A stretch of 64,000 bases of DNA from Streptomyces rugosispiralis (GTDB lineage Bacteria; Actinomycetota; Actinomycetes; Streptomycetales; Streptomycetaceae): the NCBI RefSeq assembly GCF_024505145.1, contig NZ_JANIAA010000024.1:1-64000 (forward strand), read 5' to 3'. Under the pieces are notes generated by a model. It did not search any database. It saw only the letters and a program-made list of their open reading frames with translations, and had not been told where the DNA came from. The position numbers were made by a program, and so were the translations under genes. Positions 1 through 64,000 of the stretch are shown here, in pieces (the first letter of the stretch is position 1; each line of letters opens with the position of its first letter).

Positions 1-3000
1 AGCCCCAACGCATCCGCACACTCACCCAACCGCCCCGCGAACACCGACGACGACTCCACCAACTCCAACGCCATCCCCACCCACTGCGACCCCTGCCCCG
101 GGAAGACGAACACCACGTCCCCGGAGGCTCCGGTGCCCCGTACCACTCCCGGCGCGGGTATCCCGTTCGCCACCGCATTCACACCACGCAGCAACTCGTC
201 GCGCCCAGCGCCCACGACCACCGCGCGGTGTGGCAACGTCGTACGTGTCGATGCCAGCGACCATCCCACTTCCGCCGAGGTGAGGCGGGGACCGGCCGCC
301 ATGAAGCCGCGCAGCCGCTCGGCCTGGGCCCGCAGCCCAGCCTCGCCCTGTCCCGACAACACCCAGGCGACGGCCGTCGCTTCGCCATCGCCTCCTCCGG
401 TGGGACCGGTCGGCCGGGCCGTCTCCGGGGCCTGCTCCAGGATGACGTGAGCGTTGGTACCGCTCACTCCGAACGATGAGACGCCCGCTCGGCGAAGGCC
501 GCCGGTCGTGGGCCATGGCGTTGTCTCGGTGAGCAGCTTTACCCGGCCGCCGGACCAGTCGACGTGGGGCGACGGCGCATCCACGTGCAGTGTTCGCGGC
601 AGCACCCCGTGCCGCATCGCCATCACCATCTTGATCACACCGGCCACACCGGCGGCCGCCTGCGTATGACCGATGTTCGACTTGATCGACCCCAACCACA
701 ACGGCCGATCCGCAACCCGGCCCTGACCATAGGTGGCCAGCAGCGCCTGCGCCTCAATCGGGTCACCGAGCGTCGTCCCCGTACCGTGCGCCTCCACCGC
801 GTCCACATCCACCGCGGACAACCCGGCACTCACCAGCGCCTGCCGGATCACCCGCTGCTGCGACGGACCATTCGGCGCCGTCAACCCATTCGACGCACCA
901 TCCTGATTCACCGCACTGCCACGCACCACCGCCAACACCCGATGACCGTTCCGCTCCGCATCCGACAACCGCTCGACCACCAGCACCCCGACGCCTTCGG
1001 CCCACCCTGTGCCGTCCGCCGCCGCCGCGAACGCCTTGCACCGACCGTCCGTGGCCAGCCCCCGCTGGCGGGAGAACTCCACGAACATCGCCGGTGTGGC
1101 CATCACGGTCACGCCGCCCGCCAATGCCAGTGAGCACTCGCCCGCCCTCAGCGACTGTACGGCCAGGTGCAATGCCACCAGCGAGGACGAGCATGCCGTG
1201 TCCACGGTGACCGCCGGGCCTTCGAGGCCCAGGGTGTACGAGACCCGGCCCGAGGCCACGCTCGCGGCGGTGCCGGTCAGCTGGTACCCCTCGGCCGCCT
1301 CTCCGGCGTCCGCCGCGTAGCCGACCGACGAGGCACCGATGAACACGCCCGTGCTGCTGCCCTTGATGTGCTCCGCGGGGATTCCCGCCCGTTCCAACGC
1401 CTCCCACGATGTCTCCAGCAGCAGCCGCTGCTGCGGGTCCATCGCCTCGGCCTCACGCGGTGAGATCCCGAAGAACCCCGCGTCGAACTGGGCCGCGTCG
1501 TAAAGGAATCCGCCGTCGCGTGCGTATGACGTGCCGGAGCGGTCGGGGTCGGGGTGGTAGAGGCCATCGAGGTCCCAGCCACGGTCGGACGGAAAGCCGG
1601 AGATGGCGTCCTCGCCGTCGGCCACGATCCGCCATAGGTCCTCCGGCGAGTGGGCCCGGCCGGGGAACCGGCAGCCCATCCCCACGATCACCACCGGATC
1701 GCCGCCTTCGGGTGTTGGCACGGTCGCGGGCGCGGCCTGCTCATCCGTCCGGCCGTGGAGCCTGCGGTGCAGATGCTCGGCGAGCGCGGCGGGCGTCGGA
1801 TAGTCGAACAGCGCTGTACCGGGCAGCGGAAGGGCGATCGCCGCACCGAGCCGTTCACACAGTTCGACGGCGGTGATCGAGTCGAACCCGAGTTGCTTGA
1901 AGGTGTGCCCGGCGCCGATGGCGGTCACCGATGGGTATCCGAGTACGACGGCCGCGTGCGCCCGGACCATGCCGAGCAGCTCGCCACCGCTCAGGCCGAT
2001 GCCGGGCGCCTCGTCGCCGCTCAGCCCGGTGCCGGGCGTCTCGTCGCCGCTCAGGCCGGTGTCGGGCGTCTCGCCACCGCTCAGACCGGTGTCCGTGCGC
2101 TCGGGCCCGGGAGCGGAGAACCAGTGCCGCTGCCGCTGGAAGGCGTACGTGGGCAGTGGAATCCGCCGCCCACCGGACACCAGCGGGCTCCATGCCACTT
2201 CGACACCCGACACATACAGCTCGGCCAGCGCGGTGACCAGGGCCTGTGGTTCGGGCCGGTCGCGGCGGAGGGTGCCCACCAGCGTCCCGGGCCCGGTCAG
2301 GCAGTCGCGGGCCAGGGTGGTGAGCGCCTTGTCCGGGCCCAGTTCCACGATGGTGGTGACGCCCTCGTCCTCCAGACAGCGGACCCCGTCCAGGAACCGT
2401 ACGGTCCGGCGGACATGCCGCACCCAGTACTCCGGAGCGCACAGCTCTTCCGCCGTGGCACGTCGGCCGGTCACATTCGACACCAGTGGGATCCGGGGCG
2501 CCCGGTACGTGAGGTTCTCGGCGATGTGCCGAAGCTCGTCGAGCACGGGGTCCAGATGGGGCGAATGGAAGGCGTGGCTCGTCCGGAGCCGCTTCGTCTG
2601 GCGTCCGCGGCGGGTCCACTCCGCCGCCAGGTCGAGTACGGCGCGCTCGTCCCCCGAGACCACCGTGGCGGTGGGGCCGTTGACCGCCGCCACGCAGACC
2701 CGGGCCCCGTCGTCCGATGCCCCGCCCGCCATGAGCGCCCGGGTGACCTCGTCCTCGGTGGCTTCGAGCGACACCATGGCGCCCGGCTCCGTCACGGCCT
2801 GCATCAGCCGCCCACGGGCGGCGACGAAGGCGGCGGCGTCCGCCAAGGACAGCACACCGGCGACATGGGCGGCGCTCACCTCGCCGAGGGAGTGGCCGAT
2901 CAGCAGGTCCGGTACGAGGCCGAAGTCCTCCAGCAGCCGGAACAGCGCCACCTCAACCGCGAAGAGGCCGGCCTGGGCGTACACCGTCCGGTTGAGCAGT

Positions 3001-4832
3001 TCGGCGTCGTCACCGTGGATCACGTCCCGAAGCGGCCGGTCCAGGTGTGCGTCCAACGCCGTGCACACTTCGTCGAGAGCCTGGGCGAACACGGGGAAGG
3101 CGGTGGCGAGTTCACGTCCCATGCCGAGACGCTGCGAGCCCTGGCCGGCGAAGGCGAAGGCGAGCTTTCCCGCCGCCCTCGCCGTGCCCGTCACCAAACC
3201 TGCCACCGTGCCGCCTTCGGCGAGCGCCTCCAGGCCGTGTGCCGCGTCGGTCGCCTGCCCGGTGATCAGCACCGCGCGGTGGTCGAAAGAAGTTCGTGTG
3301 GTGGCGAGGGAGAAGGAGAGGTCGGTGAGGTTCGGCGATCGCTCCAGATACGGCCGTAGCCGCATCGCCTGGCCGCGCAGCGCGGCAGCGGACACCCCGG
3401 ACAGCGGAAGCGGAAGCGGGACCGGGACCGGGCTGGGGCGGGAGTCCGGCTCAGGATGATGCGCCGAGGCGTGGGAGGGGGCGCCGACGAGTGGTTCGGC
3501 GAGTAGGACATGGCAGTTGGTGCCGCCCATCCCGAAAGAGCTGACACCGGCGACCAGGCGGCTGTCCGCCTTCGGCCACTCCCCCGGTGCGAGGCGCATC
3601 TCCAGGTTGAGCTCGCCCATGGGGATACGGGGATTCGGCGTGCGGTAGTTGAGACCGGCCGGCAACTGCCGGTGGTGGATGGCCAGTGCGGTCTTCAGAA
3701 GTCCGGCGATACCGGCGGCGGCTTCCAGGTGGCCGATGTTGGTCTTCACCGACCCCAGCTGCACCGGCCCCGCCCCGCTGCGGCCGAAGACGGCGCCCAG
3801 GGCCGCCGCTTCCGCCGGGTCGCCGAGTGCCGTTCCGGTGCCGTGCAGTTCCACGTACTGAACGGCCTCCGGGGGGATCGCGGCCCGCCGCTGGGCGAGC
3901 CGGAGCACCTGCCGCTGGCCGTCCGGGTCGGGGGCGGTGAGCGATGCGCCACCGCCGTCGTTGTTGACCGCGCTGCCCTCGATCACGCAGTAGACGGTGT
4001 CGCCGTCGGCGAGAGCGTCGGAGAGCGGTTTCAGGACGACGAGTCCGCCGCCCTCGCCCCGCACATAGCCATTGGCGCGTGCGTCGAAGGTGAAGCAGCG
4101 GCCGTCCGGGGAGAGCGCGCCGAACGCGGCGATATCGGCGGCGGTCTCCGCGGAGAGGTTCAGGTTGACCCCGCCCGCCAGCGCGAGCCGTGACTCGCCA
4201 CGGCGTACGCTCTCCACGGCCATGTGCACCGCGACCAGGGAGGACGCCTGGGCGGCGTCCACGGTCACGCTCGGGCCGCTCAGGCCGAACACATGGGAGA
4301 GCCGGTTCGCGATCATGCCCCGCTGGGTGCCGGTCAGCGTGTGGTGCGAACGGCCGCGGGCGCGGATCAGCGAGGCGTAGTCGTCGGACCCGGCGCCGAT
4401 GAACGCTCCGACGGTGGCGCCCCGCAGGGTGGCGGGCACGATGCCCGCGTCCTCCAGCCCTTCCCAGGTCAGCTCGAGCATCAGCCGCTGTTGGGGGTCG
4501 GTCGCCGCGGCTTCCCGCGGTGAGATGCCGAAGAACGCGGGGTCGAAGCGGTCGACGTCGTCGATGAAGCCGCCGCGGCGGATGGCGGGCGGCATGGACC
4601 GGTCGTCGGTCCCGGGCGGCGTGGGCCGGTCGTCGGTCCACCGCCCCGCGGGCACCTCACCGATGGCCGAGATGCCCTCGCTCAGCAGCCGCCAGAACGC
4701 CTCGGGATCGGGTGCCTGCGGAAAGCGGCAGGACATTCCGACAACGGCGATGGCCTCGTCCGGTTCCATGCGTTTCCTCGGGGCGGGATCGGCTGCGGGA
4801 TCGGCTGCGCGGTCGGCTGCGGGATCGTTCAC
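1..4832 (-). CDS. Type I modular polyketide synthase, KSQ-AT-ACP loading module then KS-AT (3' part beyond window)
   Basis: The reading frame is open from a GTG at 4832 to the window edge (at least 1610 codons). GTG overlaps the stop of the upstream NRPS gene as GTGA, so the two are translationally coupled. Domains in order: KS (about residues 25-455) whose active-site cysteine is replaced by glutamine ([10 protein letters not shown], Gln195, codon 4250-4248), with both HGTGT-type and NIGH histidines kept; AT with GHSLG (Ser648) and HAFH (753-756), the malonyl-CoA signature; a repeat-rich linker; ACP with GFDSI (Ser985); a normal KS with VTVDTACSS (Cys1214, codon 1193-1191); and the start of a second AT (PGQGSQW near position 150). 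KSQ domains decarboxylate malonyl-ACP to make an acetyl starter, so this module should prime a chain. It is unusual that such a module directly follows an NRPS. The product is unknown. The frame was checked at five motifs and is consistent throughout. Confidence 0.95.
1981..2100 (-). repeat. 30-bp in-frame tandem repeat in the PKS AT-ACP linker
   Basis: Four consecutive 30-bp units start at 1981, 2011, 2041 and 2071. They encode imperfect copies of a ten-residue [10 protein letters not shown]-like unit in the linker between the loading AT and ACP. The period keeps the reading frame. It is probably a flexible spacer whose copy number can vary between strains. Confidence 0.9.
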
Positions 4833-7800
4833 TGGTCGTGGCCTCGGCCCTGCCACACCTGTGAGACCGGCCGTCCGGGATCCGCGGCGGCCGCGGAGAC
4901 GACCGCCACCACGTCGTCGCAGAACCGCTCGATCGTGACGCGGTCGAAGAGCGACTTGCTGAACAGCACGGTGCCGGCGAGGCCGCCGTCCTCCGCGCTC
5001 TCGTACAGGTCGATCTCCATGTCCACGTTGACGGTCACCGGCGGGTGGGTCATCAGGAATGGCTCGGCCGTCAGTCCGGTGAGCCGGAGTGGCCGCGGCG
5101 GGGTGTTGACGATCTGAAAGATCACCTTCACCGGCGGATCGTCCGACAGCCGCGTCCCGGCCCGGCCGCCGACGGTGCCACCGGCGGGGTCGGCGGCGTG
5201 GTCACCGATGTGCTTGAGAACGGACACGAAGGGCACGTCCTGGTGTGCATGGGCATCGGACATCGCATCGCGCACCGTGGCCAGCAGCGTGCCGAAGTCC
5301 GTGGCGCCCGACACTTCGGTGCGCAGCGCGAGCATCTTGGAGACGAGGCCCACCGTGTTCTCCAGTTCGTCCCGGCCACGGTTGGCCATGGGCACACCGA
5401 CGAGGACGTCCTGGTTGTCCGAGCGGGCGGACATGACCACCTTCAGAGCGGTCAGCAGCGTCATGTACAAGGTGGCGTTGGACGATTCGCCCAGCCGTCG
5501 GGCGGTCTCGACGGCGTCCTTCGGCAGGCGCCAGTGGAAGATGTCGCTCTCGTAGCGGGCCGACGCGGCGCGGGCCCGGTCGGTGGGCAGTTCGGCGGGG
5601 ACCATGCCCTCGAAATGCCGCTTCCAGAAGTCGAGTTGGAGTTGCAGCAGCGGACCGCACAACCACTTCCGCTCCCAGTTCGCGACATCGGCGTACTGGA
5701 CGGGCACAGGTGGCAGCTCGGGTTCGCTGCCGCGCAGCAGTGCCGCGTACACGATGGACAGATCGCGGACCAGCACTCCCTGGGACCAGCCGTCGGTGAC
5801 CAAGTGGTGCAGGGTGAGCACCAGCACATGGTCGGACTCGGACAGCCGCAGAACGCGCAGTCTCGCCAGCGGGCCGCGGCTGAGGTCGAAGGGCCGGGCC
5901 GCCTCCTGACCGGCCAGTACCGAGGCTTCGGTCTCGTCGTGCGCCTCGGCCACCTCCACCTGGACCGCCGCGCTCGCCCGGATCACCTGGACGTATCCGT
6001 CGGCTTCCCTGACGAAGGCGGTGCGCAGGGCCTCGTGGCGGTCGATCAGCAGGTCCATCGCCCGGCGCAGACAGTCGAGGTCCAGTTCGCCCGACACCCG
6101 CACCGCCATGGGGATGTTCCAGTGCCCGGCGTTCAGGACATCGTCGAAGAAGAGGTCCGTCTGCTGCTGTGCGAAGGTGAGGGGGACGGGCTGGTCACGC
6201 CGCGTGGGAACCAGCGGCGGCAGTTCGGCTTCGGGGCCGGAGGCTTCGGGGCCGGAGGCTTCGGGGCCGGAGGCTTCGGGACCTGAGCGGGCCGCGGCGG
6301 TGAGCGTGGCCGCCAGCTCTCGGGGGGTGCGCTGCTGGAAGACGGCCTTCAGCGGTACGGCGACGCCGAGGGCGGACCGGAGCCTGGCGACCACCCTGGT
6401 GGCGATGAGGGAATGGCCGCCCAGTGCGAAGAAGTCGTCGTCGATGCCGACCTTGGTGGCGCCGAGCAGATCCGCGTAAACCCGGCAGACGGCCTCTTCC
6501 TCGGAGGTGCGGGGAGCGACGTAGCCGACCTCGAGCACGGTGCGCAGATCGGGGACGGGCAGCGCCTTCCGGTCGATCTTGCCGCCGGAGGTCAGGGGCA
6601 TGGTGTCCAGCAGGACGAACGCGGAGGGCACCATGTATTCGGGCACCGCGGACTCGACGTACCGACGGAGGGTCTCGGTCAGCCGGCCGTGCCGGTCCGC
6701 GGCGGCATCGGCCACCACATAGGCCACCAGCCTCTTGTCGCCGGGGGTGTCCTCCCGCACCATCACGGCGGCGTGCAGCACGTCCTGGTGCCGGGCGAGG
6801 ATCGCCTCGATCTCGCCCGGTTCGATTCGGAAGCCGCGTATCTTCACCTGGTCATCGATCCGGCCGAGGAATTCCAGGTTGCCGTCGGGCAGCCAGCGCA
6901 CGAGGTCGCCGGAGCGGTACATACGCGATCCGTCGCCGCGGAACGGGTCGGCCACGAACCGGGAAGCGGTCAGATCCGGACGGCCGAGATAGCCCCTGGC
7001 CAGCCCCGCTCCGGCCACGCACAGCTCACCCGGCACCCCTACCGGGACCGGCCGGAGCCGCCGGTCGACCACATACACCCGGGTGTTGCCGATCGGGCGG
7101 CCGATGGGTGCGGTGAGCGGCCACTCGGCCACCTCGGCGGGGAGCGAGTACGACGTCACCACATGGGCTTCGCTGGGACCGTAGTGGTTGTGCAGCCGCA
7201 GCGCGGGGCGGCGGGCGCACAGCTCGCGCAGATCGTGGTGGAGGGAGAGGGGTTCGCCGGCCTGTGAGAGGTGGCGCAGTGCGGCCAGTTCGGTGCCGTG
7301 CGGATCCACCTCCTCGGAGATCGCCCGCAGCATCACATTCGGGACGAAGAGCTGGTCGATCTCGTGGGCGTGGACCCATTTGGCGAACTCGACGGGGTCC
7401 ATGCGCAGTTCCTCGCCGGGGACGACGATCGTCTCGCCGTGCAGCAGCGCGGAGAAGATCTCCTGCAACGAGATGTCGAAGGTCAGCGTGGCGAACTGTG
7501 CCGTCTTGGCGTCGGGATCGATGGGCAGGGCCCGTTTCTGCCAGGCCACCAGGTTGAGCACACAGGTGGCGGGCATGAGGATGCCCTTGGGGACTCCGGT
7601 GGAACCGGAGGTGTAGATGACGTACGCGAGGTTCTGAGCGCTGGGCCGTGCCGTGGGCGCGGTCCGGGGCTGCGCGGCGAGCGGTGCGCGCTCGGCGTCG
7701 AGCAGGATGAGCCGGATCCCGGACGCATCGGATGTATCGGATGCATCCGATGTCCTGGGCGCATCAGGCGTCCCGGGCGCCTCCGGGGTTTCAAGCAAGC

Positions 7801-9616
7801 TGGTGAAGCGCTGCTGGGTGATGGCGACCATCACCCCGGAGTCGGCCAGGACGAACTGGACGCGGTCTCGGGGGTGGTTGGGATCGATCGGCACATAGGC
7901 CGCTCCGAGCTTGAGGATCGCGAGGATCGCCACGATCATCTCGATGCCGCGATCGACGCAGAGCCCGACCAGGGTCTCGGGGCAGACTCCCCGGCCCGCC
8001 AGCAGATGGGCGAGCTGGTTAGCCCGCTGATCCAGCTCGGCGTAGGTCACCCGGTCATCACCGCTGATCACGGCCACCGCGTCGGGGCGGCGCTCGGCCT
8101 GGGCGGTGAAGAGCGCGGGCAGGGATCCGGCGGGTACGGGGCCCGCGGTCGCGTTGAACTCCTCCAGGACCTTGGTCCGCTCCGCCTCGTCGAGCAGCGC
8201 GATCTCGGAGATGGGCCGGTCCGGCTCGGCCAGGACGCCCCGGAGGACGACGGTGACGTGGTGCAGCAGCCGTTCGATGGTGCTCGTGTCGAACAGGGCC
8301 TTGCTGAAGACGACGTGTCCCAGAACTCCGTCCCCGGTCTCGACGAGATGGACCTCCAGATCCATTCGCGTGAGGATGCCGCCGTGGTCGTAGGGCTCGG
8401 TCCGCGCGCCGGGCAGCTCGAGCCGCTCCGCCGGTACGTTGATCATCTGGAAGAGCACCTGGACCAGCGGGTTCCGGGACAGGTCCCGCTCGGGGTGGAC
8501 CTGCTCCACCAGATACTCGAAGGGCAGGTCGCCGTGGGCGAAGGCACCGGCCGCCGTGCCGCGGACCCGGCCCAGCAGTTGGCGGAAGGTGGGGTCGCCG
8601 GACAGGTCGGTCCGCAGCACCACGGTATTGACGAAGAACCCGATGAGCCCCTCGACCTCGGCGCGGCCCCGGTTGGCCACGGGGGTGCCCACCGTGATGT
8701 CGTCGCTGTCCACGTACCGGCCCAGTACCAGCTGGAACGCGGCCAGCAGGGTCATGTAGAGGGTCGCGTTCTCACCGGCGCCCAGCCGGCGGGCCGCCCG
8801 GATCAGTTCGGGTGGCAACTCCCAGCGCACCGCGTCGCCTTCCTGGCGGGCGATCGAGGGCCTGGGCCGGTCGGTGGGCAGCTCCAGCGCGGGCGCCATG
8901 CCGTCGAGCCGCTTCGTCCAGTAGTCCAGCTGGCGGCGCAGGGTCGGGCCGGACAGCCAGTCGCGCTCCCACTCCGCGTAGTCCGCGTATTGCACGGGCA
9001 GCGGGGGCAGTGCGGGCTCGCGCCCGGCGTCGAGCGCTTCGTACGCGACGGAAAGCTCACGCACCACAATGCCCTGTGACCAGGCGTCCGTCGCGACATG
9101 GTGCACCGTCAGCAGCAGGACGTGATCCTGTTCGTCCAGTCGCAGCGCCTTGGCTCGCAGCAGGGGCCCGGTACTCAGGTCGAAGGGCTCGGTGATCTCG
9201 GCCCCGGCCAGCCGCCGGACCTCGGCCAGCCGCTCCTCCTCCGTACCGCCGGGCACCGGTTCGAGGCGCACCGGGACGGGGGCGGGGGGCTCGATCCGCT
9301 GCACCGGCTGACCGCCGGCCTCGCCGAAGGTGGTGCGCAGCGCCTCGTGCCGTGCGACCACCAGCGAAAGGGCCTGGGAGAGATGGGAGATGTCCAAGCG
9401 GCCGCGCACCCGCACGGCGAAGGGGAGATTGTACGAGGCGTTGCCGGGTTCCAACTGGTCCAGGAACCACAGCCGTTGCTGGGCGAATGACGCCCTCAAC
9501 TCCCGGGCCCGGTCGATCGGCACAACGCCGGTGGACTCGTTTCTCCTGGTCCGCTCGAAGAGATTGCTCATGGCCGCGCTGAGACCACGGGATTTGGGCG
9601 CGCCTGAATTCCCCAC
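4829..9616 (-). CDS. Non-ribosomal peptide synthetase, C-A-PCP-C
   Basis: 1595-residue NRPS, first gene of this biosynthetic operon. Start GTG at 9616 has GGGGAAGG about 8 nt upstream. Domains: condensation 1 (about 40-470; HHVATDAWS near 170), adenylation (about 490-1000; [11 protein letters not shown] near 668, [16 protein letters not shown]), peptidyl carrier (GGHSL, Ser1069), condensation 2 (about 1140-1580; HHLVTDGWS near 1267). Aligning the A domain by eye to the phenylalanine-activating A domain of GrsA gives pocket residues D-I-Q-F-S-A-H-V-V, close to proline codes of the DVQxxAHVV type. Proline or a related imino acid is the inferred substrate, at moderate confidence. The terminal C domain has no A-PCP after it. 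The A domain carries an [10 protein letters not shown] insertion before YTSGSTG, and the PCP-C2 linker carries SGPEA repeats. Domain 1 could acylate the first residue or accept a chain from an enzyme encoded elsewhere. Confidence 0.95.
6229..6288 (-). repeat. 15-bp in-frame tandem repeat in the NRPS PCP-C linker
   Basis: Three near-identical 15-bp units starting at 6229, 6244 and 6259, plus a degenerate fourth, encode SGPEA repeats between the carrier protein and the second condensation domain. The repeat is in frame and sits in an interdomain linker. Confidence 0.9.
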
Positions 9617-10274
9617 AACACAGCCTTCCCCGACGACTGATGGAAATTGCTTTTCGCGGTTGTTCCGCTGGTGCTGTCGCTTGCCAACCGATGGCGCAAA
9701 CGCTTCTTAAACGGCAGTACGGCCGGGATTACATTCGGCGGCAGACCCGAGAAAGGGATCGAAAACGAAGTGTTCTTGGAGCGTGGATCCCGTAGCGCCG
9801 ATAGAGCCGGGAGCGTCGATGGAGCCGGGAGTTTCGAGGGACTCGGATACGGTGAACTCGGTCGACTGCCGGCGTCCACGCTCGACGCGGGCCGTATGAC
9901 GGGCATCGATGGTGTGATCGGCGTCGATATTGCCGATAGATCCGCCGCGCCGCGCCGAGTGGTCGTATTCAGCGCAGTTCAAAGCGGCATTCCCGGAGGT
10001 TTGCAACTCCGAAACACTCACTACAGTCCCCGTCCCCCGTCCAACGAGCCCCCTCGAAAGGAACCTAGATCGTTGGCTGATCCGCTGTCAACCCATACTT
10101 TTGGGGCGGCAATAGGGCGAATTGCCGACCTGTGCGAACTCACCCGGCCGCCCGATCCGCGGGTCGGCGGGGCCGCGGCGATTTCCACTCCGAGCCGGGA
10201 GCCGCCATCGGCGTCACACGTTCTGCACCCCTCTTACGCAAGCCACTTGCAGGGCTTGCGCTACGCTTGCGTGC
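9617..10274. other. 658-bp divergent intergenic region between the NRPS-PKS cluster and the sugar locus
   Basis: It holds the promoters of the leftward NRPS gene and the rightward lacI gene. Base composition is less GC-rich than its surroundings near 9640-9780. Open frames across it lack typical codon use and good ribosome sites. Besides the operator-like repeat at 10238-10259, only short direct repeats of the GAGCCGGGAG type (about 9800-9840) were seen. It is a natural boundary for the biosynthetic cluster. Confidence 0.6.
10238..10259. promoter_or_regulatory. Probable LacI-family operator overlapping the lacI start region
   Basis: A perfect inverted repeat, GCAAGCC then 8 nt then GGCTTGC, ends 15 nt before the lacI start codon. 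A wider overlapping repeat pairs ACGCAAG (10236-10242) with CTTGCGT (10266-10272). The position suggests autoregulation. Assignment to this regulator is inferred. Confidence 0.6.
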
Positions 10275-11273
10275 ATGACGCGACGACTTGCTGAAGTGGC
10301 GAAGAAGGTCGGAGTCAGCGAGGCCACGGTCAGCCGGGTCCTCAACGGCAAGCCCGGGGTCTCCGAAGCCACCCGGCAGGCCGTGCTGTCCGCGCTGGAC
10401 GTCCTCGGCTACGAGCGGCCCACGCAGTTGCGGGGCGACCGGGCGCGGCTGGTAGGGCTGGTGCTGCCCGAGTTGCAGAACCCCATCTTCCCGGCGTTCG
10501 CCGAGGTCATCGGCGGGGCGCTGGCGCAGCTCGGACTGACTCCGGTGTTGTGCACCCAGACCAAGGGCGGGGTCTCGGAGGCCGATTACGTGGCCCTGCT
10601 GCTGCAACAGCAGGTCTCCGGGGTGGTGTTCGCGGGCGGGCTGTACGCGCAGGCCGACGCGCCGCACGACCACTACCGGCTGCTCGCCGAGCGCAAGATC
10701 CCGGTGGTGCTGGTCAACGCGGCCATCGAGCACCTCGGTTTCCCGGCCGTCTCCTGCGACGACGCCGTGGCCGTGGAGCAGGCGTGGCGCCATCTGGCCT
10801 CCCTGGGCCACGAGCGGATCGGGCTGGTGCTCGGGCCCGGTGACCACATGCCGTCGGCACGCAAGCTGGCCGCCGCGCGGGCGATCGCCGGCCGCCTTCC
10901 GGATGAGTTCGTGGCTCGGGCGATCTTCTCGATCGAGGGCGGCCACGCCGCGGCCTCCCGGCTGATCGACCGGGGTGTCACGGGGATCATCTGCGCCAGC
11001 GACCCACTGGCCCTGGGCGCGATACGAGCCGCGCGCCGCAAGGGGCTCGGCGTGCCGTCGCGGGTGTCCGTGGTCGGCTACGACGACTCCGCGTTCATGA
11101 ACTGCACCGAGCCGCCGCTGACCACCGTCCGCCAGCCCATCGAGGCCATGGGCAGGGCGGCGGTGGAGGTGCTGAACGCGCAGATCGGCGGGGCGTCCGT
11201 ACCGGCCGAGGAGCTGTTGTTCGAGCCGGAGCTGGTGGTGCGCGGCTCCACCGCCCAGGCACCGCGGGAGTGA
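10275..11273 (+). CDS. LacI-family transcriptional regulator
   Basis: 332-residue LacI/GalR repressor. The DNA-binding helix-turn-helix is at the extreme N terminus (RLAEVAKKVGVSEATVSRVL), followed by the hinge and a periplasmic-binding-like effector domain. The ATG at 10275 is chosen because this family starts a few residues before the helix-turn-helix; the frame upstream is open but unrelated. No Shine-Dalgarno sequence precedes it, and TACGCT (10262-10267) could be a -10 hexamer for a leaderless mRNA. It heads the alpha-glucan ABC operon and probably represses it until an oligosaccharide binds. The effector is not known; nigero-oligosaccharides are an inference from the neighbouring GH87 enzyme. 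Confidence 0.93.
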   Translation: MTRRLAEVAKKVGVSEATVSRVLNGKPGVSEATRQAVLSALDVLGYERPTQLRGDRARLVGLVLPELQNPIFPAFAEVIGGALAQLGLTPVLCTQTKGGVSEADYVALLLQQQVSGVVFAGGLYAQADAPHDHYRLLAERKIPVVLVNAAIEHLGFPAVSCDDAVAVEQAWRHLASLGHERIGLVLGPGDHMPSARKLAAARAIAGRLPDEFVARAIFSIEGGHAAASRLIDRGVTGIICASDPLALGAIRAARRKGLGVPSRVSVVGYDDSAFMNCTEPPLTTVRQPIEAMGRAAVEVLNAQIGGASVPAEELLFEPELVVRGSTAQAPRE

Positions 11274-11374
11274 GAGAGCGGACCGGCGGGAGCGGCCGAA
11301 GAGGCGGTCGGCAAGAGGTCGACGGACTCAATCCACCTGATTCGCAGTCCAGTTGAATAATTACAGAATCTACG

Positions 11375-11397
11375 CGACATCTTGCGGGACGATGTCG
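11375..11397. promoter_or_regulatory. Inverted repeat upstream of the sugar-binding protein gene
   Basis: CGACATC and GATGTCG form perfect 7-bp arms separated by 9 nt, about 90 nt before the start codon, in an AT-richer stretch. It may be an operator or attenuating hairpin. It does not match the repeat in front of lacI, so assignment to that repressor is not supported. Confidence 0.4.
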
Positions 11398-11487
11398 TCG
11401 GTGCTTGAGTGTGCGGCGCACTCACGGTTGTGTGCGCCCCGCTCGCGGCCGTGGGGCTTCCCTGCTCCTGTACAGAGGGGTCCACCC

Positions 11488-12831
11488 ATGAGAAGCACCG
11501 GGTTCCGCCGTACTCTTATCGCGCTCAGCACGTTCTCCCTCGCCCTCACCGCCTGCGGCGGGTCGGACGACGGGTCGGCGGGCGGCAAGACGCGTATCAC
11601 GGTCAACTGCATGCCGCCCAAGAGCGCCAAGGTCGACCGCAGGTTCTTCGAGGAGGACATCGCCTCCTTCGAGAAGCAGAACCCGGACATCGACGTCGTC
11701 GCGCATGACGCGTTCCCCTGCCAGGACCCGAAGACGTTCGACGCCAAACTGGCCGGCGGCCAGATGGAGAACGTCTTCTACACGTACTTCACCGACGCCG
11801 GACACGTGGTCGACATCAACCAGGCGGCCGATCTCACCCCGTACATCAAGGAGTTGAAGAGCTACTCCACCCTCCAGAAGCAGCTGCGCGACATCTACAC
11901 GGTCGACGGCAAGATCTACGGCATCCCGCGCACCGGCTACTCGATGGGTCTGATCTACAACCGCAAGCTCTTCGAGAGGGCCGGACTCGACCCCGACCAG
12001 CCGCCGGCGACGTGGGAGGAGGTCCGCGCCGACGCCAAGCGGATCGCCAAGCTGGGCGGTGGCACGGTCGGCTACGCGGACTACAGCGCCCAGAACCAGG
12101 GCGGCTGGCACTTCACCGCCGAGCTGTACTCACAGGGCGGCGATGTCGTCAGCGCCGACGGCAAGAAGGCCACCATCGACACCCCCGAGGCGCGGGCCGT
12201 CCTGCGGAACCTGCACGACATGCGCTGGGTGGACGACTCGATGGGCAGCAAACAGCTCCTGGTCATCAACGACGCCCAGCAGCTGATGGGCTCCGGAAAG
12301 CTGGGCATGTACCTGGCCGCGCCCGACAACATCCCGATCCTGGTGAAGGAGAAGGGCGGCAACTACAAGGATCTCGCCATCGCCCCCATGCCCGGTGGCA
12401 AGGGCACGCTCATCGGCGGCGACGGCTATATGTTCCAGAAGAAGGACACGCCCGCCCAGATCCGGGCCGGCCTCAAGTGGCTCGACCACATGTTCCTCAC
12501 CCCGGGCGAGGGCTTCCTCGGCGACTACGTCCGCGCCAAGAAGCGACACGCCCCGGTGGGCCTGCCCGAGCCGCGGCTGTTCACCGGCGCCGCCGACGCC
12601 AAGGACCAGCAGGTCAAGAAGGCCAACGCCAATGTTCCCGTGGGCAATTACCAGACCTTCCTCGACGGCAACCACAAGCTGCGGATGAAGATCGAGCCGC
12701 CGCACGCCCAGCAGATCTACTCCGTGCTGGACGGGGCCGTCTCCGCCGTCCTCACCAAGAAGGACGCCGATGTCGACCAGCTCCTGAAGGAAGCCTCCGG
12801 CAAGATCGACAGCATTCTGGCCCGGGGCTGA
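11488..12831 (+). CDS. ABC transporter sugar-binding lipoprotein
   Basis: 447-residue extracellular solute-binding protein (family 1, MalE-like). The N terminus is a lipoprotein signal peptide with lipobox LTAC followed by GGS, so the mature protein is anchored outside the membrane. The ATG at 11488 is preceded by AGAGGGG at a suitable distance; a longer frame upstream lacks this. Two permease genes follow 4 nt downstream, so this is the receptor of a carbohydrate importer. No ATPase gene is present; Streptomyces sugar importers commonly share the ATPase MsiK. From the neighbouring glucanase and glucosidase the ligand is probably an alpha-gluco-oligosaccharide, possibly alpha-1,3-linked. Confidence 0.92.
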   Translation: MRSTGFRRTLIALSTFSLALTACGGSDDGSAGGKTRITVNCMPPKSAKVDRRFFEEDIASFEKQNPDIDVVAHDAFPCQDPKTFDAKLAGGQMENVFYTYFTDAGHVVDINQAADLTPYIKELKSYSTLQKQLRDIYTVDGKIYGIPRTGYSMGLIYNRKLFERAGLDPDQPPATWEEVRADAKRIAKLGGGTVGYADYSAQNQGGWHFTAELYSQGGDVVSADGKKATIDTPEARAVLRNLHDMRWVDDSMGSKQLLVINDAQQLMGSGKLGMYLAAPDNIPILVKEKGGNYKDLAIAPMPGGKGTLIGGDGYMFQKKDTPAQIRAGLKWLDHMFLTPGEGFLGDYVRAKKRHAPVGLPEPRLFTGAADAKDQQVKKANANVPVGNYQTFLDGNHKLRMKIEPPHAQQIYSVLDGAVSAVLTKKDADVDQLLKEASGKIDSILARG

Positions 12832-12835
12832 CCCG

Positions 12836-13792
12836 ATGACCAAGACCGCCGCGCGACCGCCCGCCGAGGCGATCGCCGTCCACCCCGCGCAGGCGCCGCC
12901 CCCGGCGGGGGGTCGGGGGCGGCGCCGTCTCGCCGACCAGGTCGGGGCCTATGGCTTCCTCCTCGGCGGCCTGATCTGTTTCGCGCTGTTCTCCTGGTAT
13001 CCGGCGATCCGCGCGGTCGTGATCGCCTTCCAGAAGTACACGCCCGGCTCGTCCCCCGAATGGGTCGGCACCGCCAACTTCACCCGCGTACTGCACGATC
13101 CGGAGTTCACCGCGGCCTGGCGGAACACCCTCACCTTCACCCTGCTGGCGCTGCTCATCGGCTTCGCGATCCCGTTCCTGCTCGCCCTGGTGCTCAATGA
13201 ACTCCGGCACGCCAAGGCGTTCTTCAGGGTCGTGGTCTATCTGCCGGTGATGATCCCGCCGGTGGTCAGCGCCCTGCTGTGGAAGTGGTTCTACGACCCG
13301 GGCGCCGGGCTGGCCAACGAGGCGCTGCGCTTCCTGCACCTGCCCACCTCGAACTGGTCCAACGGCGCCCACACCGCCCTGATCTCCCTCGTCATCGTGG
13401 CCACCTGGGCCAATATGGGCGGCACCGTCCTGATCTACCTGGCGGCGCTGCAGTCCATCCCCGGTGAGCTGTACGAGGCGGCCGAACTCGACGGCGCGAG
13501 CCTGCTGCAGCGCGTCCGGCACGTCACGATCCCGCAGACGCGGTTCGTGATCCTCATGCTGATGCTGTTGCAGATCATCGCGACGATGCAGGTCTTCACC
13601 GAGCCGTTCGTGATCACCGGCGGTGGCCCGGAGAACGCCACGGTCACCGTTCTCTACCTGATCTACAAGTACGCCTTCCTCTACAACGACTTCGGTGGCG
13701 CCTGCGCGCTGAGCGTGATGCTGCTCGTGCTGCTCGGCGCCTTCTCCGCCCTCTATCTGCGGCTCACCCGCTCCGGGGAGGACGCCATATGA
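12836..13792 (+). CDS. Sugar ABC transporter permease, MalF type
   Basis: 318-residue integral membrane permease with six predicted segments. The cytoplasmic EAA loop is visible as LYEAAELDGASLLQRV, the site that contacts the ATPase. The N-terminal 30 residues are proline- and alanine-rich and cytoplasmic. It starts 4 nt after the binding-protein stop and overlaps the second permease by 4 nt (ATGA), as expected for a coupled heterodimer. It imports the oligosaccharide captured by the lipoprotein encoded upstream. Confidence 0.93.
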   Translation: MTKTAARPPAEAIAVHPAQAPPPAGGRGRRRLADQVGAYGFLLGGLICFALFSWYPAIRAVVIAFQKYTPGSSPEWVGTANFTRVLHDPEFTAAWRNTLTFTLLALLIGFAIPFLLALVLNELRHAKAFFRVVVYLPVMIPPVVSALLWKWFYDPGAGLANEALRFLHLPTSNWSNGAHTALISLVIVATWANMGGTVLIYLAALQSIPGELYEAAELDGASLLQRVRHVTIPQTRFVILMLMLLQIIATMQVFTEPFVITGGGPENATVTVLYLIYKYAFLYNDFGGACALSVMLLVLLGAFSALYLRLTRSGEDAI

Positions 13793-14664
13793 GCACCCGG
13801 ACCCTCGTCTCCCCCGCCGCCCTGGCCCGTCCCCGCGGCCGGGCCGTCTACTGGACGGTCTTCACCGCCGTGGTGGTGCTGTTCGCGATCGCCTTCCTCT
13901 TCCCGGTCTACTGGATGGTGACCGGTGCGATGAAGTCGCCGGACGAGGTGGCGCGAACCCCGCCCACCCTCGCTCCGAAGGAGTGGCACCTCAGCGGTTA
14001 CGGCGACGCCTGGGACCTGATGCAGCTTCCGCAGCACCTGTGGAACACGGTGGTCCAGGCGGCCGGGGCCTGGCTGTTCCAGCTGGTCTTCTGCACGGCC
14101 GCCGCCTACGCCCTGTCCAAGCTGAAGCCCGCCTTCGGCAAGGTGATCCTCGGTGGCATCCTGGCGACGCTGATGGTCCCGGCCCAGGCGCTGGTGGTGC
14201 CGAAGTACCTGACCGTCGCCGACCTGCCGCTGATCCACACCAGCCTGCTCAACGACCCGCTCGCGATCTGGCTGCCGGCCGTCGCCAACGCCTTCAACCT
14301 CTATCTCCTCAAGCGGTTCTTCGACCAGATCCCGCGCGATGTCCTGGAGGCCGCCGAGATCGACGGCGCCGGAAGGCTGCGCACCCTGTGGTCGATCGTG
14401 CTGCCCATGTCGCGTCCGGTGCTCGGCGTTGTGTCGATCTTCGCACTGGTGGCGGTGTGGCAGGACTTCCTGTGGCCGCTGATGGTCTTCTCCGACACCG
14501 GCAAGCAGCCGATCAGCGTGGCACTCGTCCAGCTGTCGCAGAACATCCAGCTGACCGTGCTCATCGCCGCGATGGTCATCGCCAGCATCCCGATGGTCGC
14601 GCTGTTCCTCGTCTTCCAGCGGCACATCATCGCCGGGATCAGCGCGGGCAGCACGAAGGGCTGA
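13789..14664 (+). CDS. Sugar ABC transporter permease, MalG type
   Basis: 291-residue partner permease. The EAA loop reads VLEAAEIDGAGRLRTLWSI, and the C terminus has the membrane segments and hydrophilic tail usual for MalG-like proteins. The ATG lies inside the stop region of the first permease (ATGA overlap), indicating translational coupling and equal stoichiometry. The glucosidase gene follows after 30 nt on the same strand, so import and cytoplasmic cleavage are probably co-transcribed. Confidence 0.93.
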   Translation: MSTRTLVSPAALARPRGRAVYWTVFTAVVVLFAIAFLFPVYWMVTGAMKSPDEVARTPPTLAPKEWHLSGYGDAWDLMQLPQHLWNTVVQAAGAWLFQLVFCTAAAYALSKLKPAFGKVILGGILATLMVPAQALVVPKYLTVADLPLIHTSLLNDPLAIWLPAVANAFNLYLLKRFFDQIPRDVLEAAEIDGAGRLRTLWSIVLPMSRPVLGVVSIFALVAVWQDFLWPLMVFSDTGKQPISVALVQLSQNIQLTVLIAAMVIASIPMVALFLVFQRHIIAGISAGSTKG

Positions 14665-14694
14665 CACCGCCCCCTCGACAGAAAGGCTCCCACC

Positions 14695-16293
<1,599 letters not shown>

Positions 16294-16348
16294 GCCGCCA
16301 CCATCGCACCGCGCTATCCCACCACCCCCACCACGAAGGGATCAGCAC

Positions 16349-18538
16349 ATGCACCACAGCGGTACCGCATCGGCATCCACCAAACGCCTGTCGGCGATCG
16401 GCGCGGCCGTCGCCCTCGCGGCCGGCACGCTCGTCGCCCTGACCCCCACGGCCGCACACGCGGCGGCGGGCGCCTCCCTGCCGTTCACCTCGGCCGAGGC
16501 CGAGTCGGCCACCACCACGGGGGCGAAGATCGGCCCCGACTTCACCCAGGGCACGCTCGCCTCCGAGGCGTCCGGGCGCCAGGCCGTCCGCCTCGCCGCC
16601 GGACAGCGCGTGGAGTTCACCGCGCCGCGCGCGGCCAACGCGGTGAACGTGGCCTACAACGTGCCCGACGGCCAGTCGGGCACGCTCAACGTCTACGTCA
16701 ACGGCACCAAGCTGGCCAAGACCATCGCGGTCACGTCCAAGTACTCGTACGTGGACACCGGCTGGATCGCGGGTTCGAAGACCCACCACCTCTACGACAA
16801 CGCCCGGCTGCTGCTCGGGCGACACGTCCAGGCCGGTGACAAGGTCGCCTTCGAGGCGGCGAACACCCAGGTCACCGTGGACGTGGCCGACTTCGAGCAG
16901 GTCGCGGCGGCCGCCTCGCAACCCGCCGGATCGGTGTCCGTCACCTCCAAGGGCGCCGACCCGAGCGGGCAGGGCGACTCCACCCAGGCGTTCCGGGACG
17001 CCATCGCCGCCGCCCAGGGCGGAGTGGTCTGGATCCCGCCGGGTGACTACAGGCTGACCTCCTCGCTGAACGGCGTCCAGAACGTCACCCTGCAGGGCGC
17101 CGGCGGCTGGCACTCCGTGGTGCACACCTCGCGGTTCATCGACCAGTCCGGCTCCGCCGGCAACGTGCACATCAAGGACTTCGCGGTCATCGGCGAGGTC
17201 ACCGAGCGCGTCGACTCCAACCCCGACAACTTCGTCAACGGCTCGCTCGGTCCGGACTCCAGTGTGTCGGGCATGTGGCTGCAGCACCTGAAGGTCGGTC
17301 TGTGGCTGATGGGCAACAACGACAACCTCGTGGTCGAGAACAACCGCTTCCTGGACATGACGGCCGACGGTCTCAACCTCAACGGCACCGCCAAGAACGT
17401 ACGCGTGCGGAACAACTTCCTGCGCAACCAGGGCGACGACGCGCTCGCCATGTGGTCGCTGAACTCGCCGGACACCAACAGCAGCTTCGAGAACAACACC
17501 ATCTCGCAGCCGAACCTCGCCAATGGCATCGCGATCTACGGCGGTACGGACATCACCGTCAGGAACAACCTCATCTCCGACACCAACGCCCTGGGCAGCG
17601 GTATCGCCATCTCCAACCAGAAGTTCATGGACCCGTTCCACCCGCTGGCCGGCACGATCACGGTCGACGGCAACACGCTGGTCCGCGCGGGCGCCATGAA
17701 CCCCAACTGGAACCACCCGATGGGCGCCCTGCGCGTCGACTCCTACGACAGCGCGATCGAGGCCACCGTCAACATCACCAACACGACCATCACCGACAGC
17801 CCGTACAGCGCCTTCGAGTTCGTCTCGGGTGGCGGCAGGGGCTACGCGGTCAAGAACGTCAATGTGTCCGGCGCGACCGTGACCAACCCCGGAACGGTCG
17901 TCGTCCAGGCCGAGGCGCAGGGGGCGGCGAAGTTCAGCGATGTCACGGCCTCCAGCGTCGGCGCGGCGGGCGTCTACAACTGCCCGTACCCATCCGGCTC
18001 CGGGACCTTCGGTCTCACCGACGGCGGTGGCAACTCCGGCTGGAGCAGCACCTGGTCGGACTGCTCCAGCTGGCCCCAGCCCGGCCAGGGCAACCCGGAT
18101 CCCGACCCGGGCCGCAACCTCGCCAAGGGCCGCCCGGCCACCGCTACCGGCTCTTGGGACGTCTACACCCCCGACAAGGCGGTCGACGGCGACGCGAACA
18201 GCTACTGGGAGTCGACCAACAACGCCTTTCCGCAGGCCCTGACCGTGGACCTGGGCTCCAGCCAGGCGGTCCGCCGGCTGGTGCTGAAGCTGCCGCCGTC
18301 CTCGGCGTGGGGCGCCCGCACCCAGACGCTGTCCGTGCTGGGCAGCACCGACGGCTCCGCGTACTCGACGGTGGTGGGCTCGCAGGGCTACCGCTTCGAC
18401 CCGGTGTCCGGCAACAAGGTCACCGTCACCCTGCCCGGCAGCACGAATGTGCGCTATCTGAGGCTCAACGTCACCGGTAACACCGGCTGGCCGGCCGCCC
18501 AGGTCAGTGAGGTGGAGGCGTATCTGACCTCCTCGTGA
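16349..18538 (+). CDS. Secreted GH87 alpha-1,3-glucanase (mutanase) with carbohydrate-binding modules
   Basis: 729-residue secreted enzyme. The signal peptide ends near AHAAAG. Next comes an N-terminal CBM6/35-like beta-sandwich (about 30-190), then a right-handed beta-helix catalytic domain (about 195-580), a proline-rich linker (NPDPDPGR), and a C-terminal F5/8-type (CBM32-like) domain (about 590-729). Catalytic aspartates of GH87 are recognisable: Asp340 in ADGLN and Asp363-Asp364 in GDDA, with spacing of 23 and 1 residues as expected for the family. It should cut alpha-1,3-glucan outside the cell, a polymer of fungal walls and of streptococcal mutan. The start is set at the ATG before the signal peptide. 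It is the last gene of the sugar operon. Confidence 0.88.
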   Translation: MHHSGTASASTKRLSAIGAAVALAAGTLVALTPTAAHAAAGASLPFTSAEAESATTTGAKIGPDFTQGTLASEASGRQAVRLAAGQRVEFTAPRAANAVNVAYNVPDGQSGTLNVYVNGTKLAKTIAVTSKYSYVDTGWIAGSKTHHLYDNARLLLGRHVQAGDKVAFEAANTQVTVDVADFEQVAAAASQPAGSVSVTSKGADPSGQGDSTQAFRDAIAAAQGGVVWIPPGDYRLTSSLNGVQNVTLQGAGGWHSVVHTSRFIDQSGSAGNVHIKDFAVIGEVTERVDSNPDNFVNGSLGPDSSVSGMWLQHLKVGLWLMGNNDNLVVENNRFLDMTADGLNLNGTAKNVRVRNNFLRNQGDDALAMWSLNSPDTNSSFENNTISQPNLANGIAIYGGTDITVRNNLISDTNALGSGIAISNQKFMDPFHPLAGTITVDGNTLVRAGAMNPNWNHPMGALRVDSYDSAIEATVNITNTTITDSPYSAFEFVSGGGRGYAVKNVNVSGATVTNPGTVVVQAEAQGAAKFSDVTASSVGAAGVYNCPYPSGSGTFGLTDGGGNSGWSSTWSDCSSWPQPGQGNPDPDPGRNLAKGRPATATGSWDVYTPDKAVDGDANSYWESTNNAFPQALTVDLGSSQAVRRLVLKLPPSSAWGARTQTLSVLGSTDGSAYSTVVGSQGYRFDPVSGNKVTVTLPGSTNVRYLRLNVTGNTGWPAAQVSEVEAYLTSS

Positions 18539-18592
18539 TCCCATCTTCGCGCCGGGGAGCGAGGTGTGGATCAAGGCCATCACCAGGAGACC

Positions 18593-20076
<1,484 letters not shown>

Positions 20077-20094
20077 CCTCCCCGCTCTTCTGGT

Positions 20095-20132
20095 CCGCCG
20101 CCCACCCGCGCCCGAGCGCGGGTGGGCGGCGG
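20095..20132. terminator. Bidirectional terminator hairpin between argG and the GH9 gene
   Basis: A perfect 17-bp GC-rich stem (20095-20111 with 20116-20132) closes a 4-nt CCGA loop. It stands between two convergent stop codons, so it can serve both genes. Confidence 0.85.
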
Positions 20133-20152
20133 CGTGTTCCGGCCGGGCCGGG

Positions 20153-22078
20153 TCAGCGCACGGACTGCTCCGCCGTGCCGCCGCCCAGACCGCCGACGTA
20201 CGAGGCGATCCAGGCCAGCGGGGCGTTCCAGTTGATGGTGATCTCGTTGGTGGAGAACGCCATCAGGTTGTCGGTGTAGCACATCGCCGGGGCGCAGCCC
20301 TTCAGCTTCTTCTTGGCCACCGGGTCCTGCAGCCCGGAGTTCGGGCCACCGGCCAGCGAGCCGGGCGGCGGATGCGGCAGCCGGTGGTCGCGCTGGTGGG
20401 CCCAGAAGCGGTGGTGCTGGTTGTGCGAGTCCCGTTCGCCGTAGCCGGTGACATAGGACTGGTTGAGCGGATTGCCGCCCAGCAGATAGTCCATGCCGCG
20501 GAGCACCGCGTCGAGGTAGCGGTCCTTGCCCGTCAGGTCGTGTGCGGTGGCGAGCACGATCATGTTGTTGAGCACCTGGCTGTTGGAGCCCCACTCGTAC
20601 TTGCCGTCCTTGGGCGCGTACGGCACGCCGTAGGCCGACTTGGCGGAGTCCGCGGCGTAGCGGTCGGCGGCCGTCGTCACCATCGCGCGCACCTCGGCGC
20701 GCTGCTTCTGGGTGAGCTTGTTGGGGACGGTGGCCAGGTCCAGCGCCCCGAGGCCCGCGGTCGAGGCCCACGACATGGCGCCGCCACGCGGGAAGAGCGC
20801 GCCCACGTCGCGGTGGAGCGGCGAGTCGAGCACCGCCTTGGCATAGCCGTGGTCGCCGGTGGTGATGAACAGCTCGGCCGCGGCCCAGTAGAACTCGTCG
20901 CCGACGTGCCGGTCGCCGTAGGCCCCGCCGCCCGTGGAGTCCTTGTCGCTGGCGAAGATCTTCGGATGTGCCTTGGCCGCGTCCCACGCGGTCCGGGCCG
21001 CGTGCAGACAGCGGGCGGCGAACTCCGGGTCGTAGGACTTGAACAGCCGGGCGCTCTGCGCGGCGGACGCCGCCAGGTTGAGCGTGGCCGCGGTGGACGG
21101 CTTGTGCAGCTCGCGCTGCTGGTGGTCCTGGTCCGGCCGGGTCGGGAACCCGGTCCACTGCTTGTCGTGCACCTTATGGAACGCCATACCGGCGAGCGGT
21201 TTGCCCTGCGGCACCTGCATGCGCAGCAGGAATTCCATCTCCCAGCGGGCCTCGTCGAGGATGTCCGGGACGCCGTTGCCACGCTCGGGCACCCGGAGCC
21301 GGCCGTCGCCCAGCGGCGCGGCGTCGACGCCCTTGGTGGTGCGGGTGCGCTCATACGCGGACATCAGCTGGGCCACCGAGATACCGCCGTTGACGACGTA
21401 CTTGCCCTGGTCACCGGCGTCGTACCAGCCACCGGCGACATTGCGGCGGTAGTCGCACACGCCCTTCTGGCACGGAACGTCGGTGTCGCCCCGGTGCGGG
21501 GCCGCCTTGTCATGTCCCGCGGGACGGGCGTACTTGGGGCCCACCAGGTCCGCGTCGATCTTGATGCCGCTGCGGTTGTGGTAGAAGTACGCGAGCGCGT
21601 CGCTCCGCAGTGAGTCGTAGAGGTGGTCGCCGATGGCGAACGGCTCGCTCTTCTTCCCGCCGATGGTGACGGTGTAGCCCTGGCCCGCGTCCGTGACCTT
21701 GCTGAAGTCGAAGGTCTGGACGTGTTGGCGGGAGCTGGGGTCCACGCCCGCGGGGATGGTGGTGCCGCGCGCCCGCTCGGTGCCGTCGGCGGCCCGGAGC
21801 GTCCAGGTCAGCGGCTTGGTGGCGGGGGTGACGACGGTGCCCTTCTTGGGGCCGTGGGTCAGATAGCCGACCTGGTTCACCCGCACCGGCGAGCCGGTGT
21901 CGGCCTTGGGAGCGGCCGTCCCGGCGGCGTGCCGCGTGTGGTGGTCCACGGCACCCGCCGCGGGCGCGGTCAGGGCGCCGAGGGTCAGTCCGGCCGCGAC
22001 CGCCGCGCCCACCATGCGCCGGCGGCGGCGGTCGGTCCGGTCAGGGGTCATCCGTACGCGAGGAGCAGTAGCAGACAA
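20153..22078 (-). CDS. Secreted GH9 endoglucanase (cellulase)
   Basis: 641 residues. An arginine-rich N terminus (RTDRRRRR) and hydrophobic segment form a signal peptide, possibly Tat-like. An Ig-like domain with RVNQVGY (about 68-155) precedes the (alpha/alpha)6 GH9 barrel. Catalytic features: GGWYDAGDQGKY with the two aspartates, the substrate histidine region NQHHRFW, and the terminal acid Glu in NLMAFSTNEITINW. No cellulose-binding module is present, unlike many Streptomyces GH9 enzymes. A TTG at 22078 has GGAAG 9 nt upstream; an ATG nine codons later (22051) is the alternative start. It probably cleaves beta-1,4-glucans outside the cell. Confidence 0.9.
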   Translation of the reverse strand: MSATAPRVRMTPDRTDRRRRRMVGAAVAAGLTLGALTAPAAGAVDHHTRHAAGTAAPKADTGSPVRVNQVGYLTHGPKKGTVVTPATKPLTWTLRAADGTERARGTTIPAGVDPSSRQHVQTFDFSKVTDAGQGYTVTIGGKKSEPFAIGDHLYDSLRSDALAYFYHNRSGIKIDADLVGPKYARPAGHDKAAPHRGDTDVPCQKGVCDYRRNVAGGWYDAGDQGKYVVNGGISVAQLMSAYERTRTTKGVDAAPLGDGRLRVPERGNGVPDILDEARWEMEFLLRMQVPQGKPLAGMAFHKVHDKQWTGFPTRPDQDHQQRELHKPSTAATLNLAASAAQSARLFKSYDPEFAARCLHAARTAWDAAKAHPKIFASDKDSTGGGAYGDRHVGDEFYWAAAELFITTGDHGYAKAVLDSPLHRDVGALFPRGGAMSWASTAGLGALDLATVPNKLTQKQRAEVRAMVTTAADRYAADSAKSAYGVPYAPKDGKYEWGSNSQVLNNMIVLATAHDLTGKDRYLDAVLRGMDYLLGGNPLNQSYVTGYGERDSHNQHHRFWAHQRDHRLPHPPPGSLAGGPNSGLQDPVAKKKLKGCAPAMCYTDNLMAFSTNEITINWNAPLAWIASYVGGLGGGTAEQSVR

Positions 22079-22243
22079 GACTCAGCACTTCCGGGGGTCG
22101 GCGTCTCTTCCGTCCCTCAGAGGCTATGAAGAGGCCCTGGCCTGCAGCTTCGTACGCTTAGCCGAAATCCGGGTACCCCAGGTGACCGAGACCGGCCTCC
22201 GTCAATCGAGGTATCGCGCCAGGTGAGCCGCGGTGGGGGCGGG

Positions 22244-23518
22244 CTACCAGCGGGCGAGGTCCGCCTGGAAGGACGGGTCGAAGCGCCGCATGTAGCCGGT
22301 GTCGTCGCGGTTGCGCAGTCCGCACCGGACGTACTGCTCATGCAGGCGGGCCAGGGCGTCGGGGTCCAGCTCCACGCCGAGACCGGGGGCGGACGGGACG
22401 GGCACCGCGCCGTCCACGAAGGTCAGCGCGCCGTCCACGATCACGTCCTCGGTCTTCCACGGCCAGTGGGTGTCACAGGCGTAGGTGAGGTTCGGGGTGG
22501 CCGCGGCGAGGTGGGTCATCGCGGCCAGGCTGATGCCCAGGTGCGAGTTCGAGTGCATGGACAGGCCCATGCCGAAGGTGTCGCAGATGCCGGAGAGCAG
22601 CTTGGAACGGCGCAGCCCGCCCCAGTAGTGGTGGTCGGAGAGGACGACCTGGACGGCGTCGGCGGCCACCGCGGGGGCCAGCTCGTCGAAGGCCACCACG
22701 CACATGTTGGTGGCCAGCGGCATGGGGACCTCGCGGGCGACCGCGGCCATGCCGTCGATCCCGGGGGTGGGGTCCTCCAGATACTCCAGCACGCCCTCGA
22801 GAGCGCGCCCGACCTTCACCGAGGTCTCCGTCGTCCAGACGGCATTGGGGTCCAGGCGCAGCGGATGGCCGGGGAAGGCGCGGCGCAGCGCCCGGATCGC
22901 CTCGATCTCCTCCTCGGGGGGCCGGACGCCGCCCTTCAGCTTGATCGCGGTGAATCCGTAGTCGTCCACCATCCGGCGGGCCTGCGCCACGATGGCATCG
23001 GGGTCGAGGGCCTCGCCCCACTCGTCCGGCTCCTGGCCGGGGTGGGCGGCCCACTTGTAGAAGAGGTACGCGCTGAACGGGACGGCGGACCGTACGGCGC
23101 CGCCGAGCAGATCGCTGACCGGGCGGCCGATGGCCTTGCCCTGGATGTCCAGGAGCGCCACCTCGAACGGGGAGACCACCCGGTCGACGGTGCTGCTGGT
23201 GGTGATCATGCCGGTGAGCCCGGAGCCTCCGGAGCCGCCCACGCGGTCGATGACCCGCTGGACGCGCTGGTGCAGTTCCTCGGTGGCGAAGGCGTCCAGG
23301 CCGACGATCTCGTGTCCGACGGCCGCCAGGCGCTCCAGGTGGAGTTCGTCGGCGTAGGTCTCGCCGAGCCCGGTCAGGCCCGCGTCGGTGTGGATCTGCA
23401 CGATCGAGCGGAGCGCGAAGGGCTCGTGGACGCCGACGGAGTTGAGCAGGGCCGGGTCGCGGAAGGCGACGGGGGTGATGGTGACATCCGTGATGCGCAG
23501 GGGTGCTCCGTCAGACAT
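22244..23518 (-). CDS. Glucarate dehydratase family enzyme (enolase superfamily)
   Basis: 424 residues. Expected reaction: D-glucarate (or L-idarate) to 5-keto-4-deoxyglucarate. The superfamily capping domain is followed by a barrel with the KxK base motif (AIKLKGG), metal ligands beginning RLDPNAVW, a SDHHYWGGL strand, and the catalytic histidine in MHSNSHLGIS, which follows the glucarate dehydratase pattern rather than that of mandelate racemase. Start ATG 23518. A divergent MFS gene of the anion:cation symporter group faces it across a 214-bp promoter region, consistent with paired sugar-diacid uptake and dehydration. A related acid sugar as substrate cannot be excluded. Confidence 0.85.
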   Translation of the reverse strand: MSDGAPLRITDVTITPVAFRDPALLNSVGVHEPFALRSIVQIHTDAGLTGLGETYADELHLERLAAVGHEIVGLDAFATEELHQRVQRVIDRVGGSGGSGLTGMITTSSTVDRVVSPFEVALLDIQGKAIGRPVSDLLGGAVRSAVPFSAYLFYKWAAHPGQEPDEWGEALDPDAIVAQARRMVDDYGFTAIKLKGGVRPPEEEIEAIRALRRAFPGHPLRLDPNAVWTTETSVKVGRALEGVLEYLEDPTPGIDGMAAVAREVPMPLATNMCVVAFDELAPAVAADAVQVVLSDHHYWGGLRRSKLLSGICDTFGMGLSMHSNSHLGISLAAMTHLAAATPNLTYACDTHWPWKTEDVIVDGALTFVDGAVPVPSAPGLGVELDPDALARLHEQYVRCGLRNRDDTGYMRRFDPSFQADLARW

Positions 23519-23684
23519 CGACGTCCATTCATATGGTTGAACAGATGGTAGGTCCGTGAACCCTATCAAGTGGCTGCCCCACCGACGAGCAGCCAAAACA
23601 CCCATCACAACTCATGTGATTCCGCGTGGAATTGTTGCTTCCGGAGTCATTGACCGAGGGAACGGGCGATCGTAGGGTCTGCAC

Positions 23685-23699
23685 CCCACTGCCAGTGGG
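23685..23699. promoter_or_regulatory. Operator-like palindrome in the glucarate divergent promoter region
   Basis: CCCACTG and CAGTGGG are perfect 7-bp arms around a single C, placed 34 nt before the MFS start codon and inside the shared promoter region. No regulator gene is adjacent, so the binding protein is unknown. Confidence 0.5.
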
Positions 23700-23732
23700 T
23701 TCATGTGCATGAACGAAGCGAGGAGAGCCGCC

Positions 23733-25088
23733 ATGGTGAATCCCCCCGCCCCCGACCGCGACCCGGCCGCCTCCTCGGAGCTCGTCCAACGGTCCGTGAC
23801 CAAGTTTCTGCGACGTGTGATGCCCATCCTGGTCATCATGCTCGTGGTCAACCAGATGGACCGCACCAACGTCGGCTTCGTCCAGGACGACCTCAAGGCC
23901 GACATCGGCATCGGAAGCGCGGCCTACGGGCTCGGCGCCGGGCTGTTCTTCATCGGCTACGCCCTGCTCGAAGTCCCCAGCAACATGCTGATGGAGCGCT
24001 TCGGCGCCCGCGTCTGGCTCACCCGGATCATGATCAGCTGGGGTGCGGTGACCGTCCTCATGTGCTTCATGACGGGGGCCACCTCCTTCTACGTCCTGCG
24101 GTTCCTGCTGGGCATCGCGGAGGCGGGGTTCTTCCCCGGCGTGATGTACTACCTCACCACCTGGCTGCCGGACTCCGCGCGCGGCCGGGCCAGCGCCCTC
24201 TTCCTCGGCGGCTCGGCCACCGCCTACATCGTCACCGGCCCCATCAGCGGCGCGCTGCTGGAAATGCACGGCCTGGGCGGATTCGCCGGCTGGCGCTGGA
24301 TGTTCGCGCTGGAAGGCGCCATCTCGATCACCGTGGGCCTCGTCGCGGCCTTCTTCCTCGTCTCGCGGATCCAGGACGCCCGCTGGCTGAGCGCCGATGA
24401 AAAGGCCGCCCTCGGCGCGGCGGTCGAGCGGGACCGTGAGGCGCGCAGCCGTGAGCCCCAGGTGTCCAGGCTGCGGCTGGTGGTCCACCCCCAAGTGGCG
24501 CTGCTGACCGGCGTGTTCTTCGCCATGGCGCTCACCGGATACGCGATCACCTTCTGGCTGCCGAGCCTGGTGGACGACATCGGCGGGCTCTCGCCCTTCC
24601 AGATCGGGCTGCTCACGGCCATCCCGTGGATCTGCGCGGTCATCGCGATGTACACGATGAGCCGCTACACCGACCGGGTGCCGGACCGGCGGCCCTACCT
24701 CGCGATCGTGCTGGTGCTGTCCGCCGTCGGCACCTTCCTCGCCACTCTCGGCTCCCCGTGGTTCGGACTCGCGGCCGTCACCCTGGCCGCCGTCGGCAGC
24801 AAGTGCGCCGCCAACCTCTTCTGGCCGCTGGCCCAGTCCACGCTCGATCTCAGGGTCACGGCCGCGGGGCTCGCCGTCGTCAACTCCCTCGGCAACCTCG
24901 GCGGCTTCGTCTCCCCCACCCTCTTCGGCTATCTGGAGGAGACGACGGGCAGCACCAACGGCGGCCTCTACGCGCTCTCCGCGGCCTCACTGCTCGCCAC
25001 CGTGGGCGTCTACTTCATCCGCCGCGGGAGCGGCCGTGGCGGAGCCGAGGCCACCGCGCCCGCCCACGTCCGGGCCGTCTCCGGGTGA
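23733..25088 (+). CDS. MFS transporter, anion:cation symporter (glucarate/phthalate type)
   Basis: 451 residues with twelve predicted membrane segments. Family marks include VNQMDRTNVGF in helix 1, the loop FGARVWLTRIMISWG, and GIAEAGFFPGVMYYLTTWLP, typical of the anion:cation symporter group that carries glucarate, galactarate and phthalate. ATG 23733 is preceded by GAGGAGAG; an earlier GTG in frame has no such site. It faces the glucarate dehydratase gene and probably imports its substrate with protons. Confidence 0.88.
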   Translation: MVNPPAPDRDPAASSELVQRSVTKFLRRVMPILVIMLVVNQMDRTNVGFVQDDLKADIGIGSAAYGLGAGLFFIGYALLEVPSNMLMERFGARVWLTRIMISWGAVTVLMCFMTGATSFYVLRFLLGIAEAGFFPGVMYYLTTWLPDSARGRASALFLGGSATAYIVTGPISGALLEMHGLGGFAGWRWMFALEGAISITVGLVAAFFLVSRIQDARWLSADEKAALGAAVERDREARSREPQVSRLRLVVHPQVALLTGVFFAMALTGYAITFWLPSLVDDIGGLSPFQIGLLTAIPWICAVIAMYTMSRYTDRVPDRRPYLAIVLVLSAVGTFLATLGSPWFGLAAVTLAAVGSKCAANLFWPLAQSTLDLRVTAAGLAVVNSLGNLGGFVSPTLFGYLEETTGSTNGGLYALSAASLLATVGVYFIRRGSGRGGAEATAPAHVRAVSG

Positions 25089-25113
25089 TCCCGGCACGGC
25101 CCCGCCCGGAGCC

Positions 25114-25270
25114 GTGCGGATCCGGGCGGGGGCGTGCGGGTCCGGGCCGGGCCGTGTGATTCCGGGCGGGGACGTACGAGTCCGGGCGGGGACGTACGAG
25201 TCCGGGCAAGGCCGTGTGATTCCGGGCGAGGCCGTGCGGGGCCGGGCGGGGACGTGCGAGTCGGGGGGAC
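25114..25270. repeat. 20-bp tandem repeat (about 7.8 copies)
   Basis: Units begin at 25114 and then every 20 bp to 25254, each of the form GTGCGRGTCCGGGCGGGGAC with scattered differences. It fills the space between the MFS stop and the NIPSNAP gene end. The longest identical neighbours are the units at 25174 and 25194. No gene explains it. Confidence 0.95.
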
Positions 25271-25320
25271 GTGGACGGCGTCACCGGCGGACGGCCGTCC
25301 CGTCGGTGGTGCCGTCGCGG

Positions 25321-25641
25321 TCAGCGAAGTCCGGACGCGGGCGTGGGCACGGCCCGCGTGACCTGGATCTTCTCCCGGAACAGCAGTTCCTCGACCCGGG
25401 GGCCGATCTCCCGCTGCCACCGCTCGCTCTGGTAGACGGCCTCGTAGAGCCGCACCCGCTCCGCCTCGTCGGCGAAGCGCCGCATCCACACATAGCCGTC
25501 GGGGTCCTCCTCGTCGATGAACGAGGCGATGACGTTCATCCCCTGCGACGCCTGGAAGGGGATCACCACCTCCTCCATGAAAGTCACCCATTCCTCCCGG
25601 CGGCCGGGCCTGGCCTGGTAGCGGCGGATCTCGTAGAACAT
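25321..25641 (-). CDS. NIPSNAP-family protein
   Basis: 106 residues forming a single ferredoxin-like alpha/beta domain (FYEIRRYQARPGRREEW, then YVWMRRFADEAER). NIPSNAP and related dimeric barrel proteins are small, soluble and mostly of unknown function; some act as decarboxylases or monooxygenase-like proteins. ATG 25641 has AGGAGA upstream. It lies 72 nt after the stop of the oxidoreductase gene on the same strand and may be co-transcribed with it. The 20-bp tandem repeat lies just past its end. Confidence 0.8.
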   Translation of the reverse strand: MFYEIRRYQARPGRREEWVTFMEEVVIPFQASQGMNVIASFIDEEDPDGYVWMRRFADEAERVRLYEAVYQSERWQREIGPRVEELLFREKIQVTRAVPTPASGLR

Positions 25642-25713
25642 GCGCGTCTCCTGGGGCTGGTATGACGGGTGGCGCGAAGTGGCCTCGGCTGTCGGCTGTC
25701 GGCCGGGGAGCGG

Positions 25714-26682
25714 TCAGGCGCCGGTGCGGAGCACCAGTTTGCCTCGGGTGTGGCCGTCCTCCCCCTGGCGGTGGGCGCGGGCCGCCTCCTCCAGCGGGAA
25801 GACGTCCTCGACCTCGACCTCGACCTCACCCTGGTCGATCAGCCCGGCGATGGTGGTCAGCGCGGCGCCGTCCGGCTCGACGAGGAAGGGGCTGGTGCGC
25901 ACCGAGCGGGCGTCCGCGGCCTCGCGCAGTTCGGGGCTGACACCGCCGGGGACGGCGACCAGCAGTCCCCCCTTCTTGAGCACCTCCAGGGAACGGGTGC
26001 TGGTGGCGTCGTGCCCCTCTCCCAACAGGTCGATCACCACATCGACGTTCTCGACCGTGTCCTCGAAGCGCTGCTCGGTGTAGTCGATCAGCTCCGCCGC
26101 CCCGAGCCGGCCGAGCCATTCGTGGCGGCTCTCCCGGGCGGTCCCCACGACCGTCGCCCCCAGATGCCGTGCGAATTGGACGGCGAAGTGTCCGACGCCA
26201 CCGGCGGCGGCGTGCACCAGAACCCGCTGGCCGGCCTCCACCTTCGCGGTGTCCACCAGGATCTGCCAGGCCGTCAGTGCCGCCAGCGGCACGGCGGCCG
26301 CCGCCTCGTGGCTCAACGTGGCGGGCTTACGGGCGAATTGACGGGCGGGGGCGGTCACGAACTCCGCGTAGCCGCCCGCCTGACGGGGGAACCACGGCAT
26401 GCCGTACACCTCGTCGCCGGGGGCCAGCGTGGTCACCCCGAACCCGACTTCCTCGACCACACCGGAGACGTCCCAGCCCAGGGTGAACGGCGGCTCGCCC
26501 AGCACGCCCGCCATACCGCCGCCCTGACGGGTCTTCCAGTCGACCGGGTTGACGCCGGCGGCGTGCACCCGCACCAGCACCTCGGTGGGCAGCGGTTCCG
26601 GCCGTGCGACCTCCGCGACGCGCAGCACCTCCGGGCCGCCGGGCGCGTCCTGTACCACCGCACGCATCATGGACCTGGACAC
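25714..26682 (-). CDS. NADP-dependent quinone-oxidoreductase-like enzyme (MDR family)
   Basis: 322 residues, zinc-free medium-chain dehydrogenase. N-terminal GroES-like domain (AAGVNPVDWKTRQG) and Rossmann domain with the nucleotide motif VHAAAGGVGHFAVQ. No zinc-ligand cysteines are seen. GTG 26682 is supported by AGGAGG five nt upstream. The divergent HxlR regulator has a conserved N-terminal cysteine, and such pairs (QorA/QorR, YodB regulon) respond to diamide and quinones. Probable role: reduction of electrophilic quinones or enones in the cytoplasm. Confidence 0.88.
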   Translation of the reverse strand: MSRSMMRAVVQDAPGGPEVLRVAEVARPEPLPTEVLVRVHAAGVNPVDWKTRQGGGMAGVLGEPPFTLGWDVSGVVEEVGFGVTTLAPGDEVYGMPWFPRQAGGYAEFVTAPARQFARKPATLSHEAAAAVPLAALTAWQILVDTAKVEAGQRVLVHAAAGGVGHFAVQFARHLGATVVGTARESRHEWLGRLGAAELIDYTEQRFEDTVENVDVVIDLLGEGHDATSTRSLEVLKKGGLLVAVPGGVSPELREAADARSVRTSPFLVEPDGAALTTIAGLIDQGEVEVEVEDVFPLEEAARAHRQGEDGHTRGKLVLRTGA

Positions 26683-26777
26683 GTGTGCCTCCTGAGCTCA
26701 TCCGTATCTCCCACGCCCGCTTTCCGAACGCGCTCGCACGCTAACCCCAGGGACCTGGTTACCCACAAGGGACACTG

Positions 26778-26792
26778 CTACCTTTTGGGTAG
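26778..26792. promoter_or_regulatory. Operator-like repeat between the HxlR gene and the quinone oxidoreductase gene
   Basis: CTACC, five nt, GGTAG in the divergent promoter region, 28 nt before the HxlR start. A second short repeat, CCAGG-GA-CCTGG, lies nearby at about 26747-26758. Both are candidate sites for the HxlR dimer. Confidence 0.45.
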
Positions 26793-26819
26793 TACGAAGC
26801 GGCCCGGAAGGTTTCCTCC

Positions 26820-27194
26820 ATGAGTACGCGATGCCACACGGGCCAGCACGCCCATCATGATGTGTACGAGGCCCAGTGCCCGTGCCGCGCCATGCTGGAT
26901 CTGCTGGCGAACAAATGGTCGGCGCTGGCGATAGGCGCCCTGGAGGACGGCCCCCTCCGATTCGGCGCGCTGCAGCGCCGGCTTCAGGGGGTCAGCCCCA
27001 AGGTGCTCACCCAGACACTGCGTCGTCTCGAGGACGCCGGGCTGGTGGAGCGGACCGTCTACCCGGCCGTCCCGCTCCATGTGGAGTACGAGCTCTCCTC
27101 CCTGGGCCACAGCGCGTCCGTCCCGCTCAGGAATCTGCGTCTGTGGGTGGAGGACAATCTGGATCTCACCACCGCGGCCGCGAAGCCGATGTGA
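26820..27194 (+). CDS. HxlR-family regulator, probably redox sensing
   Basis: 124 residues. Winged helix typical of HxlR proteins: CRAMLDLLANKWSALAI, then LRFGALQRRLQGVSPKVLTQ as the recognition region and a wing near LVERTVYP. Cysteines 20 and 22 (CPC just before the DNA-binding domain) match the position of the sensing cysteine in QorR and YodB; a further one is at residue 5. ATG 26820 follows GGAAGG at a workable distance. It is divergent from the quinone oxidoreductase gene and is expected to repress it until oxidised. Confidence 0.88.
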   Translation: MSTRCHTGQHAHHDVYEAQCPCRAMLDLLANKWSALAIGALEDGPLRFGALQRRLQGVSPKVLTQTLRRLEDAGLVERTVYPAVPLHVEYELSSLGHSASVPLRNLRLWVEDNLDLTTAAAKPM

Positions 27195-27280
27195 CGGCGC
27201 CGGTTCCCCTGCCGGTCGCCGCCCGCCCCCCCCTCAGCACCCTCCTCGCGGAACGAGAGGGCGCCCTGGTCCGGGCTCGG

Positions 27281-27937
27281 TCAGGCGGTGGGCGCGGAAC
27301 GGATGGCGGCGATGTCGAACTGGAGGCGGACCTTCTCACTCACCAGGGCGCCGCCTTCGGCCAGCCTGGCGTTGTAGGTCAGCCCCCATTCGGAGCGGTT
27401 GATGGTGGTCGTGCCGTCGAAGCCCGCCCGCTGGTAGCCGAAGGGGTCCGTGACATGTCCGATATAGGTGAGCTCCAGGACCACCGGACGGGTGACGTCT
27501 CTGATCGTGAGGTCCCCGGCCATGCGGTAGACATCCGGGCCCGCGACCTCCACGGCGGTGCTGATGAACCGGATGTGCGGGAAGGTTCTGGCGTCCAGGA
27601 AGTCCCGGCCCATCAGGTGGTCGTCGCGCTGCTCGACACCGGTCTGGACACTGGCGGTGGACAGCAGGACCTCGGCCCGGGAACGGCGCGGGTCGCGGCC
27701 GTCGAAGTAGAGTCGGCTGTCGAACTCCGTGAAGGCGCCACGCACCGTGCTCACCATGGCGTGCCGGACGGAGAAACCGATCCGGCTGTGCGCCGGGTCG
27801 ACGATCCACTCTCCGGTGAGGGCCGCGAGGCCGGATTCCGGCAGCGCGACGGCGCCGGACGCGGGCCGGGTTGTGGGGGCCGCCGGTGCGGCGCTGGCGA
27901 TCGCGCGGCGGGAGGTACTGCGGCTGAACAGGTTCAT
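27281..27937 (-). CDS. YceI-family protein
   Basis: 218 residues. The YceI lipocalin-like barrel starts at about residue 40 (GEWIVDPAHSRIGFSVRHAMVSTV) and ends with LQFDIAAIRSA. YceI proteins bind polyprenoid or other hydrophobic molecules. There is no clear export signal, although the first 35 residues are alanine-rich and poorly conserved in style. It is convergent with the HxlR gene. Function in the cell is unknown. Confidence 0.85.
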   Translation of the reverse strand: MNLFSRSTSRRAIASAAPAAPTTRPASGAVALPESGLAALTGEWIVDPAHSRIGFSVRHAMVSTVRGAFTEFDSRLYFDGRDPRRSRAEVLLSTASVQTGVEQRDDHLMGRDFLDARTFPHIRFISTAVEVAGPDVYRMAGDLTIRDVTRPVVLELTYIGHVTDPFGYQRAGFDGTTTINRSEWGLTYNARLAEGGALVSEKVRLQFDIAAIRSAPTA

Positions 27938-28047
27938 GCCACCCGTTGTTATTTCAACTTAGGGGATGACGCAACCCTTGATCAAGAGCAGATACTCAAG
28001 GATCTTGAGTAAGTGTCTGCGACGTTCCCCCCGAGGAGAAGCCCCCG

Positions 28048-28839
28048 TTGACGACCGACAGTTACTACGAGCCGATCGACGAGTACCGCTACAAGCCCAC
28101 CTCGCACGTCAGTGGCGCCTGGAGCACCGACGAACAGCACTTCAGCCCGCTCGGCGGGCTCATCGTCCACGCCATCGACCGCCACCTCGCCACCCGCCCG
28201 CACACCGGGCTGCTGCTCAGCCGGATCAGCTTCGACATCCTCGGGCGCCTCGCCCTCGACGAGTGCGAGATCCGGGTGGAGACCATCCGGCCCGGCCGCA
28301 CCATCGAACTCCTCGAGGCCGTGGTGCTCATCGCCGACCGCCCCGTGGTCCGGGCCCGCGCCTGGCTCCTCGCCGCCGTGGACACCACCTCCGTGGCCGG
28401 TGGCGCCGGGGACCGGCTCGCCCCTCCCGAGCAGCTCGCCCCCTGGTCGATGGCCTCGCTGTGGCCCGGCGGGTACATCGCCTCCCTGGACGCCCGTCCG
28501 CTCGCACCCCGCGAGCCCGGCCGCGGGACGCTCTGGGTGTCCACCCCGCTCGACCTGGTCGCCGGGCAGACCAGCACCCCGCTGGCCTCGTACATCGCGC
28601 TCGTGGACACCGCCAACGGCATCGCCGTACGGCAGTCGCCCACCGTCTGGATGTTCCCCAACGTCGACCTGACCATCCACCTCCACCGGCAGCCCGAGGG
28701 CCGCTGGACCGGGCTGGACACCACGGTCACCTTCGGCGGCACCGGCCAGGGCATCACCAGCACCGTGCTGCACGACCTGCGCGGCCCGGTCGGGCACGCC
28801 CAGCAGATCCTCACCGTCCGGCCCCTGCCCGGCACCTGA
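28048..28839 (+). CDS. Acyl-CoA thioesterase-like double hotdog protein
   Basis: 263 residues. The layout suggests a TesB-like thioesterase: N-terminal hotdog (YKPTSHVSGAWSTDEQHFSPLGG), a middle proline-rich linker, and a C-terminal hotdog ending GLDTTVTFGGTGQGITSTV. It starts at TTG 28048, with GAGGAGAAG 7 nt upstream. Such proteins hydrolyse or bind acyl-CoA esters. No substrate can be assigned. A hairpin terminator follows 15 nt after the stop. Confidence 0.7.
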   Translation: MTTDSYYEPIDEYRYKPTSHVSGAWSTDEQHFSPLGGLIVHAIDRHLATRPHTGLLLSRISFDILGRLALDECEIRVETIRPGRTIELLEAVVLIADRPVVRARAWLLAAVDTTSVAGGAGDRLAPPEQLAPWSMASLWPGGYIASLDARPLAPREPGRGTLWVSTPLDLVAGQTSTPLASYIALVDTANGIAVRQSPTVWMFPNVDLTIHLHRQPEGRWTGLDTTVTFGGTGQGITSTVLHDLRGPVGHAQQILTVRPLPGT

Positions 28840-28854
28840 CCGCGCACGGGACAG

Positions 28855-28877
28855 GCCGCCACCGGCGAGGTGGCGGC
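28855..28877 (+). terminator. Hairpin terminator after the thioesterase-like gene
   Basis: GCCGCCACC and GGTGGCGGC pair as a perfect 9-bp stem around a 5-nt loop, 15 nt after the stop codon. There is no T-tract of note, as is common in Streptomyces. Confidence 0.75.
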
Positions 28878-29078
28878 TCCCCCTGTACCATGAGCCCGCA
28901 AGCAACGAACCACTCTGCCTGACGCAGAGCTGGCGCGACCGCTCGGCGGCCACGGTCCTGCATCCCCCTGATCGGCGCGGACCCGGTATCTACCCCGGTC
29001 CAGCGCGAGAGGACAGCTCTCGGCGCACTCCGCCACGCCGGCCCGGGTGCGCTACCAGGCGGCGGAAAGGCGTCGGCC

Positions 29079-30425
29079 GTGGCATCCGCGGTCTCCAGCG
29101 ACACCCCTCCCCCCGTGCGGCGCGCCGGCTACCGGCAACTGCTGCGCACCCCGGGGGCGTGGACCTTCCTGCTCCCCGGGTTCGCCGCCCGGCAGCCGTT
29201 CGCGATGCTGACGATCAGCATCGTGCTCCTGCTGCGCCACACCACCGGGTCGTACGGTCTCGCCGGTGCGGTCGCGGCCGTCACCGGCGTCTCCATGGCG
29301 CTGTTCGCACCCCAGAGCGGCAAACTGGCCGACCGCCACGGACAGCGCGCGGTCCTGGTGCCGGGTGTGCTGCTCCACACGGCGGCCGCGGCGCTGCTGA
29401 CGGCGCTCGCGCTGGCCCACGCGCCGCTGTGGGCGCTGATCGCCGCCGCGGTGCCCACGGGCGCCTCCGTCCCGCAGATCGGGCCCATGGTGCGGGCCCG
29501 CTGGGCGACCGCCCTCGGGGACGGCGCGCCGGGCGGATCCGGGCCGCGCCCCGGACACCATCCGCTGCTGGCGACGGCGGCCGCGTTCGAGTCCGTGACG
29601 GACGAGCTCACGTTCGTCATCGGCCCCGTGCTCGCCACCGCCTTGAGCACGGCCGTGCACCCGGCCTCCGGCCTGATCGCGGAGGCCGCGCTGACACTGG
29701 TGGGCGGGCTGCTCTTCGCGGCCCGACGCCGTTCCGCGCCACCGCCGGGCCAGGCGTGGACGGACGCGCGGGAGCCGCACGCCTCGGCCCTGTCCGTGCC
29801 GGGTGTGCGGGTCCTGGCCGTGGCCTTCCTGGGCATCGGCTCGGTCTTCGGCGGAATGCAGGTCGCCCTGACCGCCCTCACCCAGGAGCAGGGTCGACCG
29901 GGCCTGAACGGTGTGCTGTACGGCGTCTTCGCGGCCGGCAACATGCTCGCGGGCGTGGCCTGCGGCGCCATCGCCTGGCGCACCTCCCCGCGCCGGCGGC
30001 TGCTGACCGCCTACGCCGCGCTGACGCTGATCTGCTCGACGCTGTGGGCGGTGTCCGCGCCCCTGCCGCTGGGCGGGCTGGGACTGCTGGCGGGCCTGTG
30101 CATCGCACCGGCGCTGATCACCGGGTACACCCTGGTGGAGGCGCTGGTCCCGGCCGCGTCCCGGACGGAGGCGTTCACCTGGCTGACCGGCTCGGTCGCG
30201 CTGGGCCAGGCGGCGGCGGTGACGGCGGGCGGACAGCTGGCGGACGGCTTCGGCGCGAGCGCCGCCTTCACGGTGCCGCTCGTGGGCACGGCCCTGGCCC
30301 TGCTGACGGTGGTGTCCCTGCGCGCCCACATCGCACCGCGCGGCACCACCACGGCGATACGCCGGGACGGGGGCACCGCCGACCCCCACTCCGCCTCGCT
30401 CGAGGCGGCGGACACCACCTCCTGA
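29079..30425 (+). CDS. MFS transporter, probable drug exporter
   Basis: 448 residues with about twelve predicted helices. Helix 2-3 loop APQSGKLADRHGQR matches the MFS motif A position. Actinobacterial homologues of this type are annotated as drug or metabolite exporters. GTG 29079 is preceded by GGAAAGG. It stands alone between two terminators and there is no regulator next to it, so no substrate can be inferred. Confidence 0.85.
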   Translation: MASAVSSDTPPPVRRAGYRQLLRTPGAWTFLLPGFAARQPFAMLTISIVLLLRHTTGSYGLAGAVAAVTGVSMALFAPQSGKLADRHGQRAVLVPGVLLHTAAAALLTALALAHAPLWALIAAAVPTGASVPQIGPMVRARWATALGDGAPGGSGPRPGHHPLLATAAAFESVTDELTFVIGPVLATALSTAVHPASGLIAEAALTLVGGLLFAARRRSAPPPGQAWTDAREPHASALSVPGVRVLAVAFLGIGSVFGGMQVALTALTQEQGRPGLNGVLYGVFAAGNMLAGVACGAIAWRTSPRRRLLTAYAALTLICSTLWAVSAPLPLGGLGLLAGLCIAPALITGYTLVEALVPAASRTEAFTWLTGSVALGQAAAVTAGGQLADGFGASAAFTVPLVGTALALLTVVSLRAHIAPRGTTTAIRRDGGTADPHSASLEAADTTS

Positions 30426-30439
30426 GCGACGCCCCGGGG

Positions 30440-30473
30440 GCGCGGGCGGCGGCCTTGCGGTCGCCGCCCGCGC
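30440..30473. terminator. Bidirectional terminator between MFS and dehydratase genes
   Basis: GCGCGGGCGGCG (30440-30451) pairs perfectly with 30462-30473 over 12 bp around a 10-nt loop, exactly in the gap between two convergent stop codons. Confidence 0.8.
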
Positions 30474-31349
30474 TCATGCGAACGTCACCTCCGCGGTGGC
30501 ATGCCGCGCCTCGCGATGGGTGGCGATGCGCATCTCGGCGCCATTGCCGGAGGGTGTGCCGGACGCGAGGAGGCGCTCCCCGGCGAACAGCGGCCGCCGC
30601 AGCCGGTAGGACAGGGCGGCCACCCGCCGGGCCGGGGCGTGGCGACGGGCGAGTTCGAGCATGAGCAGGGCCAGCAGCGGCCCGTGGACGACGGGGCCCG
30701 GGTAGCCCTCCTCCCCTCGCGCGTACGGCGTGTCGTAGTGGATGCGGTGGGCGTTGGCGGTGAGCGCGCTGAACCGGAACAGCAGGGCCGGATCCGGATG
30801 CAGTGAGAGCCGCCACGTCCCGTCGGGGTCGGGGGCGGCCGACTCGTCCAGGGTGGCCGGGTGGTGCGCGGCGCCGCGCCCCGACCGGTAGACGATGTCC
30901 TGCTCCTCGACGAGGCGGGTCCGGCCGCGCTGGCGGAATTCACGGCGCTCGGTGACGAACAGCAACTCGCCCGTGCCGCCCTGTTTGGCCGTCACCGTGC
31001 CGAGGCTGGTGACGCGTTCGGCAGGCTCCCCGAGGCGCAGCGGTTCGGAGATCTCGCACCGCCCTCCGGCGATCATCCGCTGCCGGTGCGGGATGGGCGG
31101 CAGGAAGTGCCCGTTCCGGGGGTGGCCGTCGGTCCCCAGCTCCCGCTGGTCGGGCCACCGCAGGAAGTAGAGCCAGTGCCACAGCGGTGGCAGGAGGCCG
31201 CCGTCCCTCGTCACGGGCTCCGGCAGGTCGAGGACCGCGGAGAGGGCCGCGGCCGGACCGGCGGCCAGGGCGTCCTCGGCCGTGACGGGTCCGGGCGCCC
31301 ATGAGGCGAGGTACGAGCCGAGCGGGGACGGAGTGGGTGTGGGCTGCAT
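30474..31349 (-). CDS. MaoC/FAS1-like acyl-CoA dehydratase (HTD2-type hydratase)
   Basis: 291 residues. An N-terminal FAS1-like dehydratase half (HWLYFLRWPDQRELGTDGHP, FLPPIPHRQRM) is joined to a MaoC-like hotdog with the hydratase segment IHYDTPYARGEEGYPGPVVHG. Enzymes of this shape include mesaconyl-C4-CoA and itaconyl-CoA hydratases and mitochondrial 3-hydroxyacyl-thioester dehydratase. ATG 31349 has AGGAG upstream. It lies 70 nt downstream of the alpha/beta hydrolase gene on the same strand, so a joint catabolic role with the nearby acyl-CoA dehydrogenase is plausible. The substrate is unknown. Confidence 0.75.
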   Translation of the reverse strand: MQPTPTPSPLGSYLASWAPGPVTAEDALAAGPAAALSAVLDLPEPVTRDGGLLPPLWHWLYFLRWPDQRELGTDGHPRNGHFLPPIPHRQRMIAGGRCEISEPLRLGEPAERVTSLGTVTAKQGGTGELLFVTERREFRQRGRTRLVEEQDIVYRSGRGAAHHPATLDESAAPDPDGTWRLSLHPDPALLFRFSALTANAHRIHYDTPYARGEEGYPGPVVHGPLLALLMLELARRHAPARRVAALSYRLRRPLFAGERLLASGTPSGNGAEMRIATHREARHATAEVTFA

Positions 31350-31419
31350 GGTGCTCCTGCCTGGAGAGTGCTCGGGGACGGCGCGGCGGCGTGGAAGGAG
31401 TTCCGGCCGCGATGGCATG

Positions 31420-32226
31420 TCAGTCGGTGAGGAACGACGACACGATCGCCCCGGCTTCCGGGCGGCACTCCTCGAAGTAGCCGTGCCGGGCGCCCTCGAA
31501 AATATGCGTCCGCGCCCGGGGGACGCGGGAGGCGAGCAGCGGTGCGTTGGCCGCCGGGTTGAGCCGGTCGTCCGCTCCGTGCAGGATCAGCGTGGGCGCG
31601 GCGATCAGCGGGAGGACGTCCCAGGCGTTGTGTTCATTGCTGGCCACCAGGTGGTGCCGCCGGGCGTGCGGGGGCATGGCGGGGTCGCCGAGGGTCGTAT
31701 ACGGCCCGGGGTGCCCGGACCGCCAGGCCGGGGTGTACATGAGGTCGATCAGCGCCTCCCGCGCCGCTGCCGCGTCGGCCTGGGCCAGGGAGCGGCGTAC
31801 CGCCATGTCGCGCTCCGCCGCCCGCGGCCCACCGGGTGAGGTGCAGCCGAGGACGAGCCGCCGGATCCGGTCGGGGTGGCGGGCGGCGACCCACTGGGCG
31901 ACCCGCCCTCCCATGGAGGTCCCGTACAGATCGGCGGACTCGATGCCCAGATGGTCGAGGACGGCGATGACGTCGTCGGCGAAGTCCCGTGTCGCGTAGG
32001 GGTGGTCGGGCTTTCCGCTCTCCCCGGTGCCGCGCCAGTCCATGGTGAGGGTGGAGTGCGTGGCGTGGAAGTCCGCCCGTATGCCGTCCCACCAGTGGTG
32101 GTTGTTGGCCTGGCCGGCCAGGAGCAGCAGCGGCGCCCCGGTGCCCTGGCGCTGATAGGCGAGGAGGGTGCCGTCCTGCGCGCGGGCATGGCCGCTGACC
32201 TGCTGGGGGACGTCGGTGCGTGGCAT
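31420..32226 (-). CDS. Alpha/beta hydrolase
   Basis: 268 residues. Nucleophile elbow GTSMGG (serine), oxyanion region QANNHHWWDG, acid Asp in LHGADDRLNP, and catalytic histidine in GARHGYFEE. It lacks a signal peptide. Similar proteins hydrolyse esters or lactones such as 3-oxoadipate enol-lactone. Start ATG 32226 (AAGAG 6 nt upstream); an earlier in-frame ATG at 32265 would overlap the LysR gene by 14 nt. It is transcribed after that LysR gene and before the dehydratase gene. Confidence 0.85.
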   Translation of the reverse strand: MPRTDVPQQVSGHARAQDGTLLAYQRQGTGAPLLLLAGQANNHHWWDGIRADFHATHSTLTMDWRGTGESGKPDHPYATRDFADDVIAVLDHLGIESADLYGTSMGGRVAQWVAARHPDRIRRLVLGCTSPGGPRAAERDMAVRRSLAQADAAAAREALIDLMYTPAWRSGHPGPYTTLGDPAMPPHARRHHLVASNEHNAWDVLPLIAAPTLILHGADDRLNPAANAPLLASRVPRARTHIFEGARHGYFEECRPEAGAIVSSFLTD

Positions 32227-32251
32227 GGGTGTCTCTTGCCTCTCGGGGTTC

Positions 32252-33232
32252 TCAGGTGTCATCGGTGTGCTCGGTGTGCGTGGCCGACGTGTGCAACCGG
32301 GCGGAGGGCCACCGCTCCTGGCGCACGGCCGAGGTGATCTGGTGGATGAGCTCCCGGGCGACGGCCTCCACCGCGGGCGGTGTCCGCCCGGCCCGCGATG
32401 TCCCGAGGACGATCGAGCGCCATACGTCGGGTTCGCACAGCGGTGCCGCGCTGAGTGTGCCATCGGCCACGTCCTCGGCGATGCCCAGCCCCGGCAGGAT
32501 GGTCCAGCCGTGCCCGGCGAGGACGAGCTGTTTCTGCACCCGCATGGAGTTGGTCTGCACGGCGACGTCCATCTCGACCGCGGCCCGTCCGGCGGCCCCG
32601 TCGATCAGGCTGCGCAGGGCGTGGCCGGCCGCGGGCATGACCAGCGGACGCCCGGCGGCCCGCGCCAGGGGGACGGGGCGGTCGGCGCGCAGCCCCTCGG
32701 ACGGCGGCGCGACCACCCACAGACGCTCGCGCACCAGGGGGCGGACGTTCGGCGACGGGGTGCCGGCCAGATGGTAGAGCAGGGTGAGGTCCAGGTCGCC
32801 GTCGTCCAGCCACTGCTGGAGGTGTCCGGAGTACGCCGTCATCAGGCGCAGCTCGATTCCGGGATGGTCCCGGGCGAGCGCCGACACCAGCGGCTCCGCC
32901 AGCAGATCGGCCGTGCTCTCCAGCAGGCCCACGGTGACGATGCCGGTCACCACGCCCGGGGTCGGCTGGACCTCGGCGCGGGCGCGCTCCAGTTCGTTGA
33001 GCGCACGGCGAGCGCGCTCGACCATGATCGCGCCGGCCTCGGTGGGCCGCATGCCCTGCCGGGTCCGCTCGAAGAGAGGGACCTCCAGCTCCTCCTCCAG
33101 GGTGCGGATCTGCCGGGTGACCGCGGGCTGCACCAGATGCAGCAGCTCCGCGGCCCGGGTGACGCTGCCGACCTCGGCGACCGTGACGAGTGCCTTGAGT
33201 TGTCTGACGTCCAACGCTCGCTCTCCCGCCAT
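32252..33232 (-). CDS. LysR-family transcriptional regulator
   Basis: 326 residues. The N-terminal winged helix-turn-helix (LKALVTVAEVGSVTRAAELLHLVQPAVTRQ) is followed by a two-lobed effector domain. It is divergent from the acyl-CoA dehydrogenase gene, across 166 bp containing a perfect palindrome, and reads into the hydrolase and dehydratase genes. LysR proteins normally control the divergent gene, so the dehydrogenase and perhaps its own operon are likely targets. The co-inducer is unknown. Confidence 0.9.
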   Translation of the reverse strand: MAGERALDVRQLKALVTVAEVGSVTRAAELLHLVQPAVTRQIRTLEEELEVPLFERTRQGMRPTEAGAIMVERARRALNELERARAEVQPTPGVVTGIVTVGLLESTADLLAEPLVSALARDHPGIELRLMTAYSGHLQQWLDDGDLDLTLLYHLAGTPSPNVRPLVRERLWVVAPPSEGLRADRPVPLARAAGRPLVMPAAGHALRSLIDGAAGRAAVEMDVAVQTNSMRVQKQLVLAGHGWTILPGLGIAEDVADGTLSAAPLCEPDVWRSIVLGTSRAGRTPPAVEAVARELIHQITSAVRQERWPSARLHTSATHTEHTDDT

Positions 33233-33276
33233 CCGCGCCCGGCATGGACGTATCACATATCGCTATTTCACCGACG

Positions 33277-33288
33277 CGCTCATGAGCG
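33277..33288. promoter_or_regulatory. Perfect 12-bp palindrome in the LysR-dehydrogenase divergent region
   Basis: CGCTCATGAGCG lies 45 nt upstream of the LysR start. It may be a regulator site. It does not follow the classical T-N11-A LysR pattern exactly. Confidence 0.4.
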
Positions 33289-33315
33289 ACCATGATGGCA
33301 TGGTGTCTCCGCGGA

Positions 33316-33371
33316 GCGTCGGAGCAGGAGCGTCGGAGCAGGAGCGTCGGGGCAGGAGCGTCGGAGCAGGA
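33316..33371. repeat. 14-bp tandem repeat in the leader of the acyl-CoA dehydrogenase gene
   Basis: Four units of GCGTCGGAGCAGGA start at 33316, 33330, 33344 and 33358 (one substitution in the third), followed by a degenerate fifth. Each carries a Shine-Dalgarno-like GGAG. The array ends 27 nt before the start codon. Confidence 0.9.
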
Positions 33372-33398
33372 GCGTTCAAAGGCAGGAGTTTTCAGGGT

Positions 33399-34562
33399 AT
33401 GAGCACCCTCGACATGGTGTCCGAGGACGAGCGGTTCATCGTCACGACGGTGCGCGACTTCGTGGACCACGACGTCAAACCGGTCGTCCGGGAGCTGGAG
33501 CACGCCAACACCTACCCCGAGGCCCTGATCGAGCGGATGAAGCGGCTCGGTGTCTTCGGGCTCGCCATCCCGGAGGAGTACGGCGGCACCCCCGTCTCCA
33601 CCCCGTGCTATGTCCTGATCACCGAGGAGCTGGCCCGTGGCTGGATGAGCCTGGCCGGTGCGATGGGCGGCCACACCGTGGTCTCCACGCTGCTGCTGCG
33701 CTTCGGCACCGAGGAGCAGAGGCGCCGCTATCTGCCGAAGATGGCCACCGGCGAGATCCGTGCCACCATGGCGCTCACCGAACCGGGCGGCGGCTCGGAC
33801 CTCCAGGCGATGCGCACCGTGGCCCGTAAGGACTCCGGCGGCTATGTGGTGGACGGCGCCAAGACCTGGATCACCAACTCCCGCCGCTCCCGGCTGATCG
33901 CCCTGCTCTGCAAGACCGATCCCGACGCCACCCCCGCCCACAGGGGCATGTCCATCCTGCTGGTCGAGCACGGACCGGGTCTGACGGTCTCCCGCGATCT
34001 GCCCAAGCTGGGCTACAAGGGCGTGGAGAGCTGTGAGCTGTCCTTCGACGGCTACCGCGCCCCGGCCGACGCCGTCCTGGGCGGGGTCGAGGGCGAGGGG
34101 TTCGCCCAGATGATGAAGGGGCTGGAGACCGGGCGGCTGCAGGTGGCCGCCCGTGCGCTCGGCGTCGGCCGGGCCGCGCTGGAGGACGCGCTGGCCTACG
34201 CCCAGGAGCGCGAGTCGTTCGGCAAGCCGATCTGGCGGCACCAGTCGATCGGCAACTACCTCGCCGACATGGCCACCTCGCTCACCGCCGCCCGTCAGCT
34301 CACCCTGTACGCCGCGCGGGAGGCGGACGCGGGACGGCGCGTGGACATGGAGGCGGGCATGGCGAAGCTCTTCGCGTCCGAGACCGCCATGGAGATCGCG
34401 CTCAACGCCGTCCGGATCCACGGGGGTTACGGCTACTCCACCGAGTTCGACGTGGAGCGCTACTTCCGCGACGCGCCCCTGATGATCGTCGGCGAGGGCA
34501 CCAATGAGATCCAGCGCAATGTGATCGCGGCTCAGCTCGTCAAGCGCGGCGGACTGGAGTGA
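33399..34562 (+). CDS. Acyl-CoA dehydrogenase
   Basis: 387 residues. FAD-dependent alpha,beta-dehydrogenation of an acyl-CoA. N-terminal helical domain, beta domain with MALTEPGGGSDLQ (FAD and substrate loop), and C-terminal helices with RIHGGYGYSTEFDVER and the catalytic base region GEGTNEIQR. Length is normal for the family. The ATG at 33399 is chosen from family alignment; the open frame extends upstream through the 14-bp repeat, so an earlier start (ATG 33282) is possible. It is divergent from the LysR regulator. Confidence 0.9.
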   Translation: MSTLDMVSEDERFIVTTVRDFVDHDVKPVVRELEHANTYPEALIERMKRLGVFGLAIPEEYGGTPVSTPCYVLITEELARGWMSLAGAMGGHTVVSTLLLRFGTEEQRRRYLPKMATGEIRATMALTEPGGGSDLQAMRTVARKDSGGYVVDGAKTWITNSRRSRLIALLCKTDPDATPAHRGMSILLVEHGPGLTVSRDLPKLGYKGVESCELSFDGYRAPADAVLGGVEGEGFAQMMKGLETGRLQVAARALGVGRAALEDALAYAQERESFGKPIWRHQSIGNYLADMATSLTAARQLTLYAAREADAGRRVDMEAGMAKLFASETAMEIALNAVRIHGGYGYSTEFDVERYFRDAPLMIVGEGTNEIQRNVIAAQLVKRGGLE

Positions 34563-34665
34563 CGCCCCCTTCCCCGGCGTGGCGCCCCCTCCCTCGGAAT
34601 GCCGCCCGCTCCCCCGGAGTGACGCCCACTCCCCCCGGCGTGACGCCCACTCCCCCGCCACGCGC

Positions 34666-36039
34666 TCAGCCGCGGGCGATGACCTTGCCCGGGTTGAGGA
34701 TCCCGTGCGGGTCGAGGGCCGCCTTGACCGCGCGGTGCATGTCCAGCACGGCCGGTGCCAGCTCCCGCTCCAGACCGTCCCGCTTCAGCAGGCCCACACC
34801 GTGTTCACCGGTGACCGTGCCACCGAGGTCGATGGCGTCCGCGATGATGTCGTGGAACGCGGCCTGGGCTCGCTCCCGGGCCGCGGTGTCGCCGGGCTGG
34901 GTGATCAGCAGCGGATGGAGGTTGCCGTCACCGGCGTGGGCGATGTTGGCGATGAGCGTGTCATGGCGGGTGGCGGCGCGCTCGATCCGCGCCAGCATCT
35001 CCGGTACGGCCGCCTTGGGCACGCACACGTCCTCGGTGAGCACCGGTCCGAGCCGCTCCAGCGCCGGGTAGGCGAGCCGCCTGGCCGCGAACAGCGCGTC
35101 GGCCTCCTCCTGGTCCGTGGACTGCGCGGCCCAGGTCGCCCCCGCCTCCTCGAAACAGGCGAGCATGCGCTCGGCCTCCTGCGCGCCGGCCGGGCCCGGG
35201 GCGTCCGTACGCCCGAGGAGCACCACGTCCGCGTCCACGGACAGGCCCATGTTCTTCCACTTGTCGACCGCCGCCAGGCAGTGCCGGTCGATCAGCTCCA
35301 GCGCGGACGGGGTGAGCCCCGCGGCCCCGATCGCGGCGACCGCGCGGCCCGCCGCCACGACGGAGGAGAAGTATCCGGCGACCGTGCGCTCCGCCTCGCG
35401 GCTCGGCCGCAGCCGCACCGTGACCTCGGTGATCACTCCCAGGGTGCCCTCGGAGCCGACCATCAGCCCCGCCAGGTCGTACCCGGCGACGCCCTTGGCG
35501 GTCCTGCGGCCGAGCCGCACCAGCTCACCGGTGCCGGTCACCACTTCCAGGCCGAGCACATAGTCGCGGGTGACGCCGTACTTCACACAGCACAGCCCGC
35601 CCGCGTTGGTCGCCACATTGCCGCCGATGGTGGACCAGGGCGCGCTCGCCGGGTCCGGCGGGTACCACAGCCCCCGCTCGGCGCAGGCGGCCCGCAGATC
35701 GTCGTTGACCACCCCGGGCCCGACGACCGCGAGGCGCTCCACGGCGTCGATCTCGTGGATGGTGTCCATGGCCTCGGTGGAGAGCACCACACAGCCCTCG
35801 ACCGCGTTGGCGCCGCCGGAGAGGCCGGTGCCGGCGCCCCGGGTGACCAGCGGAACGCCGTGCCGTACACAGGCCCGCACCACGGAGCGCACCTCCGACG
35901 CCGTGCGTGGCCGCACCACCACGCGGGGCGTGCCGTACGGCGCCCACTCCGCCTCGTCGTGGACGAACCCGGCGGCGACACCGGGGTCCTCGACCATCCG
36001 GCCGTCCGGCAGCTCCTGCCGCAGATCATCGATCAACAC
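34666..36039 (-). CDS. FAD-linked oxidase, glycolate/D-lactate dehydrogenase (GlcD) type
   Basis: 457 residues. FAD-binding PCMH domain ([30 protein letters not shown] is its first part, with [14 protein letters not shown] and [13 protein letters not shown]), and a C-terminal FAD-oxidase domain with [12 protein letters not shown] and [10 protein letters not shown]. It oxidises a 2-hydroxy acid such as D-lactate or glycolate. GTG 36039 with AGGGGA upstream is preferred over further in-frame codons. It faces the DUF1348 gene across a region with two TetR-type operators, which may also affect it. Confidence 0.88.
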
Positions 36040-36157
36040 GCCGGTCCCCTGCCTTGTCCTCGAGCACGTACTTCCCGCTCGCACGGTACCCACCGCCGCC
36101 GGAAAGCGTGATCACCACCCCCCTGCCACCGGGGCGGAGGCGGGTCGGCGGTTGCAC

Positions 36158-36173
36158 GAGAACCATCGTTCTC
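36158..36173. promoter_or_regulatory. TetR-type operator, copy 1
   Basis: GAGAACCATCGTTCTC: 6-bp arms GAGAAC/GTTCTC around 4 nt. A second copy sharing GAGAA and TCGTTCTC lies 36 bp downstream. Both are in the promoter region of the DUF1348-TetR operon. Confidence 0.7.
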
Positions 36174-36193
36174 CTAGTGTCGTACCCAACGGA

Positions 36194-36209
36194 GAGAATG
36201 CTCGTTCTC
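36194..36209. promoter_or_regulatory. TetR-type operator, copy 2
   Basis: GAGAATGCTCGTTCTC matches copy 1 in 13 of 16 positions and ends 36 nt before the DUF1348 start codon. Binding by the TetR encoded in the same operon is inferred. Confidence 0.7.
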
Positions 36210-36245
36210 CCCATCCCTCCCCGCTCCATGACCCGAGGAGTCGAC

Positions 36246-36719
36246 ATGACCGACGCCGCACGCCCCCCGTTCCCCCCGTTCACCCGCGAGACCGCCGTCG
36301 AGAAGGTCCGGCTGGCGGAGGACGGCTGGAACTCCCGTGACCCGGAGAAGGTCGCCCTGGCCTACACCGTCGACTCGCGCTGGCGGAACCGCGCGGAGTT
36401 CGCCACCGGGCGCGAGGAGATCGTCGCCTTCCTCACCCGCAAGTGGGCGAGGGAGCTGGACTACCGGCTCATCAAGGAGCTGTGGGCCTTCGACGGCAAC
36501 CGCATCGCCGTACGCTTCGCCTACGAGTCCCACGACGACTCCGGCAGCTGGTTCCGCTCCTACGGAAACGAGAACTGGGAATTCGACGACAACGGTCTGA
36601 TGCGGCTGCGCTACGCCTGCGTCAACGACCTCCCCATCGAGGAGTCGCAGCGCCTGTACCACTGGCCGCTCGGGCGCCGTCCCGACGACCACCCCGGGCT
36701 GAGCGACCTCGGCCTCTGA
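36246..36719 (+). CDS. DUF1348 (NTF2-like) protein
   Basis: 157 residues. NTF2-like fold: a helix with [24 protein letters not shown], then [18 protein letters not shown] and the terminal strand region [16 protein letters not shown]1348 proteins are small, soluble and of unknown activity. ATG 36246 has GAGGAG upstream. The TetR gene follows after 34 nt, so the pair is probably an autoregulated operon controlled by the two upstream operators. Confidence 0.88.
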
Positions 36720-36753
36720 CCGACCGGGCGACAGGCACCAGGAAGGCGATGAC

Positions 36754-37308
36754 ATGATCAGTCCCGAGACCGCGGAGCTCCGGATCCTCGACGCGGCCGA
36801 GACCCTGTTCTACGGACGGGGCATCCAGGCGGTGGGCATGGACGAGATCCGCTCCACGTCAGGCGTCTCCCTCAAACGGCTCTACCAGCTCTTCCCGTCC
36901 AAGGGCGAGCTCGTACAGGCGTATCTGCGGCGGCGCGACGTCCGCTGGCGCCAGAAGCTGGCCGCGTACGCCGAGGCTCAGGCCACCCCCGAGGAGAGCA
37001 TCCTGGCGGTCTTCGACTGGCTCCACGAGTGGTTCGGCGAGCCGGACTTCCGCGGCTGCGCCTTCAGCAACTCCTTCGGAGAACTGGGCGCCACCTCCTC
37101 GGCCGTCGCCGAGACGGCCCGAGCCCACAAGGAGGCGTTCTTCCGCTACCTCACCGGGCTGACGGCGGCCGCGGGCAAACCGGCCTCGCTGGGCGACCAC
37201 CTGGCCCTGCTGGCCGAAGGCGCCATCACCACCGCGGCGATCACCGGCAGCGCGGAGCCCGCGCATCAGGCGAAGGCGGCCGCACGCGTCCTGCTGGAGG
37301 CGGCGTAG
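36754..37308 (+). CDS. TetR-family regulator
   Basis: 184 residues. Helix-turn-helix at residues about 8-52 (ILDAAETLFYGRGIQAVGMD, then SLKRLYQLFPSKGELVQAYL). The C-terminal ligand domain is not recognisable. It is downstream of, and probably co-transcribed with, the DUF1348 gene, and is likely to bind the twin GAGAAY-type operators ahead of that gene. The first GTAGCSGTYAYC repeat of the next promoter region overlaps its stop codon. Confidence 0.9.
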   Translation: MISPETAELRILDAAETLFYGRGIQAVGMDEIRSTSGVSLKRLYQLFPSKGELVQAYLRRRDVRWRQKLAAYAEAQATPEESILAVFDWLHEWFGEPDFRGCAFSNSFGELGATSSAVAETARAHKEAFFRYLTGLTAAAGKPASLGDHLALLAEGAITTAAITGSAEPAHQAKAAARVLLEAA

Positions 37309-37357
37309 CCGTCACCAACAAGGCCGTAGCGGTCATCCTCAAGCCGTAGCCGTTACC
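37305..37357. promoter_or_regulatory. Three direct repeats upstream of the two-component operon
   Basis: GTAGCCGTCACC (37305), GTAGCGGTCATC (37326) and GTAGCCGTTACC (37346) are spaced 21 and 20 bp, about two helical turns. The last overlaps a possible -10 (TACCAT, 37354-37359) 8 nt before the kinase start. Binding by the cognate response regulator is inferred. Confidence 0.5.
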
Positions 37358-37367
37358 ATCCAGTCTC

Positions 37368-38513
37368 ATGCGGGGGTGGTGGGAACGGGGCCGGGCGCTG
37401 GGAGCAGCCCACCCCCAGGCCGTGGACATCGGGATCGCGCTCCTGGTCCAGGCGGCCATGACGATGCCGTTCGTGGTGCCGCGGCCACCCGATCTGGAGC
37501 CGGCCACCTGGCCCGCCTACGGGCTGACCACACTCACCGTCGTCCCCCTGGTCTGGCGCCGGCGCGCTCCCCTCGCCGTGCTGACCGCGATCATCGCGAC
37601 CAGCGCGCTGTACAAGCCGGCGGTGGAGGGGCCCGGCCAGCCGCTGCCGTACACCGGGCTCGTCATCATCTACACGGTCGCCGTCGTCTCACCGCCGTGG
37701 AAGCGGCTGGTCGCCGGGGGGCTGCTGACGGTCGCCGTGCCGGTGTCGGTGTGGCTGAACACCCGGACGGCCCGCGAACTGACCTTCTCCCTCTTCGTGT
37801 TCGCGGCGGCCTATGTCCTCGGGCGGCTGACGGACGCCCGGCAGCGGGAGCACCGGATCGAGGCGGAGCGGGCCGCCGCGCGCGAACGGGCCCGGATCGC
37901 CCGGGAGATGCATGACATCCTCTCCCATGCGGTGAGCCTGATGATCGTGCAGGCGGAGGCCGGTCCGGTGGCGGTGCGGACGGCCCCGGAGCGGGCCGAG
38001 GCCGCCTTCGACGCCATCTCCGCGACGGGCCGGGACGCCATGGCCCAGCTGCGCCGGATGCTGGGTGTGCTGCGCGAGGGCGATGAGCCGGACCGTGCCC
38101 CGCGCGAGCCGCAGCCGGGCCTGGCCGGTCTGCCCGAGCTGCTCGACCGGATCCGGGCGAGTGGCCTCGAGGTGGCGTACGAGTCGGTGGGGGCCGTGCG
38201 GCCACTGCCGGAGGCCATCGGGGCGAGCGTCTTCCGGATCGTCCAGGAGGCCCTGACCAACGTGGTCAAGCACGCGGCGGCGCACAGGGTTTCCGTCCGA
38301 CTCACCTATGGCGAAGGCGCGGTGGACATCCGGGTGCTGGACGACGGGCGGGGGGCGCGGTCCGGTTCCGGTGGCGGCCACGGTCTGGTCGGGGTCCGCG
38401 AGCGGGCGGCGGCGCACGGCGGTACGGCGGTCACCGGGCCGGGCCCGGACGGCCGGGGCTTCGAGGTACGGGTCCAGCTCCCCGTACCCGCCACGGTGGA
38501 GGTGGCGCGTTGA
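37368..38513 (+). CDS. Sensor histidine kinase, NarL-system type
   Basis: 381 residues. About five N-terminal membrane segments with almost no extracellular domain, a coiled linker (DARQREHRIEAERAAARERA), the HisKA_3 dimerisation helix with phosphoacceptor in ARIAREMHDILSHAVSLM, and an HATPase domain with VQEALTNVVKHAAA and DDGRG. This layout is usual for membrane-sensing kinases of actinobacteria. ATG 37368 has no Shine-Dalgarno sequence, so a leaderless mRNA is possible. The response regulator gene overlaps its stop. Confidence 0.9.
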   Translation: MRGWWERGRALGAAHPQAVDIGIALLVQAAMTMPFVVPRPPDLEPATWPAYGLTTLTVVPLVWRRRAPLAVLTAIIATSALYKPAVEGPGQPLPYTGLVIIYTVAVVSPPWKRLVAGGLLTVAVPVSVWLNTRTARELTFSLFVFAAAYVLGRLTDARQREHRIEAERAAARERARIAREMHDILSHAVSLMIVQAEAGPVAVRTAPERAEAAFDAISATGRDAMAQLRRMLGVLREGDEPDRAPREPQPGLAGLPELLDRIRASGLEVAYESVGAVRPLPEAIGASVFRIVQEALTNVVKHAAAHRVSVRLTYGEGAVDIRVLDDGRGARSGSGGGHGLVGVRERAAAHGGTAVTGPGPDGRGFEVRVQLPVPATVEVAR

Positions 38514-39220
38514 CGATCCGGGTGGTGGTGGCCGACGACCAGGAGCTGGTGCGCAGCGGCTTCGCCATGATCCTTGACGCCCAGCCGGATATCGAGGTGG
38601 TCGCGGAGGCGGGCGACGGGGCCGAGGCCGTCGAGGCGGTGCGGCGGCATACGCCCGATGTGGCCCTGCTGGACATCCGGATGCCACGTGTGGACGGTAT
38701 CGAGGCGTGCCGCGGGATCGCCGCGTCCGGCGCCTGCCGGACGGTGATGCTGACGACCTTCGACTCCGACGAGTACGTCTACGAGGCGCTGCACGCGGGC
38801 GCGAGCGGCTTCCTGCTGAAGGATGTGCGCAGGGACGATCTGGTGCACGCGGTACGGGTGGTGGCGCGGGGCGACTCGCTGCTCGCGCCGTCGGTGGCCC
38901 GGCGTCTGGTGGAGCAGTACACCCGGGCCACCGCCCGGCCACGGCGGCCCGATCCCCGGCTGGACGCGCTGACCGGGCGGGAGCGGGAGACGCTGCTGCT
39001 GCTCGCGCGGGGCCTGTCGAACGCCGAGATCGCCGCGGAGCTGGTCGTCAGCGATCACACGGTCAAGACCCATGTCGGCAATGTGCTCGCCAAGCTGGGG
39101 CTGCGGGACCGGATCCAGGCGGTGATCTGCGCGTACGAGACGGGCCTGATCACGGCCGGGGATCCCCCGCCCGGGGGAGCTGCCCGGCCCGGCTCCTCCC
39201 CCGCGTCGGCGGGGAACTGA
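38510..39220 (+). CDS. NarL/LuxR-type response regulator
   Basis: 236 residues. Receiver domain with VVVADDQELVRSG (acidic pocket), phospho-Asp in ALLDIRMP, and the lysine in GFLLKDV; C-terminal LuxR helix-turn-helix (LTGRERETLLLLARGLSNAEIAAEL). TTG start overlaps the kinase stop by 4 nt (TTGA). It acts with the upstream kinase. A serine hydrolase gene follows after about 96 nt and may be a target. Confidence 0.92.
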   Translation: MTIRVVVADDQELVRSGFAMILDAQPDIEVVAEAGDGAEAVEAVRRHTPDVALLDIRMPRVDGIEACRGIAASGACRTVMLTTFDSDEYVYEALHAGASGFLLKDVRRDDLVHAVRVVARGDSLLAPSVARRLVEQYTRATARPRRPDPRLDALTGRERETLLLLARGLSNAEIAAELVVSDHTVKTHVGNVLAKLGLRDRIQAVICAYETGLITAGDPPPGGAARPGSSPASAGN

Positions 39221-39316
39221 CCCCCGGAACACCGCTCGCGCGGGCGATCCGCGCCAGGCCGCGGGTCACCAGGATGGAGCCACCGAGAACAACGGCTCAT
39301 TCCACAGGAGTTGACC

Positions 39317-40498
39317 ATGAAGAGCACCAGCCGCACCCTGCTGGCCGCGGCGCTCGTCCTGGGCGTCGTGGCGGGCCCGGCGGTGCCGCCGGCCCTCGCG
39401 GCCACCGCGCCGCCCGCGGACACCTCGTCCGCCACGGCCTCCGAGCGGTCCGGGATTCCCGAGCTGGCGGCCGCCATCGCGGATCTGCCGACGAGCGGTG
39501 CCACGGCCGCGCTGGTACGGGTCGGGGGCACCGAGGGCGTCTGGAGAGGCAGTTCGGGCGTGCACGACCTGACGACCAACCGGCCGGCCGATCCGGCGGG
39601 CCGCTTCCGCGCCGGTTCGGTGACCAAGGTCTTCACGGCCGCGGTCGCCCTGCAACTGGCCGCCGAGGGCACGCTCGACCTGGACCGCACGGCTCACTCG
39701 TATCTGCCGGAGCTGATCCCGGCGTCGTACCGGACGGTCACCGTACGGCAGTTGCTCGACCACACCCACGGCATCCCGGCCGCCGATGCCCCCGGGGGCA
39801 CGGTCGAGGAGCGGTACGCCGACCGCTTCCGGATTCATGACCCCGAGGAGATGGTCCGCTCGGCGACCGCGAAGGAGCGCGAGTTCGCGCCCGGCGAGCG
39901 GCAGCACTATCTGAACATCGGCTACACCATCGCCGGTCTGGTCATCGAGCGGGTCACGGGCGACACCTACGAACACCAGGTGACCCACCGGATCCTGAAG
40001 CCCCTGGGGCTGCGCGACACCTACCTCCCGGGGACGGATCCGCACATCGCCGGGGAGCACAACCACGGCTACCAGACGATGCGGCTGGACGACGGCACGA
40101 CCGGGCCGCGCGATGTGACGGTGTGGAGTCCGACGGACGGCTGGGCGGCCGGGGACATCATCTCGACCACGGCGGACCTGGAGCGGTTCACCAAGGCCCT
40201 GTTCCAGGGGCGGGTGGTGCGCGGCCCGCTGCTGCGGGAGATGTTCACGCTGCCGAAGGTGGCGGACTTCGCCACCGGCGACCCGGCCGCGTACTCGGTC
40301 GGCCTCTCGATGAAGAAGCTGGGCGGCCGGGAGGTGTGGGGGAAGTCGGGCGGCCGCTGGGGCTACAACACCGGCATCGCCTCCACCCGCGACGGCTCGC
40401 GCACCCTGGTCTACAGCGTCAACTCCACCGACGCCAAGGGCCAGGAGATGAACACGGTGGTGCGGAACATCATGGTGGCGGCCTACGGCAGCCCCTGA
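39317..40498 (+). CDS. Secreted beta-lactamase-family serine hydrolase (D-Ala-D-Ala carboxypeptidase type)
   Basis: 393 residues. Signal peptide with cleavage near ALAATA. Class C/peptidase S12 motifs: SVTK (nucleophile serine and lysine), HYLN as the YxN motif, and GKSGG in place of KTG. Related proteins are the D-alanyl-D-alanine carboxypeptidase of Streptomyces R61 and esterases. ATG 39317 has AGGAG upstream; a TTG two codons earlier is less likely. It follows the two-component operon on the same strand, which suggests a cell-envelope stimulus for that system, but this is inference. Confidence 0.87.
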   Translation: MKSTSRTLLAAALVLGVVAGPAVPPALAATAPPADTSSATASERSGIPELAAAIADLPTSGATAALVRVGGTEGVWRGSSGVHDLTTNRPADPAGRFRAGSVTKVFTAAVALQLAAEGTLDLDRTAHSYLPELIPASYRTVTVRQLLDHTHGIPAADAPGGTVEERYADRFRIHDPEEMVRSATAKEREFAPGERQHYLNIGYTIAGLVIERVTGDTYEHQVTHRILKPLGLRDTYLPGTDPHIAGEHNHGYQTMRLDDGTTGPRDVTVWSPTDGWAAGDIISTTADLERFTKALFQGRVVRGPLLREMFTLPKVADFATGDPAAYSVGLSMKKLGGREVWGKSGGRWGYNTGIASTRDGSRTLVYSVNSTDAKGQEMNTVVRNIMVAAYGSP

Positions 40499-40561
40499 GC
40501 GGCGCCTCCGGCGCCTCCGGGTTCCACCGCCCGCCCCCGGCCGGTCCGCCCGCGACGCGCC

Positions 40562-43093
40562 TCAGTCCGCCTTGAGGGCCGTGAGGATGTTCAGCCGGGC
40601 CGCCCGGCGGGCGGGCCAGAGCCCGGCGACCACTCCGACGAGCACGGCGCCCACGAGGGCCACGGCGATGCGGCCCCAGGGGACGACCATCTCGTACCCC
40701 TGGATGCTCTCGGAGGCGAGCTTGCCCGCGGCCCAGCCGAGGAAGATGCCCACACCGATGCCCAGCAGGGCCCCGAACAGCGAGATGAGCACGGACTCCA
40801 GATGGATCATCCGCTTCGTCTGCTCGGGCTGGAGCCCCACCGCGCGCAGCATCCCGATCTCACGGGTGCGCTCGAACACCGACATCGCGAGGGTGTTGAC
40901 GACTCCCAGGACCGCGATCACCACCGCCATGGCCAGCAGTCCGTAGAGGACGTTGAGGAGCAGTGTGATGGCCTCGCCACCGGCCGCCTCGGCCAGGTCG
41001 TCGGTGTTCCGCACCTGGATGAGGGGGTTCTGGTCGAGGATGCGCTGGAGGGAGTGGCGTGCCGCGTCGCCGTCACCGGCCTTGGTGCGCACCAGGACCG
41101 AAGCGTCCTCGGTCTCCTTGAGATGGGGCTGGAGCGTGGCCAGCGGCGTCATGGTGGACGGGAGGTATTCGTCGTCGTGGTAGACGCCACCGATCTCCAG
41201 CGAGCCCCGGCTGCCGTCGTCGTAGACCACCGGAACCCGCTGTCCCGTGGTCCATCCGTAGATGTCGGCGATGGAGGTGTCGATCAGCAGGTTCTTGCCC
41301 CCGCCCGAGTCCAGGGCGGCGAGCGAGCCCGAGACGAAGCTCGGGTCGAGGAGGTCGCCGATGGTCCGGGGGTTCACACCGGTCAGGGTCACCTCGTCGC
41401 CGCCGATCCGCACGGCGCCCTCGCGCCGCGGACTGGAGGAGGTCACGGCCGAGGACTTCGCCAGCGTGTCGTGGACCGACGCGGGCAGGTGGCCGCTGTT
41501 CTTCGACGAGATCTCGAAGTCGGCCGTGACGGAGCTCTCGGCCCGCTCGTGCAGCGATGTCGTGGCGGACACCGCGACCACCGTGAGGCCGGTGACCAGG
41601 GACAGCCCGATCATCAGGGCCGAGGCCGTGGAGGCGGTGCGCCGGGGGTTGCGCCGGGCGTTGCGCGGCGCCAGCGTGCCCGGGACACCGAAGCGCCGCA
41701 GCAGCGGTCCGGCCAGGTCGACGGCCGGGCCGGAGAGCGCGGGTGTCACCACGATGATGCCGATGAGCAGCAGGGCGGCCGGGAGGAGCACGATGGTGCT
41801 GCCCGACTCGCCGCTGGACGCCGCGAGCACCACGCCGAGCACACCGATCGCGATCAGGGCGACGCCGATCGCGTTGCGCCTGCGCAGGCCGCGGGCCGGC
41901 GGAGGCGTGTGGATCGCGGACATGGCGGCCACGGGAGGCACGGCGGCGGCGCGGCGGGCGGGCACATAGGCGGCGAGCATGGTGACGACGACGCCCACCA
42001 GGAACGAGATCAGTACGGTGCCGGGCGAGATGACCAACGGCCCGTCCGGGAAGCCGGATCCGGTGGACGCGAAGAGCTGCCGGATGCCCATGGCCACGCC
42101 GATGCCGAGGAGGAACCCCGCGGCGCCCGCGCACAGCCCCAGCAGGCCGGCCTCGACGAGGACGGAGCGGGTCACCTGGCGGCGCTCGGCGCCGACCGCC
42201 CGCATCAGGGCCATCTCCCGCGAACGCTGGGTGACGAGCATGGTGAAGGTGTTGCCGATGACGAAGATGCCGACGAACAGGGCGATGGCCGCGAAGACGA
42301 GCAGCACCTGGCTGAGCCCCCGCGTACCCTCGGCGGCCTCGGTCCGCTGCCGCTCGCGCAACTGCGCCCCGGTGCTGATGTCGGAGTCCTCGGGCAGCAG
42401 ATGGCGCGCTTCGGCCGCGAGCTTCGCCTCGGAGGTGCCGCGGTCGGCCTCGAGGGTGATTCCGCCGTACCGGCCGGGCTTCAGGAACAGCTTCTGCGCG
42501 GTGGCGTCGTCGAAGAGCGCCAGGGTGCCGCCGGAGCCGTGGGTGTCGTCGGTGCGGACGATGCCGACGAGCTTCTTGTGCAGCACCGGGCCGTCGACGG
42601 CCAGCCGGACGGTGTCGCCGACCCGGTAGCCACCCTGGTCGGCGGTGGCGGTGTCCAGCAGCACCTCGTCGGGCCCGGTGGGGGCGCGCCCGGCGGTCAG
42701 CGGGTGGCGGGTGTCCTTGCCGTCGGCCTGGGGGAAGTAGTTGCCCCCCGCGGTCACATGGTCCTCGCCGAGCGGGTGGCCGTCCTTCGCGGCCACCGCG
42801 GCGGACCCCTCGACGGAGCCGGTGACGGACGCCACGCCGGGCAGCCGTTGCAGGCGCCGCAGCGTGTCCTCCTCCACCGTTCCGGGCTCGCCGGTCTTCT
42901 CGTCGTAGGGCGGTATGGCCTGGACCGAGATATCGCGCAGGGTGGTGAGGAAGCGCTCCTTGTAGGCGTTGCCGACGGTGTCGGTGAAGACGAGGGTGCC
43001 CACGACGAAGGCGACGCCGAGCAGGACGGCGAGCATGGTCATCAGCAGGCGGGCTTTGTGCGCGAGGACGTTGCGCAGGGCGGTACGGAACAC
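40562..43093 (-). CDS. FtsX/MacB-type ABC transporter permease
   Basis: 843 residues. N-terminal helix (ALRNVLAHKARLLMTMLAVLLGVAFVVGTLVF), a large extracellular MacB-like periplasmic-core domain, a central FtsX block of three helices, then a second unit (TLAPRNARRNPRRTASTASAL) with another extracellular domain and a last FtsX block ending in ARLNILTALKAD. Such permeases do not import solutes; they extrude or move molecules at the membrane, for example lipoproteins or peptide antibiotics. The ATPase gene is immediately upstream, across a 17-bp tandem repeat. Confidence 0.9.
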   Translation of the reverse strand: MFRTALRNVLAHKARLLMTMLAVLLGVAFVVGTLVFTDTVGNAYKERFLTTLRDISVQAIPPYDEKTGEPGTVEEDTLRRLQRLPGVASVTGSVEGSAAVAAKDGHPLGEDHVTAGGNYFPQADGKDTRHPLTAGRAPTGPDEVLLDTATADQGGYRVGDTVRLAVDGPVLHKKLVGIVRTDDTHGSGGTLALFDDATAQKLFLKPGRYGGITLEADRGTSEAKLAAEARHLLPEDSDISTGAQLRERQRTEAAEGTRGLSQVLLVFAAIALFVGIFVIGNTFTMLVTQRSREMALMRAVGAERRQVTRSVLVEAGLLGLCAGAAGFLLGIGVAMGIRQLFASTGSGFPDGPLVISPGTVLISFLVGVVVTMLAAYVPARRAAAVPPVAAMSAIHTPPPARGLRRRNAIGVALIAIGVLGVVLAASSGESGSTIVLLPAALLLIGIIVVTPALSGPAVDLAGPLLRRFGVPGTLAPRNARRNPRRTASTASALMIGLSLVTGLTVVAVSATTSLHERAESSVTADFEISSKNSGHLPASVHDTLAKSSAVTSSSPRREGAVRIGGDEVTLTGVNPRTIGDLLDPSFVSGSLAALDSGGGKNLLIDTSIADIYGWTTGQRVPVVYDDGSRGSLEIGGVYHDDEYLPSTMTPLATLQPHLKETEDASVLVRTKAGDGDAARHSLQRILDQNPLIQVRNTDDLAEAAGGEAITLLLNVLYGLLAMAVVIAVLGVVNTLAMSVFERTREIGMLRAVGLQPEQTKRMIHLESVLISLFGALLGIGVGIFLGWAAGKLASESIQGYEMVVPWGRIAVALVGAVLVGVVAGLWPARRAARLNILTALKAD

Positions 43094-43168
43094 GGGGCGG
43101 CCTTCCGGGCGGGTGCCGGGTGTGAGGTGTGAGCGGGGTGGGTCGTCAGACGTGCGTGGCGCGGGCGC

Positions 43169-43254
43169 CAGGCGTACGCGGTCGGTCAGGCGTACGCGGG
43201 CGTCAGGCGTACGCGGTCGTCAGGCGTACGCGGTCGTCAGGCGTACGCGGTCGT
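43169..43254. repeat. 17-bp tandem repeat between ABC ATPase and permease genes
   Basis: Five units of CAGGCGTACGCGGTCGT (first 18 bp) start at 43169, 43187, 43204, 43221 and 43238; a diverged sixth at 43255 is inside the ATPase gene end. Every unit contains the palindrome GCGTACGC. The array fills most of the gap between ATPase stop and permease start. Confidence 0.95.
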
Positions 43255-44018
43255 CAGGCGTGCGCCGGGGTCAGGCGGCCCATGCGCTCCAGGACGGCCT
43301 CGGCCGTGGGCGCGTGGAGTTCGTCCACGATGCGGCCGTCGGCGAGGAACACCACGCGGTCCGCGTAGGAGGCGGCGACGGGGTCATGGGTGACCATCAC
43401 GACGGTCTGGCCCAGCGCGCTCACGGAGCCGCGCAGGAACTCGAGGATCTCGGCGCCGCTGCGGGAGTCGAGGTTGCCGGTGGGCTCGTCGGCGAAGACG
43501 ATGTCGGGCCGCCCGGCCAGCGCGCGGGCCACGGCCACGCGCTGCTGCTGGCCGCCGGAGAGCTGGGCGGGCCGGTGGCCGAGCCGGTCGGCCAGGCCGA
43601 CGGTCTGGATGATGCTCTCCAGCCAGGCCCGCTCCGGTTTGCGGCCCGCGATGTCCATGGGGAGGGTGATGTTCTCCAGGGCGCTCAGGGTGGGCAGCAG
43701 GTTGAACGCCTGGAAGACGAAGCCGATGCGGTCGCGGCGCAGCCGGGTGAGCTGACGGTTGTTCAGGGAGCCGATCTCCGTGTCGCCGATGCGGACCGAG
43801 CCGAAGGACGGCGAGTCGAGACCGGCCATGCAGTGCATGAGGGTGGACTTCCCCGACCCGGACGGCCCCATGATCGCGGTGAACCGTCCCTTGCCGAAGC
43901 CGACCGTGACCGCGTCGAGGGCCACCACACGGGTGTCCCCCGTGCCGTACACCTTCGTCAGGTCGGTGGCGTGGGCCGCGTAGAGCTCCGGGGCGGAAGA
44001 GGGCTGGTGTGCGTGCAT
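43254..44018 (-). CDS. ABC transporter ATPase, MacB/LolD type
   Basis: 254 residues. Walker A GPSGSGKS, Q-loop FVFQAFNLLPTLS, signature LSGGQQQRVAVARAL, Walker B IVFADEPTGNLD, and switch histidine in VTHDP. The length and the FNLLPTL stretch are typical of the export subfamily that pairs with FtsX-like permeases. Start ATG 44018; longer frames upstream are not supported by homology. It is downstream of the response regulator gene on the same strand, separated by 225 bp that contain a 24-bp repeated sequence. Confidence 0.92.
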   Translation of the reverse strand: MHAHQPSSAPELYAAHATDLTKVYGTGDTRVVALDAVTVGFGKGRFTAIMGPSGSGKSTLMHCMAGLDSPSFGSVRIGDTEIGSLNNRQLTRLRRDRIGFVFQAFNLLPTLSALENITLPMDIAGRKPERAWLESIIQTVGLADRLGHRPAQLSGGQQQRVAVARALAGRPDIVFADEPTGNLDSRSGAEILEFLRGSVSALGQTVVMVTHDPVAASYADRVVFLADGRIVDELHAPTAEAVLERMGRLTPAHA

Positions 44019-44243
44019 GCCGATCCTCGGTGAGCGCTCGGTGGATGACCCTCGTGGCGGAGGGCGTCGCCGCTGATGGCGACACCCATGAGCCTCTCGC
44101 TCGGCCACCCCCGCGCGGATCCCCCGACCATCCGGAGCCGCCTCCCCCGATCGGGGGAGATCAGCGCGGGACCGCTGCTCCGCGCGCCCGCGGAATCACT
44201 CCCCCCGCCCGCGCGACCGCTCTCCCGCCCGCCCGCGGGACCG

Positions 44244-44894
44244 CTACTCCGCGCGCCCCGTGCGGAAGGCCCAGGCCGCGACCTCGACCCTGTTGCGCAG
44301 GCCCAGCTTCGCCTGGACCGAGCCCAGATGGGTCTTGACCGTGCTGGGCGCGATGTACAGCTCGGCGGCGATCTCCGGGTTGGTCAGTCCGCGGGCGATG
44401 CCCTGGATGACCTCCTCCTCGCGGTCGGTCAGCGGCTCGGCCGGCTCGTGTGCGGCGCGCCGCCGGCTCTTGGTGAAGTGCTGGAGCAGCCGCAGGGTGA
44501 TCTGCGGGGCGACCATCGCGTCCCCGCGGACGGCCGCCCGCACGGCCTCGGTGAGCAGCGCCGGACCGGCGTCCTTGAGGAGGAATCCCGACGCTCCGTT
44601 CGACAGCGCCGTGTACACGTACTCATCGAGGTCGAAGGTGGTGACCACGACCACCTTCGGGGCGCCGGGCCGACCGCCGCCGGCCAGCCGGCGGGTGACC
44701 TCGAGACCGTCGGGCGGGGGCATCCGGATGTCCACGAGGCACACGTCCGGCTGGGTCTCGCGGGCCAGCGACAGGGCCGAGGCCCCGTCGGCGGCCTCGG
44801 CCACCACCTCCATGCCGGGCTCGGCCGACAGCACCATGCGGAACCCGGCCCGCACCAGATGCTGATCGTCCGCGACCAGGATGCGTATGGTCAT
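44244..44894 (-). CDS. NarL/LuxR-type response regulator
   Basis: 216 residues. Receiver domain (ILVADDQHLVRAG; phospho-Asp in CLVDIRMPPPD; GFLLKDA) and LuxR helix-turn-helix (LTDREEEVIQGIARGLTNPEIAAEL). It overlaps the kinase gene by 4 nt (ATGA, 44891-44894). The ABC ATPase and permease genes lie downstream on the same strand and are likely targets or members of the same functional unit. Confidence 0.93.
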   Translation of the reverse strand: MTIRILVADDQHLVRAGFRMVLSAEPGMEVVAEAADGASALSLARETQPDVCLVDIRMPPPDGLEVTRRLAGGGRPGAPKVVVVTTFDLDEYVYTALSNGASGFLLKDAGPALLTEAVRAAVRGDAMVAPQITLRLLQHFTKSRRRAAHEPAEPLTDREEEVIQGIARGLTNPEIAAELYIAPSTVKTHLGSVQAKLGLRNRVEVAAWAFRTGRAE

Positions 44895-46204
44895 GCCGTC
44901 CTGCCCTCCCGTAGCCGCAACCCGGTCCGTACGGCGTGCCGCCCGCGTGTCCGCGGGGTGCGCGCGGCCTCGTCGGGGCGCAGCGGTACGGAGGCGCGGA
45001 CCCGCCATCCGCCTTCGGCCCGGTGGCCCGCCTCGAAGGCGCCGCCGAGCAGTTCGACCCGCTCCCGCATGCCCATGATGCCGAAGCCGCCGCCGAGCCG
45101 GCCGAGGTTGCCGCGGTGTCCGGACGTGGAGCCGTGTCCGTCGTCCTCCACGACCAGTTCGGCATGGTGTGCCGCCACCCGGGCGGACACGTCCACCGAC
45201 CGCACTCCGCGCGCATAGCGCTGGGCGTTGGTCAGGGCCTCCTGAAGGACGCGGCTCAGCCCGCCGGTGACCTCGGCCGGTACGTCCTCCGGCAGATCCC
45301 GCCCGAGGTCCAGCCGGACCGGCAGCCCCGTCCCCCGTGCCTCCTCGACGATGCGGCTCAGGACCTCGCCCAGGTTCTCCGGATGCCGCGGGGTCTCGTC
45401 CCCGCGCATCGAGCCCACCAGGCGCCGCATGGATGTCAGCGCCTCGCCGCCCGCGTTCTCGACGGCCTCGAGCATCTCGTTCAGCGCCCGCGGGTCGGGG
45501 GTGCCCCGCCCGGTGACATGGCGCACGGCCTGCAACTGCACCACGATCGCGGTCACCTGGTGGGCCACGGTGTCATGCAGGTCCCGGGCCAGCGCGAGCC
45601 GTTCCTCCTGCCGCACCAGCTGTCCGGTGCGTTCCTGCTGGACGTCGTAGAGCCGCAGCACCAGCCCGCAGACGAAGGCCAGCGCCAGCAACAGCCCGGT
45701 GTTGTCGGAGAAGTCACCGGGATCGGTGTCCCGCAGGAGCGGGACGGAGAACACGCTGACGCTCATCGCCGCCACGGACACCAGGGCCGGCCAGGGCGTG
45801 CAGCGCCGCACCCCCACGGCGAGGAGGAACAGCAGGCCCATCATTTCGGTGCCGCTGGACTCGCTGGTCACCATGTTCACCGGCATCAGGTGATAGGCGA
45901 CCGTGGCCGCGAAGGTGCCGGCACAGGCCACCAGCGCGGCCCGCGGGACCCATCGGACATCGCGTACGACGGCCAGCACGGCCATCGCCCCGGCCAGGAC
46001 CCCGGAAGCGATCGGCGCCCAGTCCCCGGCGAACGCCTCCGTGTCGACGTTCGGGTCGAGGACGAGCCGTTCCCGCACGTCCGCGTAGACGTTGAAGAGG
46101 AACCACAGCGCCAGCGCGGCAATCACGGCCCGCCCCGGCAAACGTCGGTATCCGGCGCGTCGGCCGGAGGACACAGCTATTCGCACCCGCGCCACCCTAC
46201 GCAC
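44891..46204 (-). CDS. Sensor histidine kinase, NarL-system type
   Basis: 437 residues. Five or six membrane segments with an extracytoplasmic loop (about residues 45-65, ADVRERLVLDPNVDTEAFAG), a HisKA_3 helix with phosphoacceptor in ALARDLHDTVAHQVTAIV, and an HATPase domain (VLQEALTNAQRYA, DDGHG, GGGFGIMGMRER). The GTG at 46204 follows directly on the stop codon of the small upstream gene with no gap, so the two are translationally linked. Several in-frame GTG codons make the exact start uncertain. Confidence 0.9.
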   Translation of the reverse strand: MRRVARVRIAVSSGRRAGYRRLPGRAVIAALALWFLFNVYADVRERLVLDPNVDTEAFAGDWAPIASGVLAGAMAVLAVVRDVRWVPRAALVACAGTFAATVAYHLMPVNMVTSESSGTEMMGLLFLLAVGVRRCTPWPALVSVAAMSVSVFSVPLLRDTDPGDFSDNTGLLLALAFVCGLVLRLYDVQQERTGQLVRQEERLALARDLHDTVAHQVTAIVVQLQAVRHVTGRGTPDPRALNEMLEAVENAGGEALTSMRRLVGSMRGDETPRHPENLGEVLSRIVEEARGTGLPVRLDLGRDLPEDVPAEVTGGLSRVLQEALTNAQRYARGVRSVDVSARVAAHHAELVVEDDGHGSTSGHRGNLGRLGGGFGIMGMRERVELLGGAFEAGHRAEGGWRVRASVPLRPDEAARTPRTRGRHAVRTGLRLREGRTA

Positions 46205-46495
46205 CTACGGCGGCGATTGCCGCCCACCTCCGGCGCCGGGCCGCGCGCCCGGTCCCACGCCCGGTCCCGCGCCCCGGCCCCGGCCCGGGTCGGTGGGCAT
46301 GGGCGCGGGCCGTGCGTCGCGCACCCGCTCCGGTGTCCAGTACGAGGGGTCCGGCGGATCCGCGCGATGGGTCCGTGGGGTGTCCGGGCCGGGCGGATCG
46401 CCGGTGTCGTCGCCCCGGGCGGTGACGGCGAGGGCCGCGACGATGCCGGTTCCCACGACCGCCGCGGTGATGAGGACTGCGGTGAGCGGGCGCAT
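46205..46495 (-). CDS. Small membrane-anchored protein carrying a protease-propeptide-like YWTPERV motif
   Basis: 96 residues, family not recognised. An N-terminal hydrophobic segment (about 5-25) would anchor or export it; the rest is extracytoplasmic and proline/glycine-rich. Residues 52-58, YWTPERV, followed by RDARP, closely match residues 59-65, YWTPQRM, of the secreted trypsin-like protease encoded just upstream, where they lie in the propeptide. ATG 46495 has GGGAGA upstream, and the stop touches the kinase start, so the gene is likely real and co-expressed with the kinase. It may act as a detached propeptide, inhibitor or sensor for the protease; this is inference. Confidence 0.75.
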   Translation of the reverse strand: MRPLTAVLITAAVVGTGIVAALAVTARGDDTGDPPGPDTPRTHRADPPDPSYWTPERVRDARPAPMPTDPGRGRGAGPGVGPGARPGAGGGRQSPP

Positions 46496-46585
46496 GACGT
46501 TTTCTCCCGATGGTGGGGCGCTGCGGATGCCGGAGGCCGGGACCCCTGAGTGCGGGGCCCCGGCCGACTGCGGTGGGTGCGGTGC

Positions 46586-47563
46586 TCAGCCGTTGGCGGT
46601 GTTGTTGTAGATCGTCTGGATCTTGTTGTCGAAGTAGGGGCTGTCGATGTAGGCGGGCGGATCGGTCCGGGTGCTGGTGACGCCGATCTCGGTCCCCAGG
46701 CCCGTGGTCTCGTTGTAGTCCCGCAGCCAGGGGCCGCCGCTGGCGCCCTCGACCATGGTGCATCCGTTCTGCACCCGGGAGCCGTCCTGCCACGTGGGGA
46801 TGTTCTGGCACACGTAGGGCACTTCGCCGTCGTAGCCGAAGGCGGCCGGATAGCCCCAGACGGTCACGGTGTTGGAGTACCCGTAGTTGTAGCCGAGCCC
46901 CATGCCGCCGACGGTGTCGACCAGCTTGCCGGCGCCGTTGTCCCAGACGTTGACCACGCCGATGTCGTAGTTGAGGTCGCTGTTGTTGATCCAGCCGTTG
47001 AACGTGGTCAGCGTCTTGGCGGACCAGGTTCCGTACGGCCGCGAGCCGTTGTAGTAGGCGGGCACGAACACCCAGTTGGTGGCCCAGGTGCCACCGGCGC
47101 CACCGTGGACGCAGTGCCCCGCGGTGAACACCATGTTCTTCGTGGGATTGTTGACCGCCGCGGCGGAGCAGGCGTAGTCGCCGCCGTTGGTCGGGTTGTG
47201 GAAGAAGACCTTGCCCTGCACGATCGAGGTGGCGATCCGCACCCCGCGGGCCTTCTTCGAGGTGGCCTTCTGCGGTTTCGCGAGCTGAGCGGGTTCGGCC
47301 GCCGCGTCGACGGCCGCCTTCCGGGACGCCTTGGCGTCGGCGGGCGTGTCGGCCTCGACGGCTCTGCGCATACGCTGCGGGGTCCAGTAATCCTCGGCGG
47401 ACTCCGCTGATGAGCGGGACGCGGCACTCTTGTGCGTGGACACCGCGGTGTCCACGCTGTGTGTGACGGTGCTGTGCGTATCGGCGGACGCGGCCGCCGG
47501 AATCGTCAGGGCGAATGCGAAAACCACTCCGCTCGCCGCTAAAACGACCTTGCGTATCTGCAC
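46586..47563 (-). CDS. Secreted trypsin-like serine protease with propeptide
   Basis: 325 residues. A signal peptide (cleaved near AAASA) is followed by a propeptide with YWTPQRM (59-65) and a basic stretch (KKARGVR), then a chymotrypsin-fold domain. The catalytic triad is visible: His in FTAGHCVHG, Asp in NYDIGVVNV, Ser in VEGASGGPW. GTG 47563 is preferred (GGGGGGA upstream) over a TTG four codons earlier. Codon 8 is TTA (47542-47540), so translation should depend on the bldA leucyl-tRNA, tying it to development. It is followed by the small YWTPERV protein and the kinase-regulator pair. Confidence 0.9.
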   Translation of the reverse strand: MQIRKVVLAASGVVFAFALTIPAAASADTHSTVTHSVDTAVSTHKSAASRSSAESAEDYWTPQRMRRAVEADTPADAKASRKAAVDAAAEPAQLAKPQKATSKKARGVRIATSIVQGKVFFHNPTNGGDYACSAAAVNNPTKNMVFTAGHCVHGGAGGTWATNWVFVPAYYNGSRPYGTWSAKTLTTFNGWINNSDLNYDIGVVNVWDNGAGKLVDTVGGMGLGYNYGYSNTVTVWGYPAAFGYDGEVPYVCQNIPTWQDGSRVQNGCTMVEGASGGPWLRDYNETTGLGTEIGVTSTRTDPPAYIDSPYFDNKIQTIYNNTANG

Positions 47564-48013
47564 CAGTCCCCCCAATTTTTGATCGGGACAGGGAGCGGTT
47601 GCCCCCGGTGAAATCCCGGGCGCACCGTATCGCGTGATGAAGTGCGCACGCCAAGATCCCGTAGGTGGTCAGAACGGTATCCGGCCAGGCGTGCCGCCCG
47701 CGGCGCGGTACGGAGAATCGCCTCGCGACTACTGGACTGCCCTTTTCGGTAAAAGCGGAATGGGCCGCGTACCGCATTGAACGAGGAATTCCGACGCGTC
47801 AACGCGCGTCAACGGCCGCCTTCTCCCAGGCGGCGATGGCCGCCCGATCACCGACAGTGTCCGGAACCCGCAATCGCATTTCTCCGGCCGAATTCACGGA
47901 AGTATGCACGCATTCACGGCAGCCCCGCACTACGCGGTGGGCCCGCCTGCCGCAGCGGATGCTGTTAGCCTCCCGGCATCCCCGTAGACCCGCCGCTCCG
48001 AGGAAGACCATTG
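47564..48013. other. 450-bp divergent intergenic region, protease and P450 promoters
   Basis: No credible gene: frames across it lack Streptomyces codon bias. It holds a spaced inverted repeat, GCGGTACG (47705-47712) with CGTACCGC (47768-47775), and a tandem pair of GCGTCAAC near 47796 and 47806. Composition is slightly AT-richer than genes, as expected for promoters. No terminator was seen. Confidence 0.5.
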
Positions 48014-49354
48014 GTGACGAACCTCCAGGACGACCAGGACGACCAGGACGCCCGGGAAGGCCAGGACACACCGGCCCCGCCGCACGCGCCCGACACGCCG
48101 GCCCCGCCGCACGCGCCCGACACGCCGCCCCCGGGCTGTCCCGCCCACGCCGCCCGGCTGTACGGGCCGGACTTCCGGCGCCGCCCGGACGAGACCTACC
48201 AGCGGATACGGCGGGACGGCGGACCGGTCGCCCCGGTCCTGCTCGAAGGCGACATCGACGCCTGGTTCGTCCTCGGCTACCGCGAGACCCGTCAGGTGCT
48301 GGCCGACACCGAGACGTTCGGCCGGGACCCACGCCGCTGGAACGGCTGGGACAGTGTGCCGCCGGACTGGCCGCTGATGCCGTGGGTGGCGTACAGCCCG
48401 ATGATGACCTTCACGGAGGGCGAGGAGCACCGGCGGCGCGCGACGGCGGCCGGCGAGGCCCTCGCCACGATCGACCCCTTCGCGCTGCGCGGCCGCTGCG
48501 AGCAGTTCGCCGATCAGCTGATCGACAAGTTCGCCGCGAGCGGCAGGGCGGATCTGGTGTACGACTACATCTACTCGGTGCCCACCCTCGCCACGGCCGA
48601 GCTGTTCGGCCTGTCCGAGGACGAGGCCGGACTGGAGACCCTGGCGGCGGGGCTGACCATGTCGTTCCTCTCCAACGAGGAGGCCATCGCCGGTCAGCGG
48701 CGGGTCGCCGGGTATGTGACGGAGCTGGTGCGGGCCAAGCGCGAGGAGCCGGGCCCCGACCTCACCTCGCGGTTCATCCTGAACACCCCGGACCTCACCG
48801 AGGAGCAGCACACCGCGGACGTCATGGTGCTGATGGCGGCGGCGCTGCCGCTGACCTCGTACTGGATCGGCAACACCCTGCGGCTGATGCTCACCGACCG
48901 GCGCTTCGCCATGACCCTCGCGGGCAACCGCCGCAGCATCGGCGAGGCCATGAACGAGGTGCTGTGGGCGGACTCCCCGCTGCAGAACCTCATCGGGCGG
49001 TACGCCACCCGCGACACCGACCTCGGCGGCCGGCGCATCCACTCCGGCGACCTCGTCGTCCTCGGCCTGGCCGCCGCCAACGCCGACCCGCTGCTGTGGC
49101 CCGACACCCCCGTCGGCCACTTCGGGAACCACTCCCATGTGGCGTTCAGCGGTGGCGACTACGGCTGCCCTGCGGGCGGACCCGAGACGGCCAGGATCAT
49201 CGCGGAGACGGCGATCGAGGTGCTGCTGGACCGGGTTCCGGACCTGACACTGGCGGTCGCGCCCGACGAGCTGAGATGGGTGGACTCCCTCTGGTACCGC
49301 TGCCTGGAGTCGCTGCCCGTCACGTTCAGCCCCACCCCGGTCACCGCGGGCTAG
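48014..49354 (+). CDS. Cytochrome P450 lacking the ExxR arginine (CYP157-like)
   Basis: 446 residues. The N terminus is a proline-rich tail with two DTPAPPHAP repeats. The heme-ligand loop is kept as FSGGDYGCPAG (Cys385). The K-helix motif ExxR is instead EVLW (Glu315 to Trp318), and the I-helix (MVLMAAALPLTSYW) lacks the usual acid-threonine pair. Loss of ExxR is the published hallmark of the actinobacterial CYP157 family, usually found in conservon operons, but no conservon genes are here. GTG 48014 follows AGGAAG by 7 nt. An LLM flavin enzyme gene follows after 82 nt. Whether it is a classic monooxygenase is open. Confidence 0.8.
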   Translation: MTNLQDDQDDQDAREGQDTPAPPHAPDTPAPPHAPDTPPPGCPAHAARLYGPDFRRRPDETYQRIRRDGGPVAPVLLEGDIDAWFVLGYRETRQVLADTETFGRDPRRWNGWDSVPPDWPLMPWVAYSPMMTFTEGEEHRRRATAAGEALATIDPFALRGRCEQFADQLIDKFAASGRADLVYDYIYSVPTLATAELFGLSEDEAGLETLAAGLTMSFLSNEEAIAGQRRVAGYVTELVRAKREEPGPDLTSRFILNTPDLTEEQHTADVMVLMAAALPLTSYWIGNTLRLMLTDRRFAMTLAGNRRSIGEAMNEVLWADSPLQNLIGRYATRDTDLGGRRIHSGDLVVLGLAAANADPLLWPDTPVGHFGNHSHVAFSGGDYGCPAGGPETARIIAETAIEVLLDRVPDLTLAVAPDELRWVDSLWYRCLESLPVTFSPTPVTAG

Positions 49355-49436
49355 CGCGCGAAGAACCGGAATAGACACCGGAGGTCCTCCGTTGGCATAG
49401 TTCAACAATCAACTACTTCGGAGGAAGGTGAGTCCG

Positions 49437-50555
49437 GTGCAGTTCGGGATCTTCACGGTCGGGGATGTGACGGAGGACCCGACCAGGGGCACGACGCCGA
49501 GCGAGCACGAGCGGATCAAGGCCATGGTCAGGATCGCGCTGAAGGCGGAGGAGGTGGGTCTCGACGTCTTCGCGACCGGCGAGCACCACAACCCGCCGTT
49601 CGTGCCGTCCTCCCCCACCACGATGCTCGGGTATGTCGCGGCGCGCACCGAGCGGCTGATCCTCTCGACCTCCACCACGCTGATCACCACCAACGACCCG
49701 GTGAAGATCGCCGAGGACTTCGCCATGCTCCAGCACCTGGCGGACGGCCGGGTCGATCTGATGATGGGGCGCGGGAACACCGGTCCGGTCTATCCGTGGT
49801 TCGGGCAGGACATCCGCCAGGGCATTCCGCTCGCCATCGAGAACTACGCCCTGCTGCACCGGCTGTGGCGCGAGGACGTGGTGGACTGGGAGGGGCGGTT
49901 CCGCACCCCGCTGCAGAGCTTCACCTCGACGCCGCGGCCCCTGGACGGGGTGCCGCCGTTCGTCTGGCACGGCTCGATCCGCTCGCCGGAGATCGCCGAG
50001 CAGGCCGCCTACTACGGCGACGGCTTCTTCGCCAACAATATCTTCTGGCCCAAGGAGCACTTCCAGCAGCTGATCGACCTCTACCGGCGGCGCTACGCCC
50101 AGTACGGCCACGGCACGCCCGAGCAGGCGATCGTCGGGCTGGGGGGTCAGGTGTTCATCCGGCCCAACTCCCAGGACGCCGTGCGTGAGTTCCGGCCGTA
50201 CTTCGACAACGCGCCGGTCTACGGCCACGGCCCGTCCCTGGAGGAGTTCACCCGCGACACCCCGCTGACCGTGGGCAGCCCGCAGGAGGTCATCGAGAAG
50301 ACCCTGGCCTTCCGTGACTCCTTCGGCGACTACCAGCGCCAGCTGTTCCTCATGGACCATGCCGGGCTGCCGCTGAAGACCGTCCTGGAGCAGCTGGACC
50401 ACCTCGGCGAGGTGGTGCGGGTCCTGCGCGCCGAGTTCGCCGAGAACCGTCCCGCCACCGTGCCCGACGCGCCGACCCACGCGTCCCTCGTCGCCCAGCG
50501 CGACGCCGGGGCCGCGCGGACCGGCGCCGGGCTTCAGGGGGTCCGGCCCGAGTAG
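49437..50555 (+). CDS. LLM-class flavin-dependent oxidoreductase (luciferase-like)
   Basis: 372 residues. Bacterial-luciferase-like barrel: QFGIFTVGDVTED, GEHHNPPFVPSSP, LSTSTTLITTNDPVKIAEDFAMLQHLADGR (first part), and GRGNTGPVYPWFG. It uses FMN or F420. The GTG at 49437 is chosen because GGAGGAAG lies 9 nt upstream, whereas the earlier GTG at 49428 touches that site. An imperfect repeat TAGTTCAACAATCAACTA (49398-49415) precedes it and may be an operator. It follows the P450 gene on the same strand. Substrate unknown. Confidence 0.87.
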   Translation: MQFGIFTVGDVTEDPTRGTTPSEHERIKAMVRIALKAEEVGLDVFATGEHHNPPFVPSSPTTMLGYVAARTERLILSTSTTLITTNDPVKIAEDFAMLQHLADGRVDLMMGRGNTGPVYPWFGQDIRQGIPLAIENYALLHRLWREDVVDWEGRFRTPLQSFTSTPRPLDGVPPFVWHGSIRSPEIAEQAAYYGDGFFANNIFWPKEHFQQLIDLYRRRYAQYGHGTPEQAIVGLGGQVFIRPNSQDAVREFRPYFDNAPVYGHGPSLEEFTRDTPLTVGSPQEVIEKTLAFRDSFGDYQRQLFLMDHAGLPLKTVLEQLDHLGEVVRVLRAEFAENRPATVPDAPTHASLVAQRDAGAARTGAGLQGVRPE

Positions 50556-50563
50556 GCCGGCGT

Positions 50564-50598
50564 CTCCCCCCGGGGGAACCGGCGTCCCCCGGGGGGAG
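50564..50598. terminator. Bidirectional terminator after the LLM oxidoreductase gene
   Basis: CTCCCCCCGGGGG (50564-50576) pairs perfectly over 13 bp with 50586-50598 around a 9-nt loop, between convergent genes. Confidence 0.8.
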
Positions 50599-50631
50599 AA
50601 GGGGACGCCGGGGCCCTGGGGTCCGGCGGTG

Positions 50632-50847
50632 TCAGTTGCCCGGCGGCTGCTGGAGCATGGCGAGGGTCAGGACGTTGCCGCCGATGCCCCAGCCGCCGTC
50701 GGTGACCTCCTCGACCAGGACCAGGGTGGTGGCGCGGGCGCGCTCACCGTAGATGTCGACGTACAGCTCGGTGGCACGGGTGACGATCTCCTCCTTCTGC
50801 TTCTCGTCGAGGGATCCGGCAGGGACCTTGAAGTTCGCGAAGGGCAT
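50632..50847 (-). CDS. Tautomerase (4-oxalocrotonate tautomerase family)
   Basis: 71 residues, the usual size of this family. Pro2 after the initiator Met (MPFANFKVPAGSL) is the expected catalytic base after Met removal; a basic residue, Arg36, lies in YGERARAT. These enzymes are hexamers or dimers that isomerise keto-enol groups. It is the third gene after two SDR genes on the same strand and probably shares their promoter and control. Confidence 0.85.
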   Translation of the reverse strand: MPFANFKVPAGSLDEKQKEEIVTRATELYVDIYGERARATTLVLVEEVTDGGWGIGGNVLTLAMLQQPPGN

Positions 50848-50904
50848 GGTCGCTCTCTTTCGTACGGGGGATTTCGGTGTGTTCGAGGGTCGATTCGGGT
50901 GTTC

Positions 50905-51813
50905 TTACAGTGAGCTGCCCGTGGTGAGCAGATCGTCCAGCCCGGCCCGGCGGAAGAACTCGGCGCGGACGCGGTCGGCGACCGCGGAGACGACTTCGCT
51001 GCCGTCGCGGCTGGGGTCTATGTGGGTGCGCAGCGGCCGGGCGCCGGCAGGCAGGGCCACCAGGCGTACGACGGCGTCGGCGACGTGCGCGGCGTCCGCG
51101 TCCGGCGGAATCAGCGCGGCCAGCCGCTGGTCGAGTCCGGCCAGCAGGGTGCCGTAACGCTCGTCGTAGGCGGTGGCGCGGTCGGGGTCGGCGGGCTCGC
51201 CCGCGTGGCGGAAGTGATTGGTGCCGGTGGTGAAGGCGCCGGGGACGACGATCGCGGTGTCGATGCCGAAGCGGACCAGCTCGGCGGCGTAGCTGACGGC
51301 CAGGGCGTCCATGGCGGCCTTCGCGGCGAAGTAGGGCCCGATGAAGGGCGGGCAGCCGCCGCGGGTGCTGGAGCTGCCGATCCACACCAGCAACCCCTCG
51401 CCCTGAGTCCGCAGCCGCGGCAGCGCGGCACGGTTGACCCGCTGGGTGCCCAGGACGTTGACGTCGTACAGCTGGGCCAGTTGTTCGGGGGTGAACGCCT
51501 CCGCCGGGCCGGTGGCCATGTGCCCGGCGTTGTGGACGATCACGTCCAGCCGGTTCCGGTCGGCCAGGACGCGGGCGACGGCGGAGTCGGCGGAGTCCTG
51601 CGAGGTGACGTCGAGTTCCACGGCGCGCAGGTCGACGTCGTGTTCGGTGGCGTAGCGGGTCAGCTCGGCCACCGCGGAGGCGTTGCGGGTGGCCGGCTGA
51701 CGGATCCCGGCGTAGACGGTGTGGCCGGCGCGGGCCAGGGCGCGTGCGGTCAGCGCCCCGAAGCCACTGGAGGCGCCGGTGACCAGGACGGTCGTGGGTG
51801 TGTCGGAGGGCAT
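50905..51813 (-). CDS. Short-chain dehydrogenase/reductase
   Basis: 302 residues. NAD(P) motif TGASSGFG, the NAG motif in HNAGHM, and the catalytic triad Ser in GSSSTRGG and Tyr-x-x-x-Lys in YFAAK. Extra length at the C terminus compared with classical SDRs (250 residues) resembles extended classical members. It is 46 nt after the second SDR gene and 57 nt before the tautomerase gene, so operonic. Substrate unknown. Confidence 0.88.
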   Translation of the reverse strand: MPSDTPTTVLVTGASSGFGALTARALARAGHTVYAGIRQPATRNASAVAELTRYATEHDVDLRAVELDVTSQDSADSAVARVLADRNRLDVIVHNAGHMATGPAEAFTPEQLAQLYDVNVLGTQRVNRAALPRLRTQGEGLLVWIGSSSTRGGCPPFIGPYFAAKAAMDALAVSYAAELVRFGIDTAIVVPGAFTTGTNHFRHAGEPADPDRATAYDERYGTLLAGLDQRLAALIPPDADAAHVADAVVRLVALPAGARPLRTHIDPSRDGSEVVSAVADRVRAEFFRRAGLDDLLTTGSSL

Positions 51814-51859
51814 GGGGTCCTTACGGGCGGGAGCGGGGGAAGCGGTGGTGCGGCGGCGG

Positions 51860-52627
51860 TCAGACGATGCCGCCGTTGGCGCGGACGCACTGACCGTTGA
51901 CCCAGTGGCCGGCCGGGGAGGCGAGGAAGGCCACGACCTCGGCGATGTCGGCGGGGGTGCCCAGACGCTCCAGCGGGGGCTGGGCCGCCAGCCGGGCGAT
52001 GGTCTCCTCGTCCTTGCCGTCGAGGAACAGATCGGTGGCGGTGGGGCCGGGGGCCACGGTGTTGACGGTGACGTCCCGGCCGCGCAGCTCGCGCGCCAGG
52101 ATCATGGTGAGCGCCTCGACCGCTCCCTTGCTGGCGCTGTAGGCGCCGTAGGCGGGGAAGGCCAGGCCCACGATGGACGTGGAGAAGGTGATGAGCGCCC
52201 CGCCGCCGCGGATCCTGCGGGCGGCCTGCTGGGCTACGACGAAGGTGCCGCGGATATTGGTGCGGTGCAGCTTGTCCAGCTCGGCGAGGTCCAGCTCGGC
52301 GATCGGGGCCAGATACATCCGGCCGGCCGCGTGGACGACGACGTCGACACCGCCGTACTCGGACTCCGCGGTGTCGAAGAGCGCGGCCGCCTGCTGTTCG
52401 TCGGCGACGTCGGCCTGGACGGCGACGGCCCGGCCACCGGCGGCGGCGATGTCCTCGGCGGCGGCCTCGGCCGGTTCGCGGTGGCCCGCGTAGCCGATCA
52501 CGACGGCGTACCCGTCGGCGGCCAGGCGCTTCACCGTCTCGTGGCCGATGCCGCGGGAGCCTCCGGTCACGATGGCGACGCGGGTCCGGTCGGTGGGGTG
52601 CTGGGGCGCGGTTTCCTGGGGGGACAT
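51860..52627 (-). CDS. Short-chain dehydrogenase/reductase (FabG-like)
   Basis: 255 residues. TGGSRGIG (cofactor), a HAAG variant of NAAG, Ser in STSIVG, YSASK catalytic pair, and a FabG-like end (WVNGQCVRANGG). ATG 52627 with GGAG upstream. It is the first gene of the SDR-SDR-tautomerase operon, divergent from an XRE regulator across a region holding a perfect 9-bp-arm operator. It is probably repressed by that regulator. Confidence 0.9.
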   Translation of the reverse strand: MSPQETAPQHPTDRTRVAIVTGGSRGIGHETVKRLAADGYAVVIGYAGHREPAEAAAEDIAAAGGRAVAVQADVADEQQAAALFDTAESEYGGVDVVVHAAGRMYLAPIAELDLAELDKLHRTNIRGTFVVAQQAARRIRGGGALITFSTSIVGLAFPAYGAYSASKGAVEALTMILARELRGRDVTVNTVAPGPTATDLFLDGKDEETIARLAAQPPLERLGTPADIAEVVAFLASPAGHWVNGQCVRANGGIV

Positions 52628-52642
52628 GGAGACTCCTGGGAC

Positions 52643-52686
52643 ACGTACTGGCTTGGGGGCATGTACTGGCTTGGGGGCACGTACTG
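52643..52686. repeat. 18-bp tandem repeat in the SDR operon leader
   Basis: Two units of ACGTACTGGCTTGGGGGC (52643, 52661, one difference) and a partial third at 52679, within the 5' untranslated region of the first SDR gene. Confidence 0.85.
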
Positions 52687-52809
52687 ACGGGCGGATGCCA
52701 CGGCGTACCGGCCGTGGCCCCCCCGGGGCCGCGGCGCCGTTCGCCGCCGTGCCCCTTCGGTGTTTCCAGCTTGGGCCGGGATCGCCGGGCCAGCCACGGC
52801 TCTCTCCAC

Positions 52810-52830
52810 CCAGGGGCTGTCAGCCCCTGG
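52810..52830. promoter_or_regulatory. Perfect inverted repeat, probable operator of the divergent XRE regulator
   Basis: CCAGGGGCT and AGCCCCTGG are perfect 9-bp arms around GTC. The repeat lies 24 nt before the regulator start and within the promoter region shared with the SDR operon. Autoregulation and repression of the operon are inferred. Confidence 0.7.
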
Positions 52831-52854
52831 CTCAGCTCACCGGCACCAGCGACC

Positions 52855-53727
52855 ATGGAGGGCGTGAACCACTCCGAATTCGCCGCGTTCCTGAAGTCCC
52901 GGCGCGACCGCATCCGCCCGGCCGACGTCGGTCTGCCCGCCGGTCCGCGGCGCCGGGTGCCCGGCCTGCGGCGCGAGGAGGTCGCCCAGCTCGCCGGGCT
53001 GTCCGCGGACTACTACACCGAGCTGGAGCGCGGCCGCGGCGCTCAGCCCTCCGCCCAGGTGCTGACCGCGCTCGCACGGGCGCTGCGGCTGAACGGCGAC
53101 GAGCGCGACCATCTGTTCCGCCTCGCCGACCGGCCCATTCCCCCGGCGACGCACGGCCCGGCCGCGCAGGTCCAGCCCGCCCTGCTCGGCCTGCTGGACC
53201 GGCTCGCCACCACTCCCGCCCAGGTCATCACCGATCTGCACCAGACGCTGGTGCAGAACGAGCTGGCCGCGGCGCTGATCGGCCGTCCCCCGGCGGTGCG
53301 CGGCCCCGCGGCGAGCCTGGTCTACCGCTGGTTCACCGACCCGGACGCCCGTGGGCTCTACCCGCCCGAGGACCACCCCCACCACTCCCGGGTCTTCGTG
53401 GCCGATCTCCAGGCCGTCGCCGCCCGGCGCAGCGGCGACTCCGAGGTACGGCGGATGGTGGCCGCGCTCCGCCGCCGCAGCGAGGAGTTCGCCGCCCTCT
53501 GGGACACCCATGACGTGGCCCTCCGGCGGACCGACCACAAGCGCATCGTCCACCCCTCGCTGGGCGTCATCGAGGTGGACTGCCACTCCCTGTTCAGCGA
53601 GGACGGCCACCAGCGGCTGCTGTGGTTCAGCGCCCCGCCCGGCACCGAGGGCGCGGCCCAGCTGGAGCTTCTGTCGGTCATCGGCACGCAGGACATGACG
53701 GCCGGCGAGCACAGCGCGTCACCGTGA
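52855..53727 (+). CDS. XRE-family regulator with MmyB-like C-terminal domain
   Basis: 290 residues. Helix-turn-helix at about residues 8-80 (LKSRRDRIRPADVGLPAG, VPGLRREEVAQLAGLSADYYTELERG) and a MmyB-like ligand-binding domain (LLDRLATTPAQVITDLHQTL, ending TEGAAQLELLSVIG). In Streptomyces, proteins of this type often sit divergent to SDR genes. ATG 52855 has no clear ribosome site; a GTG three codons on is the alternative. Fatty-acid-like ligands have been proposed for MmyB proteins, but the ligand here is unknown. Confidence 0.9.
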   Translation: MEGVNHSEFAAFLKSRRDRIRPADVGLPAGPRRRVPGLRREEVAQLAGLSADYYTELERGRGAQPSAQVLTALARALRLNGDERDHLFRLADRPIPPATHGPAAQVQPALLGLLDRLATTPAQVITDLHQTLVQNELAAALIGRPPAVRGPAASLVYRWFTDPDARGLYPPEDHPHHSRVFVADLQAVAARRSGDSEVRRMVAALRRRSEEFAALWDTHDVALRRTDHKRIVHPSLGVIEVDCHSLFSEDGHQRLLWFSAPPGTEGAAQLELLSVIGTQDMTAGEHSASP

Positions 53728-53931
53728 TCCCCCGCGATACGACCGCGGAGTGGCGACCCCGGAGGCCGGGCACGGCTCTCTGATCGCGCCAACGTGGTGA
53801 CGTTCGGGGTGCGGGGCGAGCGAGCGGCCCGTCATCGGGAACCCCTGTCGCAGTACGAGCGGGCTCTGACCGGTGCCGGGGCCACGGCACCGGCGGGGCC
53901 CGCCGGTCTCCGACTCCCCAAGGATCCCGTC

Positions 53932-54813
53932 ATGAATGGACCAGCCCCGCTTCTGACCCTGAACAACGGCGTGCGGATGCCCGCCCTCGGCCTCGGTGTC
54001 TGCCAGAGCACGCCCGACGAGACCGTCTCCGCGGTGACGACCGCGATCGAGGACGGCTACCGACTGATCGACACCGCGGCCGCCTACGGCAACGAGAAGG
54101 AGGTCGGCGAGGGCATCGCCCGCTCGGGCATCGACCGCGAGGACATCTTCGTCATCACCAAGCTGTGGCTGACCGACTACGGCCACGACGCCACCCTCCG
54201 GGCCTTCGACACCAGCCTCACCAAGCTGGGCCTGGACCAGCTCGACCTGTACCTGCTGCACTGGCCGGTCCCGTCCGCGCACGACACCACGGTGGCCTCG
54301 TACCGGGCGGCCGAGAAGCTGCTGGCCGACGGGCGGGTGCGGGCCATCGGCGTCTGCAACCACACCCCCGGACACCTGGCCGAGCTCATGGCACGCACCG
54401 AGGTCGTGCCCGCGGTGAACCAGGTCGAGCTGCACCCGAACTTCAGCCAGCCCGAGCTGCGCGCGTTCGACGTACGCCACGGCATCCTCACCCAGTCCTG
54501 GTCGCCCATCGGCGGGGTGAACCGCTACGGGGGCGACGGCACGGGCAAGGTCAGGGATCCGCTCCAGGAGCCCACCATCACCGGCATGGCCGAGAAGTAC
54601 GGCAAGAGCCCGGCCCAGATCATCCTGCGCTGGCAGGTCGAACACGACCTGTGCGCGATCCCGAAGTCGGTCAGACCCCACCGCATCGCGGAGAACATCG
54701 GGATCTTCGACTTCTCCCTGACCCCCCACGAGGTGGCCGCGATCGACGCGCTCGACACCGGGGCGCGGGGCGGCCCCGACCCCGATCGGGTCGCGCTCGA
54801 CACCTTCTCCTGA
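53932..54813 (+). CDS. Aldo/keto reductase
   Basis: 293 residues. Catalytic residues Asp in RLIDTAAAYGNE with Tyr, Lys in ITKLW, and His in LYLLHWP; NADPH loop near IPKSVRPHRIAENI. It resembles 2,5-diketo-gluconate reductases and related family 5 enzymes. ATG 53932 with AAGGAT upstream. It follows the XRE gene after 204 bp and is probably independent. Substrates are aldehydes or ketones, not predictable. Confidence 0.9.
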   Translation: MNGPAPLLTLNNGVRMPALGLGVCQSTPDETVSAVTTAIEDGYRLIDTAAAYGNEKEVGEGIARSGIDREDIFVITKLWLTDYGHDATLRAFDTSLTKLGLDQLDLYLLHWPVPSAHDTTVASYRAAEKLLADGRVRAIGVCNHTPGHLAELMARTEVVPAVNQVELHPNFSQPELRAFDVRHGILTQSWSPIGGVNRYGGDGTGKVRDPLQEPTITGMAEKYGKSPAQIILRWQVEHDLCAIPKSVRPHRIAENIGIFDFSLTPHEVAAIDALDTGARGGPDPDRVALDTFS

Positions 54814-54958
54814 GACCCGGCTCCGCCGAGACACCGGTGCGGGGCGGCCACGGACCGCCCCGCACACCATCGTCCGGGCGGGAGACTACCGAGCCTCGTC
54901 GTGGAATGATGACGCGAGCTTTTTGTCGGTTCCGGACCTCTGTCGGTGGGAGAGAGGC

Positions 54959-55729
54959 ATGAGGGGACTTCAGGGCAAGAGGATCGTCATCGCGGGCGGC
55001 GCCACCGGTATCGGCGCCGCCACGGCCGAGCGGCTCGCCGGGGAAGGTGCCTCGGTCGTCGTCGGCGACATCGACATCACGGGCGCCAAGGCCACCGCCC
55101 GGCGCGTCGCCGAGGGCGGCGGCACGGCGGTCGCCGTCCCGTTCGACCTCGCCGACGAGGAGTCGATCGGCGCGCTGATCGACCGGGCCGCCGCCGAACT
55201 CGGCGGGGTCGACGGGCTCTACAACGTCGGCGCCGACCTCTCGGACGAGCATCTGGGCCGGGACACCGATCTGCTGGAGATGGACCCGGCGGTGTGGCGG
55301 CGCACCCATGAGGTGAATCTGCTGGGCTACGCCCTCACCTGCCGGGCGGTCATCCCACGGCTGCTGGCCCAGGGCGGCGGCGTGATCGTGAACACCTCCT
55401 CCGGCGCGGCCTGGGGAGGGGAGCCCCGGCGTCCCGCGTATGCCGCCTCCAAGGCCGGGATCAACGCGCTGACCCGCCATATCGCCTCCCGCTGGGGCAA
55501 GGAGGGCATCCGCTGCAACGCCGTGGCGCCCGGACTGGTCATGGGCGACACCCAGAAGCAGCGGGACGACCAGCGGCTGCAGGCCATGGCGCTGAAGATC
55601 GCCCGCAGTCCGCGGCTGGGCGAGCCCGCGGACGTGGCGGGCACCGTGGCGTTTCTCCTCTCGGACGACGCCGAGTGGGTCAACGGCCAGGTGTGGTCGG
55701 TCTGTGGCGGCATGAGCCTGCGCGACTGA
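54959..55729 (+). CDS. Short-chain dehydrogenase/reductase
   Basis: 256 residues. Cofactor loop AGGATGIG in place of TGGxxGIG, YNVGA where NAAG is usual, Ser in NTSSGAAWGG, and YAASK. It ends with WVNGQVWSVCGG. ATG 54959 has GGGAGAGAGG upstream. It stands alone, 145 bp after the aldo/keto reductase gene. Two near-identical 23-bp stretches (GGGCTCCCCCGGGCCAGGCC-like) follow its stop. Confidence 0.88.
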   Translation: MRGLQGKRIVIAGGATGIGAATAERLAGEGASVVVGDIDITGAKATARRVAEGGGTAVAVPFDLADEESIGALIDRAAAELGGVDGLYNVGADLSDEHLGRDTDLLEMDPAVWRRTHEVNLLGYALTCRAVIPRLLAQGGGVIVNTSSGAAWGGEPRRPAYAASKAGINALTRHIASRWGKEGIRCNAVAPGLVMGDTQKQRDDQRLQAMALKIARSPRLGEPADVAGTVAFLLSDDAEWVNGQVWSVCGGMSLRD

Positions 55730-55779
55730 GGGCTCCCCCGGGCCAGGCCGCCCTACGGGCTCCCCCGGGCCAGGCCGCC

Positions 55780-57336
55780 CTACGGTGTCCAGGGCCCGGA
55801 CACTCGCCAACTCACGTCGTCGGCCCAGGACGTGGCGCTGTCGTAGGGGTTGGACCCGCCGTTGGAGGCGATGTAGACCTTGTTCTCGTAGTGGCGGATG
55901 AACCGGTCGGGGTAGTTGTAGGACGCGAACGAGGTGCCCTGGCCGTTCTTGCCGGTCTGGGGGCAGAAGGTGGCGTCGGCCCGGAAGACTGCGGTGCCGT
56001 CCATCGGCTGCCGGAGCAGTTGGTAGTCGTAGTGGCGAAGGAAGTCGCCGGGGTAGTTGCGCGACTCGAACGACACGCAGGAGGCGTTGGTGAGGCCGCG
56101 GCGCACGATCCAGGACGCGTCGCCCTTGTCGAGCGCGGAGCTGCCCGAGGACACCACGGAGGTGACGGCGCTGTTGGCCTGGTGGCGGACGTAGCGGTCG
56201 GTGTAGCCGGGGGTGGTGGCGCGCAGGGACATCGTCGAGCCCGCGTTGAGGGTGCCGCCCGCCACGGGGCTGGGCGCGCCGTAGCCCACGGAGACGACGT
56301 TGGCCTGCACCGCGTCGTCGGCCGCGTCGGTCGGCAGGCCGCTGGTCATCACGCCCTCGAAGAACGAGCCGATGGACCCGTTGCTGTTGTCGCCGCCGGT
56401 GCCGAGGACGATGGAACCTTCCTGGTGCATCGGTGAGTAGCCCGGCCTGGACGGCTCAGGGCCCGCGTACTGGGTGGTGAGCCTGCCGGACTGGGCGTTG
56501 CCGTCCTTGAGGGCGAAGTAGTTCTGTCCGTTGTTCTTCAGCAGGGCGGTGACGAAGGGCGCCGAGTTGCCGGTGTTGGAGGGGTTCTTGCTGTAGCCGC
56601 TGTCCGACTGGAACAGGCCGTTCTCCAGGTCCGCCTGCACCCAGGGCCCGGATCCGCCGCACGGCGGGAACCAGCACTCCGTGCCGAAGTTGATGGCGTC
56701 CATGTGGCCGTTGCCGGTGTCGGCGATCTGCACTTCGGCGTTGCCGTAGTCGAAGCAGCACAGGCCATTGACATGGGTGCCGGAGGTGACCATGTACATC
56801 CCCTCGGGCCGGCCGTTGACGGCGACACCGGAGGCCGCGGTGTGGCGGTAGCCCATGCGGCCGGAGAAGGACGCGCCGTACACCTGGTGGCCGCCCGCGG
56901 TCACCGGTAACGCGTCGGCGGGCACACCGGAGTTGGCGGGGCCCGCGGTGCCGGCCGGTTCGATGGGCATGTGGTTGTGGCGCGGTGACTGGTCGTAGAT
57001 GACGTTGATGACGCAGGTGGTTCCGGCACAGAAGGAGTCCTGCCGGGCGGCGTCGGCGTAGCCGCCCGCCGACAGCGTCCCCACGTCGGTCACGGCGCCG
57101 TCGGAGGCGCGTTTCAGCTGGTAGAGCGGGCCGTTGAAGGAGGCGTAGAGGGCCCGGGTGGTGCTGTGCGCGGCCACGCAGGGGGTACCGGCCGCGGCGT
57201 AGATGTCGCACGGCAGGGAGGCCGCGGCCTGGGATGTGCCCGTGCCGCCGGCCAGGAGTCCGAGGACGAGGGCCGCTGTCGCGCCAACCGGCAGCAGCGC
57301 TCTTCGCACCCTCGTGAGACCCGAAGGAACCTTCAT
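55780..57336 (-). CDS. Secreted GH54 alpha-L-arabinofuranosidase with CBM42 domain
   Basis: 518 residues. Signal peptide cleaved near SQAAA. GH54 catalytic domain (about 40-365) starting CDIYAAAGTPCVAAHSTTRA, nucleophile Glu in CCFDYGNAE, acid Asp probably in GGDNSNGSIGSF. C-terminal CBM42 beta-trefoil (about 370-518) with the arabinose-binding repeats of type SFESRNYPGDFLRH and SFASYNYPDRFIRH. It should release arabinose from arabinoxylan outside the cell. Leu143 is encoded by TTA (56910-56908), suggesting bldA dependence. Such GH54 enzymes are commoner in fungi but known in Streptomyces. Confidence 0.9.
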   Translation of the reverse strand: MKVPSGLTRVRRALLPVGATAALVLGLLAGGTGTSQAAASLPCDIYAAAGTPCVAAHSTTRALYASFNGPLYQLKRASDGAVTDVGTLSAGGYADAARQDSFCAGTTCVINVIYDQSPRHNHMPIEPAGTAGPANSGVPADALPVTAGGHQVYGASFSGRMGYRHTAASGVAVNGRPEGMYMVTSGTHVNGLCCFDYGNAEVQIADTGNGHMDAINFGTECWFPPCGGSGPWVQADLENGLFQSDSGYSKNPSNTGNSAPFVTALLKNNGQNYFALKDGNAQSGRLTTQYAGPEPSRPGYSPMHQEGSIVLGTGGDNSNGSIGSFFEGVMTSGLPTDAADDAVQANVVSVGYGAPSPVAGGTLNAGSTMSLRATTPGYTDRYVRHQANSAVTSVVSSGSSALDKGDASWIVRRGLTNASCVSFESRNYPGDFLRHYDYQLLRQPMDGTAVFRADATFCPQTGKNGQGTSFASYNYPDRFIRHYENKVYIASNGGSNPYDSATSWADDVSWRVSGPWTP

Positions 57337-57565
57337 GGTGGTTGCCCTTCCCGTGTCGGTGTGAATGTCGATGCGAATGTCAGGGGCATGCCATTCTCAT
57401 ATGCGTTCGATATGCCGCACATTGACCGTGAAATCGAACCTGACGGTAGGACTGGCGACCGCCGGCGTCAATGGCCGCGCACGGAGGAGTAGCCTCCTGC
57501 ACAGCGACTCGTATGGTTCATTCGCCTCCACCGCACATCCCCACCGCACATCGAGGAGAGACCGT

Positions 57566-58174
57566 TTGTCGACGTTTGTCGTGTTCGACCTTGAGTTCAC
57601 CACATGGCCGGGAGCGCTCGAGCAGGACTGGTCGGAACCGGGGCAGCTTCGCGAAATCGTCCAGATCGGCGCGCTGCGCATCAGCACCGACTCCGCCGCC
57701 GGCGCCCACTCCGTTGTCGAGGAATACGAAGCGCTGGTCAGACCGGTGGTCAATCCGCGGCTGTCCCCGTTCTTCACCGGCCTCACGGGGGTCGACCAGG
57801 AGACCGTGGACCGCGAGGGAGTCGCCCCCGCCGACGCGATCGGCGACTTCCTGGCGTTCTGCCGGGGGCAGTCCGTTCTCTCCTACGGCAATGACATGGT
57901 CGTCCTCGGGGAGAACGTGGGGTGGGCCCGGGCCCGTGGCGAGCAGATCAAGAACGGCTTTCTCACCACCCCCTTCCTGAATATCCGGCCATGGCTGAAC
58001 ACCATCGCGCCGACGACGGCCTCGGCCAATTCCGGTCGGCTCTGGGAAGTGCTCGGCCTGCCCAAACCGGCGGCCGGCAAGGAGCATTCGGCGCTCTTCG
58101 ACTGCTATTCGATCGCCGCGGCGATCGGACACCTCTGCGCCGGTGGCGCCGCCCTGCCCGAGGGATGCCTCTAG
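57566..58174 (+). CDS. DEDDh 3'-5' exonuclease (KapD/ERI-1-like)
   Basis: 202 residues. Exonuclease motif I VFDLEFT, motif II region SVLSYGNDMVVLGENV, motif III with His and Asp in EHSALFDCYSIAA. Such proteins cleave RNA or DNA from the 3' end; the Bacillus KapD protein inhibits the start of sporulation. TTG 57566 is well supported: GAGGAGA lies 6 nt upstream. The stop codon lies in the left arm of a 66-nt palindrome. Neighbours give no hint of the substrate. Confidence 0.8.
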   Translation: MSTFVVFDLEFTTWPGALEQDWSEPGQLREIVQIGALRISTDSAAGAHSVVEEYEALVRPVVNPRLSPFFTGLTGVDQETVDREGVAPADAIGDFLAFCRGQSVLSYGNDMVVLGENVGWARARGEQIKNGFLTTPFLNIRPWLNTIAPTTASANSGRLWEVLGLPKPAAGKEHSALFDCYSIAAAIGHLCAGGAALPEGCL

Positions 58175-58236
58175 GGCCTGTCCGGAGTTGTGATCTGGGC
58201 TCGCTGATCCAGATCACAACTCCGGACAGGCCCTAG
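58171..58236. repeat. 66-nt perfect palindrome (28-bp arms) at the exonuclease gene end
   Basis: Positions 58171-58198 are the exact reverse complement of 58209-58236, around a 10-nt loop. The arms begin with CTAGGGCCTGTCCGG. It includes the stop codon of the exonuclease gene. It may be a strong terminator, or a miniature relic of an insertion sequence ending in GGCCTGTCC flanked by CTAG on both sides. Confidence 0.9.
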
Positions 58237-58267
58237 GAGCCACATCGGCGTAGGAGCCACATCGGCG
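58234..58267. repeat. 17-bp tandem duplication beside the palindrome
   Basis: TAGGAGCCACATCGGCG occurs at 58234-58250 and immediately again at 58251-58267 without any difference. Its first three bases belong to the palindrome. Confidence 0.9.
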
Positions 58268-58380
58268 ACGTGGCGTCCGACGCGCCGGCACCGAGTGGCA
58301 CGATGGGCCGGAGAGGCCGGAGAGCTTGCTCGGCGATGCTCGCGCGCCGCCCGGTACGCATCGAGGAAAGGAACCCCCAC

Positions 58381-59136
58381 ATGACCGCAGTGCGCGGCAC
58401 AGCCGTGGACATCCCCACCCAGGACGGCATCGCCGATGCCTATCTGGCCCATCCCGACGACACCGACCGCCACCCGGCCGTTCTGCTGTACATGGACGCG
58501 TTCGGGCTCCGGCCCCATCTGCGGGGGATGGCCGACCGGCTGGCCGCGGCCGGCTACACCGTGCTGGTGCCCAACGTGTTCTACCGTCACGGGCGCGCTC
58601 CCGTGGTGGAGCTGCCCGACTTCGTCGACCCGGCGGCGCGTCCGGAGATCTTCGAGCACATCGTCCCGATCGCGCGGGAGCTCACTCCCGAGCGTGCGGT
58701 GCGCGACGCCGGCACCTATCTCGACTGGCTGGCCGCCTGCCCACAGGCCACCGACGGGCCCGTGGGCCTCACCGGCTACTGCATGGGCGCCGGGCTGGCC
58801 CTGCGGACCGCCGGGACGTACCCCGATCGCGTCGCAGCGGCGGCCGGTTTCCACGGTGGCAATTTGGCCACGGACGCGCCGGACAGCCCGCACACGATGG
58901 CCGGGCGGATCACCGCCGAGCTGTACTTCGGACACGCGGACCAGGACCACTCCCTTCCCCCCGAGCAGATCGAGCGCCTGGACAAGGCCCTCGAGGAGGC
59001 CGGTGTCCGCCACCGCGCCGAGGTCTACGCGGGCGCTCAGCACGGCTACACCCAGGCCGACACCGTCGCCTACAACGCCGAGGCCGCCGAACGCCACTGG
59101 GAGGCCCTGCTCGACCTCTTCGGCCGCACCCTCTGA
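58381..59136 (+). CDS. Dienelactone hydrolase family protein
   Basis: 251 residues. Alpha/beta hydrolase fold with cysteine nucleophile in GYCMGAG, acid Asp in FGHADQD, and histidine in AQHGYTQ. It starts at ATG 58381 with GAGGAAAGG upstream. Dienelactone hydrolases open carboxymethylenebutenolide in aromatic catabolism, but many actinobacterial members act on other esters. There are no aromatic-degradation genes nearby, so only the family is assigned. Confidence 0.9.
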   Translation: MTAVRGTAVDIPTQDGIADAYLAHPDDTDRHPAVLLYMDAFGLRPHLRGMADRLAAAGYTVLVPNVFYRHGRAPVVELPDFVDPAARPEIFEHIVPIARELTPERAVRDAGTYLDWLAACPQATDGPVGLTGYCMGAGLALRTAGTYPDRVAAAAGFHGGNLATDAPDSPHTMAGRITAELYFGHADQDHSLPPEQIERLDKALEEAGVRHRAEVYAGAQHGYTQADTVAYNAEAAERHWEALLDLFGRTL

Positions 59137-59227
59137 CCGTGGTCGGCCATGGCCGGTGACCGGCCGCCCCGGCCCGGCCGTCGCCTCCGGCCCGGTCGCC
59201 GCCCCCGGCCCGGTCGCCGCCCCCGGC

Positions 59228-60130
59228 CTAGAGCTGCCGGAGGTGGTCCCGCAGGGTGCGGGCCACCTGCGCCATCAGGGCCTCGGCGCCGGGCTGGGTA
59301 CTGGCGGGCACCAGTGACTCGGTGAGCACGGCTACGGCGAACACCTGGCCGTCGGAGTGCTCGACGATCCCGATCTCATGGCGGAGGTTGAGGAGGGTGC
59401 CGGTCTTGGAGGACCAGGTGGTGGCGTCGGAGCTGAAGTCCGGGGCGAGTCGGTGCCGCAGCACGTTGTGGGCCATGAGATCGCGTACCCGCAGCGCCAC
59501 TTCGGGGTCGATTTTCGACGGTGTCCACAGGGCCTGGAGCAGTTCCACCCAGGCGCGTGCGCTGCCGGTGTTGGCGCGGGTGGTGTCGAGTTGTGGCACC
59601 CGATGGCCGCGGCCGCTGGTGCCGGCGTCGATGGCGAGGGCGTGGGCGAGATGCACCTGTGCCGCGTCGAAGCGCTCCTCGGGGGTTTCGCTCAGTTCGC
59701 GCATACCGTGCCGGACGGTGATGCCACGCAGGCCCAGCTCATGGAGGATCTCCGCCACCTGGGCGGGCGGGGTGAGGCCGAACAGCGCGTCGGCCGCCGT
59801 TCCGTCGCTCACACAGGTGCTCAGATAGAGCAGATCGTCGACCGCGATCCGGACGGGGTGGCGGAACCGGCTCAGCCCAGTGGGGCCGGGCGTGGTGATC
59901 CGCCCGGGTGGCACATCGAGCATGGTGGCTCCGTCGAGCTCGCCACGCCGGACGCGCTCCACCGTGGCCAGTGCGAGCGGGACCTTGACCAGGGAGGCGG
60001 AGGGCAGCTGGATGTCCGGGTCGATCCCCAGCTCGTCCCCCGTGTGGAGGTCCCGTACAAGCAGACAGCCGTGCAGTCCGCCGTCGCGCAACTGCCCGCG
60101 CAGATCGCTCAGCAGCGCCTCGGTGCTCAT
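59228..60130 (-). CDS. blaB: BlaB-like penicillin-recognising regulator (beta-lactamase fold, cytoplasmic)
   Basis: 300 residues. Serine beta-lactamase fold without a signal peptide. Motifs: SLVK (SxxK), VSDG where class A enzymes have SDN, and SSKTG. In Streptomyces cacaoi the cytoplasmic BlaB carries SxxK, SDG and KTG and is needed, with the LysR protein BlaA, to induce the beta-lactamase BlaL. The present arrangement (blaB after blaA with a 4-nt ATGA overlap, divergent from a class A gene) is the same. Its role in sensing remains unresolved in general; a plain serine hydrolase is the alternative. Confidence 0.82.
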   Translation of the reverse strand: MSTEALLSDLRGQLRDGGLHGCLLVRDLHTGDELGIDPDIQLPSASLVKVPLALATVERVRRGELDGATMLDVPPGRITTPGPTGLSRFRHPVRIAVDDLLYLSTCVSDGTAADALFGLTPPAQVAEILHELGLRGITVRHGMRELSETPEERFDAAQVHLAHALAIDAGTSGRGHRVPQLDTTRANTGSARAWVELLQALWTPSKIDPEVALRVRDLMAHNVLRHRLAPDFSSDATTWSSKTGTLLNLRHEIGIVEHSDGQVFAVAVLTESLVPASTQPGAEALMAQVARTLRDHLRQL

Positions 60131-61074
60131 GCCTCGGCCCCTTCCACGGTGCCCGCCGCTTTCGCGGTACCCGCCCGATTGCCCACTTCCCCGGTGTCCG
60201 CCCAGGCACCCGCGCCGAGGCAGTGGGCGATGGCGCCGCCCAGACGCCCTTCGAGGTGCTGGGGATTGCCGTCCGCCGCGGCGGCGAGGGCGAACCCCCG
60301 GCTGAGCGCGATCTCACCGATGGGCCGCCACTTCAGGGCGAGTTCCTCGGCCTGCGCGGGAGAGCACAGCAACAGGTCACGGGTGCAGAGGACTTCGGCG
60401 GCGGCGGTCGTCAGATCGGTAGCGGCCACGAGCTGTGCGGGCCGCAGACCGACCGCGTCACGCAGCCGGGTGAGCGGGTCGCGGATGTGCGGCACATCGT
60501 CCTCCGGCTGGATCCATATCCGGCGGGCCGGGCCCGCCGCGGTCCGGCCGACCCGCAGCGTCTCGAGATAGACCCGCCGCACACCGGGATCCCGCACTCC
60601 GGCGAGCCCGAGCGGCACCGACCACGTGGCGTCGTCCGCGGGCACCGCGAGCAGGGCCGCCCGCACCTGCTGTGCGTGGATGAGCTCCAGGCGCCGCGCG
60701 GGCGCCGCCACGCGGAGTTCGAGGGTGACCCCATGCCCTCGCGCCTCGGCGACGAGGCGGGCGAGCCCGGCCGTGGAGCAGATGCCGGGCACCGCGAGCC
60801 GCCACGGCTTGCGCTTGGCCGCCTCCGCCTCGTGCAGCAGCACATCGGCCGCCTGTACGAGCTGTCTGGCCACCGGCAGCATCTCCCGCCCGAACGGGGT
60901 GAGCACGGCCCGCCGCGAGGTGCGCTCGAAGAGCTGCTCCCCGAAGCGCTCCTCCAGCGCGGCCACACGACGGCTGGCCACCGACTGGGACATCCGGGCG
61001 GCGGCCGCCCCGACGGTGAAACTCCCCCGCTCGCTCACGCTGACGAACGCCCGGCACACTCCCACCAGATCCAC
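60127..61074 (-). CDS. blaA: BlaA-like LysR activator of beta-lactamase
   Basis: 315 residues. LysR winged helix ([20 protein letters not shown], then [20 protein letters not shown]) and effector domain. GTG start at 61074. It overlaps blaB by 4 nt and faces the class A beta-lactamase gene across 170 bp containing the repeat TGTGCG-N8-CGCATA. By analogy with the S. cacaoi system it should activate blaL in the presence of beta-lactams. The identity rests on gene order and family rather than on alignment. Confidence 0.82.
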
Positions 61075-61111
61075 AGCCGCACTCTATGCCAGATCAGCAT
61101 GAAGAAGCGCA

Positions 61112-61131
61112 TGTGCGTATTGGACCGCATA
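61112..61131. promoter_or_regulatory. Probable BlaA-binding inverted repeat in the bla divergent promoter
   Basis: TGTGCG, 8 nt, CGCATA: arms match in 5 of 6 positions and each holds the core TGCG/CGCA. It lies 38 nt upstream of the blaA start and 114 nt before blaL, as expected for a LysR recognition site. Confidence 0.5.
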
Positions 61132-61244
61132 GCCACCCGACGGCGATGGTGATCCCAACGCCCATGACCAGCCCCGAAGCGGGGCCCGGTCATCCCATTC
61201 CGTGTGCGCCCCGCGTGACGGGGACCCAACCGGAGGTTCGGACC

Positions 61245-62201
61245 ATGCGATTCACCCGTGCCCGGCACACCGCTGTCAGCGCGCTCGCCACGCTCGCGCT
61301 CCTCGTCCCGCTGACGGCCTGCGGCGAAGGGGATTCCCCGGACGCGTCGGGGCCGTCCAGCTCCTCGTCCATCTCGGCCGAGAGGGCGGGTACGGCGAGC
61401 GGGGGCGCGGACGCGAAGGCGGTCACCGGCGAGTTCAAGAAGCTGGAGCGCTCCTACGACGCGCACCTGGGGGTCTACGCGATCGACACCGGCACCGGAC
61501 ACGAGGTGGCGTACCGGGATGGCGAACGGTTCGCGTTCGCCTCCACGTTCAAGGCCCTGGAGGCCGGGGCCGTGCTGCGGAAGTACAAGCTCAGCGGGAT
61601 GGACCGGGTGATCCGGTACTCCAAGGACGATCTGGTCGACAACTCCCCCGTGACCGAGAAGCACGTGGACACCGGGATGAGCCTGGACGCCCTGTGCGAC
61701 GCGGCCGTCCGGTACAGCGACAACACCGCGGCCAATCTGCTCTTCGACCAGCTCGGCGGGCCGAAGGGGCTCGATGCCATCCTCGAGAAGCTGGGCGATG
61801 ACGTCATCCAAATGGAGCGCGTCGAGCCGGAGTTGAGCCGGTGGGTGCCGGGCGAGACACATGACACCACCACCCCGCGGGCGATGGCCAAGGACCTGCG
61901 CGCGTTCGTCCTCGGCGATGTCCTCGGCGACAGAGAGCGCGCCCAGCTCGCCAAGTGGCTGCGGACCAACACCACCGGGGACGAGCTCATCAGGGCCGGA
62001 ATGCCCAAGGGCTGGCAGGTCGGCGACAAGACCGGAAGCGGCAGCTACTACGGCGCCCGCAACGACATCGCCGTGGTGTGGCGGCCGGACGGCGCTCCTC
62101 TCGTCATGGCGATCATGTCGTACCGCGGTGACAAGGACACCCCGTTCGACAACAAGCTGATCGCGGACGCGGCGTCCGTGGTGGCCGACACGCTGTCGTA
62201 G
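61245..62201 (+). CDS. blaL: Class A beta-lactamase, lipoprotein form
   Basis: 318 residues. N-terminal signal with lipobox LTAC, followed by a serine-rich linker, so probably both membrane-anchored and shed. Class A motifs are intact: STFK (Ser100 as nucleophile), SDN, the omega-loop Glu in EPELSR, and DKTGSG. It hydrolyses penicillins. ATG 61245 follows CGGAGG. It is divergent from blaA-blaB and presumed inducible by them. Named blaL by its position in the cluster. Confidence 0.92.
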
Positions 62202-62218
62202 TACCGTCGGCCGGGTCC

Positions 62219-62980
62219 TCAGCCGCGCAGGAAATACAGGACGGTCATGGTCACGGCGGTGGTCAGAATGACGCCCCGCAGCAGCCACGCGGGCAGACGG
62301 CGGGCGATCCGCGCTCCGGCCACACCACCGGCCACCGCCCCGACCAGCATGGCGGCGAGCTGCCGCGGTGCGCTCAGCGCGTCCGAGGCGATGAGGAACA
62401 GCCCGGTCGCGCTGAGGTAGACGGCCGTGATCTGGGCGACCCGCATCGGATTGCCGGTCGAGGTGTCGAGGCCGAGGCCGATGCTCCACACGGCCAGCAT
62501 CATGATGCCTACGGCACCGCCGAAGTACCCGCCGTACACGGCGAGCAGGAACTGGGCGACCAGGACGGCCCGGGGACCCATGCCGACCGCATGGCCCCTC
62601 GCCTCGCTCACCGCACGGGAGACGCGGCGCCCGAAGGCGAGGACCACCGTGGCGAAGGCGAGCAGCCAGGGCACCGCCGCGTCGAACGACACCGCGGGCA
62701 GCGTCAGCAGCAGACCGGCACCGAGCCCGCCACCGATCACACTGACCGCCGTCAGGGCCCGCGTGGACGTCTCCCCGACCGGGGCGAGATCGCGCCGGTA
62801 CACCCACGCGCTCGCCACGCTCCCGGGGACGAGGGCCACGGTCGAGGACGCGTTCGCGGTCACGGGGGACAGACCGGCCGCCACCAGGGCGGGGAGCGCC
62901 ACGAACGTGCCCCCGCCCCCGATGGCGTTCAACGCCCCGGCGGCCACACCCGCCAGCAGAACAAGCACTGTCTCGGACAT
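62219..62980 (-). CDS. TauE/SafE-family permease (sulfite or sulfonate exporter type)
   Basis: 253 residues with about eight membrane segments. Family stretches GALNAIGGGGTFVALPALVAAG and VYGGYFGGAVGIMMLAV with glycine-rich half-helices are kept. Starts at ATG 62980, without a strong ribosome site; the reading frame is open far upstream but homology begins here. It is divergent from a LysR gene across 84 bp, and may be regulated by it. Members move sulfite, sulfoacetate, or other small organic anions, so the substrate is open. Confidence 0.87.
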   Translation of the reverse strand: MSETVLVLLAGVAAGALNAIGGGGTFVALPALVAAGLSPVTANASSTVALVPGSVASAWVYRRDLAPVGETSTRALTAVSVIGGGLGAGLLLTLPAVSFDAAVPWLLAFATVVLAFGRRVSRAVSEARGHAVGMGPRAVLVAQFLLAVYGGYFGGAVGIMMLAVWSIGLGLDTSTGNPMRVAQITAVYLSATGLFLIASDALSAPRQLAAMLVGAVAGGVAGARIARRLPAWLLRGVILTTAVTMTVLYFLRG

Positions 62981-63064
62981 CAGCCGAGCATCGCCCCATG
63001 GCCCATGGGCCCACAATGCGTGATCCGCGTAGCCGGCCCAAGGCTCTGCCTTAGTCTCATCAGG

Positions 63065-63988
63065 GTGCGGTACGACCTGGACGACCTGCGGCTCTTCCTT
63101 CACATCGTGGCGGAGGGCTCGATCACGGCGGGCGCTCGCCGGATGCATCTGAGCCTTCCGTCGGCCAGCGCGCGGGTGCGCTCGCTCGAGCACCACGCGG
63201 GCGTGGACCTGCTGATCCGCGGCCGGCGGGGCGTGCGCCCCACCCCGGCGGGCACGACACTGGCCCGCCACGCACGGGACGTGCTCGACCGGACGGCGCG
63301 CCTGGAAAGCGCCGTGGCGAGCTACGCCCGGCCGCCGACCGCCCCGCTGACCCTGCTGGGCGGCGGCTCCGCGATGCACCGCCTGGTGCCACGGGCCCTG
63401 GTCTCGTTCCTCCGCGCGCACCCGGACGTCGACGTCGAGGTGTCCGAGAGCCGCACCCCACGGACCGTGCGGATGCTCGCCGACGGCGAGGCGGACCTGG
63501 GCGTCGTCCTCGACCGGGAGGCCCGCGACTGCGGACTCGCCATGGAACCCCTGGGCGACGACTCGCTGGTGGTGATAGGCCAGTGCGGCGGGATCCTCGC
63601 GGGGCGCACCGAGGTGACCTACCGCGAGGTGGCCGAGCATCCGCTCGTGGGGCTCGACGCCGGTTCCTCGCTGCGACGCTCGATCGAGAAGAACCTCGGC
63701 CCGCACGCTCCCGCGGTGCGCTACCGCACCACAGTCGCCCACCTCAACACCCTGGTCTCCCTCGCGGCCGCCGGTATCGGACTCGCCGTCGTACCACGCC
63801 GCGCCATCGCCCCGCACCACCCACTCGACGTATGCGGCCTCCGCGATCCCTGGGCGCGTCGCCACCACCTGCTGGCCTGGGGCACAACGGGCCGGGCCGC
63901 CTCCGCCGCCACCGCGGCCCTCGCCGAGCACCTGCGCCGCGCGGCCACGTCCGAGCCGAACGGGGGCGATGACCTCCCGGCCCAGTAG
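63065..63988 (+). CDS. LysR-family transcriptional regulator
   Basis: 307 residues. N-terminal helix-turn-helix (LRLFLHIVAEGSITAGARRMH) and LysR effector domain with CBL/TauE-operon-like features. GTG 63065 has no Shine-Dalgarno sequence, and TAGTCT (63052-63057) lies 7 nt upstream, the right place for the -10 of a leaderless transcript. It is divergent from the TauE/SafE permease gene, its likely target. It ends 12 nt before the window edge. Confidence 0.9.
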   Translation: MRYDLDDLRLFLHIVAEGSITAGARRMHLSLPSASARVRSLEHHAGVDLLIRGRRGVRPTPAGTTLARHARDVLDRTARLESAVASYARPPTAPLTLLGGGSAMHRLVPRALVSFLRAHPDVDVEVSESRTPRTVRMLADGEADLGVVLDREARDCGLAMEPLGDDSLVVIGQCGGILAGRTEVTYREVAEHPLVGLDAGSSLRRSIEKNLGPHAPAVRYRTTVAHLNTLVSLAAAGIGLAVVPRRAIAPHHPLDVCGLRDPWARRHHLLAWGTTGRAASAATAALAEHLRRAATSEPNGGDDLPAQ

Positions 63989-64000
63989 GGTGGCTCGGGG

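Follow-up and report, generated by a model that had tools for sequence, protein, structure and literature searches.

The nearest published kind of system that we found is SUB1-ProM of Plasmodium, which the relevant passages of PMC6993865 describe as a stand-alone, subtilisin propeptide-like inhibitor found in the parasitophorous vacuole; it has a gene of its own, in synteny with the genes for its proteases. The locus considered here, from Streptomyces rugosispiralis, likewise includes a separate gene that encodes a propeptide-like protein and is syntenic with a protease gene; SUB1-ProM inhibits its protease. According to the same passages, SUB1-ProM is subtilase prodomain-like, whereas the protein from our window (the whole 64,000-nucleotide stretch of DNA analysed) is bacterial, has an S1 protease as its partner, carries a motif of roughly 16 residues instead of a domain, possesses a predicted membrane anchor and has a putative inhibitor role. 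Beside SUB1-ProM it would be a minimal, tethered relative in kind that pairs with an S1 protease. The cathepsin propeptide-like inhibitors (MEROPS I29; crammer) are also propeptide-like proteins that act in trans on a protease, as stated in the passages of PMC6010012 and PMC3551606 that deal with them, but these inhibitors are directed to cysteine cathepsins of eukaryotes, and those passages mention no membrane anchor.

With regard to the enzyme, the actinobacterial S1 proteases AL20 (3cp7) and Anisep (3wy8) and the V8/GEP/Esp enzymes have the same catalytic fold as the window protease. However, only residues 110-325 of the model are covered by the alignments with AL20 and Anisep, so that the propeptide falls outside them, and no partner protein appears in the titles of these entries. 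A search of the open-licence PMC literature returned no description of YWTPERM, or of YWTPE together with Streptomyces, and no published account of a family-wide propeptide motif or of such a protease/small-protein system.

Organization of the window locus

All of the genes discussed here lie on the minus strand. The first encodes a secreted S1 (trypsin/V8-like) serine protease of 325 aa with a GTG start (46586-47563), which is 96% identical to the protease of S. iranensis. Its assignment to the S1 (PA clan) peptidases is based on H150, D200 and S275, each conserved in at least 90% of 54 aligned sequences; in addition, PF00089 scored 22.6 bits against a cut-off of 20.6, and PF13365 remained below its cut-off. 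The best fold matches of the catalytic part were AL20 (3cp7, Z 30.2) and Anisep (3wy8, 29.7), followed by GEP, V8 and Esp at about 20-24, in comparisons that mostly cover model residues 108-325 and leave the propeptide outside. The propeptide carries the motif YWTPQRM at residues 59-65, counted from the GTG at 47563 (47369-47389).

The protease stop codon ends at 46586, which is 90 bases upstream of the ATG (46495) of a gene for a small protein of 96 aa with a predicted membrane anchor (46205-46495, TAG at 46205-46207), for which orthologues were found. This gene has its own ribosome-binding site, GGGAG (46504-46508), located 8 bases before the ATG and retained in those clade sequences that keep the 5' end of the gene. 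Based on hydropathy, residues 7-24 (46424-46477) form a predicted N-in anchor. The propeptide-like motif YWTPERV occupies residues 52-58 (46322-46342) and is followed by a PAPMP element (46295-46309), which is typical of the small proteins, whereas the proteases usually have P-[AL]-D at this place. Thus, the two motifs, the 90-bp spacing and the separate ribosome site, all reported in the original prediction, were confirmed on re-reading. Neither Pfam nor NCBIfam yielded a family for the small protein up to E 1, and a Pfam search of the inhibitor families I9 and I29 with this protein and three relatives gave no match up to E 1.

The TAG of the small gene directly abuts the GTG (46204) of a HisKA_3 sensor kinase gene (44891-46204), as originally described, and all 9 aligned clade sequences keep the TAGGTG junction. 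Since there are four in-frame GTGs at the 5' end of the kinase gene, its start is uncertain, and that it begins exactly where the small gene stops is a guess of the annotation. The 3' end of this small gene contains an inverted repeat (46209-46224; GGCGGC-GATT-GCCGCC on the plus strand), which is kept in the same 9 sequences, remnants included; G108 and S. samsunensis show one or two changes in it. The kinase is followed by a LuxR/NarL-type response regulator (44244-44894), the ATG of which overlaps the kinase stop (ATGA), by an ABC transporter ATPase (43254-44108; PF00005) and by an FtsX/MacB-type permease (40562-43093; PF02687, PF12704). A HisKA_3/NarL two-component system with a MacB/FtsX ABC transporter is a common layout, and the downstream genes of the window match it.

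The YWTPxR motif is a hallmark of the protease propeptide

As a DNA pattern, WTP[EQ][RS] occurred at 19 places in the 11-Mb genome versus 9 for the pattern read backwards, and, by eye, only the window protease and the small gene among these 19 places had YWTPxR after a secretion-type N-terminus. A longer YWT pattern was found at 103 places in 74 of 295 same-genus genomes versus 9 when reversed (103 and 9 being hand counts). Chance does not account for the motif. We read 100 loci for motif occurrences (L087-L186), 96 of them at YWT-pattern places and four at small-protein matches. Scoring assigned 71 occurrences to proteases, 14 to positions near a C-terminus and 15 to other contexts. Hand review gave 73 proteases, 11 small anchored proteins and 16 unrelated or chance occurrences; two loci scored as other (L087 and L144) hold, by eye, a protease or a broken protease, and the near-C-terminal occurrences apart from those of L146, L177 and L183 (11 of 14) belong to anchored small proteins. 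A general motif of secreted proteins, which the original prediction had named as one result that would undo it, was rejected on these counts, and within the loci read YWTPxR is specific to this protease family and the small proteins.

A profile built from an alignment of seven proteases was used to search genome contigs, and the best 80 matches were taken as named protease homologues. They come mostly from actinobacteria, plus two Myxococcota, two Chloroflexota and a Kurthia MAG. The motif or a variant of it was present in 79 of these best 80 homologues (77 by pattern, L236 and L261 as variants), L282 being the one without it. In the alignment of 54 sequences (53 of the 80 named loci and the window; a further alignment dropped five of those), W60 was invariant (54/54), T61, R64, M65 and A68 were each conserved at 90% or more, and the consensus for the proteases was YWTPERMxxA[VI]P[AL]D. 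The distance from the motif to the catalytic GHC was 62-118 residues in 120 of 121 proteases and 181 residues in the remaining one. The YWTPxR motif is thus a hallmark of the propeptide in this family of secreted S1 proteases. Five loci (L087, L104, L140, L145 and L170) represent, by eye, a second, long class of motif-bearing proteases with WSDGELTLY-type repeats C-terminal of the S1 domain.

The full protease was modelled by AlphaFold2 with a pTM of 0.83. Mean pLDDT was 94 over residues 61-70, with a helix at 62-67, and over residues 91-100, with a strand at 92-95; residues 1-36, including the signal peptide, were of low confidence. When the propeptide was modelled alone, the pTM was 0.26, and the block matching residues 90-99 fell to 68 and had no strand. 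We read these differences in confidence and secondary structure as an indication that the propeptide may order on the catalytic domain. The motif block stayed at 87 in the propeptide-alone model, and a helix that is confident without the catalytic domain counts against the docking of the motif.

Small anchored proteins and their genomic neighbours

The layout of the small protein was the same in all 22 members examined: a hydrophobic N-terminal segment with a net-positive N-side, a linker of 23-39 aa (65 in one case) and the motif near the C-terminus, with a total length of 64-123 aa. By eye, the Cryobacterium luteum protein has a lipobox (LTAC) in its anchor, and a weaker lipobox is possible in that of G038; for some small proteins, the hydrophobic N-terminus may be a signal peptide that is removed. 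In the clade, the length of the linker (46370-46393 in the window; also L113 and L127) differs by whole APDTPR-type repeats. After the motif, the small proteins tend to P-A-P-M-P and the proteases to P-[AL]-D; motif position 13 is P in 78% of the small-protein rows (18 of 20 reach it) versus D in 62% of 121 proteases. Homology to the propeptide of the protease in a protein with no catalytic domain, the sequence trait of stand-alone propeptide-like protease inhibitors, was thus found, although the similarity spans only about 16-30 residues.

Within the clade, the small ORF had a pN/pS of 0.66 (six members), compared with 0.21 in the protease gene and 0.35 in the kinase gene. Strong purifying selection over the whole small ORF was rejected, given this value and the variation of the linker and tail. 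Such a loose ratio, together with the extended segment around the motif that some small proteins have in common with proteases, is what would be expected if the small genes were 5' fragments of protease genes kept by chance. We consider this origin extremely improbable, since small proteins from divergent genera resemble one another in length, anchor and linker, and often in the PMP element as well, and the small-protein motif is similar to that of the neighbouring protease. The conservation of the small ORF that had been predicted was borne out by the recurrence of anchored motif proteins in actinobacteria.

Among the 295 same-genus genomes, the small gene lies directly downstream in 11 of the 12 best protease matches (five kinase-bearing clade members and G092, G030, G285, G188, G157, G058 and G038), the exception being G188:C148. 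By hand tally, at least 24 small genes are present in 24 of these genomes, remnants apart, and 16 of the 24 listed adjoin an S1 protease gene: 11 on the same strand, three convergent (G188:C93, G237 and G210), one divergent (G035), and G142. The latter has an intact small gene beside a protease fragment, which counts against the role proposed below, and G237 was counted with the protease's own motif unread. The other eight (G252, G104, G220, G049, G097, G211, G239 and G213) have no such protease beside them. Together with the motif in 79 of the 80 best homologues, these figures uphold the predicted propeptide-like character of the small protein and its link to a trypsin-like protease.

In the set of named protease loci, the small gene is directly downstream in 16 of the best 80, one of which is frameshifted (L206) and three of which are weak by profile (L247, L250 and L255). 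The hosts are Streptomyces, Wenjunlia, Actinomadura hibisca, Cryobacterium, Renibacterium, Dermabacter and Micrococcales MAGs. Weak profile matches add Saccharothrix and Lentzea albida, and the Micrococcales small protein is weak by profile too. In a class-wide sample, 81 of 394 genomes matched the small-motif profile, proteases included. Of 30 loci examined there, 21 hold a small protein, and a protease was located within 1.5 kb of three of these, one being the window itself; the other 18 have no such protease within that distance. Judging from coordinates alone, protease-size and small-size motif frames also lie within about 1 kb in G296, G343 and G559 and within 2.4 kb in G632.

A single origin of the pairing was rejected. 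On a tree of 90 proteases, the 22 rows with a small gene need 11 changes (shuffled mean 19.8), and at least nine of these are forced by well-supported branches; the set is partly hand-drawn and has several long-branch rows, and the frameshifted L206 and the weak L247, L250 and L255 were counted as having the gene. Decay was also seen. The protease gene of S. samsunensis has lost its stop codon, and a frameshift interrupts the motif codons of the small gene there; in G253, unrelated sequence occupies the protease's place and the small gene is decayed; and G108 retains a 3' remnant of the small gene only. All three damaged small genes have lesions in the W-T-P-E codons, which is a small-number observation.

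Some orphan small genes share a setting. By eye, small motif proteins in one bacterial family, f17 (L289, L290, L297 and probably L284), are encoded by genes flanked by a menE-like acyl-CoA ligase ORF on one side and a principal-sigma-factor-like ORF on the other. A subgroup with the sequence GVSVxRETKSPxEIR..WTPER (L101, L126, L164, L187 and L188, from five genomes) sits, also by eye, between aldehyde-dehydrogenase-like and metallo-beta-lactamase-fold-like genes.

The original prediction coupled the small protein to the sensor kinase, so that it would report protease activity to the two-component system; this is favoured by the order of the genes and by the TAGGTG junction, both of which the clade conserves. 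Orthologues of the kinase are present in seven of the 295 genomes at 84% identity or more, and in one more at 55%. In three of these eight genomes (G253, G108 and G244), the kinase has neither the protease nor an intact small gene beside it, and the kinase and regulator stay with the ABC ATPase, so the kinase module is separable; in G108 and G253, the ATPase follows the kinase and regulator and is itself followed by the permease, and the whole HisKA_3/NarL and MacB/FtsX module stands without the pair. Conversely, the pair occurs without this kinase in six sample genomes (G092, G058, G157, G030, G285 and G038) and, within about 5 kb, in the Actinomadura, Cryobacterium, Dermabacter and Renibacterium records. 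S. diacarni (L212) is an exception of sorts, with a weak kinase match (6e-07) and a regulator match nearby on the opposite strand. The co-inheritance with the kinase that would mark the small protein as a sensor-kinase accessory was not found, and kinase coupling was rejected as a conserved feature; a role as input to the two-component system is very improbable. Judging from gene neighbourhoods, the sensor kinase is probably a neighbour in one Streptomyces clade and no working part of the protease/small-protein system. The proposed check for conserved neighbours thus held for the trypsin-like protease, beside 16 of the 24 listed small genes, but not for the NarL-type kinase, the link to which is not general.

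Putative role of the small protein

Based on the above results, we suggest that the small protein mimics, from a membrane tether, the docking element of the propeptide, and that it would bind the cognate protease and restrain or retain it. We infer the binding, and put the probability of this reading at roughly 0.5. In the zymogen, the motif helix would be packed against the catalytic domain, as would, perhaps within the substrate cleft, a second element of the propeptide (around residues 91-100). From its position on the outer side of the membrane, the small protein would take the place of the motif on its cognate protease and, being tethered, hold the enzyme at the cell surface and restrain its activity there. 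Such restraint would keep the newly secreted enzyme from attacking the envelope. The small protein may not block the active site, because it has no counterpart of the second propeptide element. Together with the PMP where the proteases have D, this absence points to a docking piece that would escape cleavage. Inhibition, retention and help in maturation are all candidate outcomes of its binding. Against the proposed role stand the small genes with no protease beside them, the loose pN/pS of the small ORF and the pairs mismatched at the first motif residue; the motif lesions of the three damaged small genes speak for it.

The absence of the second element, which orders only with the catalytic domain, from a protein that has the clamp motif would also suit an activator or release factor, in which case the small protein would dislodge the zymogen's cis motif at the membrane and speed the removal of the propeptide; the common same-strand gene order agrees with this as well. 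We regard it as unlikely, since the tether would confine activation to the producer's own membrane, although nothing directly separates activation from restraint.

The motifs of neighbours were compared in 16 non-redundant pairs (21 pairs read, five near-duplicates removed). Near-copies (other clade members, G030, G285, L204-L206 and L217), G237 (protease N-terminus unread) and L247 (weak motif) were kept out. The 7-residue cores of neighbours were more alike than those of shuffled pairings, with a mean BLOSUM62 score of 33.81 versus 30.44; a fraction of 0.00025 of 20,000 shuffles scored as high (p about 0.0003), and the value stayed at or below 0.003 with any one pair left out. The first motif residue was matched in Cryobacterium (F/F), G608 and G035 (H/H) and G188 (L/L) and mismatched in G038, S. 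neyagawaensis, Renibacterium, Micrococcales and G210. As a pattern in sequences, this similarity is what would be expected if neighbours coevolve on a single binding surface, or if the propeptide segment was repeatedly duplicated locally; shared descent could be its source too.

It is also conceivable that the motif is read by a third party, such as a processing protease, a foldase or an export factor, which the small protein competes for or recruits, in which case it need not touch the protease. One motif across proteases with differing C-terminal parts would be explained in this way, as would orphan small genes at recurring loci without a protease. The pair-specific similarity is better explained by the protease body as the partner, and we hold recognition by a third party to be rather improbable.

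Returning to the tethered mimic, a broader proposal can be made tentatively: actinobacteria may possess a widespread class of membrane-tethered propeptide-mimic peptides, which coevolve with individual secreted S1 zymogens and serve as leashes that catch the enzyme, once secreted, on the outer side of the membrane and determine the place and time of its release. Actinobacteria are heavy secretors of proteases, and to our knowledge, the question of how they keep their own envelope from being damaged is still open. If the proposed role is true, a minimal tethered peptide that repeats the docking motif of a zymogen would be a compact answer to this problem of self-protection. The family-wide propeptide motif would gain a testable site, and a motif peptide might serve in the tuning of recombinant protease production.

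The position downstream of the protease is occupied by other genes in some loci. In seven of the 80 named loci (L233, L240, L244, L254, L260, L262 and L272), a putative lipoprotein of 140-169 aa is encoded there instead. Two downstream putative lipoproteins were searched and matched no Pfam family above the cut-off. The seven belong to one family by mutual phmmer matches, with DCYG in six of them, and are possibly a second kind of anchored partner. A separate pair of 138-aa proteins is encoded in the same slot in L256 and L258, and L235 appears similar by eye.
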